Source: Halovivax gelatinilyticus (lineage in GTDB: Archaea; Halobacteriota; Halobacteria; Halobacteriales; Natrialbaceae). From it: a stretch of 64,000 nucleotides of DNA. How positions within the stretch are numbered: the stretch's first letter is position 1; each line of letters begins with the position of its first letter. The position numbers and the translations under genes were made by a program. Under the pieces are notes generated by a model. The model worked only from the letters and a program-made list of their open reading frames with translations, was not told the DNA's origin and made no database searches. The stretch covers positions 2,989,992 to 3,053,991 of the forward strand of contig NZ_CP101322.1 of assembly GCF_024300625.1 (NCBI RefSeq), written 5' to 3'. Below, piece by piece: positions 1 to 64,000 of the stretch.

Positions 1-494
1 AGTTTACGTCCCGGTTCGCAGAGCGTCTGGACGAAGCGTCCGAATACGCCGTTGCGGAGGCAGCATCAGGAACGTGGCTCTCCGCCGGGGACGCCGTCGT
101 CGCACAGGGTGGATCACACCTCGTCGTAGCGGAGTGGAACGACGGAGACCTACGCCTCGAGTGTCGGGATGGGGACCGAGTGCACGGTGTGCGTCCCTCG
201 ATCGACGTAACGATGGAGTCCGTTGCGTCCACCTGTGGGGGCGAACTGATCGGCGTCGTTCTCACCGGGATGGGTCGAGACGGCGTCCGCGGTATCGAAG
301 CGATCAGCGATGCCGGGGGAACGACGTTCGCACAGGACGAACGTACCTGTCCGGTATTTGGCATCCCTCGGCGGACGATCGAAGCCGGCGTGGTCGACGA
401 GGTAGTTCCGATCGACCGACTCCCGAAGCGGCTCGCGGAGACGCTAACCATCCCTGTGAGCGAACGGTCCGGAGGTGTCGAGACAAATGGATGA
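1..494 (+). CDS. cheB: CheB chemotaxis methylesterase, C-terminal part (5' end outside window)
   Basis: This is the end of a CheB protein-glutamate methylesterase, which removes methyl groups from (or deamidates) transducer glutamates during adaptation. The frame is open from position 3, so the gene enters from upstream. The visible 163 residues include the conserved block GVVLTGMGRDGV, containing the catalytic aspartate region of the esterase domain, and later the TFAQDERTCPVFGIP segment typical of CheB. The receiver domain and the catalytic serine and histidine would lie upstream. The last 8 bases overlap the cheA start, which implies co-translation in a che operon. Family assignment is secure, although only the C-terminal half of the esterase domain is seen. 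Confidence 0.93.
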   Translation, partial: FTSRFAERLDEASEYAVAEAASGTWLSAGDAVVAQGGSHLVVAEWNDGDLRLECRDGDRVHGVRPSIDVTMESVASTCGGELIGVVLTGMGRDGVRGIEAISDAGGTTFAQDERTCPVFGIPRRTIEAGVVDEVVPIDRLPKRLAETLTIPVSERSGGVETNG

Positions 495-3400
495 GTACCG
501 ACGCGAATTCGTCGAAGAAGGCGATGAAGCGATCACCGAACTGAACACGCAGTTGCTCGAACTCGAACAATCACCCGATGATAGCGCCGTTATCGACGAT
601 ATTTTCAGAACGGCACATACGCTGAAAGGGAACGCGGGTGCGATGGGTCTCGATCGGATCAGCGATCTCGCACACGTACTCGAGGACGTTTTAGACGAAA
701 TCAAAGCGGGATCCGTACCGGTCTCCCCGTCGCTGATGGATACGATTTTCGATGCGGTGGACGCGCTCGAATCGATGATCGACGAGGTAGCGACCGACGG
801 CCGAATCGAGACGGATCCGAGCCCGGTGATATCATCGCTCAGAACCCACCTCCCGGATGGTACGGCGGAGTTTTCACCCCCTTCCGACGAGGAAATCGAC
901 GAGATACTAACGCGCGCAAACGATCCAACTGATACCGATCACGACGTATTTCTCGTCCGTCTGTCGATCACCCCGTCGGGCGAGTTGAACAACGGCCTCG
1001 TCGTCGTCGAGGCGTTGATCGACGCGTTCGACCTTCTCGGGACCGTTCCGTCGAAACAGGCGATCGAGAAGGACGAACACGGCGATCGGATCGATGCGGT
1101 ATTTTCGTCCGCCGTCGGTGAGTCGTCGATCGAGGCCGCCTTGCAACCGGTCGAGGCAGTCGCGGCGTTCCACATCGTTTCGGTCGGTGACCGATTCGAC
1201 GTGACGGAACCGGTCGAACCTTCCGAGTCGGTCGAGGACGATCTAACCACCGTCGATCTGTCGTCTGAAGAGGCGAACGAGATGTCCGTCGACGAGCTGT
1301 TAGACGAGTTTACGGAACTCGACGACATCGACGCACTCGCCGACGAAATCGAAGACGCGAGCGAGTTCGACGATATCGCCGATGCCGGATCGTTCGACGA
1401 ACTCTTCGACGAACCAACCGAAGCGGACGCTGAACCAGCCGAATCGGACGGTGAAGCGTCCGAACCCGACACGTCTGCTTCGGACGACGATGTCGACGAT
1501 GCGAGTGCCGTGTTCGCCGAGCTACAAAACGAGGTGGAGATGGTCGGGTTCGACGAACTCCAGGAGGAACTGGACGAACTCGAATTCGACGAATTCGACG
1601 AAGACGAGATCGGAATGGACGAATTGCTCGGCGACGACGTAGACGTAGACGATCCGGCGTTCCTCGATATCGAAGCGGACTCTCCGATCGACGAAGCGGA
1701 TCTCTCGCCCGAGAAAGCGGAGCCGACAGTCGCGGACGCGGACTCGCCTCCCACCGAGGCGACCGACGACGAGGTTTCACTCGATGTCGAGGGCGACAGC
1801 CTTGGTTCTGACGTGGAACCTGACCCGTCGGCGGCTGTCGAACCGGATTCGGAGCCGATTTCGGCGAGTGATGAGTCGGACGAGTCGGACCCGGATGGAT
1901 GGGAACCCGAATTCGACTCGGTAGAAGCTGACTCGGTGGACGCCGAAGCACCCTCGGACCCGAGCGACGAGTCGGCTCTTCCGGCCGACGAAGCAGCGGC
2001 CTCTGACGCGGGTGACAGCGAACCGGAGTGGGTCGTCAGTGCGCGGTCCGGTCGAACGACAGACGATACTGCCAACGCATCAGCCGATGACCCGGCCGAC
2101 GACACGTCTGATAGCTCCGATGAACCCGTCCAGGATGTTGCGTCCGCCGGTGAAGCGGCTCCCTCGGAATTCGCCGATGCGCTATTCGGAAGTGAGGCGG
2201 AACCCGATGATCCGTCCGGCGAAGAGGGCGACGATCCGGACCGCACGGACGAGCCGTCTGAATCTCCTGCAGTATCTGACGACGATGGAGACCAATCGAC
2301 CGAAGTCGACGATATCGAAATCGAATTCGACGAAGAGAGCGACGATCCGGCTTCGCCGGTCGAACCGGTCGACGATATCGCCGATGAACTGGACGACACC
2401 GAACGTGCTGTCGAACGCGATGATGCGGTAGCTCGTTCGGAAGTGGACGAAACTGAACCGCCGGCCACCGTGGATCTCGATGAACAACAGCCAGTCTCGA
2501 GCGGTGTAGCCGAAACGGAATCGCCCGACGCACCCGAAACCGAGACGGACCACGATCTAGACGACGAGTGGACGGAGATGGACGACGACGGAGTCTTCGA
2601 GGCGGACGTCTTCGATCCGGAGTTCGTCCCTGAGCCTGACGAGTTCGCCGACGAGTCGTTCGATTCCGGAGTGACCGATGACGAGTCCTTCGATGCTGGT
2701 GTGACCGATGACGAGTCCTTCGATACCGATGTAGCCGACGAAGGGTTTCTCGATGCCGGTGTAACCGATGACGAATCGTTCGACGAGGACGACTTCGCCG
2801 CACTCGACGACGTCGCGTTCGATCCGTCGGACGACGATGATCTCGACGGGGAGGTAATCGATCCAGATCCGACATCGGAGGCGTGGGATGTGGCGTTCGA
2901 CGACACCGATGACGGTTTCGGCGGTGAGCAAACGGCAGGATCGGCAGATTTCGAAGACGACGACCGATTCGCCGTCGACGAATTCGACGATCCATCGGTC
3001 GACGAGTCGTTCGTCGAGTTCGACGAGGAAACGTCGTCGTTCGGAGCGGACGAACGCGATGGTGACGAGGCCGATAGCAGCGAGACGGGTGACCCAGTTC
3101 TCGACAACGTCGCCGAGATGGTCGTTCCGGATCTCAACGTTCCGGATCCGGCCGAATTCGAGACCGAATCGGAGATAGAGACGGGTTCACAGTCCATCAG
3201 AGTCGATCGGGAATCGGTTGACTCGCTCTTGCAGCTGGTCGAAGGGCTCGTCACGTCCCGTGTCCGGCTTCGGTCTGCGGTCACCGACCAGGATCCGTAC
3301 GAGACCCTCGAGCGGGAACTCGACGATCTTGAGGACATAACATCCGAACTCCAGGAGACGGTCATGGACGTCCGACTCGTCCCACTCAAAACGGTGACCA

Positions 3401-4320
3401 ACCGCCTACCGCGCGTCGTCCGAGACCTGGCTCGGGAACAGGACAAACAGATCTCGTTCGAACGTGAGAACGACGACGTCGAACTCGATCGAAGCATTCT
3501 CGATCGAATCGGAGATCCCCTCATCCACCTCGTCAGAAATGCGGTCGATCACGGAATCGAACCGACCGATTCCCGGGAGGAGGCCGGTAAACCTCCGGAG
3601 GGGACGATTACGCTTCGGGCGGACCGATCGCGCGACCGGGTGACTATCGAGGTAACAGACGATGGCAGTGGCCTCGAGGCCGATCGCATCCGAGACGAAG
3701 CGCTCGAAGCCGGGGTCCTAGACGAAGACGAGGTCGACGAACTGGACGATGGCTCGATCTACGATCTGGTCTTCCATCCCGGACTCTCGACGGCTGACGA
3801 GGTCACCGACGTGAGCGGCCGAGGGGTCGGGATGGACGTCGTCAGGCGAACAATCGAGACGTTGAACGGGACCGTTTCGGTCGAGAGCGAGCCGGGCGAG
3901 GGAACCACGGTTACGATGACGCTCCCGGTCAGCGTCGCGATCGACGACGTCCTTTTCGTCGAGACCGCCGGTGAGCAGTTTGGCATTCCGGTAGACGTCG
4001 TTCAGGACGTCGCCGACGGCCGGTTCGTCGCCGAATCGGATGACGGTCTCGTGTTAGACGACGGCGGCGAACCGATGCCTGTCGTCGAACTCGCTGAGGC
4101 GATGGAAACGTCGATGCCGTCGGCCGACAGGGATGGAATGGTCGTGCGAGTTCGAGACGATGTCCGATCGGTCGCGTTACAGTGTGACCTGGTCCACGGT
4201 CGGCGTGAGGTCGTCGTGAAGCCCTTCGATGGGTTCATGCGAGACGTCCCCGGTGTCAGCGGAGCGACGGTCAGGGGTCGGGGTGAAGTAGTGACCATCC
4301 TAGACGTAGCAACAATATAA
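487..4320 (+). CDS. cheA: CheA chemotaxis histidine kinase with very long acidic linker
   Basis: CheA autophosphorylates in response to transducers and passes phosphate to CheY and CheB. I start at ATG 487, which has a GGAGG at 470-474; a GTG at 475 would add four residues. The HPt domain carries the phospho-accepting His44 in FRTAHTLKGNAG. A P2-like region follows at about residues 155-250. From about 250 to 900 the chain is dominated by Asp, Glu and Ser with little predicted structure. The dimerisation helices start near 900 (VDSLLQLVEGLV). The kinase core has an N box (HLVRNAVDHGIE, near 1012), a G1 box (TDDGSGLEADRI) and a G2 box (GRGVGMDVV, near 1109). A CheW-like domain ends the 1277-residue protein. 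Bacterial CheA is typically around 650 residues, so the linker roughly doubles it. Confidence 0.97.
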   Translation: MDEYRREFVEEGDEAITELNTQLLELEQSPDDSAVIDDIFRTAHTLKGNAGAMGLDRISDLAHVLEDVLDEIKAGSVPVSPSLMDTIFDAVDALESMIDEVATDGRIETDPSPVISSLRTHLPDGTAEFSPPSDEEIDEILTRANDPTDTDHDVFLVRLSITPSGELNNGLVVVEALIDAFDLLGTVPSKQAIEKDEHGDRIDAVFSSAVGESSIEAALQPVEAVAAFHIVSVGDRFDVTEPVEPSESVEDDLTTVDLSSEEANEMSVDELLDEFTELDDIDALADEIEDASEFDDIADAGSFDELFDEPTEADAEPAESDGEASEPDTSASDDDVDDASAVFAELQNEVEMVGFDELQEELDELEFDEFDEDEIGMDELLGDDVDVDDPAFLDIEADSPIDEADLSPEKAEPTVADADSPPTEATDDEVSLDVEGDSLGSDVEPDPSAAVEPDSEPISASDESDESDPDGWEPEFDSVEADSVDAEAPSDPSDESALPADEAAASDAGDSEPEWVVSARSGRTTDDTANASADDPADDTSDSSDEPVQDVASAGEAAPSEFADALFGSEAEPDDPSGEEGDDPDRTDEPSESPAVSDDDGDQSTEVDDIEIEFDEESDDPASPVEPVDDIADELDDTERAVERDDAVARSEVDETEPPATVDLDEQQPVSSGVAETESPDAPETETDHDLDDEWTEMDDDGVFEADVFDPEFVPEPDEFADESFDSGVTDDESFDAGVTDDESFDTDVADEGFLDAGVTDDESFDEDDFAALDDVAFDPSDDDDLDGEVIDPDPTSEAWDVAFDDTDDGFGGEQTAGSADFEDDDRFAVDEFDDPSVDESFVEFDEETSSFGADERDGDEADSSETGDPVLDNVAEMVVPDLNVPDPAEFETESEIETGSQSIRVDRESVDSLLQLVEGLVTSRVRLRSAVTDQDPYETLERELDDLEDITSELQETVMDVRLVPLKTVTNRLPRVVRDLAREQDKQISFERENDDVELDRSILDRIGDPLIHLVRNAVDHGIEPTDSREEAGKPPEGTITLRADRSRDRVTIEVTDDGSGLEADRIRDEALEAGVLDEDEVDELDDGSIYDLVFHPGLSTADEVTDVSGRGVGMDVVRRTIETLNGTVSVESEPGEGTTVTMTLPVSVAIDDVLFVETAGEQFGIPVDVVQDVADGRFVAESDDGLVLDDGGEPMPVVELAEAMETSMPSADRDGMVVRVRDDVRSVALQCDLVHGRREVVVKPFDGFMRDVPGVSGATVRGRGEVVTILDVATI
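2650..2787 (+). repeat. 30-bp tandem repeat inside the cheA linker
   Basis: Four 30-base units start at 2650, 2680, 2710 and 2740, followed by a partial fifth unit. Each encodes a ten-residue acidic repeat close to DESFDAGVTD. The copies differ mainly at third codon positions and a few codons, so the repeat has aged under coding constraint. It lies in the disordered linker of CheA, where length changes in multiples of 30 would preserve the frame. Confidence 0.85.
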
Positions 4321-4360
4321 TCATGAACACAACGAGAGACGAAGAGAGGATCATCGAATC

Positions 4361-4966
4361 ATGACGCTGAAAGTAGACATTCGAAAGTTAAGTTTCATCA
4401 ACGAGATGGCGAAGGTTGGAACGAACGGAGTCGCGGATAACCTGAGTAAACTCACCGGACAGGACGCCCGGATGGAGGTAACGAAGACTAACTTCATCGA
4501 CGTCCAGGATATCAAATCCCAGCTCGATGGTGGCAAGCGTGTCGGCGTTCGCGTGCGCCTCCTTGACGAGCCACACGGCCACATCCTTATTCTCTTTCCA
4601 GAAGCGAGTGCGAAGAAGATCACCGCACTCATGCTCAGAGACGTCGTCGACGACATGGAAAACGTCTCCGGGAAGATGGCCAGAAGCGCCGTCGAGGAGA
4701 TGGGCAACATGATGGCTTCTGGGTTCATCGACGGCTGGGCTGACGTTCTCGGTCGGGCAATCGACACGGCTGCTCCGCAGCTCGTCTACGCACCCGCCGG
4801 CGACATCGTCGTCAGGACCGCTGGACTCGGCGGGGAGGATCTAGCGCTTTTTTTCGACTCGAACCTCACGGTGCCGAGTTACCAGATCGAAGCCGAGATC
4901 TACGCGTTTCCCGACCTCGAAGAGTTCGTTGAGATGGTCAACGAAATCGAACCACAGACCGCATGA
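4361..4966 (+). CDS. cheC: CheC-family chemotaxis protein, single domain
   Basis: CheC proteins are CheY-P phosphatases and, in archaea and Gram-positive bacteria, partners of the CheD deamidase. This 201-residue protein has the family motif in RSAVEEMGNMMASGF, with the Glu and Asn spaced as in the active helix (E-x2-N), and the conserved FIDGWADVL that follows. The ATG at 4361 has a purine-rich AGAGAGGA about 11 bases upstream. It lies 40 bases after cheA and overlaps the next cheC-like gene by four bases (ATGA), so it is co-translated with it. Only one E-x2-N helix is evident, so it is a one-active-site CheC. Confidence 0.93.
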   Translation: MTLKVDIRKLSFINEMAKVGTNGVADNLSKLTGQDARMEVTKTNFIDVQDIKSQLDGGKRVGVRVRLLDEPHGHILILFPEASAKKITALMLRDVVDDMENVSGKMARSAVEEMGNMMASGFIDGWADVLGRAIDTAAPQLVYAPAGDIVVRTAGLGGEDLALFFDSNLTVPSYQIEAEIYAFPDLEEFVEMVNEIEPQTA

Positions 4967-6207
4967 GACTCGACGTAAACGCCCTCGGAACGTTCTATCG
5001 GATGGCGAGAGAGGGCGCCGGTCTCGCCGCGGGGCGGCTAACCCAGATGACCGACGTCGAGACGCAAGTGGGCGTGACGAAGCTCAACTTCATGCGCGGG
5101 ACCGAGATCAGACACGATTTCGAAGACGGTTCGGAGAAAGTCGGCATTCGGGTCGAGCTCTCGGGTGGGATTGACGGGCATTCGATCGTCGTCTTCGATC
5201 GCGACAGTGCTCGAACGGTACTCAACGCGTTACTCCCGGATCAGACGACAGACGAGTTCGACGAGTTGAGTCGATCCGCGGCGACGGAGGTCGGTCAGAT
5301 TATGAACAACGGCTTTATCGACGGCTGGGCCGACGTCCTGGAAACCGTCATCGACGTATCCACGCCCGAATTTATCGAAGGGGAGAGTGCCGATCCGTTC
5401 TTTGGGGATCTGGAGACGGCGCCCGACGCGGACGATCTCGCACTCGTCTTTCAGAGTCACATCGAGGCCGTCGGGACCGAAACCGGGTTTCGTCACTACC
5501 TCTTTCCCGAGCACGACTCGATGGCGACGCTCTTAGAACGGTTGCGAACGAGCGAGGGAATCGAGTACGATAAACTCGAAGGGTTCGATCGGATGGCAGA
5601 ACAGGGTGCACAGGAGGTAGCCAGGACCGCGACGACGCTGACCGGGATCGAAACCACGGTCGAGATTCGCCGGCTCAACTTCGTTTCGCTAGAAGCGATT
5701 CCTGAAGAGGTTGCAAACGACCGTCTGGTTGGGGTGGCGTTCGAGTTCGACGGAATGCCGAGTGGCTACCTCTTGTTCCTGTTCGACGAGACGTCGGCGA
5801 CCGAAATCATCGATGCGATGGTACCGATGGATACCGGGACGTCGGAACCAGGTGAGTTCGACGAGATGGGACGCAGCGCCATCAAGGAACTCGGTAATAT
5901 CATGGCGAGTGGGTTTCTCGACGGGTGGGCGAACGTCCTCGATACGACGATCGACCATTCGACGCCCGAGTTCGTTCACGATATCGGTGCTGCCGCGGTC
6001 GACCCGGTAATCATCCATCTCGGCGAACAACAAGATTACGCGTTCGTCTTCGATACGAAGGTCGTCGCCGATGGTCGCGAATTCGATTGCGAAGTGTATG
6101 CGATTCCGGACGAAGACGATCTGGAACGCGCCCTCAACGCTCTCGACGTCGACAAGATCGACGAGACGCCGACGACGGCAGAATTTGGAGAACTAGAAGG
6201 AACATGA
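4963..6207 (+). CDS. cheC: CheC-family protein with two fused CheC domains
   Basis: This 414-residue protein contains two CheC-like domains, at about residues 1-180 and 200-395. Each opens with a similar helix (FYRMAREGAG and FDRMAEQGAQ) and a conserved LNF strand. The second domain has the canonical E-x2-N active helix in RSAIKELGNIMASGF. The first reads RSAATEVGQIMNNGF, so the active-site Asn position is Gln, and that domain may be structural or altered in CheY-P hydrolysis. The ATG overlaps the previous stop, and its own stop overlaps cheD, so the two cheC genes and cheD form a translationally coupled block. The likely role is CheY-P dephosphorylation or scaffold control of CheD. Confidence 0.93.
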   Translation: MRLDVNALGTFYRMAREGAGLAAGRLTQMTDVETQVGVTKLNFMRGTEIRHDFEDGSEKVGIRVELSGGIDGHSIVVFDRDSARTVLNALLPDQTTDEFDELSRSAATEVGQIMNNGFIDGWADVLETVIDVSTPEFIEGESADPFFGDLETAPDADDLALVFQSHIEAVGTETGFRHYLFPEHDSMATLLERLRTSEGIEYDKLEGFDRMAEQGAQEVARTATTLTGIETTVEIRRLNFVSLEAIPEEVANDRLVGVAFEFDGMPSGYLLFLFDETSATEIIDAMVPMDTGTSEPGEFDEMGRSAIKELGNIMASGFLDGWANVLDTTIDHSTPEFVHDIGAAAVDPVIIHLGEQQDYAFVFDTKVVADGREFDCEVYAIPDEDDLERALNALDVDKIDETPTTAEFGELEGT

Positions 6208-6719
6208 AGACGTACGGAACTGAACCAGGAGTGCCAGACCCCGTCCAGGTAGGTATCTCCGAACTCGCCGTCAGCGAGGGTGAGAACACGTTGAAATCCT
6301 ACGGTCTCGGGTCGTGTCTGGCGATCGCGCTATACGATCCGGATACTGGAATCGGGGGGCTCGCTCACACGATGTTACCGGACGGCGACCAGGCAGAAAA
6401 CAGCGATATCAAACCGGGTAAATACGCCGATACGGCGATTCGTGCGTTGCTTCGGCGAATGGTGGAGCGGGGCGCGACCTACACGGACGTCGAGGCGAAA
6501 ATTGCCGGCGGAAGCGATATGTTTGAATTCGAAAGCTTCGGCGACGGCGTCGGAAAGCGCAACGCCGACGCCGCTCGTGCGGAACTCGAGAAACTCGGCG
6601 TACCACTCGTTTCTGAGGACGTCGGTGGAAATCACGGCAGGACAGTGGAGTTTACACCGGGAACTGGAACGCTCGTCATCAAGAGCGGTAACGGAGAAAA
6701 CGGAGTGAGCGAGTTGTGA
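6204..6719 (+). CDS. cheD: CheD chemoreceptor glutamine deamidase
   Basis: CheD deamidates specific glutamines of chemoreceptors and is activated or sequestered by CheC. The 171-residue product has the catalytic Cys in GLGSC and the His in GLAHTML, with usual spacing. The position equivalent to the family's active-site Thr appears to be Ser. The C-terminal half has the GGSDMFEF and VGGNHGRTVEF blocks typical of CheD. I start at ATG 6204, which overlaps the cheC2 stop (ATGA). The open frame continues upstream, but that part is antisense-like in composition and lies inside cheC2. The stop overlaps the cheR start. Confidence 0.95.
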   Translation: MKTYGTEPGVPDPVQVGISELAVSEGENTLKSYGLGSCLAIALYDPDTGIGGLAHTMLPDGDQAENSDIKPGKYADTAIRALLRRMVERGATYTDVEAKIAGGSDMFEFESFGDGVGKRNADAARAELEKLGVPLVSEDVGGNHGRTVEFTPGTGTLVIKSGNGENGVSEL

Positions 6720-7549
6720 GCGACGATGCGTTCGCGTCGATTCTCTCGTACGTCGAATCCAATCTCGGCTTCGCGACGAGCCACTACAACGATAGTTACC
6801 TCGATCGGCGAATCTCGTCTCGTATTCGTCGAACCGGTTGTGACGGATACGCCGAGTACGACGAGCTAATTAGAGAGGACGCCGAGGAACAGACGGCGCT
6901 ACTCGATTCGCTTTCGATCAACGTAACCGGGTTCTTTCGCAACCCAGACGTCTGGGACGGCATTCGTGATGTCCTTGCGATCCTATCGCGTTCGAACGAT
7001 TCCGTTCACGTCTGGTCAGCGGCTTGTGCGGACGGCAGAGAGGCGTACTCACTCTCAATGCTCGCCCACGCCGACCCCGAGATCGACGAGTCGAAACTGT
7101 ACGTTCTCGGAACCGATATCAGTGAACCGGCGCTCGAAACCGCTCGAAGCGGTGTGTATCAACAATCGCGAACGACGGACATCAGCGATCAACTCTCGTA
7201 TCTAGACGCGTTCGATCGATACGTCGAGTGTCGTGGAAAAGACACGTTCGAAGTTCGAGCTCCCGTCCGTGAGAACGTCACCTTCGAACGACACGACCTC
7301 ATCAACGACGAGCCGAAGTCGGGATTCGATCTGGTCATCTGTCGGAATCTGTTTATCTACATCGATCCGGCGTACAAGGGATCGATGCTGGAGACGATCG
7401 GTAAGTCGCTCAGGCAGGAGGGATTCCTGGTGATCGGAAAGGCGGAGACGATTCCGCCACAATTGAAATCGTCGTTTTCGATCCACGACGGACGGTTACG
7501 TATCTACCGATTCGAACCCACAGAGCAGTCACAGCTCAACCTCAGATGA
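6716..7549 (+). CDS. cheR: CheR chemotaxis methyltransferase
   Basis: CheR methylates transducer glutamates using S-adenosylmethionine, opposing CheB. The 277-residue product begins with the CheR N-terminal helical domain and the SINVTGFFRNPDVW block. The SAM-binding domain follows, with VWSAACADGREAYSLSM (motif I), an acidic strand-end in VLGTDIS, and DLVICRNLFIYID near the C-terminus. The start is GTG at 6716, overlapping the cheD stop by four bases. It is the last gene of the che operon seen here. A 117-base gap follows before the next forward gene. Confidence 0.96.
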   Translation: MSDDAFASILSYVESNLGFATSHYNDSYLDRRISSRIRRTGCDGYAEYDELIREDAEEQTALLDSLSINVTGFFRNPDVWDGIRDVLAILSRSNDSVHVWSAACADGREAYSLSMLAHADPEIDESKLYVLGTDISEPALETARSGVYQQSRTTDISDQLSYLDAFDRYVECRGKDTFEVRAPVRENVTFERHDLINDEPKSGFDLVICRNLFIYIDPAYKGSMLETIGKSLRQEGFLVIGKAETIPPQLKSSFSIHDGRLRIYRFEPTEQSQLNLR

Positions 7550-7666
7550 CCGAATCCTTCGGAATCTGAACGCGGGTCGTTCAGTCTGTGTGTTGTACCG
7601 ACGCGATTGGCCGATCCTGACCAGTCGACCACATGGTACATAGTTGCGCGTGACGAATTTTCCGTA

Positions 7667-8806
7667 ATGAGTATGGACGCGCTGGAGCACTGTGTCGAAC
7701 GACTCGATGCGGTTTTCGCGACGAATCCACCCCGATCAGCCGCAGAACGGCGAGACTGGGTGGTTCGTCCTCTCCTCTCAGCGCTCGGTTGGTCCGCCGA
7801 GTCGGTGGACAGACCGTCTTCGATCGAGTCAACTGACGTAGAGGCGTTCGTCCTGTCGGTCGACGTTGACGGATCGACACCTGCGGTAGCCGTCTTCGTC
7901 GATGCCGACGGCCTCACGACCGACGAAGTGGGTAACATCCTCTCGGAGATGGCCCTCGATCGAGCCATCGCATTCAAGCGTGGGGAGATCGCGACGTTTA
8001 CGGGAACGGACGGGACGCCCGCTGCGATCGTCCCGATCGAAGAACTCTCCGACCGGCCGACAGTCCTCGAACCGTTTTCCCGCCAGGAAATCCGTTCACA
8101 CATCGCCTCGCTCGATCCGAGTGACCTCGTCGCCAGACGCCTCGTTGTGTCACGCGACGCGTTGATCGAGACGTTGACGGACGAATTCGCCGATGCGATC
8201 GATCTCGAGCCGAACGAATGCGCCCCTCTCGTCGAGACCATCCTCGACGAACTCGTCACGAAGACCGATCAATCAGCCGGCCTCCCCTCCGGGAGTTCGG
8301 GCACGAAGGGGGACGCGGATCTGATGTTCGATCAACCCCCGAATGAAACGCGTCGAGACGGATCAGCGGACGCTCCCGACGACCGATCGGGGGATGGGCA
8401 CGGATCGCCGGCGACGGACTCCGTATCGGAAATTCCCGATTCCAACTCGCCGACTGAAGACCAGGAGGGCGAGTTCGTCGTTCGCGTGTTCAACGACCGC
8501 GGCAAGATTGGGGCCGTCGGTCACTCGACGTCCGCCGGCGCGCTCTCCGAAGCGACGGCGTACCTCTTCGAACGCGGACTCTCCGGCGTTAGGCTTCCCT
8601 GGCCGGACGACGGCGAGACGTACGTATTGAACGACGAACCCGTCGACCCGGACGGATCGCGGTGGAGCGCCTACGAGCGGCTGTCGAACGGAACCTACCT
8701 TAAAACAAGCGGGACGATCGAGAACCGAGCCGAGCGACTAGAGGCGCTCGCGTCGCGAGCCGGACTCAGGGCGATGCTCACCGGGGACTGGAGCAATCAG
8801 TCGTAA
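7667..8806 (+). CDS. Protein of unknown function with a type I restriction HsdR-N-like N-terminal region
   Basis: I do not recognise a named family for the full 379 residues. The N-terminal 130 residues (ERRDWVVRPLLSALGW, later VAVFVDADGLT and RAIAFKRGEIATFTG) resemble the HsdR_N/endonuclease-like fold found in stand-alone archaeal proteins. However, the usual catalytic Glu-x-Lys is replaced by VFVDADG, so it is probably not a nuclease. Residues of about 205-265 form an acidic low-complexity linker. The C-terminal 110 residues form a separate compact domain beginning FVVRVFNDRGKIG. I chose ATG 7667; an upstream in-frame start at 7607 is possible. It sits between the che operon and a convergent pilus-like operon and overlaps the end of that operon by 10 bases. 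Confidence 0.7.
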   Translation: MSMDALEHCVERLDAVFATNPPRSAAERRDWVVRPLLSALGWSAESVDRPSSIESTDVEAFVLSVDVDGSTPAVAVFVDADGLTTDEVGNILSEMALDRAIAFKRGEIATFTGTDGTPAAIVPIEELSDRPTVLEPFSRQEIRSHIASLDPSDLVARRLVVSRDALIETLTDEFADAIDLEPNECAPLVETILDELVTKTDQSAGLPSGSSGTKGDADLMFDQPPNETRRDGSADAPDDRSGDGHGSPATDSVSEIPDSNSPTEDQEGEFVVRVFNDRGKIGAVGHSTSAGALSEATAYLFERGLSGVRLPWPDDGETYVLNDEPVDPDGSRWSAYERLSNGTYLKTSGTIENRAERLEALASRAGLRAMLTGDWSNQS

Positions 8807-9537
8807 CTGATGTCGACCGAGGTTATCCTGACGACGGCGTGTTCTTGGTCGCATTCATTCTTGTCTTTGAGTCCGAGCGATTCGAGTGATCGTTCCCACG
8901 CCTGGGTATATTCCGAGTCACCCAATTCGATAGTGACATTGCTTCCCTGATAGACGCTCGTCCCAATCTTGTTCGCCGTCACCTCCTGGCTCCCGTGAGC
9001 CATGAGCGACCGCTCGTCACCGTCGACGACGACCAGCGAGACGACCGCGACGCCGTCGACACACCTCATCGGCGGGTCGCGAACCGTGATCTCCCCGCTC
9101 GGCGTGACCTTCACGACGGCTCCACCCTGGTAGGCGACGGTCGTTCCCTCGTACTCGTAGGTGAACGCCCCGATACCATCGTGGTCGTAGTTACTCAGGT
9201 GGTCGTCGAGTACGTCTGTATCAGAGCCGTCTTTAGTTACGTTAATATGTTTAATTGAACCATCGGATTCGACCTGGATGGTCCCTTCTCTGAGATTCAA
9301 CTCCCCGGAGCGTTCGAGAACGCCGTCGTTGCGAACGATGTCGTTGAAGTTCTCCGCGAGCGCGTCCATCGCGAAGTCGGCGTTGTTTTGCTGTTCTGAC
9401 TGCTGGAAGTCGCCCATCGCCTGGAAGCCGGTCATGTAGAGCACGCCCACCGAGGCGATGATGAGGCCGAAGACGATGACGAAGCCGACGACTTCGCTCA
9501 CCCCGCGGTCGGTCGATCGGCCATCGCTCCGAATCAT
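8797..9537 (-). CDS. Pilin-like protein with class III-type signal segment (last gene of pilus-like operon)
   Basis: This 246-residue protein begins with a short charged stretch and DRG, then a hydrophobic helix (VVGFVIVFGLIIASVGVLY). That layout matches archaeal type IV prepilins, which are cleaved by the PibD/FlaK-type peptidase just before the helix. The remainder is polar, acidic and probably beta-rich, as expected for an extracellular pilin or minor pseudopilin head. A possible disulphide pair is suggested by isolated Cys residues near 175 and 230. Its ATG overlaps the stop of the preceding gene (ATGA), making it the sixth cistron of the operon. The family is probably one of the haloarchaeal uncharacterised pilin-associated families; the function is inferred from context. 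Confidence 0.75.
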   Translation of the reverse strand: MIRSDGRSTDRGVSEVVGFVIVFGLIIASVGVLYMTGFQAMGDFQQSEQQNNADFAMDALAENFNDIVRNDGVLERSGELNLREGTIQVESDGSIKHINVTKDGSDTDVLDDHLSNYDHDGIGAFTYEYEGTTVAYQGGAVVKVTPSGEITVRDPPMRCVDGVAVVSLVVVDGDERSLMAHGSQEVTANKIGTSVYQGSNVTIELGDSEYTQAWERSLESLGLKDKNECDQEHAVVRITSVDISYD

Positions 9538-10013
9538 GGCTGATCCTCCAGCGTAATCCCGTCGTCCCAGACGACCTGGATCGGTCCGCCGGTAACGCTC
9601 GAGTTTTCTCGTACGTCTACGTGATCTGCGATCGGGACGGCGACGTTTACGTCCTCACCGTGGGAGGTGAGAACGAGACACTCGCTGGTTTCGACCAGTG
9701 GATACTCATCGATATCGCAACCGGAGTCTCGCAACTCCACGGTGTACTGCGATCCCGACGCGAAGCGCTGGTGGTCCGTTCTGATCGTCGCGCTCTCGCT
9801 ATTTTCGGAAGCCATCCGATCCATGCCGGAAATCTCACCGGCGAGGCGCTCCCCGATGGTTTCGAGTGTCGCCTCGGCCGATTGTTCTCGCTGAGTGTCG
9901 AGCATGCTGCCCGCGCCGATCAACAGCCCGGAGATGAGCACCGCCGTAATTCCGACCGTCAGGACGTGCGTGATGGCGATCGAGACCGCACGGTCGTCAC
10001 GTCCAAACTTCAA
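9534..10013 (-). CDS. Small pilin-like membrane-anchored protein
   Basis: The 159-residue product starts MKFGRDDRAVS and continues into a hydrophobic helix (ITHVLTVGITAVLISGLLIGAG), again a charged tip plus R-A/G and an H-domain typical of archaeal prepilins. The rest is soluble, with two Cys about 15 residues apart (SGCDIDEY and SECLVL) that could form a disulphide outside the cell. The start is TTG at 10013, chosen because it overlaps the upstream stop (TTGA) as the other genes of this operon do. A minor pseudopilin role is an inference. Confidence 0.72.
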   Translation of the reverse strand: MKFGRDDRAVSIAITHVLTVGITAVLISGLLIGAGSMLDTQREQSAEATLETIGERLAGEISGMDRMASENSESATIRTDHQRFASGSQYTVELRDSGCDIDEYPLVETSECLVLTSHGEDVNVAVPIADHVDVRENSSVTGGPIQVVWDDGITLEDQP

Positions 10014-10483
10014 GGTGTCTCACCCAGCGCATCGCCCAGTGTGGCACTGACTGTTATCGTGTTCTCGATGGAGAGGCTATTTGAGGTGTAATGGTACGTG
10101 ACTGCAACCTCGAGATCTTCATTAATGGTTGGTGAGTCAGTGAGCATGCTCGCTTCGGCTTCGACGTGGATGGCCTTCCCCTGCGCCCGCGTCAGAGTGT
10201 ACTGATCTTCGACGTATTCTTCAATCTTGGTTTCCCAACTTACGTTGTTAGTTTCATTAGAATGCTCAATTAAGCCTTCAACTCCGGCTTCCAGTTCGGC
10301 TTCGGTGATCCGTACGTCCTCTGCGCTCTCGCCTGCGTCGCCTGTATTCACCGTCTCCGTGTACTGAACCCCGTTGAAGATGACGACCACGCCGAGGAGG
10401 ATGAACGCGATCGTGATCGCGCCGATGAGGACGAGCTGGCCGCGCTCGGTCCTCTCGTCACCCGGAGCGTTCGCGATCACCAT
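10010..10483 (-). CDS. Small pilin-like protein (third of five)
   Basis: This 157-residue protein carries TERGQLVLIG followed by a hydrophobic segment (AITIAFILLGVVVIFNGV). The position of ERG before the helix fits a type III prepilin cleavage site. The soluble part is acidic and Thr-rich, without recognised motifs. The ATG at 10483 overlaps the previous gene by seven bases. I infer that it is a minor component of the same surface filament or secretion machine as its neighbours. Confidence 0.72.
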   Translation of the reverse strand: MVIANAPGDERTERGQLVLIGAITIAFILLGVVVIFNGVQYTETVNTGDAGESAEDVRITEAELEAGVEGLIEHSNETNNVSWETKIEEYVEDQYTLTRAQGKAIHVEAEASMLTDSPTINEDLEVAVTYHYTSNSLSIENTITVSATLGDALGETP

Positions 10484-11139
10484 ACGGTCACCCGCACTTC
10501 GACGATGTTGTACACTTCGGAGTCGTCGGCTTGCTCCATCGGCGGAATGGGATAGTCGTATTGATCGTGTGCCACTTCGAGGGTGACGGTCTCATCGCTT
10601 TCTTCGGGGCCATTCGATCCGGACACGGTCAGATTCTGCGATTCGTACAGCGTAACCGTGAAACTCGCAGAGACGGCTCCCTGTCCTCTGGCACCACCCA
10701 TTCGGACGGCGTCGGTCGTCGATCGATTATTCTCGTCCTCCCAGTAGATGTACTCGACGTTGTACGAATTCCCTCCGTGTTCGAAAAAGTGCGTATTCAG
10801 TACGTATCCGAAGTCGCTCACGTTCGCATACGCCGAGTTGTTGTAGACGAAGTCTGCGTCCTCACCGAACGTCGCGTCGATCCACTCTTCGCTTTCGTTG
10901 TCGTAGTACCGAACCAGCTTCGAGAGGTCGTCACTCGCCGCTCCGGTCATCACGACGTCTTTGACCTCCTGTTCGGCCTGTGCCTGTACACCGCGATCTA
11001 CCGCGCCACCCGTCGTCGGCGTGATCACGACGGCCTGCAGCGCGAACAACACTGCCGTCAGGAGAACGATCGCCGCGACAAACCCTTCGAGCGTAAACGC
11101 CTGGCCACGCTCGTCGGTCGTTGGACTTCGATCTCTCAT
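10477..11139 (-). CDS. Small pilin-like protein with TLEGF prepilin-like helix
   Basis: The 220-residue product has ERGQAFTLEGFVAAIVLLTAVLF near its N-terminus. The FTLEG portion is reminiscent of the bacterial type IV prepilin signature, with a glutamate shortly after the processing site. The soluble domain is long and contains many Tyr, Asn and Asp, consistent with a surface-exposed head. Its ATG lies one base after the preceding stop, so the genes are coupled. The exact subunit role cannot be determined from sequence. Confidence 0.74.
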   Translation of the reverse strand: MRDRSPTTDERGQAFTLEGFVAAIVLLTAVLFALQAVVITPTTGGAVDRGVQAQAEQEVKDVVMTGAASDDLSKLVRYYDNESEEWIDATFGEDADFVYNNSAYANVSDFGYVLNTHFFEHGGNSYNVEYIYWEDENNRSTTDAVRMGGARGQGAVSASFTVTLYESQNLTVSGSNGPEESDETVTLEVAHDQYDYPIPPMEQADDSEVYNIVEVRVTVW

Positions 11140-11140
11140 G

Positions 11141-11635
11141 CTACCACACCCTCACGGTCAGTACACAGACGGGATCACATTCGCTTTGTTCGGTCGTCAC
11201 GATTCGCGTTGCACTGGCACCGATCTCTCCGTCGTACAGATGCCCACTTGCATTTACGTACTCTGCAGAGTCGTCACCATACTCGTCTAGCTCCACAATG
11301 GTCACGTTCACGCGATCGAACGCGCGATCACTCGAACTGCGCAATCCCAGGACTTCGATGAGGTCGTCCCCATCCTCATCGTAGTACTCATCGAATTCCT
11401 CGAGGTCTAGCTCGTTTGGCGTGTCAGTCGAAGCGTTATCGACGATCGTCGCGGCGATTCGATCGGCCTGCGCCGTCTGTGCGCCGCCCGCGTCGGCAAA
11501 CGGCGTGATGATCGTCGGGACGAACGCGAAGATGAACGCCACCGCGAGTATGAACAGACCGATCCCGACGGCGAAATCCTGAACCGTCTGTCCGCGGTCG
11601 TCCCCCATCGGCTTCTGTCGTGGTTCGTACGTCAT
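11141..11635 (-). CDS. Small pilin-like protein immediately downstream of the platform gene
   Basis: This 164-residue protein has DDRGQTVQDF followed by a hydrophobic helix (AVGIGLFILAVAFIFAFVP), the same charged-RG-helix arrangement as the other four small proteins. The soluble part is very acidic and ends SECDPVCVLTVRVW, with a close Cys pair. The ATG at 11635 begins four bases after the platform gene's stop. It is likely a prepilin-like subunit or assembly factor of the machine encoded by this operon. Confidence 0.74.
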   Translation of the reverse strand: MTYEPRQKPMGDDRGQTVQDFAVGIGLFILAVAFIFAFVPTIITPFADAGGAQTAQADRIAATIVDNASTDTPNELDLEEFDEYYDEDGDDLIEVLGLRSSSDRAFDRVNVTIVELDEYGDDSAEYVNASGHLYDGEIGASATRIVTTEQSECDPVCVLTVRVW

Positions 11636-11639
11636 GGTA

Positions 11640-13703
11640 TCAGGCGATCAGCGACCAGCTAACTAGCGCGACCGTCGAGAGGGCGATGACGTACTTCAGT
11701 CCGCTCAGCAGCTTCGCATCTCGCATGTAGCCGCTGATGAACCCGGACAGGATGGCGTGCATCGTCACAGCGTGGAAGAACAGAAGTGACATCAGGTTCA
11801 CGTCGATATTATCGCTGAGATCCATATCCGACATCGGACCACCCGCAGCTTGTGCTTGATCTGCATCCACCTCTCCTTCGGTCCCGAGTCCAGACATCGT
11901 CTCCAGGAACTGCGTCTGCAAGATCGCGATCACGGCGAGCATCGTCATGAACGTCATGATGATGATGACGACTTGCATCCGCGTGCGCGACTTTCGGTCG
12001 CGCTCGATGTCGTCGTGGTTCTCACTCGCTCGTGCGGCCGTCCGAAGGACGTTCGAAATCTGATTCGACGCCTCCTGGGCTTTCGTAATCAATTTCACCG
12101 TTCGAGCCAGCCGCGGGATGTGGTACTTGTTGTTGAACTCGATCATCGTCGCTTTCAGACTCATCCCGTAGTTGACCTTGGTGTGCATCTGCTCGAACTC
12201 GCCGGCCAGTTTACCATTCGTCGTGTCCGACACCGATTTCAGCGATTCGAGCAGCGTGAGCCCCGTATCGTTCGCACTCGAGAGTTTTCGGAGGTCTTCA
12301 GAGAGCGTCGAAACGACCTGGTGTCTGGATCTGACGTTCCACTCGTAAAAGATCGCAAGCGGTATCATCGTTGCGTACACCGGAAAGTAGACGTAGATGA
12401 ACGTCCCCCAGACCGGATTTTCTTGCATTCCCGACCAGCTCGTCGGCGCGGAGTCTTGAACCATCGCTGACGTTACGATGACCAGGACGGCGGGGACGGT
12501 AAGCGCGAGTGTGTACATCGGATTCTCTCGGAAGAAGTGATGCGGTCGCTGGAGGACGTTCATCGTCTCGTGTGTCCCCTCCCGATTCTTGATCCGATCG
12601 AACACCCGGTGGCTGCCAGTGAACTGCTCGATGAGTCCCAGATCGAGCAGGCTGCTGTTCTGGGTCGCTCGTAACCGCTCGTGACCGCCGTCGGGACTGA
12701 GGTAGCCGTCGCCGATCTCGTCGTGTTTCACCGTCGACACGAGAACGATGAACCCGATCCCAGTCAGTGGAATTAGGGCGTAGACCGAGATGTAGATCAT
12801 GCTTATCGAGACGTCAGAACCCGGAATCATCTGCATGATCACCAGGATGATGATCAAGAGTAGCGGAAACAGCGAGAGCGTCATGTACATCTCGCCGAAT
12901 AGCTCCAGGGTCTCTAACGTGAGTTCCTGTTGCTGTTTGGCCGTCCGCATGTGCTTTTCTTTCTTATCCGAGAGGAAACTCTCCATGTCGCCACCGCTGT
13001 TGACGATCGAGAGCATATCTGTCAAAAATTGAGACAGCTCGTCGCTCGGTGTCTCGATCGCCTGATTTCGAATTGCCGTTCGATAGTCCGTATCGAAGTA
13101 TTCAGTTTCGTTTACGATACTCTGAAACTCCTTCGAGACCTCGCCGTACGTATCGTCGGCTTCGGCCATCGCTTCTAAAATTTCGAGCTGGTTGAGCCCG
13201 CCAACCGAGAGGGCGTACATGAACGAGACCGAGTCGGTAAGCAACATGTTGATCTCGCGTTTTCTGGCTGACGCTCTCGAGTATGGGACGGCGACGAGCG
13301 ATCCGAAGCCGAGTGCGAACCCGAGCGACCCAAAGACGATGCCACAGAGAATAACCAGAGTCGGTATTTTAACCGTCTCCCAGAGGTTGAGCATCGTTTC
13401 GCTCGACATCGGTACGCCGAAGATTTCTTCGACTTCGACGAGCCCCGTTCCGAAGACGGCCCAGCCGATGAGTAATCCCAGAATCCAGAGGAACAAGCCG
13501 CTGATGAACCCGATACCGATTGCACGGGAGAGGTACATCTCGACCGTGTCCGTCATTCTGGCCTGAGCGAGCTTCTTCTCCACGTCGGCGGCGAACTGGC
13601 TGTCGTCGCTAAACAGCCGGGCGTAGACCGGATAGAACGTATCACCGAGGGTGTCGGAGTCGCCGAATCGGGTATCCGATGGATCTCTCTGCTGAAAACT
13701 CAT
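11640..13703 (-). CDS. TadC/PilC/FlaJ-type platform membrane protein, two T2SSF domains
   Basis: This 687-residue membrane protein is the inner-membrane platform on which the ATPase acts in type IV pilus and type II secretion machines. Two T2SSF-like repeats are visible. The first lies around residues 150-320, with the helical block NMLLTDSVSFMYALSVGGLNQLEILEAM. The second lies around 430-620, with LRKLSSANDTGLTLLESLK. Each is bracketed by transmembrane helices, and the last helices are near residues 590 and 640-685. The ATG overlaps the ATPase stop (ATGA), so the two are co-translated. Archaellum FlaJ is usually somewhat shorter, so this is better called a generic pilus or Tad-like platform. 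Confidence 0.92.
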   Translation of the reverse strand: MSFQQRDPSDTRFGDSDTLGDTFYPVYARLFSDDSQFAADVEKKLAQARMTDTVEMYLSRAIGIGFISGLFLWILGLLIGWAVFGTGLVEVEEIFGVPMSSETMLNLWETVKIPTLVILCGIVFGSLGFALGFGSLVAVPYSRASARKREINMLLTDSVSFMYALSVGGLNQLEILEAMAEADDTYGEVSKEFQSIVNETEYFDTDYRTAIRNQAIETPSDELSQFLTDMLSIVNSGGDMESFLSDKKEKHMRTAKQQQELTLETLELFGEMYMTLSLFPLLLIIILVIMQMIPGSDVSISMIYISVYALIPLTGIGFIVLVSTVKHDEIGDGYLSPDGGHERLRATQNSSLLDLGLIEQFTGSHRVFDRIKNREGTHETMNVLQRPHHFFRENPMYTLALTVPAVLVIVTSAMVQDSAPTSWSGMQENPVWGTFIYVYFPVYATMIPLAIFYEWNVRSRHQVVSTLSEDLRKLSSANDTGLTLLESLKSVSDTTNGKLAGEFEQMHTKVNYGMSLKATMIEFNNKYHIPRLARTVKLITKAQEASNQISNVLRTAARASENHDDIERDRKSRTRMQVVIIIMTFMTMLAVIAILQTQFLETMSGLGTEGEVDADQAQAAGGPMSDMDLSDNIDVNLMSLLFFHAVTMHAILSGFISGYMRDAKLLSGLKYVIALSTVALVSWSLIA

Positions 13704-16700
13704 GACTCGTCCTCTTCGTCGAATCGATCGGCTTGTTCGTCCCCTTCGGCTTCGTTTACGTCGTCGCTACCGGTCTCACTCCGGGGGGACGCCTCGTTTT
13801 CGTCCTGCTCTGACGAACCGAAGATCGATTCCTCGTCCGACTCCCGGTCGAAGATCGAGCCAGAATCGCCTGTATCGGGCTCAGTATCGTCGAACATGGG
13901 CCCGTCTTCCGTGCCAAAGATCGACCCGGTGTCGTCGTCTTCTGTGTTGTCTGTCGACTCGTCCCCGGTCGACTGTTCCGACTGAAGCTCTCCCGATTCC
14001 CACGCGTCGTCGGCACTGTCACTGGCTGGTTCCCACTCGGTCTCGTCGTCCGTTGCTCGATCGGATCGGTCAGTTTTACTCACTTCCTTCGTTCGCGCTC
14101 GTCGACCGAGATCCCACTCCGGCTCGCTCTCATCCGACTCGTCTCCTCCCGGTGAGAAGATCGAAGCGAGATCGTCCTCCGGGAACATCGAGTCGAAATC
14201 TGACGTATCCGGTTGCAACGAGTCGTCTTCTTCAGATGGCTCAGATTCGATGGTGCCCGATTCGAGCGCTTCCAGCGTATCTTCCATCCCGGTAAAGAGA
14301 CTCTCCAGTCCGTCACCAGAATCGTCCGCCGATCGGTCCGTCGCGTCCGGGTCGCTGATTGTGGGCGACGGCTCTTCGAGTTCGAGCGTGTCATCGGACG
14401 TCGCATCGAGTTCGGCCGACTCTGTAGGGTCGTCGCTTCCTTCCAGTGCCGGTGGATGCGCTACGGCTTCGCTTTCGTCAGTTTCGACCGTTTCCTGGGC
14501 GGTTCCTGAGGCCTCAACTGTCTTGGTTTCGATTCCATCATCCTCGAGCCAGGATGGCGTCTCGGCTTCGGCTTCGACACCTGCCTCCGCCGAGGGTTCG
14601 TCGAAAGTGAACGCTTCGTCTTCGTCGGCGCCCCACTCGGGTGCCGGTCCGGTCACGAACGCTTCGTCGAAGTCGAACGCTTCCTCATCCGTTGGTTCGA
14701 ACGCAGTTTCATCCGCTTCGACCTGCTCCAGCGCGCTTGCAAGCCCACTCGGGACGCGCCCGCGATACTCGTCGAAGAGTGACTCTTCGGCTCGCTCTAG
14801 GATGTCCATCGACAGGTTATAGGTCTCTGTTGATGCGTCCGGGCGTGGAACGAGTTCTTCCTTTTCGGGATCGACGTCGATCTTGACGCTCTCCATCTCG
14901 CGGAGGTCGGCGAGGCTGTGTTCTAACTGATCGTTCGCGATCAGCGTGAGAATGGTATCCGGATCGTTGATGAACGCCTGAACCGTCGCTGCCACCTCGG
15001 CGTACGTATTCAACCCGTTTCTGATCAGGTAGGCCAGAATCACCTTCCGCTTGAACAGTTCGTCCTGGAGCTTCTCGTAGTTCCAGCCCCGATCGAACAT
15101 GATCTCGTCTAGGGTGTTCGAATCACCCATTTTGAGATACTCGTCCGTCTCGGCTTGCCACTGGTAGACGTCTTGAACGTTTATCTCGTCGTTCTCCGCC
15201 TCGTAGTGGTTAATCTCGGTTAGCGACTTGTTCCGCCGGACCTTGCGTCCCTGTACTCGCGTCTGGGTCTGGATGGAAACGAGATCCAGAGCTGTGAACA
15301 TCGTCTTCGAGACATTGATCGGATCCGTCGTAAATCGCTTTAGCACCTCGTCGACCGAGTCGGCGTGGAAGGTAGTGTACGTAGTGTGACCCGTCGACAT
15401 CACCTGAAACAGCGTTCGACCTTCTTCTCCACGGATCTCACCCATGACGATGTAGTCGGGTCGTTGACGCAGTGCCGCTTCTAGCAGGTCGAACTCGTCG
15501 ATATCGCCGGTGGAGTCGTCGGAGAACGACGGCCGGGTCATCGAGGCGATCCAGTTTCGTTGCGGGAGTTCGACTTCGCGTGTATCTTCGATCGAGACGA
15601 TCTTCGTGTTCGCCGGTATGAAAAGCGATACGGCGTTAAGCGAGGTCGTCTTCCCGGACGCAGTCCCGCCGGCGAAGATCAGGCTCTTGTGATTTTCGAT
15701 ACTCAGCCAGAGAAACGCCATCTCGTCTAGGCTGAACGTGTTCCAGTTTATCAGGTCGATCGGGGTGAACGGGACGTCCTTGAACTGCCTGATCGTGTAG
15801 TTCGTCCCGTGATCGGAAACTTCCTGCCCGAGTGTGAGCTGTGCCCGCGAACCGTCCGGCAGCGTCGCGTCGACCTGTGGAAGTCGCTTACTGATACCTT
15901 TCCCCGACCGCTGTGCGAGTTTGACAACGAAATCGTCCAGATCGTCTTCACCGTGATACACGTTGGAGATGATCTGTTCGTATTCGGAATGGTAGACGAA
16001 GACGGGCGAGTTGTACCCGTCACAGGAGATGTCCTCGACGTTGATGTCGTGTTTGACCGGATCGATTCGTTCGTAGCCGATGAAGTCGCGTTTTAACATG
16101 TACAGCAACTTTTCGACCTGGTACTCGTTGAGGGTGTCAGGATCTTCCTCGAGAAGTATCGGTTCCGGCCTGACCGAAATACCCTGGAGCGGTGCGTGCG
16201 TTTCCGCCTCATCTTCGTCGTCGCTATCTTCGTCATCGTCGAAGAACTCTTTGAACGACTCGATGATTCCCATCGTCGTCGCGTTGCTCGACTCTTCGAA
16301 CAGATCGTATCGTTTGAGCAACCGACGGGTCTCTCGTTCGATGACCTCTCTACGGCCGTCCTCGTTTCGCTTGTTCTTGACGCCATCGTCGGCGTACTTG
16401 ATCGCCGTTCTGAGTTTCCCCGAGAGAAATTCCTGTAGTTCCCGTTCGATCTCGTTTCGGTACGGCTCGACGACGTAGTACTTCTTCTCGTTTTCTTTCT
16501 CCGAGTGGAAGATGATGATGAACGAATACGGTTTGTTGACCCAGTATCGCTCCGTCTCTTTGAAGTGGAGTTTCTTCTCAAACGGAACGGTTTTTTCGAG
16601 ATCGTATCGGTTGACGACGGTCGTATTCCCGTGATCGGTCGAGAAGAACTCGTCTTCATCCAGGTCTTCGTTGACGTCGACCGTCCGTTCGTCGACGAGC

Positions 16701-17296
16701 TCGTCGAGTTCCATCGCCGCGTTACCTGCGGCGTGAAGCTGGGATTCGATCGAATCGGGATCGAATCCGAGCGCCTCTTCGCCGTCGAACCGATCGATGT
16801 CACCCTCTTTCGTCCGTGGTCGCGATCCGTCGTCGTCGTAGTAGTACTCCCACTTGTAGTGCTCCCAGGTGTAGACATCTTTGACCACGGGCGTCGTTTC
16901 CGGGTTAACGTACTCGAGAAATTCGTTCCAGAGATATTTCGCATTCGGAGCGAACGTCTCGGTGATCAGTGATTCGACATCGTCCGGGTGGTATCCAAGA
17001 TAGGTCGTCGGGTCGAAATCGACCCGATCCCAGTCGGAGCCACGTGGAACGGATGCACGCCCGTCCGCGTCGAGGCCGAGCTGTTGACCCGAATCGGTCG
17101 AATCTTCTGGGTAGAGCGTCGAAACGTCCGTCTCGTACCCGTACTCGGTCATGAAATCCTCCCACGTGTACGATCCTACTCGAACGGCTGCGCCGCTCGT
17201 CGGACCGCTCGTTTCATCGGAATCCGGGGTCGAATCTGACGAGTCCCCGTCAGAAAATCCCCGAACGCCGGTGTGGTCGCCCTCGTCAATAGCCAT
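13700..17296 (-). CDS. Type II/IV secretion (pilus) ATPase with long acidic C-terminal tail
   Basis: This 1198-residue protein is a GspE/TadA/FlaI-family ATPase that powers pilus assembly or secretion. An N-terminal region of about 400 residues precedes the motor core. The core has Walker A (GGTASGKTT, near residue 542), an Asp box (VSIEDTREVELPQRN), Walker B (IVMGEIRGEEG, near 619) and a His box (STGHTTYTTFHADS). From about residue 870 the chain turns into a tail of over 300 residues rich in Asp, Glu and Ser with short repeats such as SIFG and SIFD. I start at ATG 17296 because GGAGGGT (complement of 17301-17307) is ideally placed; a GTG at 17317 would add seven residues. Archaeal homologues such as FlaI are near 550 residues, so this one is about twice as long. 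Confidence 0.95.
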   Translation of the reverse strand: MAIDEGDHTGVRGFSDGDSSDSTPDSDETSGPTSGAAVRVGSYTWEDFMTEYGYETDVSTLYPEDSTDSGQQLGLDADGRASVPRGSDWDRVDFDPTTYLGYHPDDVESLITETFAPNAKYLWNEFLEYVNPETTPVVKDVYTWEHYKWEYYYDDDGSRPRTKEGDIDRFDGEEALGFDPDSIESQLHAAGNAAMELDELVDERTVDVNEDLDEDEFFSTDHGNTTVVNRYDLEKTVPFEKKLHFKETERYWVNKPYSFIIIFHSEKENEKKYYVVEPYRNEIERELQEFLSGKLRTAIKYADDGVKNKRNEDGRREVIERETRRLLKRYDLFEESSNATTMGIIESFKEFFDDDEDSDDEDEAETHAPLQGISVRPEPILLEEDPDTLNEYQVEKLLYMLKRDFIGYERIDPVKHDINVEDISCDGYNSPVFVYHSEYEQIISNVYHGEDDLDDFVVKLAQRSGKGISKRLPQVDATLPDGSRAQLTLGQEVSDHGTNYTIRQFKDVPFTPIDLINWNTFSLDEMAFLWLSIENHKSLIFAGGTASGKTTSLNAVSLFIPANTKIVSIEDTREVELPQRNWIASMTRPSFSDDSTGDIDEFDLLEAALRQRPDYIVMGEIRGEEGRTLFQVMSTGHTTYTTFHADSVDEVLKRFTTDPINVSKTMFTALDLVSIQTQTRVQGRKVRRNKSLTEINHYEAENDEINVQDVYQWQAETDEYLKMGDSNTLDEIMFDRGWNYEKLQDELFKRKVILAYLIRNGLNTYAEVAATVQAFINDPDTILTLIANDQLEHSLADLREMESVKIDVDPEKEELVPRPDASTETYNLSMDILERAEESLFDEYRGRVPSGLASALEQVEADETAFEPTDEEAFDFDEAFVTGPAPEWGADEDEAFTFDEPSAEAGVEAEAETPSWLEDDGIETKTVEASGTAQETVETDESEAVAHPPALEGSDDPTESAELDATSDDTLELEEPSPTISDPDATDRSADDSGDGLESLFTGMEDTLEALESGTIESEPSEEDDSLQPDTSDFDSMFPEDDLASIFSPGGDESDESEPEWDLGRRARTKEVSKTDRSDRATDDETEWEPASDSADDAWESGELQSEQSTGDESTDNTEDDDTGSIFGTEDGPMFDDTEPDTGDSGSIFDRESDEESIFGSSEQDENEASPRSETGSDDVNEAEGDEQADRFDEEDES

Positions 17297-17649
17297 TAAC
17301 ACCCTCCAAACACTCACCCATCAAAAAATTCATCCACAAATTATCGGGCATGATAATTCGAACCACACCACGGTCCGGCGTTCTCCCGTCCGGTTGACAC
17401 CCTAACATTTCAAACCCTGTGCACATATGATTCGATCTGTGTATGTTCGTACCTCACGGGTCTTTTATTTTATGATTGTTGACTCTCTGTTCACATTACT
17501 TATTGATCTATAAGCTTCGGTAACGGTCATCGACCATCGGGCAGTGGCGACTGGTACAGTGGGTGAAATTGGATCTACCGCCACACGCAAACTGAACCGA
17601 CTTCTCAAATTCGCACTCCGCTACCGGCCCACTCCCCCTCAAAGCCACG
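17297..17649. promoter_or_regulatory. Non-coding control region upstream of the pilus-like operon
   Basis: This gap of about 350 bases has no convincing gene. The AT-rich part at 17320-17360 precedes the pilus-like operon (reverse strand) and should hold its promoter; its Shine-Dalgarno is at 17301-17307. A second AT-rich stretch at 17460-17515 has several TTATT/ATTAT runs that could be another promoter. A 73-codon reverse reading frame at 17508-17729 runs through the tRNA-like repeat and is probably not a gene. Confidence 0.55.
17339..17358. promoter_or_regulatory. Perfect inverted repeat, candidate operator of the pilus-like operon
   Basis: The sequence AATTATC, six bases (GGGCAT), then GATAATT forms a perfect 7-bp inverted repeat. 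It lies 43-62 bases upstream of the ATPase start codon, around where the TATA and BRE elements of the reverse-strand promoter would be expected. Dyads of this size are typical of dimeric winged-helix regulator sites. No regulator can be assigned. Confidence 0.45.
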
Positions 17650-17673
17650 GACGGGCGTGACGGGAGTCGAACC
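17650..17673 (-). repeat. Partial copy of the tRNA-Arg 3' end
   Basis: These 24 bases match 17764-17787, the 3' end of the neighbouring tRNA-Arg, with one mismatch (G instead of T in the T-loop complement). The copy is in the same orientation and 114 bases from the original. It covers the acceptor 3' strand and most of the T arm. Such truncated 3'-end copies are the usual trace of site-specific integration into a tRNA gene. Confidence 0.75.
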
Positions 17674-17765
17674 ACGCCTGAGAACCCACTCGCTCCGCTC
17701 GTGAAACCTCTGTCTGATTCGAATCCCACAATCCGTCATCGGCATCGCTTCGCTCAGCACGATGA

Positions 17766-17838
17766 CGGGCGTGACGGGATTCGAACCCGTGATCAGAAGG
17801 TTAGGAACCTACTGCCCTCTCCGCTAGGCCACACGCCC
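17766..17838 (-). tRNA. tRNA-Arg (anticodon CCU)
   Basis: Read on the reverse strand, the 73 bases fold into a cloverleaf. The acceptor GGGCGTG pairs fully with CACGCCC. A four-pair D stem is formed by GCCT and GGGC. The anticodon loop TTCCTAA gives anticodon CCT (reads AGG), and the T arm is ACGGG-TTCGAAT-CCCGT. The anticodon stem has one T-T mismatch at pair 28-42. The discriminator base is G, and no CCA is encoded. No intron is visible in the anticodon loop. Confidence 0.93.
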
Positions 17839-17855
17839 CGGGGCTGAAAACGGAG

Positions 17856-18146
17856 TCAGTTCGTTTCCGTTTCGGTGTCGGTCTCGGCTTCGGTGTCGTC
17901 GTCGGTGACGACTTCGTCGGTGTCTTCTTCGGTCGCTTCTTCGAATCCGGTCTCTCGCATCTCTTCGAGTTCGGTTTCGACTTTCTCTTTTCCTTTCTGG
18001 AACTCACCCATGGCCTCTCCGGTCGACCTGGCGAGCTTCGGAATCTTGTTGGCTCCGAACAACAAGATCGCGATGAAGAGGATGATCAAGAGCTCTGGAC
18101 CCCCGGGTACGCCGGGGATGAACAGTGGTGCGATTTCGGCTACCAT
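17856..18146 (-). CDS. tatA: TatA-family twin-arginine translocase subunit
   Basis: TatA forms the variable pore component that moves folded proteins across the membrane, the dominant export route in haloarchaea. The 96-residue product has a short N-terminus, the helix ELLIILFIAILLFGANKIPKLARS with the characteristic FG-x-x-K(I)P hinge, an amphipathic helix (GEAMGEFQKGKEKVE) and an acidic Glu/Thr/Asp tail. I start at ATG 18146, because a TATA-like TTATAA lies about 30 bases upstream, which fits a leaderless transcript. An upstream in-frame start at 18173 would fall over that box. Confidence 0.93.
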   Translation of the reverse strand: MVAEIAPLFIPGVPGGPELLIILFIAILLFGANKIPKLARSTGEAMGEFQKGKEKVETELEEMRETGFEEATEEDTDEVVTDDDTEAETDTETETN

Positions 18147-18170
18147 CTCTATCCGAACCTTACCGACTGG

Positions 18171-18184
18171 CAATTATAACCTTT
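18171..18184 (-). promoter_or_regulatory. Probable TATA box for tatA
   Basis: The reverse strand reads AAAGGTTATAATTG here, with TTATAA centred about 30 bases before the tatA ATG. Archaeal TATA boxes sit about 25-30 bases before the transcription start, so the message would begin at or very near the start codon. Confidence 0.55.
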
Positions 18185-18447
18185 TTGGACCGAACAGGTA
18201 AGTAATGCTGGACGAACTCGGCAGATACGACCAGTAACTACGCAATTTCCGCACTGTCCGACGCTAAAACCATCTGGGATGGCGTGTCCTCTTGGCCCAT
18301 CTCGTCTCTAATTGGAAGCGAACTCTCGAACGAGAGGTCGAGCTGGCCGCACAGTGCGGGCGGAAAACCAACCGTGTGCTGGACGACACTCACTCATCAC
18401 ATACTCGCCAACGTAGGGCTTTTTGCCACCGCAGGATATCTTCAGGT

Positions 18448-19257
18448 ATGACCAATTCGACTTCCGGAGGCCGGCGCGTGTACGATCCAGCCGACTCACA
18501 CGCGTTTCCAGACGAGAAGCTGAACTCCGTCCTCGAGTACGTAGCCGAAGACGAAGAGATCAACGCCTTCCTCGACGCGCAGAACGTAAACGCCGTCGAG
18601 CGGTTACAGTACAACGATCACGGACCGAAACACATCGACATCGTTCGAAATCGTGCGCTCTGTCTGTACGATCTCCTGAAAGCCAGTGACGTCGAGTTCA
18701 ACGGCGCACAGCAACAATCACTCGACGAAGCCGACGAATCGGTCATCATTGCACTCGCGGCGACGTTACACGACGTCGGCCACACCGTCCATCGCGATCG
18801 ACACGCGTTTTACTCGATCCCGCTCGCCTCCGACATCCTCGATCGAATTCTGCCGGAGTTTTACGACGTCAGCGAGGCCGTTCGCATGCGCGGTGAAATT
18901 CTTCACGCGATCCTCTGTCATCACAGCCCCGTCGAACCGCTCACCACCGAAGCCGGCATCATCAGGGTCGCAGACGCCCTCGACATGGAGCGCGGACGCT
19001 CGCGAATACCCTACGAACACGGTGGTCGCGGAATCAACACCCTCTCCAGTCAGGCGATCAGTCGCGTCTCGCTCCACGAAGGTAACTCGAGTCCGGTGAT
19101 GGTCGAAATCGAGATGACGAACGCCGCCGGCGTCTATCAGGTGGACAACCTCCTGAAAGCAAAACTAAACGGCTCCGGGCTCGAAGATCACGTCAGGATC
19201 GTCGCCGTCAACACCAACGAGAACCGCGATCAACTGGTCGAACGGATCGAACTCTAA
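18448..19257 (+). CDS. HD-domain metal-dependent phosphohydrolase
   Basis: The 269-residue protein has the HD-superfamily metal site: His58 in YNDHGPKH, the His108-Asp109 doublet in ATLHDVGHTVHRDRH, and later His residues in HAILCHHSP and Asp in VADALDME. HD enzymes hydrolyse phosphate esters, often nucleotides or cyclic dinucleotides; the substrate here is unknown. The C-terminal 70 residues (VMVEIEMTNAAGVYQVDN) form a small beta-rich extension. ATG 18448 begins the conserved part; the open frame upstream to 18292 lacks conservation features. The 300 bases between this gene and tatA contain only the tatA promoter and, presumably, this gene's own. Confidence 0.88.
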   Translation: MTNSTSGGRRVYDPADSHAFPDEKLNSVLEYVAEDEEINAFLDAQNVNAVERLQYNDHGPKHIDIVRNRALCLYDLLKASDVEFNGAQQQSLDEADESVIIALAATLHDVGHTVHRDRHAFYSIPLASDILDRILPEFYDVSEAVRMRGEILHAILCHHSPVEPLTTEAGIIRVADALDMERGRSRIPYEHGGRGINTLSSQAISRVSLHEGNSSPVMVEIEMTNAAGVYQVDNLLKAKLNGSGLEDHVRIVAVNTNENRDQLVERIEL

Positions 19258-19312
19258 TCGCGCGCGGGCGCTGTCGCATCACTTTTCTCGGTTCCCGTCT
19301 CACGTATCGACG

Positions 19313-19507
19313 ATGTCGACACAACTCGCCGTTCTCGCCCTGGTGACCGGTCTCCTGACCGGCGGACTGTTCAGATTTCTCTCGATACCGATTCCGGCCC
19401 CACCCGAACTCCCCGGATTGCTCGGTATCGTCGGGCTCTTTCTCGGCTACAAGCTCGTCGATCACGTAGACGTCGGAATCGACGTGATAGACGTCTTCGG
19501 CATCTAA
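19313..19507 (+). CDS. XapX-domain small membrane protein
   Basis: This 64-residue protein has two hydrophobic helices separated by the signature PIPAPPELPGLLGIVGLFLGYKLVD segment of the XapX (DUF1427) family. Its function is not established. It sits 55 bases after the HD-domain gene in the same direction and may be co-transcribed. The length is close to the family norm. Confidence 0.85.
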   Translation: MSTQLAVLALVTGLLTGGLFRFLSIPIPAPPELPGLLGIVGLFLGYKLVDHVDVGIDVIDVFGI

Positions 19508-19592
19508 CTCTCCTCACAGTTCGTACCCTCGGCTACCAATCTGAATCGATTTCAACACTGCTTCGAACCGAGAAAAACCTCGCCAATCGGCT

Positions 19593-21440
19593 TCAGTAAC
19601 TGCGGATTTTGGGCTCGTAGGTCTTCTCCTCGCCGTCGAGGATTACCGGTCGGTAGAAGATGTTCGGTTCGCCGTCGTTCCAGGAAATCAGCGTGTGTTT
19701 GAGCCAGTTCTCGTCGTCTCGTCGCTGGTTCTCCTGGCGCCAGTGAGCCCCTCGGAACTCGTTACGCACGAGCGCGCCGAGAGTGATCGTCTCGGCGACG
19801 TCGATCAGGTTGCGCGTCTCGTAGGTCATCTGGAGGTCGGTGTTGAACGTACGCGACGGATCGGCGACGCCGACGTTCTGGTACTCTTCGCGACACTCCC
19901 GGATGACCTTCAATGCCCGCTTTAGCCCCGCTTCGGTGCGGAACACGTTGACGTCCGCGGTCATCGCTTCCTGCAACTTCGCTCGGATGTCGGCGTGATT
20001 CGTCCCGTCGTGTTCGAGCAGATACTCGACGCGCTCGCGTTCGGCCTCGACTGCTCGTTCGAGAACGTCCTCGCCGGCGGTCAGTTGGCCGCTCCCGTCG
20101 GTCGCCACTTCGCCCGCGGCTTTGGATTCGCCGAGGCCGGCACGACCCGGCTGGACCGGCGAGTCAAGGTCCGTTTCGTCTTCGACGTCCTCACCGTACC
20201 CGGTAACGATTTCGGCCTCGCCGAGATCTTCGCCGGCTGCGTGTCTGCCCGCTCGCTTTCCGAAGACGATGAGTTCGGGGAGGGCGTTGCCACCCAGTCG
20301 GTTCGCTCCGTGGACGGAGACGCAGGCACACTCGCCTGCGGCGTAAAGCCCGGAGATGCACGTCTCGCCGTTCTCGTCGGTTTCGATCCCGCCCATCGCG
20401 TAGTGCTGGCCGGGCTTGACCGGCATCGGTTCGACGAGCCCGTCGACGCCTTCGAAGTCCTCCGCGAGGTGGAGGATGTTCTCGAGTCGATCGAGAATCC
20501 GTTCCTCGCCGAGGTGGCGCATGTCGAGGTAGACGTACTCGTCGTTGACTCCCCGTCCTTCGTTCACCTCGGTTAACTCGGCTCGCGAGACGACGTCACG
20601 TGAGGCCAACTCACCGGCGTTGTTCGCGTATCCTCGTTCGAACATGAACCGCTCGCCGTCTTCGTTGTAGAGGATGCCGCCTTCGCCGCGAACGCCCTCG
20701 GAGATCAACACTCCGGTGGAGGGAAGCGACGTCGGGTGGAACTGGACGAATTCCATGTCTTCGAGCGGCACGCCGGCGCGGTAGGCGATGGCGTGCCCGT
20801 CGCCCGTACAGGAGACGGCGTTCGTGGTGTGGTCGAACGCCTGACCGGGACCGCCGGTCGTCAGGACGACGCCGTCGTTCGCTTTGAATCCTTCAATGTT
20901 CCCGGACTGGACGTCGTAGGCGACGACGCCGTGGCAGGTCCGATCGTTCGGGTCTGGCTCGTCGGTGACGGCCAGATTCATCACGTACCACTCGTCGTAG
21001 ACCTGAATCCCTCGCTTGACGACCTGCTCGTACATCGTGTGAAGCAGGTGGTGGCCGGTCTCCGCACCGGCGTAGGTGGTTCGCGGGAACGAGAGCCCGC
21101 CGAACGGTCGCTGGGAGACGGTTCCGTCCTCCTCGCGGGAGAAGGGCATACCCCAGTGTTCGAGTCTGATCGTGTCTTCGGGAGCGTCCTGGGCCAGCGT
21201 CTCGATGGCGGGTGCGTCTCCGAGGTAGTCGGAGCCTTTCATCGTGTCGTAGGCGTGTAGCTCCCAGTCGTCGCCCTCTCGAAGCGCGGCGTTGATGCCA
21301 CCTTCGGCCGCACCGGTGTGACTTCTGACCGGATGAAGCTTCGTGACGATCGCCGTATCGGCGCCCGCCTCGTTCGCTGCGATCGCGGCCCGGAGGCCGG
21401 CCCCTCCGGCGCCGACTACGATTACGTCGTGTTCGTACAT
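19593..21440 (-). CDS. sdhA: Succinate dehydrogenase flavoprotein subunit
   Basis: SdhA carries FAD and oxidises succinate to fumarate in complex II. The 615-residue protein has the dinucleotide-binding GAGGAGLRAA at residues 10-19. The SHTGAAEGG block contains His41, the position of covalent FAD attachment in relatives. HGANRLGGNAL and the substrate-side GQHYAMGGI are also conserved. The C-terminal helical domain is complete. It begins two bases after the sdhB stop and is the last gene of a reverse operon sdhC-sdhD-sdhB-sdhA. Confidence 0.97.
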   Translation of the reverse strand: MYEHDVIVVGAGGAGLRAAIAANEAGADTAIVTKLHPVRSHTGAAEGGINAALREGDDWELHAYDTMKGSDYLGDAPAIETLAQDAPEDTIRLEHWGMPFSREEDGTVSQRPFGGLSFPRTTYAGAETGHHLLHTMYEQVVKRGIQVYDEWYVMNLAVTDEPDPNDRTCHGVVAYDVQSGNIEGFKANDGVVLTTGGPGQAFDHTTNAVSCTGDGHAIAYRAGVPLEDMEFVQFHPTSLPSTGVLISEGVRGEGGILYNEDGERFMFERGYANNAGELASRDVVSRAELTEVNEGRGVNDEYVYLDMRHLGEERILDRLENILHLAEDFEGVDGLVEPMPVKPGQHYAMGGIETDENGETCISGLYAAGECACVSVHGANRLGGNALPELIVFGKRAGRHAAGEDLGEAEIVTGYGEDVEDETDLDSPVQPGRAGLGESKAAGEVATDGSGQLTAGEDVLERAVEAERERVEYLLEHDGTNHADIRAKLQEAMTADVNVFRTEAGLKRALKVIRECREEYQNVGVADPSRTFNTDLQMTYETRNLIDVAETITLGALVRNEFRGAHWRQENQRRDDENWLKHTLISWNDGEPNIFYRPVILDGEEKTYEPKIRSY

Positions 21441-21442
21441 GG

Positions 21443-22330
21443 TTACCAGAATTTCAGGTTTTTCTTCACGGCTTCACGCTTGAGCTCCTGAATGTGCTCG
21501 GTGAGCGGGATGTCTTTCGGACACACCTCGGTGCACGAAAACTGCGTCTGACACCGCCAGACGCCGTGTTCCTGCTCGATGATGCGAAGTCGGTGTTCGG
21601 TGAGTTCCTCCTCTTCGCGCTCGTCCATCGCAAACCGGTACGCCTTGTTGATCGCCGCGGGACCCAGGTACTGGTTGTCCCCGGCGGCGATGTTACACGA
21701 GGACATACACGCCGCACACCAGATACAGCGCGTCGACATCTTGACCTTCTCACGGTTCTCGGGCGATTGTCGCTGTTCTTCGAGATCGGATGCAGGCGGG
21801 GTGTCTTCGGACTGGAAGTACGGTTCGACGGCGTGCATCTGCTCGTAGAAGTGTTCCATCTCGACGACCAGGTCCTTTATCACCTCCTGGTGTGGAAGCG
21901 GTTCGACCCTGACGGGCTGGTCGAGTTCGGAAATCTGTGTCTTACAGGCGAGTCGCTGTCGGCCGTTGATGAAGAACGCGTCGGAGCCACAGACGGCCTG
22001 TCGGCACGAGTGTCGGAACGTAAGCGACGAGTCGAACTCGTCGCGGGCGTAGATAACCGCGTCGAGGACGGTCATTCCCTTTTCGAACGGAACGTGGAAG
22101 TCGTCGAAGCGGGGTTTCTGCTTCGCCTCGACTTCGGGGTCGAATCGGAACACCTTGAGGTGAACCGTCTCCCCGGTCGGTTCGGCCTCCTCGGCTGCCT
22201 TCTCCCGTTCGGCCTGTCGCGATGCTTTCTGCGCCATGCGTCGGTCCTGGGGTGAGGGCTCGGTGTCCGCCGATTCCTCTCCAGGTTCGGTCTCTTCCGT
22301 CTGTGGCGGTTGTTCTTGTTGGGTGCTCAT
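21443..22330 (-). CDS. sdhB: Succinate dehydrogenase iron-sulfur subunit
   Basis: SdhB passes electrons from FAD to quinone through three Fe-S clusters. The [2Fe-2S] site is CRQAVCGSD followed by a distant C in RLACKTQ, with Asp in place of the third Cys as in E. coli SdhB. The second and third cluster ligands are in CIWCAACMSSC and CQTQFSCTEVCPKDIP. I start at ATG 22330, which overlaps the sdhD stop. This gives 295 residues with an acidic, Glu/Gln-rich extension of about 50 residues before the conserved domain. The open frame further upstream lies inside sdhD and is not coding. Confidence 0.96.
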   Translation of the reverse strand: MSTQQEQPPQTEETEPGEESADTEPSPQDRRMAQKASRQAEREKAAEEAEPTGETVHLKVFRFDPEVEAKQKPRFDDFHVPFEKGMTVLDAVIYARDEFDSSLTFRHSCRQAVCGSDAFFINGRQRLACKTQISELDQPVRVEPLPHQEVIKDLVVEMEHFYEQMHAVEPYFQSEDTPPASDLEEQRQSPENREKVKMSTRCIWCAACMSSCNIAAGDNQYLGPAAINKAYRFAMDEREEEELTEHRLRIIEQEHGVWRCQTQFSCTEVCPKDIPLTEHIQELKREAVKKNLKFW

Positions 22331-22692
22331 ACGATCCCTCCCATGATGAGTGCGACGTAGGTTCCCTGGGCGACGAGCGCGAGTCCGGCGAGCGACAGGA
22401 TGACGAGGACGACGCGCTTTGGCGTCCCCGAGAGGCCCTGGTTGACCAGGGCGTTGTACACTCCGTTGACCCCGTGGAACGCCGCGGCCCACAGGAACAG
22501 GATCATCGTCAGCATGTAACCCAGGTTCTCCATTCGCATCTGCGTGCCGGCGAACGTTATCTCCCACGCGTGATTGACGAAGTGGAGTAAGAAGAAGTGA
22601 AACGCCAGCGTGACGATGAGAAAGGCTGCCGTCACTCGCTGGAGGAGCCAGGCGGTCCCACCGGGGGTAAAACTCGAGTAGCGTTCGGCCAT
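22327..22692 (-). CDS. sdhD: Succinate dehydrogenase membrane anchor, SdhD type
   Basis: This 121-residue protein has three hydrophobic helices. It begins WLLQRVTAAFLIVTLAFHFFLLHF, with a His in the position of the haem or quinone-side ligand, and has a second conserved His in AAAFHGVNGVYN. It anchors SdhAB and contributes to quinone reduction. It is coupled on both sides: its ATG overlaps the sdhC stop and its stop overlaps the sdhB start. Confidence 0.9.
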   Translation of the reverse strand: MAERYSSFTPGGTAWLLQRVTAAFLIVTLAFHFFLLHFVNHAWEITFAGTQMRMENLGYMLTMILFLWAAAFHGVNGVYNALVNQGLSGTPKRVVLVILSLAGLALVAQGTYVALIMGGIV

Positions 22693-23120
22693 CAGAGACC
22701 CACCTCCGTCATGAAGGTCGGGACGCTCGCGACCGTGATCGCGGCCGTGACGATCAGCGAGACGTAGAAGCTCTTATCCTGGCTGTCGAGTCCGATTCCG
22801 AGGTCGATAAGCAACAGCCGGAGGCCGTTTAGGATGTGAAAGACCGCGACTGCCAACAGACCGACTTCGAGAACCCGGACGATGAACAGGCCCTCGAGAC
22901 CCTGTAGCGTGGTCGTGTAGATGTCGTCTCCGGCCATGATGGCGGTTTCCGGTTCCCCTGCGGCACCGATGGCCGTGCTCAACACGGCGATGTGGGTGAA
23001 CAGGTAGCCGATCAGAATCCAGCCGGTGAACTTGTGGAGGATCCACGCCCACATTCCGGGCGCGAACTCCCGCCACCGACCGAAGTCCTCGACGAGACCG
23101 CGGTTGTAAGACTGGCTCAT
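22692..23120 (-). CDS. sdhC: Succinate dehydrogenase cytochrome b556-type anchor
   Basis: The 142-residue protein has three transmembrane helices. [21 protein letters not shown] carries the conserved H-K-x-T-G motif of SdhC, and [15 protein letters not shown] carries the second conserved His and the Asn-Gly-Arg. Together with SdhD it binds haem b and the quinone. I start at ATG 23120; the frame is open further upstream, but that region is basic and unconserved. It is the first gene of the sdh operon, and a promoter should lie in the 214-base gap 23121-23334, which otherwise holds nothing I can identify. Confidence 0.93.
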
Positions 23121-23334
23121 GTGCTCATCCGTGGGGTCACACCCCGCTGGTATAGAAGTTACTTTCCGTCGCCGCCACCACCGCCCGTGACGGCGCTTCG
23201 AGCCACCGCTTCCCGAATCAGTTCGGCCGTATCGGTCAGGTGCCGGCACCTGTCCCCGCTCGTCCCGTGTGGACGGTCCGTTCGCCGTCTATAGCGCTCG
23301 AAACCGGTCGATCGGGCCGACCGGAGAGTACGGG

Positions 23335-24402
23335 CTACCCGTCGCCGAAGACGGGAAGCGACTTCGCGAGTTCGCGTTCGAGGGCGGTGAGCGTGTCGTC
23401 GTCGAGCGCGACGAGGTGACAGAGCGGGTTACCCGGGTAGACGACGGGATTTTCGAGCACGCCCACGATGAGGCCGGTGAACGGGGCTTCGACCTGGACG
23501 ATGTCGTCTTCCTCTTTGAACGGATTCGTGATCGTGCAGATGACCTCTCCCTCGCGGACGAGTTCGCTTCGCCCGAGTTTCATGTCGACGATCCCGCCGG
23601 CGTCGGCCCGTAACCAGGTCTTATCGCCCGCGTCCGAGATGACGGTTCGCCAGCCGGGCCAGTGAACTGACGAGTCGGGGTGACAGCCGAGTTCGGCGAG
23701 GACGCTCGCGACGCCCGTCAGCGCGCGATCGATGAGTCCTCGCTGGAATCGGTGTGCCTCGCCCATCTCGATCGTGATCGTGGGGATACCGGCGTCGGTC
23801 GACTCCCGTCGCAGCGTCCCTTCGGGTCCGCGCCCATCGATGATGACGTTCGAACTGAACGCGTGAGCGAGTCGTTTGACCGCCGGATTGTCGGTGTTCG
23901 CGCGAACGTGAAGCATGTTCGTCCGACCCCGAGTCGACGTGTGAAAATCGAGTCCAAAGTCACAAGGGGCGATGAAGTTCCTGAAGATCCGGTGGGCCAT
24001 CCGTTTAGCGCTGGTCGATTCTTCGTCGCCGGGGAACGATCGGTTCAGGTCGCGGTCGTAGATCGGCAGGTACCGCTCCTGGGCGAGAAACCCTGGGACG
24101 TTCATCACCGGAATACAGACGAGCGTCCCGTGTAAGCCGGCGTGGTCCCAGTCGTGGGCGACCTCCCGGACGACCTCGATACCGTTCAACTCGTCACCGT
24201 GGGAGGCGGCGGTGAGAAAGACGGTCGGACCAGGATGTTCGCCGTTGACGATAGTGACCGGAATTCGTATCGGATCGCCGAGGTACGTCTCGCTGATGCC
24301 GTACCGAATGTTCGCCGATTCACCGGGATCGATCCGCCCACCGTCGTACGTGAACGGCTCTGCGGTCTCTCCCGCGTCCGGTTCGGACTCGACGTCGGCC
24401 AT
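23335..24402 (-). CDS. Succinylglutamate desuccinylase/aspartoacylase-family zinc deacylase
   Basis: The protein belongs to the AstE/AspA (M14-like) family of zinc-dependent deacylases. The metal site is visible as SHGDELNG (His and Glu) and the downstream His in LDFHTSTRGR. The catalytic Glu is in TIEMGE. The C-terminal 90 residues form the beta-rich extra domain of this subfamily (VICTITNPF, VEAPFTGLIVGV). The substrate cannot be told from sequence. I use ATG 24402 (355 residues), because a TATA box at 24424-24433 would put the transcript start at this codon; ATG 24423 would be too close to the box. Confidence 0.88.
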   Translation of the reverse strand: MADVESEPDAGETAEPFTYDGGRIDPGESANIRYGISETYLGDPIRIPVTIVNGEHPGPTVFLTAASHGDELNGIEVVREVAHDWDHAGLHGTLVCIPVMNVPGFLAQERYLPIYDRDLNRSFPGDEESTSAKRMAHRIFRNFIAPCDFGLDFHTSTRGRTNMLHVRANTDNPAVKRLAHAFSSNVIIDGRGPEGTLRRESTDAGIPTITIEMGEAHRFQRGLIDRALTGVASVLAELGCHPDSSVHWPGWRTVISDAGDKTWLRADAGGIVDMKLGRSELVREGEVICTITNPFKEEDDIVQVEAPFTGLIVGVLENPVVYPGNPLCHLVALDDDTLTALERELAKSLPVFGDG

Positions 24403-24423
24403 ACGGACCCAATCCGCCGGCAC

Positions 24424-24433
24424 TCTTATAAAA
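24424..24433 (-). promoter_or_regulatory. TATA box of the deacylase gene
   Basis: The reverse strand reads CTTTTATAAG, centred 26 bases upstream of ATG 24402. The spacing suggests a leaderless mRNA. Confidence 0.6.
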
Positions 24434-24577
24434 GATACGTGTACCGCGTTCGAACACCTGGGTGAGACCGAGCGTCCCGGTCAGGAACGGTTCCACGACG
24501 GGGACAATCGCTTCGCCTCGCCTCTCAATTTGCATCCCGGGGCGAACGTTTTGTAGGTGGCTGGCAATGTTTCGAAC

Positions 24578-25330
24578 ATGGAGTTTCGCGAGGCGACGAC
24601 CGACGATTCCGAGTCGCTCAGATCGATCGCAGCCGACTCGCTCGCAGCGACGTACACGACGTTTCTCTCGGAATCGACGATCGAAGACGCGCTGGAACAG
24701 TGGTACGCGACCGACGCGATTACCGATTTACTCGAGAGCGATGATTCGCTCGTCCTCGTCGCCGTCGACGACGAACCGGTCGCGTTCAGCCAGTGTGAGA
24801 TCGTCGGCGACGAGGAAACCGTCGGACAGATTCACTGGCTTCACGTTCACCCCGACGCTCGCGGGGAGGGGCTGGGTTCGAGACTCTTCACTCGAACGCG
24901 TGAAGAACTTTTAGACGTCGGGGCCGAGGTGATTCACGGCTTCGTCCTGGCCGAAAACGAATTCGGGAATCGGTTTTACGAGGAACACGGGTTCGAGCAC
25001 GCGGGAACCCGGAGTATACAGGTCGGGGGCGATACGTACACGGAAAACGTCTACACCGAGAGCGCAGGGGAGCCGGTCGAGTGGCGAAGTCTCGAGCAAC
25101 GCGACGTCGGCGACGGATCCACCATCTACGTCAGCTTCGGTGAACCCGCCCGCGGTTCGCTCGCCCCGTTTTACAGCGCCTACGAGACGGACTCGGGCAC
25201 CGACCGGTACGGCTGGTACTGCGGTAACTGCGAATCGTTCGACAACGCGATGGACGCGATGGGACGGATCAAGTGTAACGCGTGCGGTAACCAGCGGAAG
25301 GCGACCCGGTGGGACGCCTCGTACCTCTAA
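24578..25330 (+). CDS. GNAT acetyltransferase fused to a C-terminal zinc ribbon
   Basis: Residues 1-165 form a GNAT N-acetyltransferase domain with the acetyl-CoA loop in HPDARGEGLGSRLF and the closing FYEEHGFEHAGTR. The last 80 residues are a separate module ending in a four-cysteine zinc ribbon (YCGNCESF then IKCNACGN). The ribbon may bind RNA, ribosomal protein or DNA and steer the enzyme to its substrate; that is an inference. ATG 24578 was chosen over an in-frame GTG at 24557, because the GNAT fold begins directly with MEFREATTDD. The gene diverges from the deacylase gene. Confidence 0.87.
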   Translation: MEFREATTDDSESLRSIAADSLAATYTTFLSESTIEDALEQWYATDAITDLLESDDSLVLVAVDDEPVAFSQCEIVGDEETVGQIHWLHVHPDARGEGLGSRLFTRTREELLDVGAEVIHGFVLAENEFGNRFYEEHGFEHAGTRSIQVGGDTYTENVYTESAGEPVEWRSLEQRDVGDGSTIYVSFGEPARGSLAPFYSAYETDSGTDRYGWYCGNCESFDNAMDAMGRIKCNACGNQRKATRWDASYL

Positions 25331-25522
25331 GTGGGAGGCCACCACTCGATTCCACTACCGTACGGTTCGGAATGGCTCTGTCGGCCGGCTTCTCAATCGC
25401 TCCGTTCGCTCGAATCCACACGCTGTACGCTGATCCTGACGGCGTTCCGGTCCGGATAACAATCCCTCGGTCGCCCGTCGACCCGCCGAGGCCCGTCTCG
25501 TCGGCCGGGCTATCTCACCCTC

Positions 25523-26992
25523 ATGCGCTCGCTCGATCACATCGTCCGCGGCTTTACGGCGACGCTCGCGGCACGGGCGATCTACATGCTCTCGAGCGCC
25601 CTGTTGATGGTGCTCTTGGCCCGGGTCTTTCTCGATCCGGGCGGCTACGGTCTGCTATTCTGGACGATCGGGATCCTCGCTGTGGTTCAGCTCGTTGCCG
25701 ACCTTGGACTGGGGAAGTCCGCGGCACGGTACGTCGCGGAGTACGGCGAGACGGATCCGGGACAGATTCCGCACCTGCTACGACACGTCGTCGGGTACAA
25801 ACTCGTCATCGTGACCGTCGTCGCCGGACTGTTGCTCGTCGTCGCGAGCCCGCTCGCCGAGGCGCTCGGCGAACCGGCCGCCGCACCGTTTCTCGCGGCG
25901 GGCGTCCTCTTCGTCGCCGCGAAGTCGTTCAGCGTCTTCGCCGAGATCGTCTTTCAGGGATCGAATCGCCTGGTTTACAGCGCGACGGTCAGGGCGATCG
26001 GCGGGGCGTCCAGACTCGTCTTCGCCGTCGCCTTCGTCGCGCTCGGATTCGGCGCCCTCGGGGCCTTCCTCGGCTACGCCGTCGGGTACGTGATCTCGGC
26101 CGTGTTCGGGTTGACGGCGATGTATTTTCTGGTCTACGCGCGATACGACCCGGCACCGACTATCGAGGACGGACTGTCGCGCCGATTGCTCGAATACAGC
26201 GTTCCGTTGACTGCCACCCGCGGCGCGAACGTCCTCGACAAACAGATCGACATCGTTCTCGTCGGCGTCTTTCTCAATCCGGCGGCCGTGGCCTTCTACA
26301 CGCTCGCAAAGCAGATCACCGACTTCGTACTCGCGCCGGCCGAATCGCTCGGGTTCGTCATCTCGCCGAACTTCGGCGAGGACAAGGCGGCCGGAACCGT
26401 CGACCGAACGCGAGAGCTCTACGAGACGGCCCTTTCGAACGCAATGGTGCTCTACGTGCCCGCTGCCGTCGGCCTCGCGATCGTCGCGGAACCGACCATC
26501 ACTCTCGTATTCGGCGCCGATTACGCCGGTGCGGCCCCGGTGTTGCAACTTCTCTCGCTCTTCGTCATCTTGCAGGCGATCACTAATTTGACGAGCGACG
26601 GTCTGGATTACCTCGGCCGCGCCAGAGAGCGCGCGATCGCGAAGGGTGGTACGTCGCTCGCGAACTTCGGGTTGAACATCCTGTTGATCCCGACGATCGG
26701 CGTCATTGGCGCCGCCGTCGCGACCGTGCTCACCCACTCGATTTACGTGGCAGTGAATCTCTACGTGATCCACGACGAACTCTCGCTTCGGGTCCGTTCG
26801 CTCGCGATCGATCTGGCCAGAATCTGTTCCGTGTCGGCGCTCATGGCGGCGACGATCGTCCTTCTCGTCCCTGAAATTACGTCCGTTCCCCTGCTCGCCC
26901 TGGCGGTCGCCGTCGGCGGGACCGCCTGGGCGGTACTCTCTGTCGCGAGCGGGTTGATCCGGCCGGGGACCATTCGAGCGGTTCTCAGTTGA
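25523..26992 (+). CDS. Wzx-like polysaccharide flippase (MOP superfamily)
   Basis: This 489-residue integral membrane protein has about 12-14 hydrophobic helices and the pattern of lipid-linked oligosaccharide flippases. The N-terminal FTATLAARAIYMLSSALLMVLLARV helix, the DLGLGKSAARYVAEYGE loop and the internal KQIDIVLVGVFLNPAAVAFY repeat start are typical. It would move a lipid-linked glycan across the membrane for S-layer or pilin glycosylation, or for capsule. No glycosylation cluster surrounds it; the nearest glycosyltransferase is at 58819. An upstream gap of 192 bases has no gene. Confidence 0.88.
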   Translation: MRSLDHIVRGFTATLAARAIYMLSSALLMVLLARVFLDPGGYGLLFWTIGILAVVQLVADLGLGKSAARYVAEYGETDPGQIPHLLRHVVGYKLVIVTVVAGLLLVVASPLAEALGEPAAAPFLAAGVLFVAAKSFSVFAEIVFQGSNRLVYSATVRAIGGASRLVFAVAFVALGFGALGAFLGYAVGYVISAVFGLTAMYFLVYARYDPAPTIEDGLSRRLLEYSVPLTATRGANVLDKQIDIVLVGVFLNPAAVAFYTLAKQITDFVLAPAESLGFVISPNFGEDKAAGTVDRTRELYETALSNAMVLYVPAAVGLAIVAEPTITLVFGADYAGAAPVLQLLSLFVILQAITNLTSDGLDYLGRARERAIAKGGTSLANFGLNILLIPTIGVIGAAVATVLTHSIYVAVNLYVIHDELSLRVRSLAIDLARICSVSALMAATIVLLVPEITSVPLLALAVAVGGTAWAVLSVASGLIRPGTIRAVLS

Positions 26993-27087
26993 GCCACCGT
27001 TTCCTGGATGGGTGTGAGGTTCTCCCCCATATTCGCGTTCTGCATAGATTTCCGCCCCAGATCGTCCGATTAGGCAGACAATCCGGG

Positions 27088-27102
27088 TTTTCGTCACGAA
27101 AA
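27088..27102. promoter_or_regulatory. Perfect inverted repeat upstream of the RimK-like gene
   Basis: TTTTCGT-C-ACGAAAA is a perfect 15-base dyad, 88 bases before the next start codon and 96 bases after the flippase stop. It may be a regulator site or, less likely, a short stem-loop at the end of the flippase transcript. Confidence 0.4.
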
Positions 27103-27189
27103 TTTCTGCCGGAAGCGGCCGGTATTCGGTGAGATACGTCCACCGAGACACGTAACAAGCCTTTTCGCGCGTCGAAGAATTGAGTAGAT

Positions 27190-28527
27190 ATGGGCTACGC
27201 CGAGCCGGTATCTGTCGGGGTGTTGAGCTTACACAGCAGCAAGGAGACGAAAGCGATTTGCAACGCCGTCGAGGCGCTGGGACACAACCCCCAGTGGCTT
27301 CGGACGGATAACACGACGATACGGGTCGAAGACGGCCGGGTCGGTCTCGAACCGTCGGTCGATGTCGTCGCCAATCGGCTCCTGCTGTCGAACACCGAAC
27401 AACCGTGCGAGGCGCTCGGTCTGGTGAACACCCTCTCGCGGCTGGTGCCGACGCTGAACACGCCGGTCGCGGCGATGACGGCGCTGCACAAGCTCTCGAC
27501 GGCCGTCTCGCTCGCCGCACACGAGATACCGATTCCGGACGTGTTGCTCTCGCTCAGTAGCGATCGGCTCAACGAAGCCAGGTCCGAATTCGGCGAGGAA
27601 GCCGTCTACAAGACGGCGATCGGCACACACGGGGGCGGGACGTGGAAAGTCGGGCTCGAAGAACGGGTCAACCCGAAGGTCGGAAACCGATACGCGTTCT
27701 TACAGGAGTTGATCGAGCGTGACGCAGACCGCCACCGCGACATCAGGATCTACGTCGTCGGCGAGGAAATCGTCGGCGCGATGTACCGCTACGCTCCCGA
27801 GAACGACTGGCGGACTAACGTTGCACTCGGCGGCTCCGTCGAGGACGCAACCGACGACCTTCCACAGGAGGTCCGAGACATCGCGATCCGCTCGACCGAG
27901 GCGATCGGACTCGATTACGCCGGCGTCGACGTCGTCGAGAGCGACGACGGGTGGTTCGTCCTCGAGGTGAATCCCACCGCCGGATTCAAAGGACTCTTCG
28001 AAGCGACGGGCGTCAGTCCCGCACCGCACATAGCGAAGATGGCGATCGAGCGCGTCGGCGGCGAGGTCGACGACGAGCGGGTCGAACAGCTCTCGCGCAC
28101 GCTCGACGACTCGCGCCCGTCGTTCCTTCCGCCGGAGCCGATTCGAGAGGACGAGGTGCCGACCGACATCGGCTACACCGAGGAGGTCATCCTCACCGGT
28201 ACTCGCGGCTCAGAATCCGTCCTCGCGAAATCTGACACTGGTGCCAAGCGAACGAGCATCGACACGAAGCTGGCGGCCGACATCGGCGCCGGCCCGATCA
28301 AGTCGATCACAAAGGTCAGAACCGGCAGTGCAAAGCAGAGTCGCAGTCGGCCGGTCGTCGACGTCGTCGTCGGCGTCGGGGGGAACCAGCACACAGTCAC
28401 CGCCAGCATCGAGGATCGGAGCCACATGGAGTACCCGGTGATCCTCGGCCGGGACATCCTCAGACACTACCGCGTCGACGTCGGGCGACGAATCGACGGC
28501 GACGACCGCGAGTTCGGAGAGGAGTGA
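27190..28527 (+). CDS. RimK-type ATP-grasp ligase fused to a RimB-like retropepsin-fold domain
   Basis: Residues 1-290 resemble RimK/LysX ATP-grasp ligases, which add amino acids to protein or peptide carboxylates using ATP. The glycine-rich loop AIGTHGGGTWKVG and the metal-binding FVLEVNPTAGFKG are clear. Residues of about 325-445 match the RimB-type (DUF/Zn_protease, retropepsin-like) domain, with the aspartyl-protease-like DTGAKRTSID near 347 and ILGRDILRHYRVD near the end. In bacteria, RimK glutamylates ribosomal protein S6 and RimB is a separate partner; here both are on one chain. The target in this organism is unknown. ATG 27190 is the start, with a 197-base upstream gap. Confidence 0.85.
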   Translation: MGYAEPVSVGVLSLHSSKETKAICNAVEALGHNPQWLRTDNTTIRVEDGRVGLEPSVDVVANRLLLSNTEQPCEALGLVNTLSRLVPTLNTPVAAMTALHKLSTAVSLAAHEIPIPDVLLSLSSDRLNEARSEFGEEAVYKTAIGTHGGGTWKVGLEERVNPKVGNRYAFLQELIERDADRHRDIRIYVVGEEIVGAMYRYAPENDWRTNVALGGSVEDATDDLPQEVRDIAIRSTEAIGLDYAGVDVVESDDGWFVLEVNPTAGFKGLFEATGVSPAPHIAKMAIERVGGEVDDERVEQLSRTLDDSRPSFLPPEPIREDEVPTDIGYTEEVILTGTRGSESVLAKSDTGAKRTSIDTKLAADIGAGPIKSITKVRTGSAKQSRSRPVVDVVVGVGGNQHTVTASIEDRSHMEYPVILGRDILRHYRVDVGRRIDGDDREFGEE

Positions 28528-28588
28528 CCGTTCGACCGGTACACACCTCCCCGGCCATCGGCGGTAGATTCTTGTTTCGTCTCGGCCG

Positions 28589-29188
28589 TCACTCCGATTC
28601 GTACTCGGCCCAGATGTATCGCGTCGCCACCGATCGGTAGGGGCGCCACGCCTCGGCGATCTCACGCATCTCGTCTCGGGTCATTGTGCCGGGTTCGACC
28701 CCGTTTCCGTACAGTTGTTCGATTCCCCGCCGAACCGCGAGATCACCGAGCGGGAGTACGTCCTCGCGTTCGAGTACGAACAGGAGGTACATCCTGGCCG
28801 TCCACTCGCCGATCCCCCTGATTTCCGTGAGCGTCTCGATCACCTCGTCGTTCGAGTACGCCGCGAGGCCGTCGCGGCTCAGATCCCGCCGTTGAAACGC
28901 CCGAGCCGCGTTTCGCAGATACTCGATTTTACTGGTCGAGAGGCCCGCGTCGCGAAGCGGTTCATCCTCCGTCTCTAGCACGTTCTCGGGCGTTACGTCG
29001 CCGTTCATCAGGTCGAACACGCGTTCGCGGACGGCGTTCGCACTGGCGGTCGACAGTTGCTGGTTGATAATCGAGATGCAGAGTCGTTCGTACTCGTCCC
29101 ACTCCGGCTCCACGTACGGGTCGTGGTGCTCTATCAACTCGGCCATTACGGGATCTCGCTCCAGTACGGGGCGCGCCTCGTCGATCAT
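28589..29188 (-). CDS. AlkA-like DNA-3-methyladenine glycosylase (HhH-GPD family)
   Basis: The protein belongs to the HhH-GPD base-excision repair glycosylases. The helix-hairpin-helix LTEIRGIGEWTARMYLLF and the catalytic Asp in LPLGDLAVRRG are characteristic, and the N-terminal IINQQLSTASANAV helix matches AlkA-type enzymes. It would excise alkylated purines. No Fe-S cysteine cluster is present, unlike EndoIII. I favour ATG 29188 (199 residues); ATG 29221 or 29230 would add a basic segment. It is convergent with the RimK-like gene. Confidence 0.88.
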   Translation of the reverse strand: MIDEARPVLERDPVMAELIEHHDPYVEPEWDEYERLCISIINQQLSTASANAVRERVFDLMNGDVTPENVLETEDEPLRDAGLSTSKIEYLRNAARAFQRRDLSRDGLAAYSNDEVIETLTEIRGIGEWTARMYLLFVLEREDVLPLGDLAVRRGIEQLYGNGVEPGTMTRDEMREIAEAWRPYRSVATRYIWAEYESE

Positions 29189-29347
29189 ACTTCGGGAATG
29201 TAGGAAGCGATGGGCCGTCATAGGCCTCACGGTCGATCGGTGGGACGACGGATCACGTGTGGTTCCGTGGGGCCGACTCGACGACTGCGGTCTCCGCAGC
29301 GTCGTGTCGACACAGGACTTAGGTGCGCGCCTAGCACACTGTCACGC

Positions 29348-29866
29348 GTGCAACCGGTCGTCCACCTGGCAGTCGGCTACCTCTGCTGGGCCACGTACAC
29401 CCGGTACGAGCGCGGAGAGCCGCCCGAATCGGCCCCGACGGCGGCGGTCCTCGTCGGTGCGGCTATTCCCGATCTCGTCGATAAACCGCTCTACGCTGCG
29501 GGTGCGGTCGACGTGGGTCGGACGATCGGTCACTCGTTATTATTCGTCGTCCCGCTCGTGGTTGCGGTCTGGGTACTCGCTCGCAGCGTCGGCCGGTCCG
29601 AACTCGGCCTCGCGTTCGCCGTCGGCGTGCTCTCTCACGTCGCGACAGACGTTCCCTGGCACGTCGTCTCCGGTGACTTCGACGAACTCAGATTCTTACT
29701 CTGGCCGGTAACGCCGATGCCGCCCTACACCGGCGTCAAACCGCTCGGAACGGTCGGCGGCGTCGAGGTGACGACGCTGTCGCTCGAAGCCGTCGTTCTC
29801 GTCGCCGGGCTCGTCGTCTGGTGGAGCGACGGTCGCCCGGGGATCGACCTCCCGCGTCGAGGGTGA
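29348..29866 (+). CDS. YdjM/DUF457-like membrane-bound metal-dependent hydrolase
   Basis: This 172-residue protein has four or five hydrophobic helices and the conserved His/Asp pattern of the YdjM family: HLAVGY near the start, AAIPDLVDKPL, TIGHSLLF and GVLSHVATDVPWHV. The family is annotated as putative inner-membrane hydrolases; the reaction is unproven. The GTG at 29348 begins the conserved sequence, while the longer open frame from 29210 adds a basic unconserved stretch. Confidence 0.8.
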   Translation: MQPVVHLAVGYLCWATYTRYERGEPPESAPTAAVLVGAAIPDLVDKPLYAAGAVDVGRTIGHSLLFVVPLVVAVWVLARSVGRSELGLAFAVGVLSHVATDVPWHVVSGDFDELRFLLWPVTPMPPYTGVKPLGTVGGVEVTTLSLEAVVLVAGLVVWWSDGRPGIDLPRRG

Positions 29867-29903
29867 CCTGGATGTGGTTCGCCGGAGACGTCCAAAATGG
29901 GTC

Positions 29904-32453
29904 TCACCGCTCCGACGCGTCAGGTCGTTCCGGTTCGACGTTCGCGAGGCGCATCGCGTTGCCGGTGACGCCGAGGCTCATTCCCATGTCGCCGACGACG
30001 ACCGCGTGGATCACGGTTACGACGCCGAACGGCGCGCCGGCGGCGAGTACCGCTTTGACGGCGAGGCTGGCGTAGATGTTTTGCCTGATGACGCCGTTGG
30101 CCCGGCTGGACAGCGAGAAGAGATACGGCAGTCGGGAGAGGTCGTCACTCATGAGCGCCACGTCTGCGGTTTCGAGTGCGGTGTCGGTTCCAGCGGCGCC
30201 CATCGCCACGCCGACCGTCGCCGTCGCGAGCGCCGGCGCGTCGTTGATTCCGTCGCCGACCATGACGACGTGATTTTCCTCCTCCGCGGCGCCGTCGGTC
30301 TCGAGCGCCCGAATCCGGTCTAACTTCTCTTCGGGGAGCAACGCCGCATGAAACTCGTCGACGCCGACGCGCTCGGCGATCGCGCGGGCCGTTCCCTCGT
30401 TGTCGCCGGTGAGCATGACGACCCGCGTTCGCTGTTCCTGCAGGCGCGAGACGGCCCACTCGGCTTCGGGTCGGAGGGTATCTGCGACGCCGATAACGCC
30501 GAGGAGCCGTTCGTCCGTTCCGACGAGGACGACGGATTTACCGTCCGCTTCGAGACGGGGGACGACCTCCGAAACGACGTCGACGCACTCGCCTGCACCG
30601 CACTGGCGCGTGTCGTTCGCGAGTTCGACGCCGCCGTCGGTCGCGTGTCGGTGACCGAGGTCGAGTCCGCTCTCGTCTGCGAAGTAGCGCGGATTCCCGA
30701 CGTAGTGGGTGTCGCCGTCGATCGTCGCTCTAACGCCGCGTCCCGCTAGCGCCTCGAACGACTCGACCTCGTAGTCGGTCCGCGTCGACTCGTCAACTCG
30801 TCTGTCAGCGGTTGTCGCGTCGGCTTCGTCGACGATCGCCTCGGCGATCGGATGTTCGCTCCGACGCTCGATCGCGGCTGCTCGTGCCAGCAGTTCGTCC
30901 TGACTCGCCCCGTCCAGGGCGACGACGTCCGTCACCGACAGCTCGCCCGTCGTCAGCGTTCCCGTTTTGTCGATGGCGACGACATCGCTCTCACCGACGG
31001 CTTCGAGCGAGCGCCCGCTCTTTACGAGCACGCCGTTGCGGGCGGCGCTCGTGATTCCGGACACGACGCTGACCGGCGTGCTGATCACGAAGGCACAGGG
31101 ACAGGCGATCACCAGGAGTGTGAGTCCTCGAAGGAACCAGGTATCCCACGACCAGCCGACGAAGAGCGGCGGCAGCGTCGCCACGGCGAGGGCGAGGACG
31201 ACGACGATTGGCGTGTACACGCTCGCGAATCGGTCGACGAACTGCTCGCGCTCGGTTTTCTCTCGTTCTGCGTCCTCGACGAGGCGAACGATCCGGGCGA
31301 TCGTGGATTCGTCGGCCGGACTGGTTACCTCGATCTCGAGATACCCGGTCTCGACGATCGTTCCCGCGTACACGTCGTCTCCGGGCGTCCCATCGACGGG
31401 AACGCTCTCGCCGGTGACGGGCGACTGGTCGATCGCGCTCTCACCGTCGCAAATGATTCCGTCGGTCGGAATCTTCTCTCCCGGTTTGACGACGACGCGA
31501 TCGCCCACATCCACCGCCGACGCCGGAACCGTCTCCGTCGAGCCGTCGGGGCGCTTTCGACTGGCGGTCTCCGGTGAGAGTTCCATCAACTCCCGCAGGG
31601 AACCGCGAGCGCGATCCATGGAGTACCGCTCTAGCAACTCCGCGATCGAAAAGAGCACGGCGAGCATCGCGCCTTCGAACGGGTGGTGGGCGGCGACTGA
31701 CGCGACGATGCCGACGCTCATCAGGAAATCGATGTCCAGGCTCGCGTTTCGTGCCGAATAGTAGCCGTTGCGAATAATCGGCGTGCCGGCGATCGCTGCC
31801 GCGAGGATGTACAGAACGTGCGATCGAAGGAACGTTCTCCCGGCGAGTTCGAACACCGCGACGTTCGATTCCGAAAGTCCGAACTGGAGAACGAGACCCG
31901 CGGCGACGAGCACCGCGCCGACGCCCGTCCCGAGCGCTCGCGTGGTTCGCCAGAGTGTTGGCGGTTCGACGTGTGCGCGTTCTCCATCGTCGATCACCGA
32001 CGCGTCGTAGCCCGCGCGCTCGATCGCCGATTCGACGTCCGACGGACTCGGTCGCCGGTCGGAATCGTCGACCGTGACCGAGACCCGTCCTGCGGTCGGT
32101 TGTACGTCGATTCGATCGAGTCCGGCGACGCCGTCGAGTGCGTGTTCGACTTTGGTAGCACACGAGGCACAATCCATCCCCGGAACGGCGAACGCGTACT
32201 CCGTTCGCTCGTCCGCGACGGCGTATCCGGCCGCGCGAATCCGTTCTCGGATCGCCCGCTCGTCGGTCTTCGAGGCGTCGTATTCGACGGAAAGCAGCCC
32301 GCTCGTCACGCGGGGATCGATCGACTCGATCCCATCGAGTCGTCCGACGCTTCGCTCGATTTTGCCGGCACAGGAGGGACAATCCATCTCGGGAACCGAG
32401 AGTTCGACTCTGTGACGCTCCGGCGGTGTATCGTCGCGATTCGACTTACTCAT
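29904..32453 (-). CDS. zntA: Zn/Cd/Pb-type P1B ATPase with two N-terminal metal-binding domains
   Basis: This 849-residue ATPase exports a soft or divalent metal ion. Two HMA domains carry MDCPSCAGK (Cys25/Cys28) and MDCASCATK (Cys95/Cys98). The membrane CPC motif is in VIACPCAFVISTP (near 451), a context typical of the zinc/cadmium/lead subgroup rather than copper. The phosphorylation site is DKTGTLT (near 494), and the hinge is VGDGINDAPAL. The start is ATG 32453. The upstream gene encodes a Cys-rich HTH-10 regulator in the same direction, suggesting metal-responsive control. The exact metal should be tested, because subgroup boundaries are not absolute. Confidence 0.93.
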   Translation of the reverse strand: MSKSNRDDTPPERHRVELSVPEMDCPSCAGKIERSVGRLDGIESIDPRVTSGLLSVEYDASKTDERAIRERIRAAGYAVADERTEYAFAVPGMDCASCATKVEHALDGVAGLDRIDVQPTAGRVSVTVDDSDRRPSPSDVESAIERAGYDASVIDDGERAHVEPPTLWRTTRALGTGVGAVLVAAGLVLQFGLSESNVAVFELAGRTFLRSHVLYILAAAIAGTPIIRNGYYSARNASLDIDFLMSVGIVASVAAHHPFEGAMLAVLFSIAELLERYSMDRARGSLRELMELSPETASRKRPDGSTETVPASAVDVGDRVVVKPGEKIPTDGIICDGESAIDQSPVTGESVPVDGTPGDDVYAGTIVETGYLEIEVTSPADESTIARIVRLVEDAEREKTEREQFVDRFASVYTPIVVVLALAVATLPPLFVGWSWDTWFLRGLTLLVIACPCAFVISTPVSVVSGITSAARNGVLVKSGRSLEAVGESDVVAIDKTGTLTTGELSVTDVVALDGASQDELLARAAAIERRSEHPIAEAIVDEADATTADRRVDESTRTDYEVESFEALAGRGVRATIDGDTHYVGNPRYFADESGLDLGHRHATDGGVELANDTRQCGAGECVDVVSEVVPRLEADGKSVVLVGTDERLLGVIGVADTLRPEAEWAVSRLQEQRTRVVMLTGDNEGTARAIAERVGVDEFHAALLPEEKLDRIRALETDGAAEEENHVVMVGDGINDAPALATATVGVAMGAAGTDTALETADVALMSDDLSRLPYLFSLSSRANGVIRQNIYASLAVKAVLAAGAPFGVVTVIHAVVVGDMGMSLGVTGNAMRLANVEPERPDASER

Positions 32454-32489
32454 CGAGTAGGAGTACCGGTCGGATCAGGATACACCTTG

Positions 32490-32505
32490 TTTGGCGCTCG
32501 CCAAA
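32490..32505. promoter_or_regulatory. Perfect inverted repeat before the metal ATPase gene
   Basis: TTTGGCG-CT-CGCCAAA is a perfect 7-bp dyad lying 37-52 bases upstream of the ATPase ATG and 29 bases after the stop of the HTH-10 regulator gene. Its position overlaps the expected TATA/BRE region, so it is a candidate operator. A Rho-independent-like stem for the regulator gene is the alternative. Confidence 0.45.
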
Positions 32506-32533
32506 AATACGCGTCGACGTCGACGGTTCACGG

Positions 32534-33280
32534 TTAGGGGTGAGACACCGTGGGCGTAAGCGACGACTCGCGGTCGACGAAGTCGGTCGCGAGCGTCGCT
32601 TCTGCGCGCCGGAGTCGATACGAGAGGGTCGAGCGGGGCACGTCGAGCCGGTCTGCGAGCGTGTCGAGGTCGATCTCTCGAGGCGTCTCGTAGTAGCCGT
32701 GCTCGACGGCTGCGTCGAGGGCCGCCCGCTGTTCGGGCGAAAGCCGGTCGCGCTGAGCGGGGTGTGATCCGTCAGGGTCGACCTCGGTCAGTCGGAGAAC
32801 CTCCATCCCCGCGCAGGCGCCCACCTCGTCTTCGAGGGTGTCGAAGAAGGCCGAGAGTGGTGCGTCGCTGGTGAGGATCAACCGCCAGCGATAGCGACGA
32901 GCCTCGCGGTAGGTCTCGAAGATGATGCCATCCCCGAGTTCCTCGAGGGCGACGTGGGGAACGGACGTGCAGACGTCCGTCCGATCCCAGTATGTGTACA
33001 CCACTAACTCGTCGGGACAGCGGTGGAGGATCTGCACCTCACAGTCCGCACCGCAGTGGTCGCGAACGAGGCAGTCCGCACAGTACGTGGCGTCTCTGTA
33101 GGCCGATTCCAGTTCGGCGAGCGCGTCGGCGGAGCCGGTCGCATAGTCGACACGCCACAAACTCTCTTCGGTGACGTGACACGAAAGCGATCGGATCGAC
33201 GCGTCCGGATTCTCGGCGAGTACGTCCGCGACGGGATTCGTCCCGGGGTCGTACGAAAGCGCGAAGACGAACTCTCTCAT
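32534..33280 (-). CDS. HTH-10 (Bat-type) transcription regulator with cysteine cluster
   Basis: This 248-residue protein ends with the HTH-10 domain common in haloarchaea (LSPEQRAALDAAVEHGYY, then LDTLADRLDVPRSTLSYRLRRAE). The N-terminal domain contains Cys67, Cys70, Cys76, Cys80 and Cys88 in the pattern C-x2-C-x5-C-x3-C-x7-C, which looks like a metal-binding or Fe-S site. Because the next gene in the same direction is a metal-exporting ATPase, a role as its metal sensor is likely but unproven. The stop is 80 bases before that ATPase. Confidence 0.85.
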   Translation of the reverse strand: MREFVFALSYDPGTNPVADVLAENPDASIRSLSCHVTEESLWRVDYATGSADALAELESAYRDATYCADCLVRDHCGADCEVQILHRCPDELVVYTYWDRTDVCTSVPHVALEELGDGIIFETYREARRYRWRLILTSDAPLSAFFDTLEDEVGACAGMEVLRLTEVDPDGSHPAQRDRLSPEQRAALDAAVEHGYYETPREIDLDTLADRLDVPRSTLSYRLRRAEATLATDFVDRESSLTPTVSHP

Positions 33281-33405
33281 CGATCGGCTCTACGAGCCGG
33301 GAAGTGAAAGGTATCTCGGGGCGTATCGATTCAGATCGCAGACCCACAGCGAGTGCGTGTTCGACCCCGAAGTGAAATCCCGCTGGCGGACGTACGAGTA
33401 CCGTT

Positions 33406-33864
33406 GTGGGTCGAATCTCCTTCGAACGGACGGCGGTGGATTTCTGGCGATTTTACCGCCAGTATACGACGACGGCAGTTCACACGGCCGCAACCGCCGC
33501 GCTCGCCATCTTCGGATTACTCGTGTTCGTCGATCCGCTGTTCGCGTTCGTCGCGATCACCGCGTACGTCGCCCCGCCGGTCGTCCTCTACGTGATCGGG
33601 TGGTCATCCCCGTCGCAACGAAACACGAAACGAAGAAACGGTTCCGGCGACGAGCGCGTCCGGGTGGACCGCGACGATAGTCTCGATGTGTCGCCCGAAT
33701 CCGTACCGACGCCGAACCCGGACGACTACCCGAACGTCCGTGATCCCGATTCGGACGCCGCCGATTCCGATTCTGACCGCAACGACGGCGATACTGATTC
33801 GGACGCCGCCGATTCCGATTCTGACCGCGAAGACGGCGATACTGATTCGGATACGGATACGTAA
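33406..33864 (+). CDS. Small membrane protein with acidic repeat tail
   Basis: I do not recognise this 152-residue protein. It has two hydrophobic helices (TAATAALAIFGLLVFV and FAFVAITAYVAPPVVLYVIGW), a basic stretch, then a disordered Asp/Ser tail containing two 16-residue repeats. It starts at GTG 33406 and diverges from the HTH-10 gene. The 200 bases after it, up to 34066, have no gene; they separate two convergent transcripts. Confidence 0.7.
   Translation: MGRISFERTAVDFWRFYRQYTTTAVHTAATAALAIFGLLVFVDPLFAFVAITAYVAPPVVLYVIGWSSPSQRNTKRRNGSGDERVRVDRDDSLDVSPESVPTPNPDDYPNVRDPDSDAADSDSDRNDGDTDSDAADSDSDREDGDTDSDTDT
33748..33851 (+). repeat. 48-bp tandem repeat in the small membrane protein gene
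   Basis: Two 48-base units (33748-33795 and 33796-33843) differ at two positions, and the next eight bases begin a third copy. Each unit encodes 16 acidic residues starting DSDAADSDSDR. The near identity suggests recent duplication, in contrast to the older cheA repeat. Confidence 0.85.
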
Positions 33865-34066
33865 CGAATTGGACGGCAAGAACCACCGTTCGTAGTCGCA
33901 GTCTTCGCGGATCGACGACCGGTGTGGAGCGGTACACAGCGGCGCGGATCGACGAGCGTCGACGCAGCGAGCCAGCCGTGCGTCGACGGCTGGGCGGTGA
34001 GCGTAGCGTCTTTTGATCAAGGTCGTAGCGAGCCGGTGGAGCCGTCCGCAGAAAAAGCGGTCGGGT

Positions 34067-35236
34067 TTAGAACGCGCCCTTTCCGAGGAGTTCTCTGGCG
34101 ATAATGTTCTTCTGGATCTCGGTCGTTCCCTCGTAGATCTGGGTGATCTTCGCGTCGCGGTAGAACCGCTCAGCGGGGAAGTCGTTGACGTAACCGGCGC
34201 CGCCGTGGATCTGGACGCACTCGTCTGCGGCTTCGACGGCGACGCGCGAGGCGAACTCCTTGGCCATCGAGGCGAGCGTGGTGATATCTTCGCCCTGGTC
34301 GACCTTCCAGGCGGCCTTGTAGGTCAGGTTGCGCGCTGCTTCGGTGTTCGTGGCCATGTCGGCGATCTTGTGCTGGATCGCCTGGAAATCCGAGATGGGT
34401 CGACCGAACTGTTCACGCTCCTGGGCGTACTCGAGGGCGGCCTCGGTTGCTCCTTTGGCGATGCCGACACCCTGGGCGGCGACGGCGGTGCGGGTCTCGT
34501 CGAAGAACTGCATCTGCTGTAAGAAGGCGGCGTCTTCGGTGCCGATGAGGTTCTCCTCGGGGACGCGCACGTCGTCGAAGATGAGCTCCGCCGTGTCGGA
34601 GGCCCGGATACCGAGCTTGCCGGTGATCTTGTCCGCAGAGAATCCGTCGCGGTCGGATTCGACGACGATCTGGCTGAAGCCGTTGTAGCGGCCCTCGGCG
34701 TCGGGATTCGTCTCACAGAGCACGACGAAGAAGTCGCCGACCGAGCCGTTGGTGATCCACATTTTGTTGCCGTTGATCACCCACTCATCGCCGTCTTTCT
34801 CCGCGCGCGTCGAGACGGAGGCGACGTCGGAGCCGGAGTCGGGCTCGGAGATGGCCGCGCCGGTGATCTTCTCGCCCGCGGCGACTGGCTCGAGAAACCG
34901 CTCTTTCTGCTCGTCGGTACCGAACGCGATGATCGCCTCACAGCCGAACGACGTCGAGATGAGCGAGAGCCCGATCCCGGCGTCGACCGCGAAGAGTTCC
35001 TCGACGATCATGGCCACTTCGAGTGAGCCGTAGCCGGCGCCGCCGTACTCGATCGGAATGTGCGGTCCGAGCAGTCCCATCTCGGCGGCCTTCTCGACGA
35101 TCTCGTGGGGGTACTCCTCCTCGACGTCGTACTCCTCGGCGACGGGTGCTATCTCGTTCTCGGCGAAGCGTCGAACTTCTTCTCGGAGTTGTGTCTGTTC
35201 GTCGGTGAGTTCGAAGTCCATATCTATGCTATCCAT
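34067..35236 (-). CDS. Acyl-CoA dehydrogenase
   Basis: This flavoenzyme catalyses the alpha-beta dehydrogenation of acyl-CoA, the first step of beta-oxidation. The FAD-binding loop ([17 protein letters not shown]), [13 protein letters not shown], and the catalytic Glu in [10 protein letters not shown] are present, and the chain has the normal length of about 390. I place the start at ATG 35236; ATG 35221 (MDFELTDEQ) is equally plausible. It diverges from the hydroxyacyl-CoA dehydrogenase/enoyl-CoA hydratase fusion gene across 100 bases, which suggests shared regulation. Confidence 0.95.
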
Positions 35237-35336
35237 ACTCACCCGTAAAGGCCTTTGTAACCTGAAGTAAACTTGCGTAGCGTTTCTATGCTACGGGAGG
35301 GAAACGTTGAAACGGGATCACGACGGATAGTCGGAC

Positions 35337-37313
35337 ATGGATATAGAGGAGATCAACACCATCGCAGTTCTTGGAGCGGGGAACATGGGTCACGGAATCG
35401 CGGAGGTCGCCGCCCTCGCCGACTACGACGTGCGCATGCGCGACATAAACGATGAAGTCGTACAGGACGGCTACGAGCAGATCGAGTGGTCGCTCGGAAA
35501 GCTCGCCGAGCAAGAACAGATATCCGAGGACGAAGCCGACGCCGCCCTGGATCGGGTGACGCCGCTCGTCGAGGTCGAAGCCGCGGTCGCCGATGCGGAC
35601 GTCGTCATCGAAGCGGTGCCGGAGGTCATGGACATCAAGAAGGACGTCTACGGGGAAGTCGAGTCCTTCGCCCCGGATCACGCGATCTTCGCGACGAACA
35701 CCTCCTCGCTCTCGATCACCGAGATCGCCGAGGTGACCGATCGGCCGGATCAGTTCTGCGGGATGCACTTTTTCAACCCGCCGATCCGCATGCCGCTCGT
35801 CGAGGTCATCTCGGGCGCTGACACGGGCGAGGAGACGCTCGAGACGATCGAGGCTCTCGCCGAAGACTTCGGAAAGTCGCCCGTTCGCGTCCACAAAGAC
35901 GCACCCGGGTTCATCGTCAATCGCGTGCTCGTCCCGCTGATGAACGAGGCGGCCTGGCTCGTCAGCGACGACGTGTCGTCGGTCGAGGAAGTCGACGCGA
36001 CGACGAAGTACGACATGGGCCAGCCGATGGGCGCGTTCGAACTCGGCGACATGGTGGGTCACGACGTGAGTTTCCACGTCCTCGAGTACATGCACGAGAC
36101 GCTCGGTGACGCCTACGAACCCGCGCCTGCGCTCGTCGAGAAGGTCGAGAACGAAGAGTACGGACAAAAGACCGGCTCCGGATTCTACGACTACGAGGAC
36201 GGCGACGGCCCCGATATCGATCCCGGAGCGGGGAGCGAACTCGTCGAGTCGCGGCTCTACGCGGCGATGGCGAACGAGGTCGCCCGTTTGCTGGGCGAGG
36301 AAATCGCCACCGCGGATGCGATCGACGAGGGGCTCAAACTGGGCGGCGGTTGGCCGGACGGCCCCGTCGCGCAGCTCGACGAGTTCGGCGTCGAGGCCGC
36401 CAGATCCGCGCTCGAGGAGGCGTTCGAGGAGTCCGGTCACGAGCGCTACCGCCCGTCGGAACACTTAGACGAGTTCGTCGAACAGGGCGGGTTTCGGGAG
36501 CCGACGGGAGCCGAGGGTGACGGCGAGCGATCGTACGAGTCGATCAGTCTCGAATACCCGGGCGAGAACGTCGGTGAGATCGTCATCGATCGCCCACACC
36601 GGATGAACACGATCACGACGGACATGATCGAAGAGATCGACGACGCGATAGATCAGTTCGTCGACGACGAATCCGTCCGAGCGGTGCTGCTCCGGGGCGC
36701 GGGCGATCGAGCGTTTTCGGCCGGATTCGACGCGTCGACGGCGGCGGCCGGGAGCGGGATCGAAGCGGCGGAACTCTCCAGATTGGGCCAGCGCGTATTC
36801 GGACGGCTAGAGGAGATTCCGATGCCGGTCGTCGCGGCGATCGACGGGTACGCGCTCGGCGGCGGGATGGAGTTGGCGACGTGTGCCGACGTACGGATCG
36901 CGAGCGAACGATCCTCTTTCGGACAGCCTGAACACAACCTCGGACTCATCCCTGGCTGGGGCGGTACCCAGCGCCTCTCTCGAATCGTCGGGGAGGGACG
37001 AGCCAAGGAGATTATCTTTACGGCCAGAAACGATTACGACGCCGAGACGATGGCCGACTACGGATTCGTCAACGAAGTCGTCGAGACGGACTCGTTCGAC
37101 GAGCGTGCGGTCGAACTCGCCGAGCAGTTCGCCGCGGGCCCGCCGATCGCGATGAAGTTCACGAAGCGTGCAATGGCCGCCGGCCGCGGCGATATCGACG
37201 CCGGCCTGGAAGTCGAATCGAGTTCGTTCGGACACCTCTTTACGACCGACGATCTCTGGGAAGGGCTGTCAGCGTTCCAGTCCGATCGAGACCCAGAATT
37301 CGAGGGAAAGTGA
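35337..37313 (+). CDS. Bifunctional 3-hydroxyacyl-CoA dehydrogenase/enoyl-CoA hydratase
   Basis: This 658-residue protein fuses two beta-oxidation steps. Residues 1-290 form the NAD-dependent hydroxyacyl-CoA dehydrogenase (GAGNMGHG nucleotide loop, catalytic His in GMHFFNPPIRMP). Residues of about 300-385 are the C-terminal dehydrogenase domain. Residues of about 400-655 are a crotonase with the oxyanion hole in RAFSAGFD and active-site region GYALGGGMELATCADVRI and GLIPGWGGTQRL. The domain order (dehydrogenase first) is the reverse of bacterial FadB and is typical of archaeal homologues. It would act with the divergent acyl-CoA dehydrogenase. Confidence 0.95.
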   Translation: MDIEEINTIAVLGAGNMGHGIAEVAALADYDVRMRDINDEVVQDGYEQIEWSLGKLAEQEQISEDEADAALDRVTPLVEVEAAVADADVVIEAVPEVMDIKKDVYGEVESFAPDHAIFATNTSSLSITEIAEVTDRPDQFCGMHFFNPPIRMPLVEVISGADTGEETLETIEALAEDFGKSPVRVHKDAPGFIVNRVLVPLMNEAAWLVSDDVSSVEEVDATTKYDMGQPMGAFELGDMVGHDVSFHVLEYMHETLGDAYEPAPALVEKVENEEYGQKTGSGFYDYEDGDGPDIDPGAGSELVESRLYAAMANEVARLLGEEIATADAIDEGLKLGGGWPDGPVAQLDEFGVEAARSALEEAFEESGHERYRPSEHLDEFVEQGGFREPTGAEGDGERSYESISLEYPGENVGEIVIDRPHRMNTITTDMIEEIDDAIDQFVDDESVRAVLLRGAGDRAFSAGFDASTAAAGSGIEAAELSRLGQRVFGRLEEIPMPVVAAIDGYALGGGMELATCADVRIASERSSFGQPEHNLGLIPGWGGTQRLSRIVGEGRAKEIIFTARNDYDAETMADYGFVNEVVETDSFDERAVELAEQFAAGPPIAMKFTKRAMAAGRGDIDAGLEVESSSFGHLFTTDDLWEGLSAFQSDRDPEFEGK

Positions 37314-37506
37314 CCGAATAGCCGATTCTGACACTGAACGGCTGCGTTTCGGCCATACCCGGCGCATTGTTCGGCTGAAACGACGGGATGTCGGCCGATC
37401 AACAACACTAGGATTGTTGACAGCTGGTCGCGAGATTTATCACCCCGTGCTTCTATTTTCTGCGCGTGGTTGGAATCGACGGTGATGGCATGGGAGTGGT
37501 CAACGC

Positions 37507-38082
37507 ATGAGTGACGAGGAGTACTCGGTGCTGGTCGTAGACGACGAGGCCAGACTCGCCGATCTGTTCGCCGCGTGGATCAACACTGAGCGATCGGTCG
37601 AGACGGCCTACGACGGCACGGAGGCTCTCGAAAAAATGACGGACGCCGTCGAGGTCGTCCTCCTCGATCGGCGCATGCCAGGACTGTCGGGTGACGAAGT
37701 TCTCGAAAAGATTCGCGAGGCCGGATACGATTGCCGGGTCGTGATGGTGACGGCCGTCGACCCGGACTTCGACATCATCGAGATGGGATTCGACGATTAT
37801 CTGGTCAAACCCGTCTCGAAAGAAGAACTCTTCGAGATGATCGACTCGGTCACCAGTCGGTCCGAGTACGAATCGGACATTCAGGAGTATTATTCGCTCG
37901 TCTCGAAGAAGGCGCTGCTCGAATCGGAAAAGTCCGACCGCGAACTCGAAGACAACGACGAGTACGGTGAACTCGTCGAGCGCGTCGCAGAACTTCGATC
38001 GCAAGTGGACGAGACCGTCTCCGGGATGTCCTCACACGACGACTTCGTCGGTGCATTCCAGGATCTCCAATCGGAGAACTGA
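37507..38082 (+). CDS. HalX-domain response regulator
   Basis: This 191-residue protein has a receiver domain with Asp12/Asp13, phospho-acceptor Asp54 (VVLLDRRMPG), Thr82 and Lys101 (DYLVKPVS). The HalX domain, a helical module found in haloarchaeal regulators, follows at about 120-185 (EYYSLVSKKALLESEKSDREL). No DNA-binding domain is seen, so output is probably by protein contact. No histidine kinase is adjacent, so it is an orphan regulator here. Confidence 0.92.
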   Translation: MSDEEYSVLVVDDEARLADLFAAWINTERSVETAYDGTEALEKMTDAVEVVLLDRRMPGLSGDEVLEKIREAGYDCRVVMVTAVDPDFDIIEMGFDDYLVKPVSKEELFEMIDSVTSRSEYESDIQEYYSLVSKKALLESEKSDRELEDNDEYGELVERVAELRSQVDETVSGMSSHDDFVGAFQDLQSEN

Positions 38083-38203
38083 CCAGCGTCCATCCGCCGT
38101 CATTTTCGCCGGGTGCTAGTAATCAGTGCGTTCCGTCTCAGGGGTCACACTGGTCGAAAACGAGGGGGTGATAAACACGATCCAGCGCGTGCGCGAATCG
38201 ATT

Positions 38204-38217
38204 CATATATTTTATTA
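38204..38217 (+). promoter_or_regulatory. TATA box of nikR
   Basis: CATATATTTTATTA lies 24-37 bases before the nikR ATG, so the transcript is likely leaderless. Confidence 0.6.
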
Positions 38218-38240
38218 ACGAGCGGCCCGGTTACTAGTGC

Positions 38241-38672
38241 ATGGCTGTTGTAAGTGTCTCGATGCCGGACGAACTTTTAGAACGGCTCGATGCCTTCTCG
38301 GACGAACACGGCTACACCGGCCGAAGCGAAGTCGTTCGAGAAGCGGCACGATCCCTGTTGAGCGAGTTCGAAGAGACCCGCCTCGAGGACCGTCGGCTGA
38401 TGAGCATCGTCACCGTTCTCTTCGATTACGAAACGACGAGCGTCGAAGAGCGCATGATTCAACTTCGCCACGAGCACGAATCGCTCGTCGCCTCGAATTT
38501 CCACACCCACGTCGGCGACCACTACTGTATGGAACTGTTCGTACTCGAAGGCGAACTCGAAGAGATATCCACGTTCGTCGGGAAAATACGGGCGACGAGC
38601 GACATACTGACCGTCGATTACTCGGTGATGCCCATCGAGGACGTCGGCCCGCTTTCGAACCGCCACGATTGA
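38241..38672 (+). CDS. nikR: NikR nickel-responsive regulator
   Basis: NikR represses nickel uptake genes when nickel is bound. The 143-residue protein has the ribbon-helix-helix DNA-binding domain ([32 protein letters not shown]) and the ACT-like C-terminal domain. The high-affinity nickel ligands are present at His77, His88, His90 and Cys96 ([21 protein letters not shown]), matching the known His76/His87/His89/Cys95 set. No nickel transporter or urease/hydrogenase gene is in this window, so its targets are elsewhere. Confidence 0.94.
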
Positions 38673-38810
38673 CGCGCCGATGTCTCTCGGGTGGTCGCAG
38701 ACCGACCGATTCGTTCCGTATGGAACAACTCTTCGACGAGCCGAGGCGACGATGTGCTCCGTACCGGGCAGAAAGACTCTTTTGACCGAGCAAGTAGAGT
38801 AGGACTGTGA

Positions 38811-39539
38811 ATGGAACGTCAGTACGAAGTTCTCGGTCTCTCGACTGATGCGAGCCTCCCGGAGGTTCGCACGCGGTATCGGCGTCTGTTAAAACGCCAT
38901 CACCCGGATCACGGGGGTAGCCGCGCTCAGTTTCTCCAAATCCGACGCGCCTACGAGGAGATAACCGGAGAATCTCCGCCTGAGGATGCACCCGGCTCGG
39001 ATCGGCCTCCCGCCGAGGCAAGCGATCCGACGTTTGTCCGCGATGAAACGGCTTCGTCGACGCGCCGTTCGTCCGCCTCCGGCGATCTCCTGTCGATCTC
39101 TCTCGTCGCGTTCAGACAGCAATTGCCCCTCTCTACGCTCTCTCCGGTCCTCCAGGATGGAGTCGTTCGACCGGTCGTTTTTTTCGAGATAACGAACCGG
39201 ACCGACGTGACGCTGACCTGGGACGGCTGGTCCGAAACGTCGTTCGTCGGCCGTGACGGGTTTATGTACCAGGGTTCGTCGGTACTCAATCGGCGTGCGT
39301 CAGCGTTGCCGGGTCGCTGGTGGCCGCGAAAGGCGTCGCTCGAACCCGGCCGCACGCTTCGGGCCATCGTGGTCGCCGAGGGGGTGCCAGCCGACGTCGA
39401 GGTCGAACGAGTCGTCTACACCCAACACGCAGACGATAGGTCCGGAGGGAATCGACAAACGGAGCGCTATCTGTTCGAAATCGCCGACGCGGACGCTCCG
39501 ATCGACGAACTTCCGTTCGACGTCGAAGCCGCGCGGTGA
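38811..39539 (+). CDS. J-domain protein with haloarchaeal-type C-terminal beta domain
   Basis: Residues 1-65 form a J domain with the HPD motif at 31-33 (RHHPDHGG), which stimulates Hsp70 ATPase. After a Pro/Ser/Glu-rich linker (about 60-95), the C-terminal 140 residues are beta-rich (FFEITNRTDVTLTWDGWSE). They do not match the zinc-finger or peptide-binding regions of DnaJ. It may recruit Hsp70 to a specific client or site. The start is ATG 38811. The gene is isolated from dnaK. Confidence 0.85.
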   Translation: MERQYEVLGLSTDASLPEVRTRYRRLLKRHHPDHGGSRAQFLQIRRAYEEITGESPPEDAPGSDRPPAEASDPTFVRDETASSTRRSSASGDLLSISLVAFRQQLPLSTLSPVLQDGVVRPVVFFEITNRTDVTLTWDGWSETSFVGRDGFMYQGSSVLNRRASALPGRWWPRKASLEPGRTLRAIVVAEGVPADVEVERVVYTQHADDRSGGNRQTERYLFEIADADAPIDELPFDVEAAR

Positions 39540-39618
39540 ACGCGGGCCGGCCGAATTCTGTTTCTGAGCACCGGCGAAAACAGAAAGACGGAAAGTAGCG
39601 GACACGAACCGTTAGACG

Positions 39619-40197
39619 ATGGCAGTAGCCCGGGCCGATTCCCTGCTCCGTACGAGACCGAGAACCGTCACGATCGCACTCACGCTCGTCGGGTACGCCC
39701 TCGTCGTCGGGACGTTCACGTTCGAACTGCCGATCTACCCGGATCTCACACAGACGCAGGTGAACTGGTTGACCCACGCGATCGCCGCGATCAACGCCGC
39801 CACGACGGTTCTGCTGGTCGCCGGCTGGTACCTGATCCGCCGCGGCCGCGTCGACGCCCACCGTCGGGCGATGATCGGTGCGTTTTCGTTGATCCTGGGC
39901 TTTCTCGTCGTCTACCTCGTCCGCGTCGGCGGTGGCGGGGAGAAGTACTTCGTCGGACCCGATTCGGTCTACTACGCGTATTTAGCGATGCTCGGGATTC
40001 ACGTACTTCTCTCGATCGTCGCCGTTCCGGTCGTCCTCTACGCGCTCGTCCTCGGTCTCTCACACACCCCGGCGGAACTCAGAGAAACCGTCCACGCCCG
40101 GGTAGGGAGAGTCGCCGCGGCATCGTGGATCGTCAGCCTCGTGCTCGGCGTCGTTACGTACCTCCTGCTCAATCACGTCTACGACTACACCTTCTGA
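39619..40197 (+). CDS. DUF420 membrane protein (CtaM-like)
   Basis: This 192-residue protein has five hydrophobic helices with conserved His residues in NWLTHAIAAINA, VDAHRRAM and LGIHVLLSIVAV, as in DUF420/CtaM proteins. CtaM is needed for assembly or activity of some haem-copper oxidases in Bacillus and Staphylococcus. A haem synthase fusion gene 5 kb downstream supports a similar role here. It is convergent with the ABC permease gene. Confidence 0.83.
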   Translation: MAVARADSLLRTRPRTVTIALTLVGYALVVGTFTFELPIYPDLTQTQVNWLTHAIAAINAATTVLLVAGWYLIRRGRVDAHRRAMIGAFSLILGFLVVYLVRVGGGGEKYFVGPDSVYYAYLAMLGIHVLLSIVAVPVVLYALVLGLSHTPAELRETVHARVGRVAAASWIVSLVLGVVTYLLLNHVYDYTF

Positions 40198-40223
40198 GAC
40201 GGCGAGCGAGAACTCAGTCACGC

Positions 40224-41021
40224 TCAGGATTCCGTCTGCGGGATCGAACGAGCGCCCAGCCAGAACGCCACGAGCGCGATCACTGCCAGAACGAGTAGGT
40301 TGCCGAACGCGGGATCGATTCCGGCGACAGGGGCGTGTTCGGCCCCGTCGTAGGTGAGGATGCGTACCCCTCGGGCGAAGTACGTAAGCGGTGAGAGCGA
40401 GACCACCGGCTCGAACCACGCCGGTAACTGATCGAGGGTGACGAACGTCTCCGAGAGAAAGAGAAGCGGCAGTCCGATCGCGTTGCTCGCCGCGACGGCG
40501 CCGTCCTGTGAATCCGTGTAGCTCCCGATCATCGTCCCAACGCCGCAAAAGCAGACGACACCGACGAGGACGTACGCGATCACGAGCGGCGAGAGCGAGA
40601 TCGACGCGCCGGTGAGAGCGACGACGAGCCCGAGGATCAAGGCGGCGGCGATCGTGATAATGACTGCGTTGACGGCGGTCTGTGCGAGCAACCACTCGCC
40701 CCGGGTTAGCGGAGTGGTCGCGAGCTTCTCGAACCGATTACCCTCGCGATGGCGGGCGACTTCACTCCCCATCCGCGATAGCGGGGTGAAGAGGACGACC
40801 ACGGCGACGTAGCCGGCGACGTAGTAGCCGGCTGGTTCGGCGAACAGGCCGCCGCCGGTCGGATCGGTGCTGACGAGCGCCCCGAAGATGATCACGAGAA
40901 TCGCGGGGAAGAAGAACGTGAAGAACACGGCCGTTCGACGGCGCACGAACGCCCGCCAGCCGGCGCTCGCCTCACCGCGGATGCGCGAGAGTCGATGACC
41001 GAGCGACGTCGATTCGCTCAC
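40224..41021 (-). CDS. ABC-2 type transporter permease
   Basis: This 265-residue protein has six transmembrane helices and the ABC-2 permease layout (RAFVRRRTAVFFTFFFPAILV, then GTMIGSYTDSQDGAVAASNAIGLPLLFLSE). The start GTG overlaps the stop of the ATPase gene (GTGA), so the two are a unit. The substrate is unknown; location near oxidase assembly genes hints at haem, copper or lipid transport. Confidence 0.9.
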   Translation of the reverse strand: MSESTSLGHRLSRIRGEASAGWRAFVRRRTAVFFTFFFPAILVIIFGALVSTDPTGGGLFAEPAGYYVAGYVAVVVLFTPLSRMGSEVARHREGNRFEKLATTPLTRGEWLLAQTAVNAVIITIAAALILGLVVALTGASISLSPLVIAYVLVGVVCFCGVGTMIGSYTDSQDGAVAASNAIGLPLLFLSETFVTLDQLPAWFEPVVSLSPLTYFARGVRILTYDGAEHAPVAGIDPAFGNLLVLAVIALVAFWLGARSIPQTES

Positions 41022-42169
41022 GGTCGCTCACCCGTTTCGCGACGGCGCTTCGTCCGATCGTCGGGTTCGCCCTGTAGCTCGTCCGTGGGGTTGGTCGCGG
41101 TTTGGCGAATCGTATCGGTGGCCGAAGAGTCCAACGTACTCGACGTCGCTCGGTCGGCCGACGTTCCGCCGGCGTTCGTCGTCGATCGTGACGGTTCCGA
41201 CGACTGCGTGAGTTCGAAGTAGACGTCTTCGAGACCCGGTTCTTCCCAGCTCAGACCGGTGTATTCGATCCCGATAGCGTCGAGTTCGTCGACGATGGTC
41301 CCGATGTCCCTCGCGGCGACGTCGTGGACGGTCACCTCGGCGCCGTCGAGCGTAACTCGGTTCGAGATCACCGAATCGATCCGTTCACGAACCGGATTCG
41401 GGTCGCTTCCGTCGGTTGCTTCTTGGTCGATCTGGGTCGATTTTTCGCTCGTGGGTTGCGCTTCGGCCGTCGACGCGGTCGTCGCGAGTTCGATCCGCAG
41501 GCGGCTCGCGCCGGCGTACGTGTCGATCAACGCCTCGGGTGTCCCGCTTTCGACGAGCGACCCGTTCGACAGGAGTCCGACGCGATCGGCGAGGTACTCG
41601 GCTTCGGCCATGTCGTGGGTGGTCACGAGAACGGCCGTACCGTCGTCGGCGAGCGACTCGATCAGCGCCCATATCGTCCGACGACCGACCGGGTCGATCC
41701 CGGTCGTCGGTTCGTCGAGCACCAGCACGGCCGGATCGTTCAACAGCGTACTCCCGACGCAGAGTCGGCGCTGCTGGCCGCCCGAGAGGGTCTCGTACCA
41801 GGTGTCCGCCGAATCGGTGAGTCCGACCGCATCGAGCACTGATTCGGGGTCGCGAGCGCTGGGATACCGCGAGGCGTAGTAGGTGAGCAGTTCCAGCGAG
41901 GAGAGTCGAGCCGGCGGCGAGAACGACTGTGGCAGGACGCCGATCTCGCTCGCGTCGACGCGGGTCGGATCGTCTCCCAGTAGCTGAACGACACCGTCGT
42001 CTGGTGCGATCGTTCCAGTGAGTGTCCGAACGAGCGTGGTCTTTCCCGCTCCGTTCGGCCCGATCAGACAGTAGACCTCGCCGGCATCGATCGAGAGCGA
42101 GACGTCATCGAGCGCCACCGTCTCGCCGTAGCGCTTCTCGACGCCGTCGGCCGCGACGACCGGATCCAT
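41018..42169 (-). CDS. ABC transporter ATP-binding protein with C-terminal extension
   Basis: The nucleotide-binding domain has Walker A (GPNGAGKTT), signature LSGGQQRR, Walker B VLVLDEPTTGID and the switch His in LVTTHDMAE. Residues 230-383 form a variable extension: a Ser/Thr-rich linker, a short alpha-beta segment (VTVHDVAARDIGTIVDEL, then GLEDVYFEL) and an acidic end. The domain pairs with the permease encoded next. The direction (importer or exporter) is most likely export, as for ABC-2 systems. Confidence 0.93.
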   Translation of the reverse strand: MDPVVAADGVEKRYGETVALDDVSLSIDAGEVYCLIGPNGAGKTTLVRTLTGTIAPDDGVVQLLGDDPTRVDASEIGVLPQSFSPPARLSSLELLTYYASRYPSARDPESVLDAVGLTDSADTWYETLSGGQQRRLCVGSTLLNDPAVLVLDEPTTGIDPVGRRTIWALIESLADDGTAVLVTTHDMAEAEYLADRVGLLSNGSLVESGTPEALIDTYAGASRLRIELATTASTAEAQPTSEKSTQIDQEATDGSDPNPVRERIDSVISNRVTLDGAEVTVHDVAARDIGTIVDELDAIGIEYTGLSWEEPGLEDVYFELTQSSEPSRSTTNAGGTSADRATSSTLDSSATDTIRQTATNPTDELQGEPDDRTKRRRETGERP

Positions 42170-42302
42170 CTACCGTCTCGTTTCGCATCCGCCGGGGTAA
42201 GGCGTTCGATTTCGACCCGAACGTCGATTCGTTGAGGTGATAGCGATGGCTGCCACGCGCAGGCCCAATCCATTTGGATCGGCGAGTGGACGATTCTCCA
42301 CC

Positions 42303-43259
42303 ATGGTGTCCGTCGGCTACACGCTCTCGAGCGAGGAACACGGACCGACCGAACTCGTCGACCACGCTCGCCGGGCCGAGGCGGCTGGGTTCGACTTCGT
42401 CTCCATTTCCGATCACTTCCACCCCTGGGTCAGCGCGCAGGGCGAGTCGCCGTTCGTCTGGTCGACGCTGGGAGCGATTGCGACGGCGACCGACGAGATC
42501 GACGTCGGCGTCGGCGTCACCTGTCCGACGATCCGGATCCACCCCGTTAACGTCGCTCAGGCCGTCGCGACCGTCGATGTTATGCTCGGCGATCGGTTCA
42601 CCTTCGGCGTCGGAACCGGCGAGAACTTGAACGAACACGTCGTCGGCGCCCGCTGGCCGGAACACGACGTCCGCCTGGAGATGCTCGGCGAGGCGATGGA
42701 CGTCATGCGATCCCTGTGGACGGGCGAGAACGCGAGCCACCGCGGCGAGCACTTCACCGTCGAGAACGCGAAGCTATTCACCGCGCCCGACGAGCAGCCG
42801 ACGACGATCGTCAGCGCGTTCGGTCCGAAGACGGCCGAATGGGCCGCAGACCACGGCGATGGACTCTGGTGTTCCGGCCCGCAGGAAGAGGTCGTCGAGG
42901 TGTTCGAAGACGCGGGTGGCGACGGTCCGCGGTACACCCAGTTACACGGCTGTTACGCTGACAGCGAAGACGAGGCGGTCGACACCGTCTACGAGGTCTG
43001 GCCGAACGGCTCGCTCCCCGGGGAACTCGCCCAGGAGTTACCGAGTCCGCGACACTTCGAGCAGGCAGCGTCGATGGTCGAGCGTGACGAGGTCGCCGAG
43101 TCGGCCACGGTCACCGACCCGGATCCGGCGGTCTGGATCGAATCGTTCGAGGAGGCGGTGGAGGCGGGCTACGATCACGTCTACGTTCACCAGATCGGTC
43201 CGGACCAGGAGGCCTTCTTCGACTTCTTCGAGGACGAACTCGCCGGTGAACTCGGCTGA
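42303..43259 (+). CDS. F420-dependent LLM-class oxidoreductase (TIGR03557-like)
   Basis: The protein is a luciferase-like TIM-barrel oxidoreductase that uses cofactor F420. The GYTLSSEEHGP opening, SISDHFHPW, and GVGTGENLNEHVVG are hallmarks of the F420-binding subfamily related to F420-dependent glucose-6-phosphate dehydrogenase. The substrate is unknown. I use ATG 42303 (318 residues), since the longer frame from 42237 begins with a basic unconserved stretch. It is divergent from the ABC operon. Confidence 0.88.
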   Translation: MVSVGYTLSSEEHGPTELVDHARRAEAAGFDFVSISDHFHPWVSAQGESPFVWSTLGAIATATDEIDVGVGVTCPTIRIHPVNVAQAVATVDVMLGDRFTFGVGTGENLNEHVVGARWPEHDVRLEMLGEAMDVMRSLWTGENASHRGEHFTVENAKLFTAPDEQPTTIVSAFGPKTAEWAADHGDGLWCSGPQEEVVEVFEDAGGDGPRYTQLHGCYADSEDEAVDTVYEVWPNGSLPGELAQELPSPRHFEQAASMVERDEVAESATVTDPDPAVWIESFEEAVEAGYDHVYVHQIGPDQEAFFDFFEDELAGELG

Positions 43260-43374
43260 CCGAGCGCACGTTCGAAACCTGTCGGAATCTTCGGAGTGCA
43301 GATTGATCGCGTTCGATGACAGTCTCCAATTCGGTGATCGCCGTTTATCGGGTAGATGGTGATGAGTGGGTAGT

Positions 43375-43953
43375 ATGGGATATCGCGACCGGCGCGCGAA
43401 TCGACGACGGTTCGCACAGACGGTGACCGCGACGTTCGCCGGCGTCGTTCTGGCGGGCTGTACCGGCGGTATCGGATGGCCGTCGGTTCGATCTGACGAT
43501 TCCGGAACCGACGCGGCGAGCGACGAACCAGAACAGGGAAGCGACGAAACCGAGGTGCACGAGGGGTACGAGACCACCGAGGTCGTCGTGGCGTCGGATG
43601 AGAACGCCGAACTCGGGTCGGTGACCGCGGCCATCGCCGACACGAGGGAACTGCAGTACCTCGGGCTCAGTGATACAGAGTACCTCCCCGAGGATCGGGG
43701 AATGCTGTTCGTCTACGACGACGTCGACGACCGAACGTTCGTCATGCGCGAGATGGACTTCGGCATCGATATCGTCTACGCCGACGATGACGGGCAGATT
43801 ACGACGATTCACCACGCCCCGGCTCCAGGGCCGGACGAGGACGGTGAATCCCATCGGTATCCCGGTCGTGGCCAGTACATCCTCGAAGTCGTCTACGAGT
43901 GGACGGCGGATCGGGGAATTGAACCCGGTCACACCCTCGAATGGGGTGCGTGA
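43375..43953 (+). CDS. DUF192 lipoprotein exported by the Tat pathway
   Basis: The N-terminus has twin arginines (RRRFAQT), a hydrophobic stretch and lipobox LAGC, so it is likely a Tat-exported, lipid-anchored protein. An acidic linker precedes the DUF192 domain (TRELQYLGLSDTEYLPEDRGMLFVYDD, later FGIDIVYADDDGQI). DUF192 proteins are widespread and of unproven function. ATG 43375 was chosen, nine bases inside a GTG frame start. Confidence 0.85.
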   Translation: MGYRDRRANRRRFAQTVTATFAGVVLAGCTGGIGWPSVRSDDSGTDAASDEPEQGSDETEVHEGYETTEVVVASDENAELGSVTAAIADTRELQYLGLSDTEYLPEDRGMLFVYDDVDDRTFVMREMDFGIDIVYADDDGQITTIHHAPAPGPDEDGESHRYPGRGQYILEVVYEWTADRGIEPGHTLEWGA

Positions 43954-44063
43954 TCGCCAGAGCGGCACCGATCGTCGACGTCGACCTGACCGAGGAGTAC
44001 CGCGGGTGGATCGACGCGGCCAGGCGATGATCGAGAATCTGGACTCGCCGCCGTCCCCAGGAA

Positions 44064-44735
44064 TTAGCGGTCCATCGGACGCCAGACGAGAAATGCAATC
44101 GCGGCCAGGAATGCGATCGTCGAAACCTCGTATCGGAATTCGTACGTAGCGGTGGTCAAGACTGCGCCACCGCCGATGACCGCCGCGACGATCGGTGCGA
44201 TGATCGGCCACGCACAGCCCACGCAAGCGATCAGTCCGAACACGCCACCGGCGACCGATCGGGAGGCGTCGAGCACCGTCACGTACACCAGATAGGCGAT
44301 CGCCGCGTATCCGACGACGAGGTACGGCACGATCGCCAGCCGAAGTCCGTCGCCGACGTAGAATATCGCGGGTCCGTACCCGGGCGGGAGGGTACTCCGT
44401 ATCTCCCAGCCCGTGACCGGCCTCCCGTGGCCGGAGGGATGAATCCCGTAGAGACCGCCGACGTAACTTACGAGTAAGAAGTAACCGATCGCAATCGACG
44501 CCGCGATCAGACGGCGACGTCCGACGACGGATGGTGGCCGCGTTCTGAGGAACGCCCAGAGCCCGACGTTGATCCAGACGAACGGCGCCAGGTGAAAGAA
44601 CGTCGGTGAGACGTCGCGAGCGACGAGATACGCGCCGAGTAGCGCGGCCTGGATCGCCAGGATGAACCCCCAGCCGAGTAGAATTTCGGCTGGCGGTTGC
44701 CGAATCGTAACGGGGCCGACTTCCACTCGCGTCAT
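44064..44735 (-). CDS. Hydrophobic protein linked to haem A/O synthase (DUF7546-like)
   Basis: The 223-residue protein has six or seven transmembrane helices, beginning ILLGWGFILAIQAALLGAYLVA, with a Cys-Gly-Cys in LIACVGCAWPIIAPIV. I believe it belongs to the haloarchaeal family that follows ctaB, although the family number is from memory. The ATG overlaps the stop of the CtaA-CtaB gene, which implies co-translation and a role in haem-copper oxidase assembly. The CVGC motif could bind copper or haem; that is inference. Confidence 0.75.
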   Translation of the reverse strand: MTRVEVGPVTIRQPPAEILLGWGFILAIQAALLGAYLVARDVSPTFFHLAPFVWINVGLWAFLRTRPPSVVGRRRLIAASIAIGYFLLVSYVGGLYGIHPSGHGRPVTGWEIRSTLPPGYGPAIFYVGDGLRLAIVPYLVVGYAAIAYLVYVTVLDASRSVAGGVFGLIACVGCAWPIIAPIVAAVIGGGAVLTTATYEFRYEVSTIAFLAAIAFLVWRPMDR

Positions 44736-46162
44736 GCGATGAGCATCGCGTCGACCAGAATCGCGACGAGGACGGCGCCGAGGAAGGCGTTCGAGGCGTG
44801 GAACGAACGCATCGCGGCTCGATCGGAGCGTTCGAAGTGGAGGTCGACGGCGGCCCAGAGGAATATCGCTCCAAAGACGACGACCGTCACCGCGTAGAGG
44901 ATGCCGAGCCCCGACAGCCACGCGAGAACCGCCGCGCCGACGAGCGTCGCCGCAAGGTAGTAGACGATGTGTTTACGGGTCACGGTCTCACCACGAACGA
45001 CGGGGAGCATGGGGAATCCGCCGCGTGCGTAGTCGTCGCGGTAAGCCAGCGCCAGGTTGTAGAAGTGTGCGGGCGTCCAGAGGAAGATCACGCCGGCGAG
45101 TGCGAGCGCGGGAATGCCGATTTCGTTGGTCACAGCGGCCCAGCCGATGAGCGCCGGTAGCGCCCCGGCGGCGCCGCCGATGACGGTGTTCTGGACGGTG
45201 TTCGGTTTCAAAACGAGCGTGTAGACGACGCTGTAAAATACGATCGCGATCAGTCCGAGCGCGGCGGCGAGCGTATTGATGGTGAGAAAGACGGATACCG
45301 AGGCGGCCGTCAGCGCGAGACCGAACAGTATCGCGTGGCTGATCGGCACCAGATCGGTGGCGAGCGGGCGATCGGCCGTTCGGTTCATGCGCCTGTCGAC
45401 GTCGCGTTCGAGTACGTGGTTGAACGTTCCCGAGGCGCCGATCGCGAGCACGCCGCCGGTCAGCGTGGCGACGAGCGTGTAGCGATCCAGCGCGGGCCCG
45501 GCGGCGAGTGCCATCCCGGCCGCGGCGACGAGACAGAGCAACCACATCAGCCGCGGTTTCGTCATTGAGAGGTAGGCGGCGAGGGTCAATCGCGTGCGGG
45601 AGACGAAGCCGTCCGGGATGGGTCGATCGCGCGAATCCGCCGGTTCGTCCACCGGCTCGGCAGGCTCTGGCACGACGGTCAGATCGACGTCGTCACTTCC
45701 GGTCGCGAATTCGAGTTCCCACGCGAGCGCCAGGACGATCGCCCCGAAGGTGACGACGCCGAGGCCGAGGTGGACGCCTGGGACGATGGCGTCCGGGCCG
45801 AGCGTCGCCGTCGCGGCGCCGATACCGATCTGGATGGCGTACAGTCCGCACGCGGCCAGGAGCGTGTAGCGGACTCTGGCGGTTGTTGCACCCAGCCAGG
45901 CGATGATCGTCGCCGCGAGGACGAACCCGCCGACGACGAGCGCCGCGAGTCGGTGACCCCACGCGATTGCCAATTCGGTCTGGCTCAACGGGTCGGTCGG
46001 CGTCGTACACGTCGGCCAGGTGGAGCAGGTCGCTGCGGCGTTGGTCACAGAAGTCGTCGCACCGATCACGATGAGGAGGTAGACGCCGAGGGCCGTCGCT
46101 GTCAGCGCACCGGCAAATCGAGTGCGGGTCCGAATCGGGGATGGAAAGGCCTCGGCGGTCAC
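44732..46162 (-). CDS. ctaB: CtaA-like/CtaB fusion: haem A synthase-like domain with haem O synthase
   Basis: The C-terminal 290 residues form a UbiA-type protoheme IX farnesyltransferase with the first Asp-rich motif in NHVLERDVDRRMNRT and the second at YRDDYARGGFPMLPV; it makes haem O. The N-terminal 170 residues are four hydrophobic helices related to half of CtaA/Cox15, with a Cys pair (CSTWPTC) and His residues in AWGHRLAAL and VPGVHLGLGV. A linker rich in Glu, Pro and Asp joins them. I start at GTG 46162; ATG 46231 would add 23 residues. The fused domain may insert or oxidise the haem for cytochrome oxidase. Confidence 0.9.
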   Translation of the reverse strand: MTAEAFPSPIRTRTRFAGALTATALGVYLLIVIGATTSVTNAAATCSTWPTCTTPTDPLSQTELAIAWGHRLAALVVGGFVLAATIIAWLGATTARVRYTLLAACGLYAIQIGIGAATATLGPDAIVPGVHLGLGVVTFGAIVLALAWELEFATGSDDVDLTVVPEPAEPVDEPADSRDRPIPDGFVSRTRLTLAAYLSMTKPRLMWLLCLVAAAGMALAAGPALDRYTLVATLTGGVLAIGASGTFNHVLERDVDRRMNRTADRPLATDLVPISHAILFGLALTAASVSVFLTINTLAAALGLIAIVFYSVVYTLVLKPNTVQNTVIGGAAGALPALIGWAAVTNEIGIPALALAGVIFLWTPAHFYNLALAYRDDYARGGFPMLPVVRGETVTRKHIVYYLAATLVGAAVLAWLSGLGILYAVTVVVFGAIFLWAAVDLHFERSDRAAMRSFHASNAFLGAVLVAILVDAMLIA

Positions 46163-46227
46163 GGATGCTACGTATAGCTTCGTTCGATCGTACTTAGGGT
46201 TCCCGTTTTCGTCCCGATCGGTCGTCC

Positions 46228-46512
46228 TCACATTCCCATGTCGGCTGCCGCGGTAGGGACGGGGAGGTCGGTCGGCGGGACGCCGAGTACTTCGCCCGCG
46301 TGATCGAGGGCCATATCGAACCCGTAGTACCGTTCTATTTCGTCACCGTCGGCGGTCGGTCTGACCTTCAACATCGCGTATCCGTCGACGTTCTGGGCGA
46401 TCGCGGCCGTTCTCGATCCGTCTTCGGCCTCGAACACGAGCTGCCGTTCACTCGGCGTCTCTCGATACTTGGCGACGATGCCGGCGGCCCTCGCCTCCGT
46501 CTCCGTGCTCAT
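46228..46512 (-). CDS. Small conserved haloarchaeal protein of unknown function
   Basis: This acidic 94-residue protein has no recognised enzyme motif. It contains a conserved-looking block (IAQNVDGYAMLKVRPT) and ends DLPVPTAAADMGM, which I associate with a haloarchaeal DUF family. It begins at ATG 46512. It precedes the CtaA-CtaB gene in the same direction, so it could be co-transcribed. Confidence 0.7.
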   Translation of the reverse strand: MSTETEARAAGIVAKYRETPSERQLVFEAEDGSRTAAIAQNVDGYAMLKVRPTADGDEIERYYGFDMALDHAGEVLGVPPTDLPVPTAAADMGM

Positions 46513-46638
46513 GCATCGGTCTTTCCGGCGAGGGTACGCCAACGTATCGATCCTCCGTCGTGGAATCTGCATCTGGTCGCTTCCGACTGGAGCCGGCTAA
46601 ATCGAAACGATCGACTCTCGGGAAGCACATGATGTGGT

Positions 46639-46920
46639 ATGAGCAAGTGGTTACAGAGCGGACGACGACGCGATATCTGCTATCTCCTCATCGGGACCGA
46701 CGGGTTGCGCGGGCAACAGCTCAAGTCGGAACTCGAATCACACTACGACGAGCGTATCGAACCGTCCTCGTTTTACGGGTCGCTGTCGGCGCTAGTTGAC
46801 GCCGGGTTCCTCACGAACGAGACCGACGGCGTCCACGACGTATACGCGCTTTCGGAGACCGGCGAGCGTCGCGTTCACTCCCACGTCGAGTGGGTAACAG
46901 CCCAAACGGCCGAACGCTGA
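46639..46920 (+). CDS. PadR-family winged-helix regulator
   Basis: The 93-residue protein has the PadR-like pattern: a helix with LLIGTDGLRGQQLKSELE, then SSFYGSLSALVDAGFL and a wing in YALSETGERR. PadR proteins repress genes for stress or efflux functions. The length is that of a minimal single-domain member. It diverges from the small gene at 46512, so it may control the haem synthase operon; that is an inference from position. Confidence 0.85.
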   Translation: MSKWLQSGRRRDICYLLIGTDGLRGQQLKSELESHYDERIEPSSFYGSLSALVDAGFLTNETDGVHDVYALSETGERRVHSHVEWVTAQTAER

Positions 46921-47028
46921 TCTGAGAGGGCGACTCTCACCGATCGTCCTGGTTACGCTCAACTTACCGTCGGAACCGATATTTTCACTCAGAAATCACT
47001 TGGAACGATCCGTCTCGCTCGTGGGTCC

Positions 47029-48069
47029 TCACTCGAGCGGATCGTCTCCTCTCTTGCGTTCGTCGGCGACGACGTCGAGGGCGATCTTCGCGCCGCCGAG
47101 GGCGACTGGACCCACGAAGAGTCCGACGGCCCCGAATACGACGATGCCCCCGAAGATTCCGAGCACCATCGTGGCCGGGTCGAACGCGGCACTGCGCCCG
47201 ATCAGCGCCGGTCTGAGGTAAATATCCGAGGCGCTGACGATCGAACCGTAACCGATCAGGACACCACCGGCGACGAGCTGACCGGTCGCAATCAGGTAGA
47301 TGGATATCGGAAGCCAGACGCCGAACGCGCCGATCAGGGGAAGGAGCGCGAACACGAACGTGACGACGATCAGAAAGGCTACGGCCGGCACTCCGAGAAC
47401 GAGCAGTCCGGCTCCGAGGAGGATCGCCTGGATAGCGGCCACGGCGACGTTTCCGACGACCGACGCCCACATCAGCTCGTCGAGTCCAGCGAGAAGACGC
47501 GCGTTTACCCGCGGTTCGAGCGGGACGATGGCCTGCGCCCACGCGACCAGCCGATCGCCGTCGCGAAGCAACGAAAAGAGAACGAATAGCGTGACGGTCA
47601 ACCCGATCAACACCCCTGGAACGCCGCTTACGAGTTCGATCGCGCTGGTCGCCAGTCCCTGTAGTCCCATCGTGATCGGCTCGCGATAGGCGGCGATCAG
47701 TTCCTCCAGCTCCACGGCGTAACCGGTATCTTCGAGTCGGCCCTCGATATCCTCGAGCCCGAATTCGCCGTCCTGTACGGCCGTCAGTACTTCGAGTGCT
47801 TCCCGAATCGCGACGGCCAGGAGGTATCCGACCGGAACGAGAATCGCGACGATCGCGACGACCACGAGGAGTGACGCGGCGACCGTTGCACTGACGTACC
47901 GTTCGAGTGCCCGCTGTCCGGGGTAGAGAACGTACGCGAGGACAACCGCGAGGAGCACGTAATTCAGATAGGGGAGAATAACGAGGGTCGCTACCCCAAC
48001 GGCGACGATCCCGACGCCCATCAACCCGGGCCGTGTCTCGTACCACGGTGTCTCGGGGTCGTCGACCAT
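47029..48069 (-). CDS. AI-2E-family (PurR-regulated permease PerM) transporter
   Basis: This 346-residue membrane protein has about eight helices and the conserved PerM/AI-2E pattern, including SGVPGVLIGLTVTLFVLFSLLRDGDRL and LPLIGAFGVWLPISIYLI. The family includes AI-2 exporters and Na+/H+ antiporters, and the transported solute here is unknown. It is transcribed towards the PadR gene's end (convergent). The 155 bases upstream hold its likely promoter only. Confidence 0.88.
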   Translation of the reverse strand: MVDDPETPWYETRPGLMGVGIVAVGVATLVILPYLNYVLLAVVLAYVLYPGQRALERYVSATVAASLLVVVAIVAILVPVGYLLAVAIREALEVLTAVQDGEFGLEDIEGRLEDTGYAVELEELIAAYREPITMGLQGLATSAIELVSGVPGVLIGLTVTLFVLFSLLRDGDRLVAWAQAIVPLEPRVNARLLAGLDELMWASVVGNVAVAAIQAILLGAGLLVLGVPAVAFLIVVTFVFALLPLIGAFGVWLPISIYLIATGQLVAGGVLIGYGSIVSASDIYLRPALIGRSAAFDPATMVLGIFGGIVVFGAVGLFVGPVALGGAKIALDVVADERKRGDDPLE

Positions 48070-48224
48070 GGGCCGCGTACGACGGACGCAGTGATAATGG
48101 GTGACGCCCTAGTGAGCGTGTTCGAGTAGAACGCCGCACGTACCTGCGTTATAGGGGTCCGCTACGCACGATGACCGGTGGGGAGAATCGGGACACCGAA
48201 GAAATGCAAAATGTTTCAACCGAT

Positions 48225-49529
48225 TTACTTGAACTCGAACGCCGCAGAAGCGCCGCTTCGCTGCTTGTTGACCGGTTTCGGGAGGAAACCGTCGAGGTCG
48301 AACGCGACCCTGTCGCGGACGAATTCGCGAAGGAGACCGATGTCGTCTACGTGGAGGAGGTTCGCGACGGCGAGCGGATTGCCGTTGTTGAGCTTTCGGA
48401 GCGTCGCTTCGTCCAGGCTGTGGAGGTCCTCCATGAACCGATCGTAGCGCTCGTTCGGGGCCAGGTAGAGCAATTCGGTCATGAGCAGCCGTCGCCGGTG
48501 GTTGGGGGCGACGTCCCGGTGCCAGAGGCGGTCGTAGAGGCTCATCTGTTCGGCGCTCGTATCGGTCATACCCTTATCGAGACAGGCTTCGACGGTAATC
48601 GCGGCCGCGCGGGCCGATTTCATCCCCTTGTGAATCCCTTCGCCCCAGACTGGGTCGACGGTCGGAACCGTATCGCCGATGGCCATGAACCGGTCGGTCG
48701 ACATCGATCCAGGCATCTGGATGTGTGCCGAGCCGCGGTGCTGGACGCCTTCTTTCCGTTCTGCGTTCGCAAAGCGTGGATCGGTGTCCATCCAGTACTG
48801 CAGGTAGTCGTCGACGCTGAAATCAGAGCGCGCGTTCTCGCGATGACTCTCGTTCTGGATGTAGCAGATGCCGACCTTGGCCTCGTCGTCGCCCGTATGG
48901 AAGATCCAGGAGTAACCGCCTGGCGCGAGGTCGTGATCGAGTCTTAGCATCATCGCGTCCGTCAGGTCGCCGTATTCCGGGTGATCGAGATCGACGCCCG
49001 TCAGCTCGTACTCGATGCCGATCGCGTGGTTCTCCCGCCGGAGATCGCTCACGTCGAGCGCCTTCGCGAGTGGGGCGCTCGGTCCCGTCGCATCGATCGT
49101 AATTTCGGCGCGTACCTCCTCGTCGCCGTTGTATCTGACGCCGACGATCTCGCCGTCTTCCAGTATTGGGGCGGTGACTCGCGCGTCGAACCGGTACTCT
49201 GCGCCCTTCTCGCGACCGTCCTCGACGAGCCACCGTTTGAAGTCAGCGAACTCGAGGACCGCTCCGGGGTGGTGGCGAGTGTAGTGGTTGTTCGGCGATT
49301 CGAGGACGACCTTGTCGGTGAAGTTCATCACCACGTCGTCCGGCACGCCGAACGAGGTGATCATCGACGGGAACGTACCGGCCGTCGACTTGTTGCTGGT
49401 CTTTGGGAACTCGTCTTCGTTTTCGGTCTCGAGGACGAGTACGTCGTATCCCCGTGTCGCCAGGTCGCGCGCGCACTGGGCGCCGGCCGGCCCAGCACCC
49501 GCAACGATGACGTCGTACTGTTCACTCAT
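48225..49529 (-). CDS. Geranylgeranyl reductase-family FAD-dependent oxidoreductase
   Basis: The 434-residue protein starts with a Rossmann motif (VIVAGAGPAGAQCARDLA) and carries GDTVPTVDPVWGEGIHKGMKSA, the FAD-binding Gly-Asp block of the geranylgeranyl reductase family. These enzymes saturate archaeal lipid chains or menaquinone side chains. Which substrate this paralogue uses cannot be read from sequence. The start is ATG 49529 behind a possible dyad. The next gene upstream is an acyl-CoA dehydrogenase, but 232 bases separate them. Confidence 0.9.
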   Translation of the reverse strand: MSEQYDVIVAGAGPAGAQCARDLATRGYDVLVLETENEDEFPKTSNKSTAGTFPSMITSFGVPDDVVMNFTDKVVLESPNNHYTRHHPGAVLEFADFKRWLVEDGREKGAEYRFDARVTAPILEDGEIVGVRYNGDEEVRAEITIDATGPSAPLAKALDVSDLRRENHAIGIEYELTGVDLDHPEYGDLTDAMMLRLDHDLAPGGYSWIFHTGDDEAKVGICYIQNESHRENARSDFSVDDYLQYWMDTDPRFANAERKEGVQHRGSAHIQMPGSMSTDRFMAIGDTVPTVDPVWGEGIHKGMKSARAAAITVEACLDKGMTDTSAEQMSLYDRLWHRDVAPNHRRRLLMTELLYLAPNERYDRFMEDLHSLDEATLRKLNNGNPLAVANLLHVDDIGLLREFVRDRVAFDLDGFLPKPVNKQRSGASAAFEFK

Positions 49530-49534
49530 TGGTG

Positions 49535-49564
49535 AACACTTATTCAGGGTGGATAATGAGTGTT
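49535..49564. promoter_or_regulatory. Imperfect dyad and direct repeat before the geranylgeranyl reductase-like gene
   Basis: AACACT at 49535-49540 is mirrored by AGTGTT at 49559-49564 with an 18-base spacer. TTGGTGAA occurs at 49529-49536 and again at 49563-49570. The elements surround the expected TATA position of the reverse gene and could be an operator. The evidence is weak. Confidence 0.3.
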
Positions 49565-49761
49565 GGTGAATCGATCCGATCGACGATCGGTCGGTTTTCC
49601 ACGTATTTCAGCCCGTATAGACGGTGTTCGAACGCTCTCGTTCGTCACTGAACGGTTGTTGAATTAGTTTTGTAACGATCTAGTCACTATCTCGCACAAC
49701 TGGCTATTACTGGCCCAAATCAGCTGAATTGGACAATTGCGGACGAAGCCGGGTCCCGATC

Positions 49762-50919
49762 TTACTGGAGTAATCGATCGCCAATCGTGTTCCGAAGGAC
49801 CTCGCTGGTTCCCTCGTAGATTTCGTTGAGTTTCGCGTCGCGGTAAAACCGCTCTGCGGGGAAGTCTTTGGTGTATCCGTACCCGCCGTGGATCTGAATC
49901 CCCTCGTTTGCGACCTCGCGAGAGACTTCGCTCGCGTACAGCTTCGCCTGTGCGGCCTCCTTGATGTAGGGTTCCCCGCGGATCTTCTTATCGGCCGCGT
50001 TGTGCATCAGGAGTGTTGCGGCCTGTATTTTGGTATCCATGTCCGCGAGTTTGTGCTTGATCGCCTGGAACTCACCGATGGGCTGGCCGAACTGTTCGCG
50101 CTCGTTCGCGTACGATCTGGCCTCCTCGAAGGCAGCGCGTGCGATACCGACGCCGCGGGCTGCGATGGTGATCCGCCCACCGTTTAACGTTTTTAACGCC
50201 TGGATGAATCCGTCACCGTCCGCGCCGAGACGTCTGTCGGCCGGAATCCGAACGTCGTCGAATCGAAGTTCGGCCGTCGGACAGCCCTTATCTCCGAGTT
50301 TATCCTCCGTTCCCTCGACGAAGAATCCGTCATCTTCGTCCGGCCGCACGACGAACGACGAGATACCCCGGTTACCCGCGTCCGGGTCGGTCTTGGCGAA
50401 GACGGTGACAGTGTCCGCCACGGAGCCGTTCGAGATCCATAGCTTGCCGCCGTTTAGGACGTACTCGTCGGGATCGTCGGCCTCACCCACCACGTCCGCC
50501 GTCGTCTCCATCGCGGGAACGTCACTTCCCGCACCGGCTTCTGAAAGGGCGAACGCGCCGACATCTCGTCCCTCGGCCAGCGGCGTCAGGTACCGCTCTT
50601 TTTGCGCCTCATCGCCGAACTCGAAGAGCATGTTTCCCGCGAGCGAGGTGTGTGCTGCCACGATCGTTCCGAGTCCGCCCGACCCTCGCGAGATCTCTTC
50701 TAGTCCGATGGCGTAGGAGTGATAGTCGAGCCCGGCACCGCCGTACTCCTCGGGAAACGGCATCCCCATCAATCCGAGGTCACCCATCTCGCTGACCAGG
50801 TCGGCCGGATATTCGTCTTCGTGATCGATCTCGCTTGCACGCGGGATCACTTCCTCGTCGACGAACGTCGCGACCATATCCCGGATCTGACGTTGTTCCG
50901 GTGAAAGGCTAAAATCCAT
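49762..50919 (-). CDS. Acyl-CoA dehydrogenase
   Basis: This is a 385-residue flavoprotein dehydrogenase of beta-oxidation or branched-chain acid degradation. It opens MDFSLSPEQRQIRDMVATF, has the FAD loop VGAFALSEAGAGSDVPA, and contains LNEIYEGTSEVLRN, the usual catalytic-Glu region. It is a paralogue of the enzyme at 34067-35236, and differs enough to suggest another acyl-chain preference. It has no adjacent partner in the same direction. Confidence 0.94.
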   Translation of the reverse strand: MDFSLSPEQRQIRDMVATFVDEEVIPRASEIDHEDEYPADLVSEMGDLGLMGMPFPEEYGGAGLDYHSYAIGLEEISRGSGGLGTIVAAHTSLAGNMLFEFGDEAQKERYLTPLAEGRDVGAFALSEAGAGSDVPAMETTADVVGEADDPDEYVLNGGKLWISNGSVADTVTVFAKTDPDAGNRGISSFVVRPDEDDGFFVEGTEDKLGDKGCPTAELRFDDVRIPADRRLGADGDGFIQALKTLNGGRITIAARGVGIARAAFEEARSYANEREQFGQPIGEFQAIKHKLADMDTKIQAATLLMHNAADKKIRGEPYIKEAAQAKLYASEVSREVANEGIQIHGGYGYTKDFPAERFYRDAKLNEIYEGTSEVLRNTIGDRLLQ

Positions 50920-51066
50920 ACGAAGCGGTATCGTCCCTCGCGGCTTAGGTGTTCCTCATCGACGCCGGTCTGGAGACGCGGCGGTCGACGTACTAATTTC
51001 GATCCCGGTTTTCCGGTCGCGCCGGAATCCAAACACCCATTCGGTCCGACTGGTAACGTATCCGGT

Positions 51067-52161
51067 ATGACGCGCGAGGGGCGTATTCCGGCGACGGGGT
51101 ACGCGACGGAACGAGACCGAAGCGTCGAGTACGACGACCGAACCATCTGGTTGAGCCGGACCATCGAATCGGCGGCTACCGGACTCCCTGGCGGTCCGCT
51201 GGTCGCCGGCTTTCTCCTCTTCGGCTGGCTGCCGATCGCCCTGGCCGGTCTGGGTATCGTTGCCGCCGAGTCTATGAGCGCGACGTTCGTGCTGGCGTAC
51301 GCGACGGCAGCGCTCTTGCTTTCGGCGCTCCCGTCGATGATCTGGTACTACGACGTCCGCGTGCTCACGACGTTCGCGGGACGCATGACGGCGCGAGTCG
51401 ACGACGAGGACGTCCTCGTCGAGACCGCCGAACGCTTCGACCGTCGATTCGCCGAGTGGTACCCCGCGGCAGTGGTACCGTGGACGATACTATTGCTCGT
51501 CGTATTGTTCGGTTCGGTGCCGACCCTGGAGGCGCAGGGAATCGGCGGTCCCACGGAGCCGCTGTTCTGGAGCGTCGCGCTCTTTTTCGTCTGGGGCGGT
51601 CTGCTCACCGGTATCGGCTTTCACGGCGCCTTCGTAACCGTCGGGTACATCGCGACGCTCGTCGAACGGACCCGGCTGTCGATCGATCCGTACCACCCGG
51701 ATAAGCTCGGCGGGCTCAGTGCCGTCGGCTACTTCGCCATCCGAACGACGCTGTTACTCTCCTCGGGCGCGTTGTTGCTGCCGCTCGCGTTCGAACTGGC
51801 GGCGGGAACGCCGTTTCAGGAACCGATTTACCTCGCCGTCGTCGTTTACGTCCTCGTCATCGTCGGCTCGTTTTGCTATCCGACCTGGTTAGTCAATCGC
51901 GCCGCTCACGCCGAACGTGTCGAACGGCTGGACGAACTCGGCGACGAAATCGGTTCGATCCAGACCGACCTCTCGGCGGCGTCGGCACACGACGTTGACG
52001 ACGTCGTCACGCAACTCGAACTCCAGCGCCTCCAGCAACTGTACGACGATTATCGGGAGATCCGTCTGTACCCGCTCTCACCGTCCATCCTCACGCAGCT
52101 CGTCGGTTCCGTGTTACTCCCGTCGACCATCTTATTCGTCGAACTCGTCGCCGGGGTGTAA
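51067..52161 (+). CDS. Multi-pass membrane protein of unknown function
   Basis: I do not recognise this 364-residue protein. It has about seven predicted transmembrane segments, for example LVAGFLLFGWLPIALAGLGI, ALFFVWGGLLTGIGFHGAFV and YLAVVVYVLVIVGSFCYPTW. Between the last two there is a cytoplasmic coiled-coil-like stretch (VERLDELGDEIGSIQTDL, then LELQRLQQLYDDYREIR). No catalytic or transport signature was found. The coil suggests a partner protein. The gene diverges from the acyl-CoA dehydrogenase. Confidence 0.75.
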   Translation: MTREGRIPATGYATERDRSVEYDDRTIWLSRTIESAATGLPGGPLVAGFLLFGWLPIALAGLGIVAAESMSATFVLAYATAALLLSALPSMIWYYDVRVLTTFAGRMTARVDDEDVLVETAERFDRRFAEWYPAAVVPWTILLLVVLFGSVPTLEAQGIGGPTEPLFWSVALFFVWGGLLTGIGFHGAFVTVGYIATLVERTRLSIDPYHPDKLGGLSAVGYFAIRTTLLLSSGALLLPLAFELAAGTPFQEPIYLAVVVYVLVIVGSFCYPTWLVNRAAHAERVERLDELGDEIGSIQTDLSAASAHDVDDVVTQLELQRLQQLYDDYREIRLYPLSPSILTQLVGSVLLPSTILFVELVAGV

Positions 52162-52262
52162 CACGCGAGATCGTACGGTGTAGCCGGTTTCGAACGGGCC
52201 GGGATAATCGATCGGGCCTCGTCAACCATGCGTTCGATGGTATCTCCGACCCGTCGTCCCGA

Positions 52263-53117
52263 TCAGTCGTACGAGTAGAATCCCTCGCCCGTCTTCTTCC
52301 CGAGGTCGCCCGCTTCCACCTTTCGCTTTAAGAGGTACGCGGGTTTGTACCGATCTCCGAGTTCCTCGTAGAGCGTTTCAGTCGCGTGCAGGCAGACGTC
52401 GAGCCCGATGTGATCTGCGAGCGTCAGCGGTCCCATCGGGACGTTCGTGCCGAGTTCCATGCCCGCGTCGACGTCTTCTTTCGAAGCGACACCCTCGTCG
52501 TAGGCGCGAATGCCCTCGTTGATCCAGGGCATGAGGATCCGATTGGTCACGAATCCCGGTTTGTCGTCGGACTCCCAGGTCGTTTTGCCCATCTCCTCGG
52601 CGAGGTCGTGAGCGAGTTCGACCGCCTGGGCGGTCGTCTTCTCGCCGACGACGACCTCGACGCCGTCCATGATCGGAACCGGGTTCATGAAGTGAAGGCC
52701 GACGACCCGATCAGGCCGATCGAGGGCCGACGCGATCGAGGTGATCGAGAGCGTACTCGTGTTGGTCGCGAGGAGGACGTCCTCGTCGCAGATTCGCTCT
52801 AGATCGGCGAAGACCTCCCGCTTTACGTCCATCCGCTCGAGGACGGCTTCGATGACGACGTCGCAGTCGGCGACGTCCTCGAGGTCGGTCGTGCCGTCGA
52901 TGCGGTCGCGGATCGTCGACGGTGACTCCGTCAGTGCGTCTCGATCTGCGAGCCTCGCGAGACTGTCGTCGATCGTCTCGAATCCGGACTCGACGTACGC
53001 CGCCTCGACGTCGCGCACGACGACGTCGTACCCGGTCGTGGCTGCGACCTGCGCGATACCGCTTCCCATCGTTCCGGCGCCGATGACGCCGATTCGGTCG
53101 ATATCGTCTCGAATCAT
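52263..53117 (-). CDS. 3-hydroxyacyl-CoA (3-hydroxybutyryl-CoA-type) dehydrogenase
   Basis: The 284-residue, single-domain enzyme oxidises 3-hydroxyacyl-CoA with NAD(P). It has the GAGTMGSG nucleotide loop, the NTSTLSITSIA segment, and the catalytic His in VGLHFMNPVPIMDGVEVV. The C-terminal dimer domain ends with GKKTGEGFYSYD. Its short length fits the PaaH/Hbd group rather than the fused archaeal enzyme at 35337. It diverges from the HhH-like gene over 215 bases. Confidence 0.94.
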   Translation of the reverse strand: MIRDDIDRIGVIGAGTMGSGIAQVAATTGYDVVVRDVEAAYVESGFETIDDSLARLADRDALTESPSTIRDRIDGTTDLEDVADCDVVIEAVLERMDVKREVFADLERICDEDVLLATNTSTLSITSIASALDRPDRVVGLHFMNPVPIMDGVEVVVGEKTTAQAVELAHDLAEEMGKTTWESDDKPGFVTNRILMPWINEGIRAYDEGVASKEDVDAGMELGTNVPMGPLTLADHIGLDVCLHATETLYEELGDRYKPAYLLKRKVEAGDLGKKTGEGFYSYD

Positions 53118-53332
53118 ACCCGTTCGTTTCCGGCTTGCGCTCGTTAAGCTGGCGATCCGCGTCGTTCGATGCCCGGTTCAGTGTGGGTGCGTACCCAAGA
53201 GCCGACACCCTCTGGCGCCTTCAACGGTCGCCTGAATTTGATCTACCCGGGATATCCGTTCGTGACCGCGGTTCCGGGAGAGAAACGCTTTAGGGTTCTG
53301 CCTCCTTCGATCAGATAACCTGTAGAATCGTC

Positions 53333-53920
53333 ATGAGTGAACCAAACGTCGTCGATCCTGGCGTCGAAGGTGTGCGCGAACTCGAGCCCGACGAGCGAGC
53401 GACGCTGCTGGAAGCCGAGGTCGAACCGGAGACGCTCGAAGCGGAGGGGATCGATCCGGCCGGCGTGGTCGAGAAGGATTACTCCTACCGCCTGCTGCTC
53501 GATGCTGGTCTCGACGAGGAGACGGCGGATCGACTTCGCCGTCACTTTTCGTTGGCCTGGTCGTTCGAGACCGACGGCGATCTCGATCGACGCTCGGAGA
53601 CCGTTTCGGGACTCGGCGACGACGAGCGTGCCTGGGTCGCCGCGAGCGCGACCGACGACTGGCAGGGGTTCGAACACGCGGGTGAACGGACGATTCCCGG
53701 CGAGCACGGCCGACCGGCCGAGCGACCGTACCCCAAACCGACGCCGGTAACGGCGGTCACCGGCGTCAGTCGGGAAAACGCCGAGAAACTCGCCGAAGCC
53801 GGCGTCCGATCGGCCGAACGATTGGCTACCATTCACGCTGGCGCGGTCGCCGCCGCGCTGGATCTCGACGTCCTGCACGTCCGGACCTGGCGGCACAACG
53901 CTCGCGAACTCGTCGAGTGA
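53333..53920 (+). CDS. Helix-hairpin-helix-like small protein
   Basis: This 195-residue protein contains two segments resembling the tandem helix-hairpin-helix folds of haloarchaeal proteins: DYSYRLLLDAGLDEETADRL and VTAVTGVSRENAEKLAEAGV. These short helical pairs usually bind DNA in a sequence-independent way. The centre is acidic (LGDDERAWVAASATDDWQ). There is no catalytic signature. The gene precedes a frameshifted SAM hydrolase in the same direction. Confidence 0.7.
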   Translation: MSEPNVVDPGVEGVRELEPDERATLLEAEVEPETLEAEGIDPAGVVEKDYSYRLLLDAGLDEETADRLRRHFSLAWSFETDGDLDRRSETVSGLGDDERAWVAASATDDWQGFEHAGERTIPGEHGRPAERPYPKPTPVTAVTGVSRENAEKLAEAGVRSAERLATIHAGAVAAALDLDVLHVRTWRHNARELVE

Positions 53921-53980
53921 TCGGCCGTCCGTCGATCGACGGCGAGTACCGACGCCACTTTGTCCGACTATCACCAGTCA

Positions 53981-54743
53981 GTGACCGTGATAACACTCTC
54001 GTCAGATTTCGGTTCCCCGTATCCGGCAGCGATGAAGGGCGTTATTCTGTCAGCAACCAGCGCCACGCTCGTCGACGTCGCTCACGACTCCGCGTCAGGA
54101 CGTCGATTCGGCGGCGTTCTGGATACGCGAAATTCTTCCGACCTTTCCGCCGGCGGTTCACCTGATCGTGGTGGACCCCGGCGTGGGAACGGACCGTGAC
54201 GCCCTCGTCGTTCGGGCCGGCGAACACGTCCTCGTCGGCCCTGACAACGGCGTTCTCTACCCGGCGGTCGGACGCCTGGCTGGGGCCGGTCCGATAGAGT
54301 GGTATCGAATCGACGACGAGGATGCGGCCAGTTCCACCTTCCACGGTCGCGACGTCTTCGCGCCTGCGGCGACGGTTGTCCACGATACTCCACGCGGTAA
54401 TCTCGCTACGATCGGCCGCCTACAGCCAGCCGCCGATCCGGTCGAATTGATCCTCCCGTCTCTAGCGTTCGATGACGGCGTCGCTCGCGCGACGATCCTC
54501 GCAGTCGACGATTTCGGCAACTGCGTTACGAACGTTGACGGATCGTTCGTCGACGACGCGTCGACCGTTCGCGTCGACGGACGGCGGGTGTCGGTGGGGA
54601 CGACGTTCGATTCGGTCGAGGCGGGTGCGCCGCTCGTCGTCGGTAGTCACGGGAACCTCGAACTCGACGTCAACCGAGGCCGCGGAGATATAGAATTCGG
54701 TATAGAACCTGGCGATTCCGTGATCGTCGAACCGATTCGATAG
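53981..54743 (+). pseudogene. SAM hydrolase (DUF62 family), interrupted by a frameshift
   Basis: The DUF62/SAM hydroxide adenosyltransferase family cleaves S-adenosylmethionine to adenosine and methionine. The N-terminal half (TLSSDFGSPYPAAMKG, LVDVAHDS) is in one frame, and the C-terminal half (PRQDVDSAAFWIREILP, LIVVDPGVGTDRDALVV, GPDNGVLYP) is in another. The two join at 54089-54090, where CACGACTCCGCGTCAG reads as if two bases were missing from a CACGACTTCCCGCGTCAG-like ancestor. No other defect is visible and all key motifs survive. It is either a recent mutation, a sequencing error or an unusual frameshift. GTG 53981 is the probable start. Confidence 0.85.
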
Positions 54744-54784
54744 CGCTCGATTCGTCGAGCAACCAATTTTGAGCGGTCGTCGGT

Positions 54785-55141
54785 CTATTCGAGCGGAGAA
54801 CGAATCGGATCGACTTCCACGGAGCCATCACCGGTAATCGTGATCCGACACCCCTCGTACTCGAACGTTATGATTGCTCGCGACCGTTTGCCGTTGGGTC
54901 GGTGCCAGTGGTCGAGCAAGCGTTCGAGCGCGTCCGGATCGATCGTCTTCGAGAGTGTCTCGAGTTCGAGCGGATCTCGACCCGTCGCGACGCTGACGGC
55001 CGTGATGATCGACGTGACCGCCGGATCGGCCGATCCGTTCGCGTCCACCCACACGTGGTACGTCCCCGTTGTTTCGTCCCGGTACACTGTATCCTCGATG
55101 GAGCGTCGGCGCCCGTTTTCACCGGTGTGGTAGCTGGACAT
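54785..55141 (-). CDS. HalOD1 output-domain protein
   Basis: The 118-residue protein is nearly all HalOD1, a haloarchaeal output domain. It has TVYRDETTGTYHVWVD, then DPAVTSIITAVSVATGRDPLELETL, and ITFEYEGCRITITGDG near the end. HalOD1 usually follows sensor or receiver domains; stand-alone copies are common in haloarchaea and their targets are unknown. ATG 55141 is the start. The 178 bases between it and the thermosome gene hold no gene. Confidence 0.83.
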   Translation of the reverse strand: MSSYHTGENGRRRSIEDTVYRDETTGTYHVWVDANGSADPAVTSIITAVSVATGRDPLELETLSKTIDPDALERLLDHWHRPNGKRSRAIITFEYEGCRITITGDGSVEVDPIRSPLE

Positions 55142-55319
55142 ACCATCTCAGAATACGCCATGTTAACACTTAACATTGGCGGGAATTCTGATAGATCGGT
55201 ACTCGTGACTGTGCGACCCGAGCGACTGACGTGGGTAGGTGGATAACGGCGGTGAACGATCCAAAGAGATCGATCGGCGGAGAGTCGTTCGTCGACGAAC
55301 GCTGGACTTTGTGGCGTCG

Positions 55320-56897
55320 TTACTCGGCGGCGATGACGTCGTCGATGCGGACGATCATCGTCGCGGCCTCGGCGGCGCTCTCGATCGCCTCGCGCTTGAC
55401 GTCTGCCGGGTCGACGATACCGAACTCGACGGGGTCGTCGATCGTGACCGTCTCGCCGTCGGTGATCAGCCCGGCACGCCCGTCAGCTTCGTGGGCCGCG
55501 CGGAGATCGACGAGCGAGTCGATCGGGTCGCGACCGGTGTTGGTCGCGAGCGTTCGCGGGACGATGTCGATCGCGTCAGCGAACGCGGTGACGGCGAGCT
55601 GCTTGCGGCCTTCGATTCCGGCCGCTTCGGAGCGCACGCGGTCTGCGATCGCGATTTCGCTCGCTCCGGCACCGGGGACGACCTCGCCGGATTCGCGTGC
55701 GGTCGCGACGACGTCGAGTGCGTCGCCGACGGCCCGTTCGAGTTCGTCGACGACGTGGTTCGTGCCGCCGCGGACGAAGACGGTGACCGCCTTTGCCGCG
55801 TCGCCGCCTTCGATGAACGTCAGTTCCTCGTCGCCGAACCGCTCGGTGCGGATCCGGTCTGCGTGTCCGAAGTCGTCGTCGGAGAGGTCAGCCAGTGCGC
55901 CGACACGTCGGGCCCCCGTCGCGGAGGCGATCGATCGGACATCGGAGTTTCCGAGGTCTTCGTAGACGAGGATGCCTTCGTTTGCGAGGAACGAGGCCAC
56001 GCGGTTGTCGACGTCGTCGGTCGTGAACACGACGTCGACGCCGGAGTCGGCGATCGTCTCGGCGTAGCCGCGCAGTTCGGACTCTTCCGCATCGAGCGCG
56101 GCGTTGAGTTGGTCGATGGAGTCGATGGCGTACTCCGCGTCGACCTCCCCGGTGCGCACTTCGAGTGCGACGTCGATAATCGCGATGTCGGCGTCCTCGA
56201 CGGTCGTCGGCATCGAATCGTGAGCTGGCTCCTCGTCGACGACGATCCCCTCGATCAGGTCGGTCGCGCTGGTCGACGCGCCGACCTGCGTGTAAACGGA
56301 GACGTCGTCACGGTGGACGCCGTCGTCGTCGCTGACGTGATCGATCGCGGTTACGACCGTTTCGGCAAGCTCTGCGGGAGTGAGTCCGCCCGTTCCCTTC
56401 CCGGTCATGCTCGATTCGCCGACCTGGGCGAGCAACTCGTCGTCGACGGCCGCGTCTAGTACCTGATCTTCGATGGCCTCGAGCGCGATACGAGCGGCCT
56501 CGTGGTACCCTTCGACGATCGTCGTCGCGTGGACGTCCTGTTCGAGGAGGTCCTCTGCTTCGCCGAGGAGGTTTCCGGCGATGACTGACGCGGTCGTCGT
56601 TCCGTCGCCCACTTCGGCCTCCTGGGTTTCGGCGACTTCGACGATCATCTGTGCGGCGGGGTGCTCGATGTCCATCTCCTCTAAGATGGTTGCACCGTCG
56701 TTCGTGATGACGACTTCGCCGCTCGAGTCGACGAGCATCTTGTCCATGCCGCGCGGTCCGAGGGTCGTTCGGACCGCTTCGGCTACGGCCTTTCCGGCCA
56801 TGATGTTCGACGACTGGGCGTCTCGGCCCGCTGTCCGCTGGCTGTCTTCACTGAGGATGAACATCGGTTGTCCACCCATGCGTCGCTGTTGTGCCAT
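55320..56897 (-). CDS. Thermosome (group II chaperonin) subunit
   Basis: The 525-residue chaperonin assembles into double rings that fold proteins with ATP. ATP-binding and hydrolysis motifs are present: [35 protein letters not shown] and [12 protein letters not shown]. The C-terminus ends [11 protein letters not shown] without the Gly-Gly-Met repeats seen in many haloarchaeal paralogues, which resembles the minor (CCT3-type) subunit. A TATA box lies 34-43 bases before ATG 56897. It is not in an operon. Confidence 0.96.
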
Positions 56898-56930
56898 TGT
56901 TGATGCCTCACTAAAGGTATCATCAGCACT

Positions 56931-56940
56931 TCTATATAAC
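56931..56940 (-). promoter_or_regulatory. TATA box of the thermosome gene
   Basis: The reverse strand reads GTTATATAGA, centred about 38 bases before ATG 56897, so the transcript would have a leader of roughly 10 bases. The strong consensus match fits a highly expressed, heat-responsive gene; regulation by a heat-shock TFB or TBP is an inference. Confidence 0.6.
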
Positions 56941-57067
56941 TGTTTCCCTACGCCCCGGGCCCGTCCGGTGATTGTCAGTCAATACCAAGGGGGTGTCGAC
57001 CCGCCCGCTCGGAGATCGAGGTCGAAGCCGGTAGGCCAATATGGATTCGCTCGTATGGACTGAACGA

Positions 57068-57892
57068 ATGCTGGAGCTGGAACACGGTTTTCGCGTCGTC
57101 GACGTCAACGCCCGACTGACGCCGGGCGACGAGCCGTGGCCACGAGACCGTGGTCGGCCGATTTCACCGGAACGACTCGAGCGGGAGCTACACCAGGCGG
57201 GTATCGTCAGAGCGGTCGTCAGTCCGAACCCGCGACCCGGGACTAGCTACCTCCAGGCCAACAACGGCGTCGCCCGTCTCAGCGTCGACCGACCGTTCGT
57301 GGCCTTCGCCCGAATCAACGGACCGCGTCCCAGTACCCCCGGTCCAGCGAGCCGGTTTCGAGCGCTCCTTTCCGACCGGCGGTCCGAGTGTACCTCCCCT
57401 GCGGACGTCGAACAGTACGCGTACGACGATCGATTCCACGGGTTCGTTCTCGACCCGGGCGTCGACGGGATCCCTGACTCAGCCGTACTCGACCAACTCG
57501 AATCGGTGAATCTTCCGCTCATCCTGTCGATCGGACGCGACGGTCGACCTGACGCGCCCGTCGAATCACTCCTCGGGCGGTCGTTTCCGATTATTCTCAG
57601 CCACTTCGGTGATCGACCGCTCGATCGCGAATCGATGGCGTCGACGATCGAACTGCTCGACCGATTCGATACCTGTTTCTTCGATACGAGTTTCGTGCGG
57701 TATCGAGAACTACTAGAGCGAGCGCTGGTAGAACATCCCGACCGCGTCTTCTTCGGCAGCGGCGCGCCGGCGACCCATCCGAACGTCTCGGTCATGGAAA
57801 TACTGACGCTCGACGTCTCCGAGGATCTATTACGTCGGGCATTTTCGAAAAACGCCTGTCGCGTCATCGATGCGCTTTCACCGACGTCGTGA
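57068..57892 (+). CDS. Amidohydrolase-like TIM-barrel protein
   Basis: The 274-residue protein resembles the amidohydrolase-2 family: VVDVNARLTPGDE at the start, an internal FHGFVLDPGVDG, PLILSIGR, PIILSHFGDRPL and RVFFGSGAPATHP, with the usual strand spacing. However, metal-binding His residues at strand 1 (normally HxH) are replaced by NAR. The metal-binding residue at the last strand (normally Asp, as in xGSDxP) is replaced by GSGAP. It may therefore lack hydrolase activity. ATG 57068 begins the conserved sequence. Confidence 0.75.
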   Translation: MLELEHGFRVVDVNARLTPGDEPWPRDRGRPISPERLERELHQAGIVRAVVSPNPRPGTSYLQANNGVARLSVDRPFVAFARINGPRPSTPGPASRFRALLSDRRSECTSPADVEQYAYDDRFHGFVLDPGVDGIPDSAVLDQLESVNLPLILSIGRDGRPDAPVESLLGRSFPIILSHFGDRPLDRESMASTIELLDRFDTCFFDTSFVRYRELLERALVEHPDRVFFGSGAPATHPNVSVMEILTLDVSEDLLRRAFSKNACRVIDALSPTS

Positions 57893-57983
57893 CGCCCCAT
57901 CGGTCGATTTTCACCAGTATCGTCGAGAAACCGGTACCACTCAATGAGAGTTCAATGCAGGCAGTATTAAGTCCCACCGACGA

Positions 57984-58781
57984 ATGGATTTCAGTATGCG
58001 TTCTGTCGGGAGCGGTCTGGCTGCGATCGATCGAGACGGTCCTCGTGCGGATATCTACCTCTCGCGTCCGCGAAAGCGAAACGCGTTGACCGTCGATTTA
58101 ATCAAAGATTTGACCGAAGCGTTCCGTCGTGTCGATGCGGACGACGATATCCGCGCGATCACGTTGCTCGGTTCCGGCGACGCGTTCTGTGCCGGCATCG
58201 ATTTCGACCAGTTACAGGAACTTTCGAAGCTGTCGACGATCGCCGACGAGGCGTTCCCGCAGTTGCTCTCGACGATCGAACGGGCCCGACAGCCCGTCGT
58301 CGCCGGAATCAAACAGACGGCGCCGGCGACGGCGTTCGAACTAACGCTTGCCTGCGATCTGCGTGTACTCGGCGACGACGCCACGTACGGTCTCATCGAA
58401 ACGTCTCTCGGGACGTTTCCCCAGGGTGGTGGAACCCAGCGGTTACCTCGACTCATCGGTCTCTCGAAGGCGATGGAACTGATCTACACGGGTTCGTACA
58501 TCGAACCCGATGAGGCGGCATCGATCGGCCTCGTCCATCACGTCGTCGACGCCGACGACGTCGACGAGACGGCCAAATCCGTCGCCGACGATCTCTGCAC
58601 GAAGGCCCCGCTGGCGGTCCAGAACGCAAAACGCGCCCTTCGTGCGGCGCTCGATACCCCGCTCGATCAGGGCCTCGCCTACGAGCGTTCGCTCGGACGC
58701 GAACTGGAAGACACCCGAGATTTCCGCGAGGGATTCGAGGCCCGAATCGAAGACCGCGACCCCACCTTTACCGGCGAGTGA
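57984..58781 (+). CDS. Enoyl-CoA hydratase/isomerase family protein
   Basis: The 265-residue crotonase-fold protein has the oxyanion-hole segments (GSGDAFCAGIDFDQL and AFELTLACDLRVL). The GTFPQGGGTQRLPRLIG loop and the two glutamates expected for hydration are present. The C-terminal helix (GLAYERSLGRELEDTRDFREGFEARIE) is normal. It would hydrate an enoyl-CoA in fatty acid or branched-chain degradation. It follows the amidohydrolase-like gene by 91 bases. Confidence 0.92.
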   Translation: MDFSMRSVGSGLAAIDRDGPRADIYLSRPRKRNALTVDLIKDLTEAFRRVDADDDIRAITLLGSGDAFCAGIDFDQLQELSKLSTIADEAFPQLLSTIERARQPVVAGIKQTAPATAFELTLACDLRVLGDDATYGLIETSLGTFPQGGGTQRLPRLIGLSKAMELIYTGSYIEPDEAASIGLVHHVVDADDVDETAKSVADDLCTKAPLAVQNAKRALRAALDTPLDQGLAYERSLGRELEDTRDFREGFEARIEDRDPTFTGE

Positions 58782-58818
58782 CGAACCACTCCTGCAACCC
58801 GCAGTAGAGAACCCTGTA

Positions 58819-59727
58819 TCACTCTTCTCCGCGGGTTCGACGGTCGTAGACCTGGACGGCTCGATCGTGACGACTCGAGACGCCGTTCGGATTGCGCGTT
58901 TCGGATCGATCCCGGTACCTGGCACCGAATCCGTGCCACAACCCAGCGAGCGTATTGCTAACGACGGCGACGCCGTCTCGTATCCACGTCGTGGGGGTGG
59001 TTTCACCGCTGGCGATTTCTCTGACGCCGTGTAGTCCGTCACGGATCGCGCTACCGACGGTGTTTGTGAATACCGTCGGCCTCGGGCCGTAGTTCTTCGC
59101 GAGCCGATAGCTGAGAGACCGATAGCGTCCACCCCAGTTCTCGGGTTCATCCGATTTCTCCCGGTCTCGCGTTACGGCCATGTCCGCACTCCACGTGACG
59201 ACGTACTCACCGGCGCCGATCCTGTGGGCGACGTCGCGCGCGCTGGCGTGTGAGAGGTTTTCGTCGAAACCGTCCAACCGGTCCAGTACCGTTCGGTCGA
59301 ATACCACGTTGCCGGCGGAGAAGACGGTGATCGAGCGACCGGCGAACCGAACGGGATCCCGTTCAGTCGGTATCGAATCCGCTCGCTTGACCGGACCAGT
59401 GACGACGTCAGAATCCGACGACAGTGCCGTCTCGACCGCCTGATACCATCCCGGTTCGACGGTGTGCGTCGCGGCGACGAACCCGACGGCGGACCCGGTG
59501 GCGACTTCGATGCCGGCGTTTCGAGCGACGCCGGACTCGCGCTCTGAGATTTCGACCAGGACGTCGACGTCTTGCCGTTCCCGAACGGTGCCGGACGTGC
59601 CGTCCGTCGACGGACCGTTGACCACGATGAGTTCGCTCTCGGCCGGTAGTTGCGACGACAGCGCGTCGAGACACGAGTGGAGGGTCTCCCGATCGTTGAG
59701 CGTCGGGACCACCACCGAGAGCTTCAT
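58819..59727 (-). CDS. Family 2 glycosyltransferase (AglE-like)
   Basis: The 302-residue protein has the GT-A opening VVVPTLNDRETLHSCLDAL and the nucleotide-sugar region LIVVNGPSTDGTSG. An ARNAGIEVATG helix follows and the C-terminal helix region is RYRSLSYRLAKNYGPRP. Homologues such as AglE act in haloarchaeal N-glycosylation; the sugar is unknown. It lacks transmembrane helices, apart from a weak hydrophobic region near 230. It is convergent with the enoyl-CoA hydratase and is followed upstream by a methyltransferase in the same direction, 44 bases away. Confidence 0.88.
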   Translation of the reverse strand: MKLSVVVPTLNDRETLHSCLDALSSQLPAESELIVVNGPSTDGTSGTVRERQDVDVLVEISERESGVARNAGIEVATGSAVGFVAATHTVEPGWYQAVETALSSDSDVVTGPVKRADSIPTERDPVRFAGRSITVFSAGNVVFDRTVLDRLDGFDENLSHASARDVAHRIGAGEYVVTWSADMAVTRDREKSDEPENWGGRYRSLSYRLAKNYGPRPTVFTNTVGSAIRDGLHGVREIASGETTPTTWIRDGVAVVSNTLAGLWHGFGARYRDRSETRNPNGVSSRHDRAVQVYDRRTRGEE

Positions 59728-59771
59728 ACTCGTGAGTATTTCATCCGGCCGTATAAATTCGCCGTCCGGTG

Positions 59772-60488
59772 TTACTCGAGTTCGGTCGTCCAGAACGAAA
59801 CCGACGCGAGTCTGTCCGCTTTCGGAATTGAGCCGACGCCGCTCCCGACGCGTCGCAGCGGCGAGGCCAGGAAGTTCGGCGTAATTCGATAGAGTCCGTA
59901 CGGCAGGATGAAATCGTGCTGGGCGTCGACGATTTCCAGATCCTGCGAGTCAGCTAACGCCTCTACTTCGCGTCTCGAGTACAGACGCGAACCCATCGGA
60001 AGGGCCCAGTTGTAGATGCTTCGCGTCGAAAAGCGATTGAAGGTATCGAAGACGATTCGACCACGCGAGACGCGACGCATTTCCGCTAAGAACGCCTGCG
60101 GGTCGTCTGCGAGGTGGAAAAATCGCATTGCGACCACGCAGTCGAAGTGGTCGTCCGGAAATGGGAGCCGTGCGGCGTCGCCCCTGATGAACTCGAGCGT
60201 GTCAGAGACGCCCGCCCGGTCGGCTTTTTCCCGACCTTGCTGGAGCATCGCAGCGGAGATGTCGAGTCCGACGACGTCTCCGCCGCGGTCTGCCATCATG
60301 ATTGTGAACCGACCGGTCCCGCACGCTATTTCGAGGACTCGCTTTCCCTCCAGGGGAGAAACCGCGTCGAGAACGGCTCGCTTCTCGCGCTGGTCGATCA
60401 ACTGACCGCCCCGCGAGAAGCGCTTGTCGTCGTACTCGGCGGCGATGTCGTCGGCCTGGTACCACTCCTGTCCTTTCACGCTACTCAC
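59772..60488 (-). CDS. Class I SAM-dependent methyltransferase
   Basis: The 238-residue protein has motif I RVLEIACGTGRF, the acidic end of strand 2 in VVGLDIS, motif II region DAARLPFPDDHFDCVVAMRFFHL and a C-terminal cap. It resembles UbiE-like small-molecule or lipid methyltransferases. The GTG start at 60488 is used; GTG 60479 is an alternative. It lies upstream of the glycosyltransferase gene in the same direction, so it may modify a glycan or lipid product; that is an inference from position. Confidence 0.88.
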   Translation of the reverse strand: MSSVKGQEWYQADDIAAEYDDKRFSRGGQLIDQREKRAVLDAVSPLEGKRVLEIACGTGRFTIMMADRGGDVVGLDISAAMLQQGREKADRAGVSDTLEFIRGDAARLPFPDDHFDCVVAMRFFHLADDPQAFLAEMRRVSRGRIVFDTFNRFSTRSIYNWALPMGSRLYSRREVEALADSQDLEIVDAQHDFILPYGLYRITPNFLASPLRRVGSGVGSIPKADRLASVSFWTTELE

Positions 60489-60606
60489 TGGTAGACTCTC
60501 GGGGGGTTAAAACAATACTGGACTTGATCGACGGCAGACGGGCCCGTTTCGTGTGGGCCACGGAACCTCACACCTCGAGTCGGAGGGGAGGTAACCGCCA
60601 CTAGTA

Positions 60607-60655
60607 TGGCATTATATACCTATAATTAACTGCAGAATATGAACACCTATATAGG
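60607..60655. promoter_or_regulatory. AT-rich divergent promoter with palindrome CCTATATAGG
   Basis: The 202-base gap between the methyltransferase and winged-helix genes has an AT-rich core with at least three TATA-like stretches (ATTATATAC, TATAATTAA, CTATATAG). The last sits within a perfect 10-base palindrome at 60646-60655, 36-45 bases before the regulator's ATG. Binding of the small regulator to its own promoter would be a simple explanation. Confidence 0.5.
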
Positions 60656-60690
60656 GAACGTTTACCAGGGTTGGCTCTCGCTCGGTAGGT

Positions 60691-60966
60691 ATGAGCACGA
60701 CCGCAGAGGAAGCTGCCAGTCCCGACCCACCACATTCGAACGCGGAGTACCGTGACCGCCTGCGCGAGCTACCACCCAGCGCAAAACTCGTCGCAAAAGT
60801 TCTCGAATCTGACGCGCCGCTCTCGCAGGGTCAACTCGTCGAGGAATCCCTGCTGCCCGATCGAACCGTTCGATACGCACTCAACCGCCTCGAGGAAGTC
60901 GGTCTCGTCGATTCGCGGTACAGTTTCAAAGACGCGAGAAAGCACGTGTACTTCCTTACGCGTTGA
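60691..60966 (+). CDS. Small MarR/winged-helix regulator
   Basis: The 91-residue protein is mostly a winged-helix domain (PPSAKLVAKVLESDAPLSQGQL, then LPDRTVRYALNRLEEVGLVDSRY). The wing is in FKDARKHVYFLTR. Such stand-alone haloarchaeal regulators act as dimers on short dyads. The ATG at 60691 follows a strong AT-rich promoter. It is followed by a metallo-beta-lactamase-fold gene in the same direction 145 bases away. Confidence 0.88.
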   Translation: MSTTAEEAASPDPPHSNAEYRDRLRELPPSAKLVAKVLESDAPLSQGQLVEESLLPDRTVRYALNRLEEVGLVDSRYSFKDARKHVYFLTR

Positions 60967-61111
60967 ATTACTCCCCGACGCGCTGATCTATTCTCGCGCG
61001 CTGACGTGGTCTGATCCCTCTCGATTCGATCCCGCCCAGGTGGCGTGGCAACTCCGTGGCGACCGAACCGACACCGGCAACCACTTTTCGTTCCCCGACC
61101 TGGGCAACCGC

Positions 61112-61906
61112 ATGGAGGTTGCTCGCGTCTCCGTCCCCGTCGAGTCGTCTGCCCCTGGTGGACGGACGAACGCGTACGTTCTCGGGCGCGATCCGGCCGT
61201 CCTCGTCGATCCGGGCGCGCGAACTGACGAACTGGACGAAGTGGTCGAAGACCGGGGCGTCGAATACGTCGTCTGTACCCATACTCATCCGGATCACGTG
61301 GGTGCCCTCCGCTGGTACGCGAACCGACACGATCTCACGACGTGGGCGCTCTCCGACTTCGCCGATCGATTCGAGTCGGCGACCGGACTCGTCCCCGACG
61401 CCACCGTCGTCGACGGCGATCGAATCCACCTGGGCGGCGAGTCGGTACGGGTGATCGCGCTTGCCGGACACGCCGCCGATCACGTCGGGATCGAACTTCC
61501 GGACGACGGCCCCCTCTGTTGCGGTGACTGTGCCATCGCTCGCGGAAGCGTCGCCATCGCCGGCCCTGACGCGGACATGTCCGCCTATCTCGATTCGCTC
61601 CGTCGTCTCGAATCGCTCGATCCGTCCGCCTTGCTCCCCGGACACGGCCCGATCATCGACCACCCATCGACTACGATCCAAGGGCTCGTACACCACCGTC
61701 TCCGGCGGGAAAACCGTATTCGTCGGGCCGTCGAGGCGGGCGCCCGGACGATCGACGAAGTGCTCGAGGCGAGTTACGACAAACCCCTCGACGGCGTCGC
61801 GTCGCTCGCACGGAAAACGGTTGCGACGCATCTCGTGAAACTCGACGACGACGGCGTCGTCGTCTGGGACGGAAACCGCGCTCGTCCGCGACGCGGTCGA
61901 ACGTAG
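61112..61906 (+). CDS. Metallo-beta-lactamase-fold hydrolase
   Basis: The 264-residue protein has the metal-binding HTHPDHVGAL motif, a following His in LAGHAADHVG, an Asp in CCGDCAIARGS and a late His in LLPGHGPII, as in glyoxalase II/beta-lactamase-like enzymes. The last 60 residues form a helical extension with a winged-helix look (RTIDEVLEASYD, VATHLVKLDDDGVV). The substrate is not known. ATG 61112 was chosen; the longer open frame upstream runs into the regulator gene. Confidence 0.9.
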   Translation: MEVARVSVPVESSAPGGRTNAYVLGRDPAVLVDPGARTDELDEVVEDRGVEYVVCTHTHPDHVGALRWYANRHDLTTWALSDFADRFESATGLVPDATVVDGDRIHLGGESVRVIALAGHAADHVGIELPDDGPLCCGDCAIARGSVAIAGPDADMSAYLDSLRRLESLDPSALLPGHGPIIDHPSTTIQGLVHHRLRRENRIRRAVEAGARTIDEVLEASYDKPLDGVASLARKTVATHLVKLDDDGVVVWDGNRARPRRGRT

Positions 61907-61943
61907 CCGGCGGACTTTTTGCCGCTCGGACGGAGACGACGGT

Positions 61944-62648
61944 GTGGACTCCCTCGAAACGGAACTCGCTCGGGCTCGCGACCTCGATCCGTCGGTGCTC
62001 GCCGGTGCGATCGAATCGATCGGATTCGAGTGTACCCACTGTGGGGCCTGTTGTCGGTCCGAATCCGATTCGGACTGTAGTCCGTCGAACACGGACACGC
62101 CCGACGGAGGTACGTCTCACACGGCGACGGTGTTCCCCGACGAAGTGCGCTCCCTCGTCGGGAACACGGACGGTCAGACGGACTGGCGGGACGTCGCGCG
62201 TCCGATGCCGTTCGGTCTCGAGAAATCGCCCGATGGGACGACCGTCGGGGAGACGTTCGAGTGGGCACTACAGACGACCGCGTGTGGCGATTGCGTCTTC
62301 TACGACGATGGATCCGAGGCCGGCGGCTGTCGGGTCCACGCCGACCGGCCGCTGATCTGTCGAACGTATCCGTTCAGCCTCGCTCTCGGAGGAACGAGCC
62401 AACCGATGGGTACGGCCGTCGACGGCGAGGGGCTCGTGCGGGCCCACGAGTGTGAGGGCCTCGGTCGAGAAATCGATCGCGACGATGCGCTCTCGCTCGC
62501 TCGCGCGCTCAAAGCGCGGGCGATCCGCGAGCTCGAAGAGGCGATCGCGCTCGTCGAACGGTACGAGCCGATCGAGTCGACCGATCGAATCGTCGTACAC
62601 GACGCCGAAGGGCCAAAGCGCCCCGACGGTTCGTCGATCTCGGAGTAA
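61944..62648 (+). CDS. YkgJ-type cysteine-cluster protein
   Basis: The 234-residue protein has the cysteine pattern of the YkgJ/CxxCxxCC family: FECTHCGACC near residue 30, CGDCVFYDD, CRVHADRPLICRTYPF and HECEGLG. Members probably bind a zinc or Fe-S cluster; their function is unclear. A low-complexity Ser/Asp insert follows the first cluster. The GTG at 61944 lies 37 bases after the hydrolase stop, so they may form an operon. Confidence 0.87.
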   Translation: MDSLETELARARDLDPSVLAGAIESIGFECTHCGACCRSESDSDCSPSNTDTPDGGTSHTATVFPDEVRSLVGNTDGQTDWRDVARPMPFGLEKSPDGTTVGETFEWALQTTACGDCVFYDDGSEAGGCRVHADRPLICRTYPFSLALGGTSQPMGTAVDGEGLVRAHECEGLGREIDRDDALSLARALKARAIRELEEAIALVERYEPIESTDRIVVHDAEGPKRPDGSSISE

Positions 62649-62778
62649 TTCGGACGAGCGACTGGACTGGCGGGACAGGTTCCACCTCGCGTCGACTCGT
62701 TCGTCGACGAAGTGGATACGTGCCGTGTGTGATCGAGCCGAGCCTCCGCACGAATCGTCGGAGTGTCGTCGATACCGT

Positions 62779-63192
62779 TCAGAAGGTGTCTTCGATAATT
62801 TCTCCGACGGCGAAGTTCGATTTGACCTCGCTCACTTCGACCTTGACTCGCTCGCCAACGTCGGCGCCCGGGACGATGATGACGTAGCCGCGTTCGACTC
62901 GAGCGATGCCGTCGCCCTGTTTGCCGATGTCCTCGATCTCGACGTATCGCGTTTCGCCGACGTCGACCGGCGGCTGTGGCTCGTCCGTGCGGGTCTGCGT
63001 CGACTGCGCGGCCGACGTCGTGGACTCACTCTGCGCGTTCGTCGAGCGTTCGATCAGCGCCACCCGGTAGACCGTTCCGGGCTCGACGTCGCCCGTCGTG
63101 ATTTCGTGTTTGGGTACTTCGATGAGATACCGGTCGTCTTCTTCGGAAACGTCCGTGCTGAACAGACACAGGAGCTTTTCAGAGATTTCCAT
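62779..63192 (-). CDS. TRAM-domain protein
   Basis: The 137-residue protein has an N-terminal beta-rich part (LLCLFSTDVSEEDDRYLIEV) and a C-terminal TRAM domain (RYVEIEDIGKQGDGIARV, GYVIIVPGADVGERVKVEVSEVKSNFAVGEII). TRAM proteins bind RNA, and small haloarchaeal forms may act as RNA chaperones in stress or translation. A Ser/Thr/Gln linker separates the halves. ATG 63192 is the start. The 222 bases upstream hold no gene, only its promoter. Confidence 0.92.
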   Translation of the reverse strand: MEISEKLLCLFSTDVSEEDDRYLIEVPKHEITTGDVEPGTVYRVALIERSTNAQSESTTSAAQSTQTRTDEPQPPVDVGETRYVEIEDIGKQGDGIARVERGYVIIVPGADVGERVKVEVSEVKSNFAVGEIIEDTF

Positions 63193-63414
63193 AGCGAGAT
63201 CCTCACGCGACCCAACTGGTCCAATACTATTAGAACTACCGACCCCGTGCCGATGGATATTATCGATCGTCTTGGAAAATACGTCGATGTCACCAGATGT
63301 ATCGGAAGGTCGGGCCCTGGCAGTTCCCGAGCGGGTCGATCACTCTCGCGTCGGATTCTCGATCGAGGAGTGAACACGCTGGTGTCGGTTACTCGAATGG
63401 GCGACTCGCGTCGA

Positions 63415-64000
63415 TTACTCTACCGGTTGTCGGCTCCGAGCGATAGCATCTTGGTTATCGACGGTGCCGAACCGTTCGAGATCTAGGCCGTCGGTGGGTT
63501 CGATCTCGTCGATCGAGTCGTACGGACGGTTAACGACGATCGACCCGGCTCGCGAGTTGCCGATCCCCGGAATCGCCGTCAGCTCGTCGAGCGAGGCATC
63601 GTTCAGATCGAGCGGGTGCGGGACTCCGGTCACGGATCGATAGCCGTGATCGACGACGGCGACGTCGAGCGTCTCGCCGAGCGGACGTTCACCCGGGATA
63701 CCGACGAGTAGCGGGTACGTTCCGAGTTGTCGACCGAAGGTGTAGCCGTCCTGGTGGTACTCGAGGTGGACGTCCGGCAACACGGTCCCCGGCGGAGCCA
63801 GTCGCTCGAGCATCGGTCTGTCGATCTCCTCGCGAACCTGGCGCTTGTACGGTTTGAACTGATCCTTGTGCGCCTGGGCGATCTCGGCGCCGGTCTCAGA
63901 CATCTCGGTACCGGCGAACGCCATCACCTGCCGTACGTTAATTCGTCTGAGTAACAGCCCCTCCTCGTAGACGCGATGCAGGAATTCCAGATTGTACTCG
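63415..64000 (-). CDS. Radical SAM protein with C-terminal helix-hairpin-helix, C-terminal part (continues beyond window)
   Basis: The open frame extends to the window edge (the last full codon ends at 63999), so only the final 195 residues are seen. The conserved RRINVRQVMAFAGTEM and YHQDGYTFGRQLGTYPLLVGIPG blocks match the archaeal Fe-S oxidoreductases (COG1031 type). The C-terminal ALDLN-like segment DLNDASLDELTAIPGIGNSRAGSI is a helix-hairpin-helix. The radical SAM CxxxCxxC motif must lie outside the window. An internal ATG at 63927 is not the true start. Confidence 0.9.
   Translation of the reverse strand, partial: EYNLEFLHRVYEEGLLLRRINVRQVMAFAGTEMSETGAEIAQAHKDQFKPYKRQVREEIDRPMLERLAPPGTVLPDVHLEYHQDGYTFGRQLGTYPLLVGIPGERPLGETLDVAVVDHGYRSVTGVPHPLDLNDASLDELTAIPGIGNSRAGSIVVNRPYDSIDEIEPTDGLDLERFGTVDNQDAIARSRQPVE

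Follow-up and report, generated by a model that had tools for sequence, protein, structure and literature searches.

The window analysed here is a 64,000-nucleotide stretch of the Halovivax gelatinilyticus genome, and its minus strand contains seven adjacent genes that encode an assembly ATPase, a membrane platform protein and five small pilin-like proteins, which are numbered 1 to 5 from the ATPase side. A chemotaxis (che) gene cluster and one uncharacterised gene are located beside them on the plus strand.

17317-13700, minus strand: pilB4-type assembly ATPase, 1205 aa (Pfam T2SSE 2.9e-30; weak PilB3_N and PilB3_C matches)
13703-11640, minus strand: pilC4-type membrane platform, 687 aa, with two T2SSF domains (Pfam T2SSF 9.5e-31)
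11635-11141, minus strand: pilin-like protein 1, DUF7287 (Pfam 1.2e-41), signal DDRG/QTVQDF
11139-10477, minus strand: pilin-like protein 2, DUF7288 (Pfam 5e-49), signal DERG/QAFTLE
10483-10010, minus strand: pilin-like protein 3, DUF7261 (Pfam 1.6e-8), signal TERG/QLVL
10013-9534, minus strand: pilin-like protein 4, DUF7266 (Pfam 3.1e-19; weak Pilin_N match), signal DDRA/VSIA
9537-8797, minus strand: pilin-like protein 5, DUF7289 (Pfam 1e-53; weak Pilin_N match), signal TDRG/VSEV
7607-8806, plus strand: convergent uncharacterised gene, 399 aa, whose 3' end and the last pilin gene share 10 nt
475-7549, plus strand: cheA, cheC, cheC, cheD and cheR, from open reading frames, with CheR by Pfam; a conserved neighbour in Natrialbaceae, outside the pilus operon

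From the ATPase to protein 5 the genes are separated by gaps of -4, +4, +1, -7, -4 and -4 nt, and this tight spacing makes a single transcript likely. The ATPase reading frame begins with a GTG codon, and position 17296 is an in-frame ATG located 7 codons inside it. A preliminary description of this DNA had proposed a six-gene operon, with the ATPase and platform genes first, five consecutive prepilin-like genes, and all genes overlapping or nearly touching. The coordinates bear out this layout, including the five prepilin-like genes, but the count of genes is seven. All five pilin-like proteins match their DUF families above the Pfam cut-off, and the platform has an ArlJ-like score of 86 bits, which is under the cut-off.

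The DUF7288 family is present above cut-off in 272 of the 292 Halobacteria genomes; of the 14 genomes used as controls, only Haloferax volcanii has it. The gene order was compared across haloarchaea, as had been suggested at the outset, and the complete order PilB-PilC-1-2-3-4-5 is found in 103 of 116 ATPase loci, four of which have additional copies of protein 5, and seven further loci lack protein 3 only. The preliminary description considered five putative minor pilins without a major pilin to be unusual; the gene-order survey and the DUF7288 distribution identify this as the normal PilB4 layout, for which a PilA-related major pilin has been proposed (PMC4858521).

Several variants of the locus are present among the sampled genomes. 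At 36 loci outside Natrialbaceae the operon is closely followed downstream by a larger DUF7289-type gene in opposite orientation (e.g. L039, 3498-5186). Sets of five pilin genes without a PilB or PilC of PilB4 type in the fetched stretch are found at L034, L036, L038, L040, L044, L046, L051, L061, L094 and L095, and L046 has two such sets side by side. Copies of the operon are also carried by a Haloferax mediterranei plasmid (L103), a Halobaculum plasmid (L104) and a Haloferax marinum contig (L176), two of these being flanked by PilA-type pilin genes. One genus (g43) has eight sampled genomes that lack both DUF7288 and archaellin (G044, G073, G157, G209, G236, G250, G253 and G256), and CheR is absent in both of its genomes tested.

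Class III signals of the pilin-like proteins were evaluated with a FlaFind-like test, which demands the core [KRDE][GA][ALIFQMVED][ILMVTAS] and a hydrophobic run of 20 residues, the first 14 of which carry no more than one charge. The five proteins all pass (RGQT, RGQA, RGQL, RAVS and RGVS, from protein 1 to 5, with the operon order as listed above), and they are the only ones to do so among the 49 likely coding genes of the window, while all 267 mechanical open reading frames of the window yield one extra. The motif and the helix are retained in 56/56, 56/57, 48/49, 54/58 and 87/94 homologs of proteins 1 to 5, respectively. Protein 2 (aligned over 75 sequences) has an invariant signal residue R11, likewise Q13 and E18, and in protein 4 (73 sequences) the signal residue R8 is invariant. 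Uniqueness of the motif in the window and conservation in homologs rule out a chance resemblance of the five N-termini, and the class III signals that had been assigned to these proteins by eye are upheld, their cleavage being predicted. A single gene of the PibD-type prepilin peptidase family is found elsewhere in the genome.

The AlphaFold models of proteins 2 and 4, which were built from alignments that leave out the rows of two annotated plasmid records, have mean pLDDT values of 88.9 and 90.8. Protein 2 is modelled as a helix of 58 residues (11-68) followed by beta strands, and protein 4 as a helix of 64 residues (7-70) followed by seven strands; in both the long helix starts at the signal motif. 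By this layout of N-terminal helix spine and beta domain, the two confident models have pilin architecture, with the alpha-helical spine that a reading of these proteins as prepilins implies. Foldseek and VIA-align comparisons of the two models with the PDB give no significant match to solved pilins, an outcome that says little for long-helix proteins; the EpsI:EpsJ pseudopilin chain 3cfi_G (VIA-align Z 3.6, rmsd 3.7, 68 aligned residues) is tied with unrelated rows. The DUF7288 profile has no match among PDB sequences, and a literature search found no papers naming these DUF families.

The core of the ATPase covers approximately residues 400-790 of 1205, and is flanked by a halobacterial N-terminal extension and an acidic C-terminal tail. 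In a FastTree phylogeny of core domains it clusters with Haloferax PilB proteins longer than 1000 aa and is separate from PilB3, ArlI and additional groups. In three Haloferax genomes the sole T2SSE protein above 1000 aa is a member of this group, at a distance of 48-58 kb to ArlI and of 116-138 kb to PilB3. These distances in the three Haloferax genomes agree with what we take to be the position of the locus tag HVO_1160. From ATPase phylogeny, size and Haloferax synteny, the operon is very probably a PilB4-type type IV pilus locus, corresponding to PilB4-C4 of Makarova et al. 2016 (PMC4858521), and therefore belongs to an already known haloarchaeal type IV pilus system. HVO_1160 (PilB4) carries additional Halobacteria-specific domains at its N and C termini and has a pilin set of its own, which includes the PilA-related arCOG03926, the predicted major pilin, and a shared minor pilin of variable length and frequent duplication, arCOG02911 (PMC4858521). 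Size, similarity to Pilin_N and the occurrence, outside Natrialbaceae, of long DUF7289 paralogs next to the operon suggest that DUF7266 (protein 4) corresponds to arCOG03926, and would then be the likely major pilin, and that DUF7289 (protein 5) is probably arCOG02911.

The Halovivax genome encodes three T4P-type ATPases, which are the operon ATPase, ArlI and a PilB3-like protein of 620 aa (L081) that has its own platform and no pilin genes; a fourth T2SSE match is weak. An accessory archaellum module is an extremely unlikely reading of the operon. The che genes adjoin it here, and its ATPase and platform have sub-threshold matches to the ArlI and ArlJ models, but it lacks archaellin, ArlCDE, F, G and H, and of 30 sampled genomes that carry it, 10 are without any archaellin-family match. 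In the tree the ATPase falls outside the ArlI clade, and ArlI and the archaellins are located about 590 kb away, in agreement with the preliminary description, which saw no archaellin and held that this is not the archaellum locus. Clade and gene content thus reject the archaellum assignment.

The five proteins could also assemble into a short pseudopilus of the type II secretion kind, whose task would be to drive exported proteins through the S-layer. Among solved structures, the best relative of the ATPase is 2oap, described as an archaeal "type II secretion system protein"; the genes bear the NCBI name "type II/IV secretion system", and the operon has several different small pilin-like proteins without an abundant PilA. 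A consistently linked secreted cargo gene is missing, however, and the haloarchaeal relatives PilB1 and PilB3 build adhesive pili. To our knowledge, archaea also have no outer-membrane secretin, which defines type II secretion, so a pseudopilus is considered improbable.

Somewhat less improbable, though still to be doubted, is a machine that mainly polymerises stand-alone PilA pilins, all five operon proteins being minor or initiation subunits. Four stand-alone Pilin_N genes are present in the Halovivax genome, and some PilB4-type operons have Pilin_N genes no more than about 8 kb away, namely those of Haloferax mediterranei (two genes, beside the plasmid copy), Halobaculum halophilum and three other loci; PilB3 is able to use pilins from a different locus (PMC6491452). 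At most PilB4 loci, however, a Pilin_N neighbour is missing, the published PilA machine is PilB3-C3, which is present in this genome without pilins of its own (L081), and Makarova et al. judged PilA dependence of the PilB4 system unlikely (PMC4858521).

Compared with known systems, the operon is closest to Haloferax volcanii pilB4-pilC4 (HVO_1160; a clade 2 T4P variant, Makarova et al. 2016 Fig. 4B, PMC4858521), with which it shares the ATPase clade, the long extensions, PilC, an own pilin set and a Halobacteria-wide distribution. It differs by a shorter protein 3 in Natrialbaceae, by the adjoining che operon and by repeated S-[ILM]-F motifs in the ATPase tail, which are found in Natrialbaceae only. 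The pil-2 locus of Halobacterium salinarum (OE1347R-OE1332R), which consists of seven co-transcribed ORFs in 6.9 kb, is also restricted to Haloarchaea and has ATPase and platform genes followed by small prepilin genes; unlike the present operon, its pilC2 has a stop and three FlaFind-positive pilins are reported (PMC4292770). The pil-2 ATPase may belong to clade 4C. The Haloferax volcanii pilB3-C3/PilA1-6 adhesion pili have a clade 2 ATPase, a platform and PibD-processed pilins in common with the operon, but their ATPase is short and they have no operon pilins; a separate copy is the L081 locus of Halovivax. The archaellum (ArlI, ArlJ, archaellins) has a homologous ATPase, platform and class III signals, but forms a separate clade and locus, rotates and needs ArlCDEFGH.

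The acidic C-terminal tail of PilB (window 13700-14900) contains seven S-[ILM]-F motifs. Tails of 19 out of 19 Natrialbaceae orthologs have 3-7 of them, while orthologs from elsewhere, as far as they could be anchored, have none or, once, a single one. Shuffled tails are expected to have about 0.1, and none of 1000 shuffles matches the observed count. The EESLF copy is part of a conserved segment, which leaves 2-6 motifs in the variable tail. A genome search for clusters of S-I-F-G with a single codon pattern gives four scattered matches, one of which is in the PilB tail. As a guess, the tail might be a multivalent docking site. These repeated motifs in an ATPase tail look unreported in the literature consulted.

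In Natrialbaceae the pilus operon converges on the uncharacterised gene, which is followed by the che operon (L206, L207, L211 and L212 are among these loci). The 399-aa convergent gene has no Pfam family above cut-off, is present in 18/18 Natrialbaceae loci and stays beside the pilus operon also where che is located elsewhere; within the same limited stretches CheR is found in 17/18 and CheA in 14/18. The CheA of the window (475-4320) is 1281 aa in length and has a linker that is acidic, repetitive and very long. Besides the sampled operon-bearing genomes without an archaellin-family match, an eleventh, G045, has a single archaellin hit of 1.9e-4, which is below cut-off. The six Natrialbaceae genomes without convincing archaellin, G045 included, all retain cheA, cheC, cheC, cheD and cheR, and in four of them this set is at most 10 kb away from the pilus operon. 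A highly conserved cheY is found in all five archaellin-less Natrialbaceae whose upstream flank was read (G045 being outside this sample), and outside Natrialbaceae cheR is present in only one of five archaellin-less genomes. For che retention in Natrialbaceae against the others, Fisher's test gives p 0.015, or 0.048 without G045, in a comparison that ignores phylogeny and was chosen after the pattern was seen.

Retention of che without convincing archaellin suggests a chemosensory link to PilB4 pili, which is a lead rather than a result. It is possible, though rather unlikely, that the Che pathway of Natrialbaceae acts on the PilB4 pilus and confers directed, pilus-based surface behaviour in archaea. 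Alternatively, che may be retained to serve some other output, or to serve archaella missed by the profile. The neighbourhood may also be inherited, since pilB4 is within about 60 kb of archaellum genes in Haloferax. The conserved adjacency of che in Natrialbaceae looks unreported, like the tail motifs.

In type IV pili, prepilins are cleaved and then polymerised by PilB through PilC at the expense of ATP. In the PilB4-type system described here, the five prepilins would be inserted in the membrane by the N-terminal helix, and PibD would cut them after R-G/A. A hexameric PilB ATPase, by way of the PilC platform, would then polymerise the pilins into a thin filament on the cell surface, the core of which would consist of the N-terminal helices. 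The main subunit would most likely be the PilA-related DUF7266, and the other four proteins would act as minor, initiating or tip subunits. By analogy with the related PilB3 and PilB1 loci, which are required for adhesion (PMC6491452, PMC4292770), the most likely role would be contact with surfaces or with other cells, as in adhesion and biofilm. In Haloferax, PilB4 and PilB1 are detected only in glycerol minimal medium (PMC7305310), and in H. gibbonsii pilB4-C4 is expressed and down-regulated upon virus infection (PMC12542753). A study of a pilB4 mutant was not found in the literature consulted.

The operon is a new member of an ordinary, well-conserved and already described kind of haloarchaeal pilus, and as its arrangement is the standard PilB4 one, work on the five pilins can be done in Haloferax. 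Makarova et al. 2016 found no evidence for chemotaxis control of type IV pili other than the archaellum (PMC4858521), and the che-pilB4 neighbourhood together with che retention in Natrialbaceae gives a concrete and testable ground to revisit this statement of the 2016 census.
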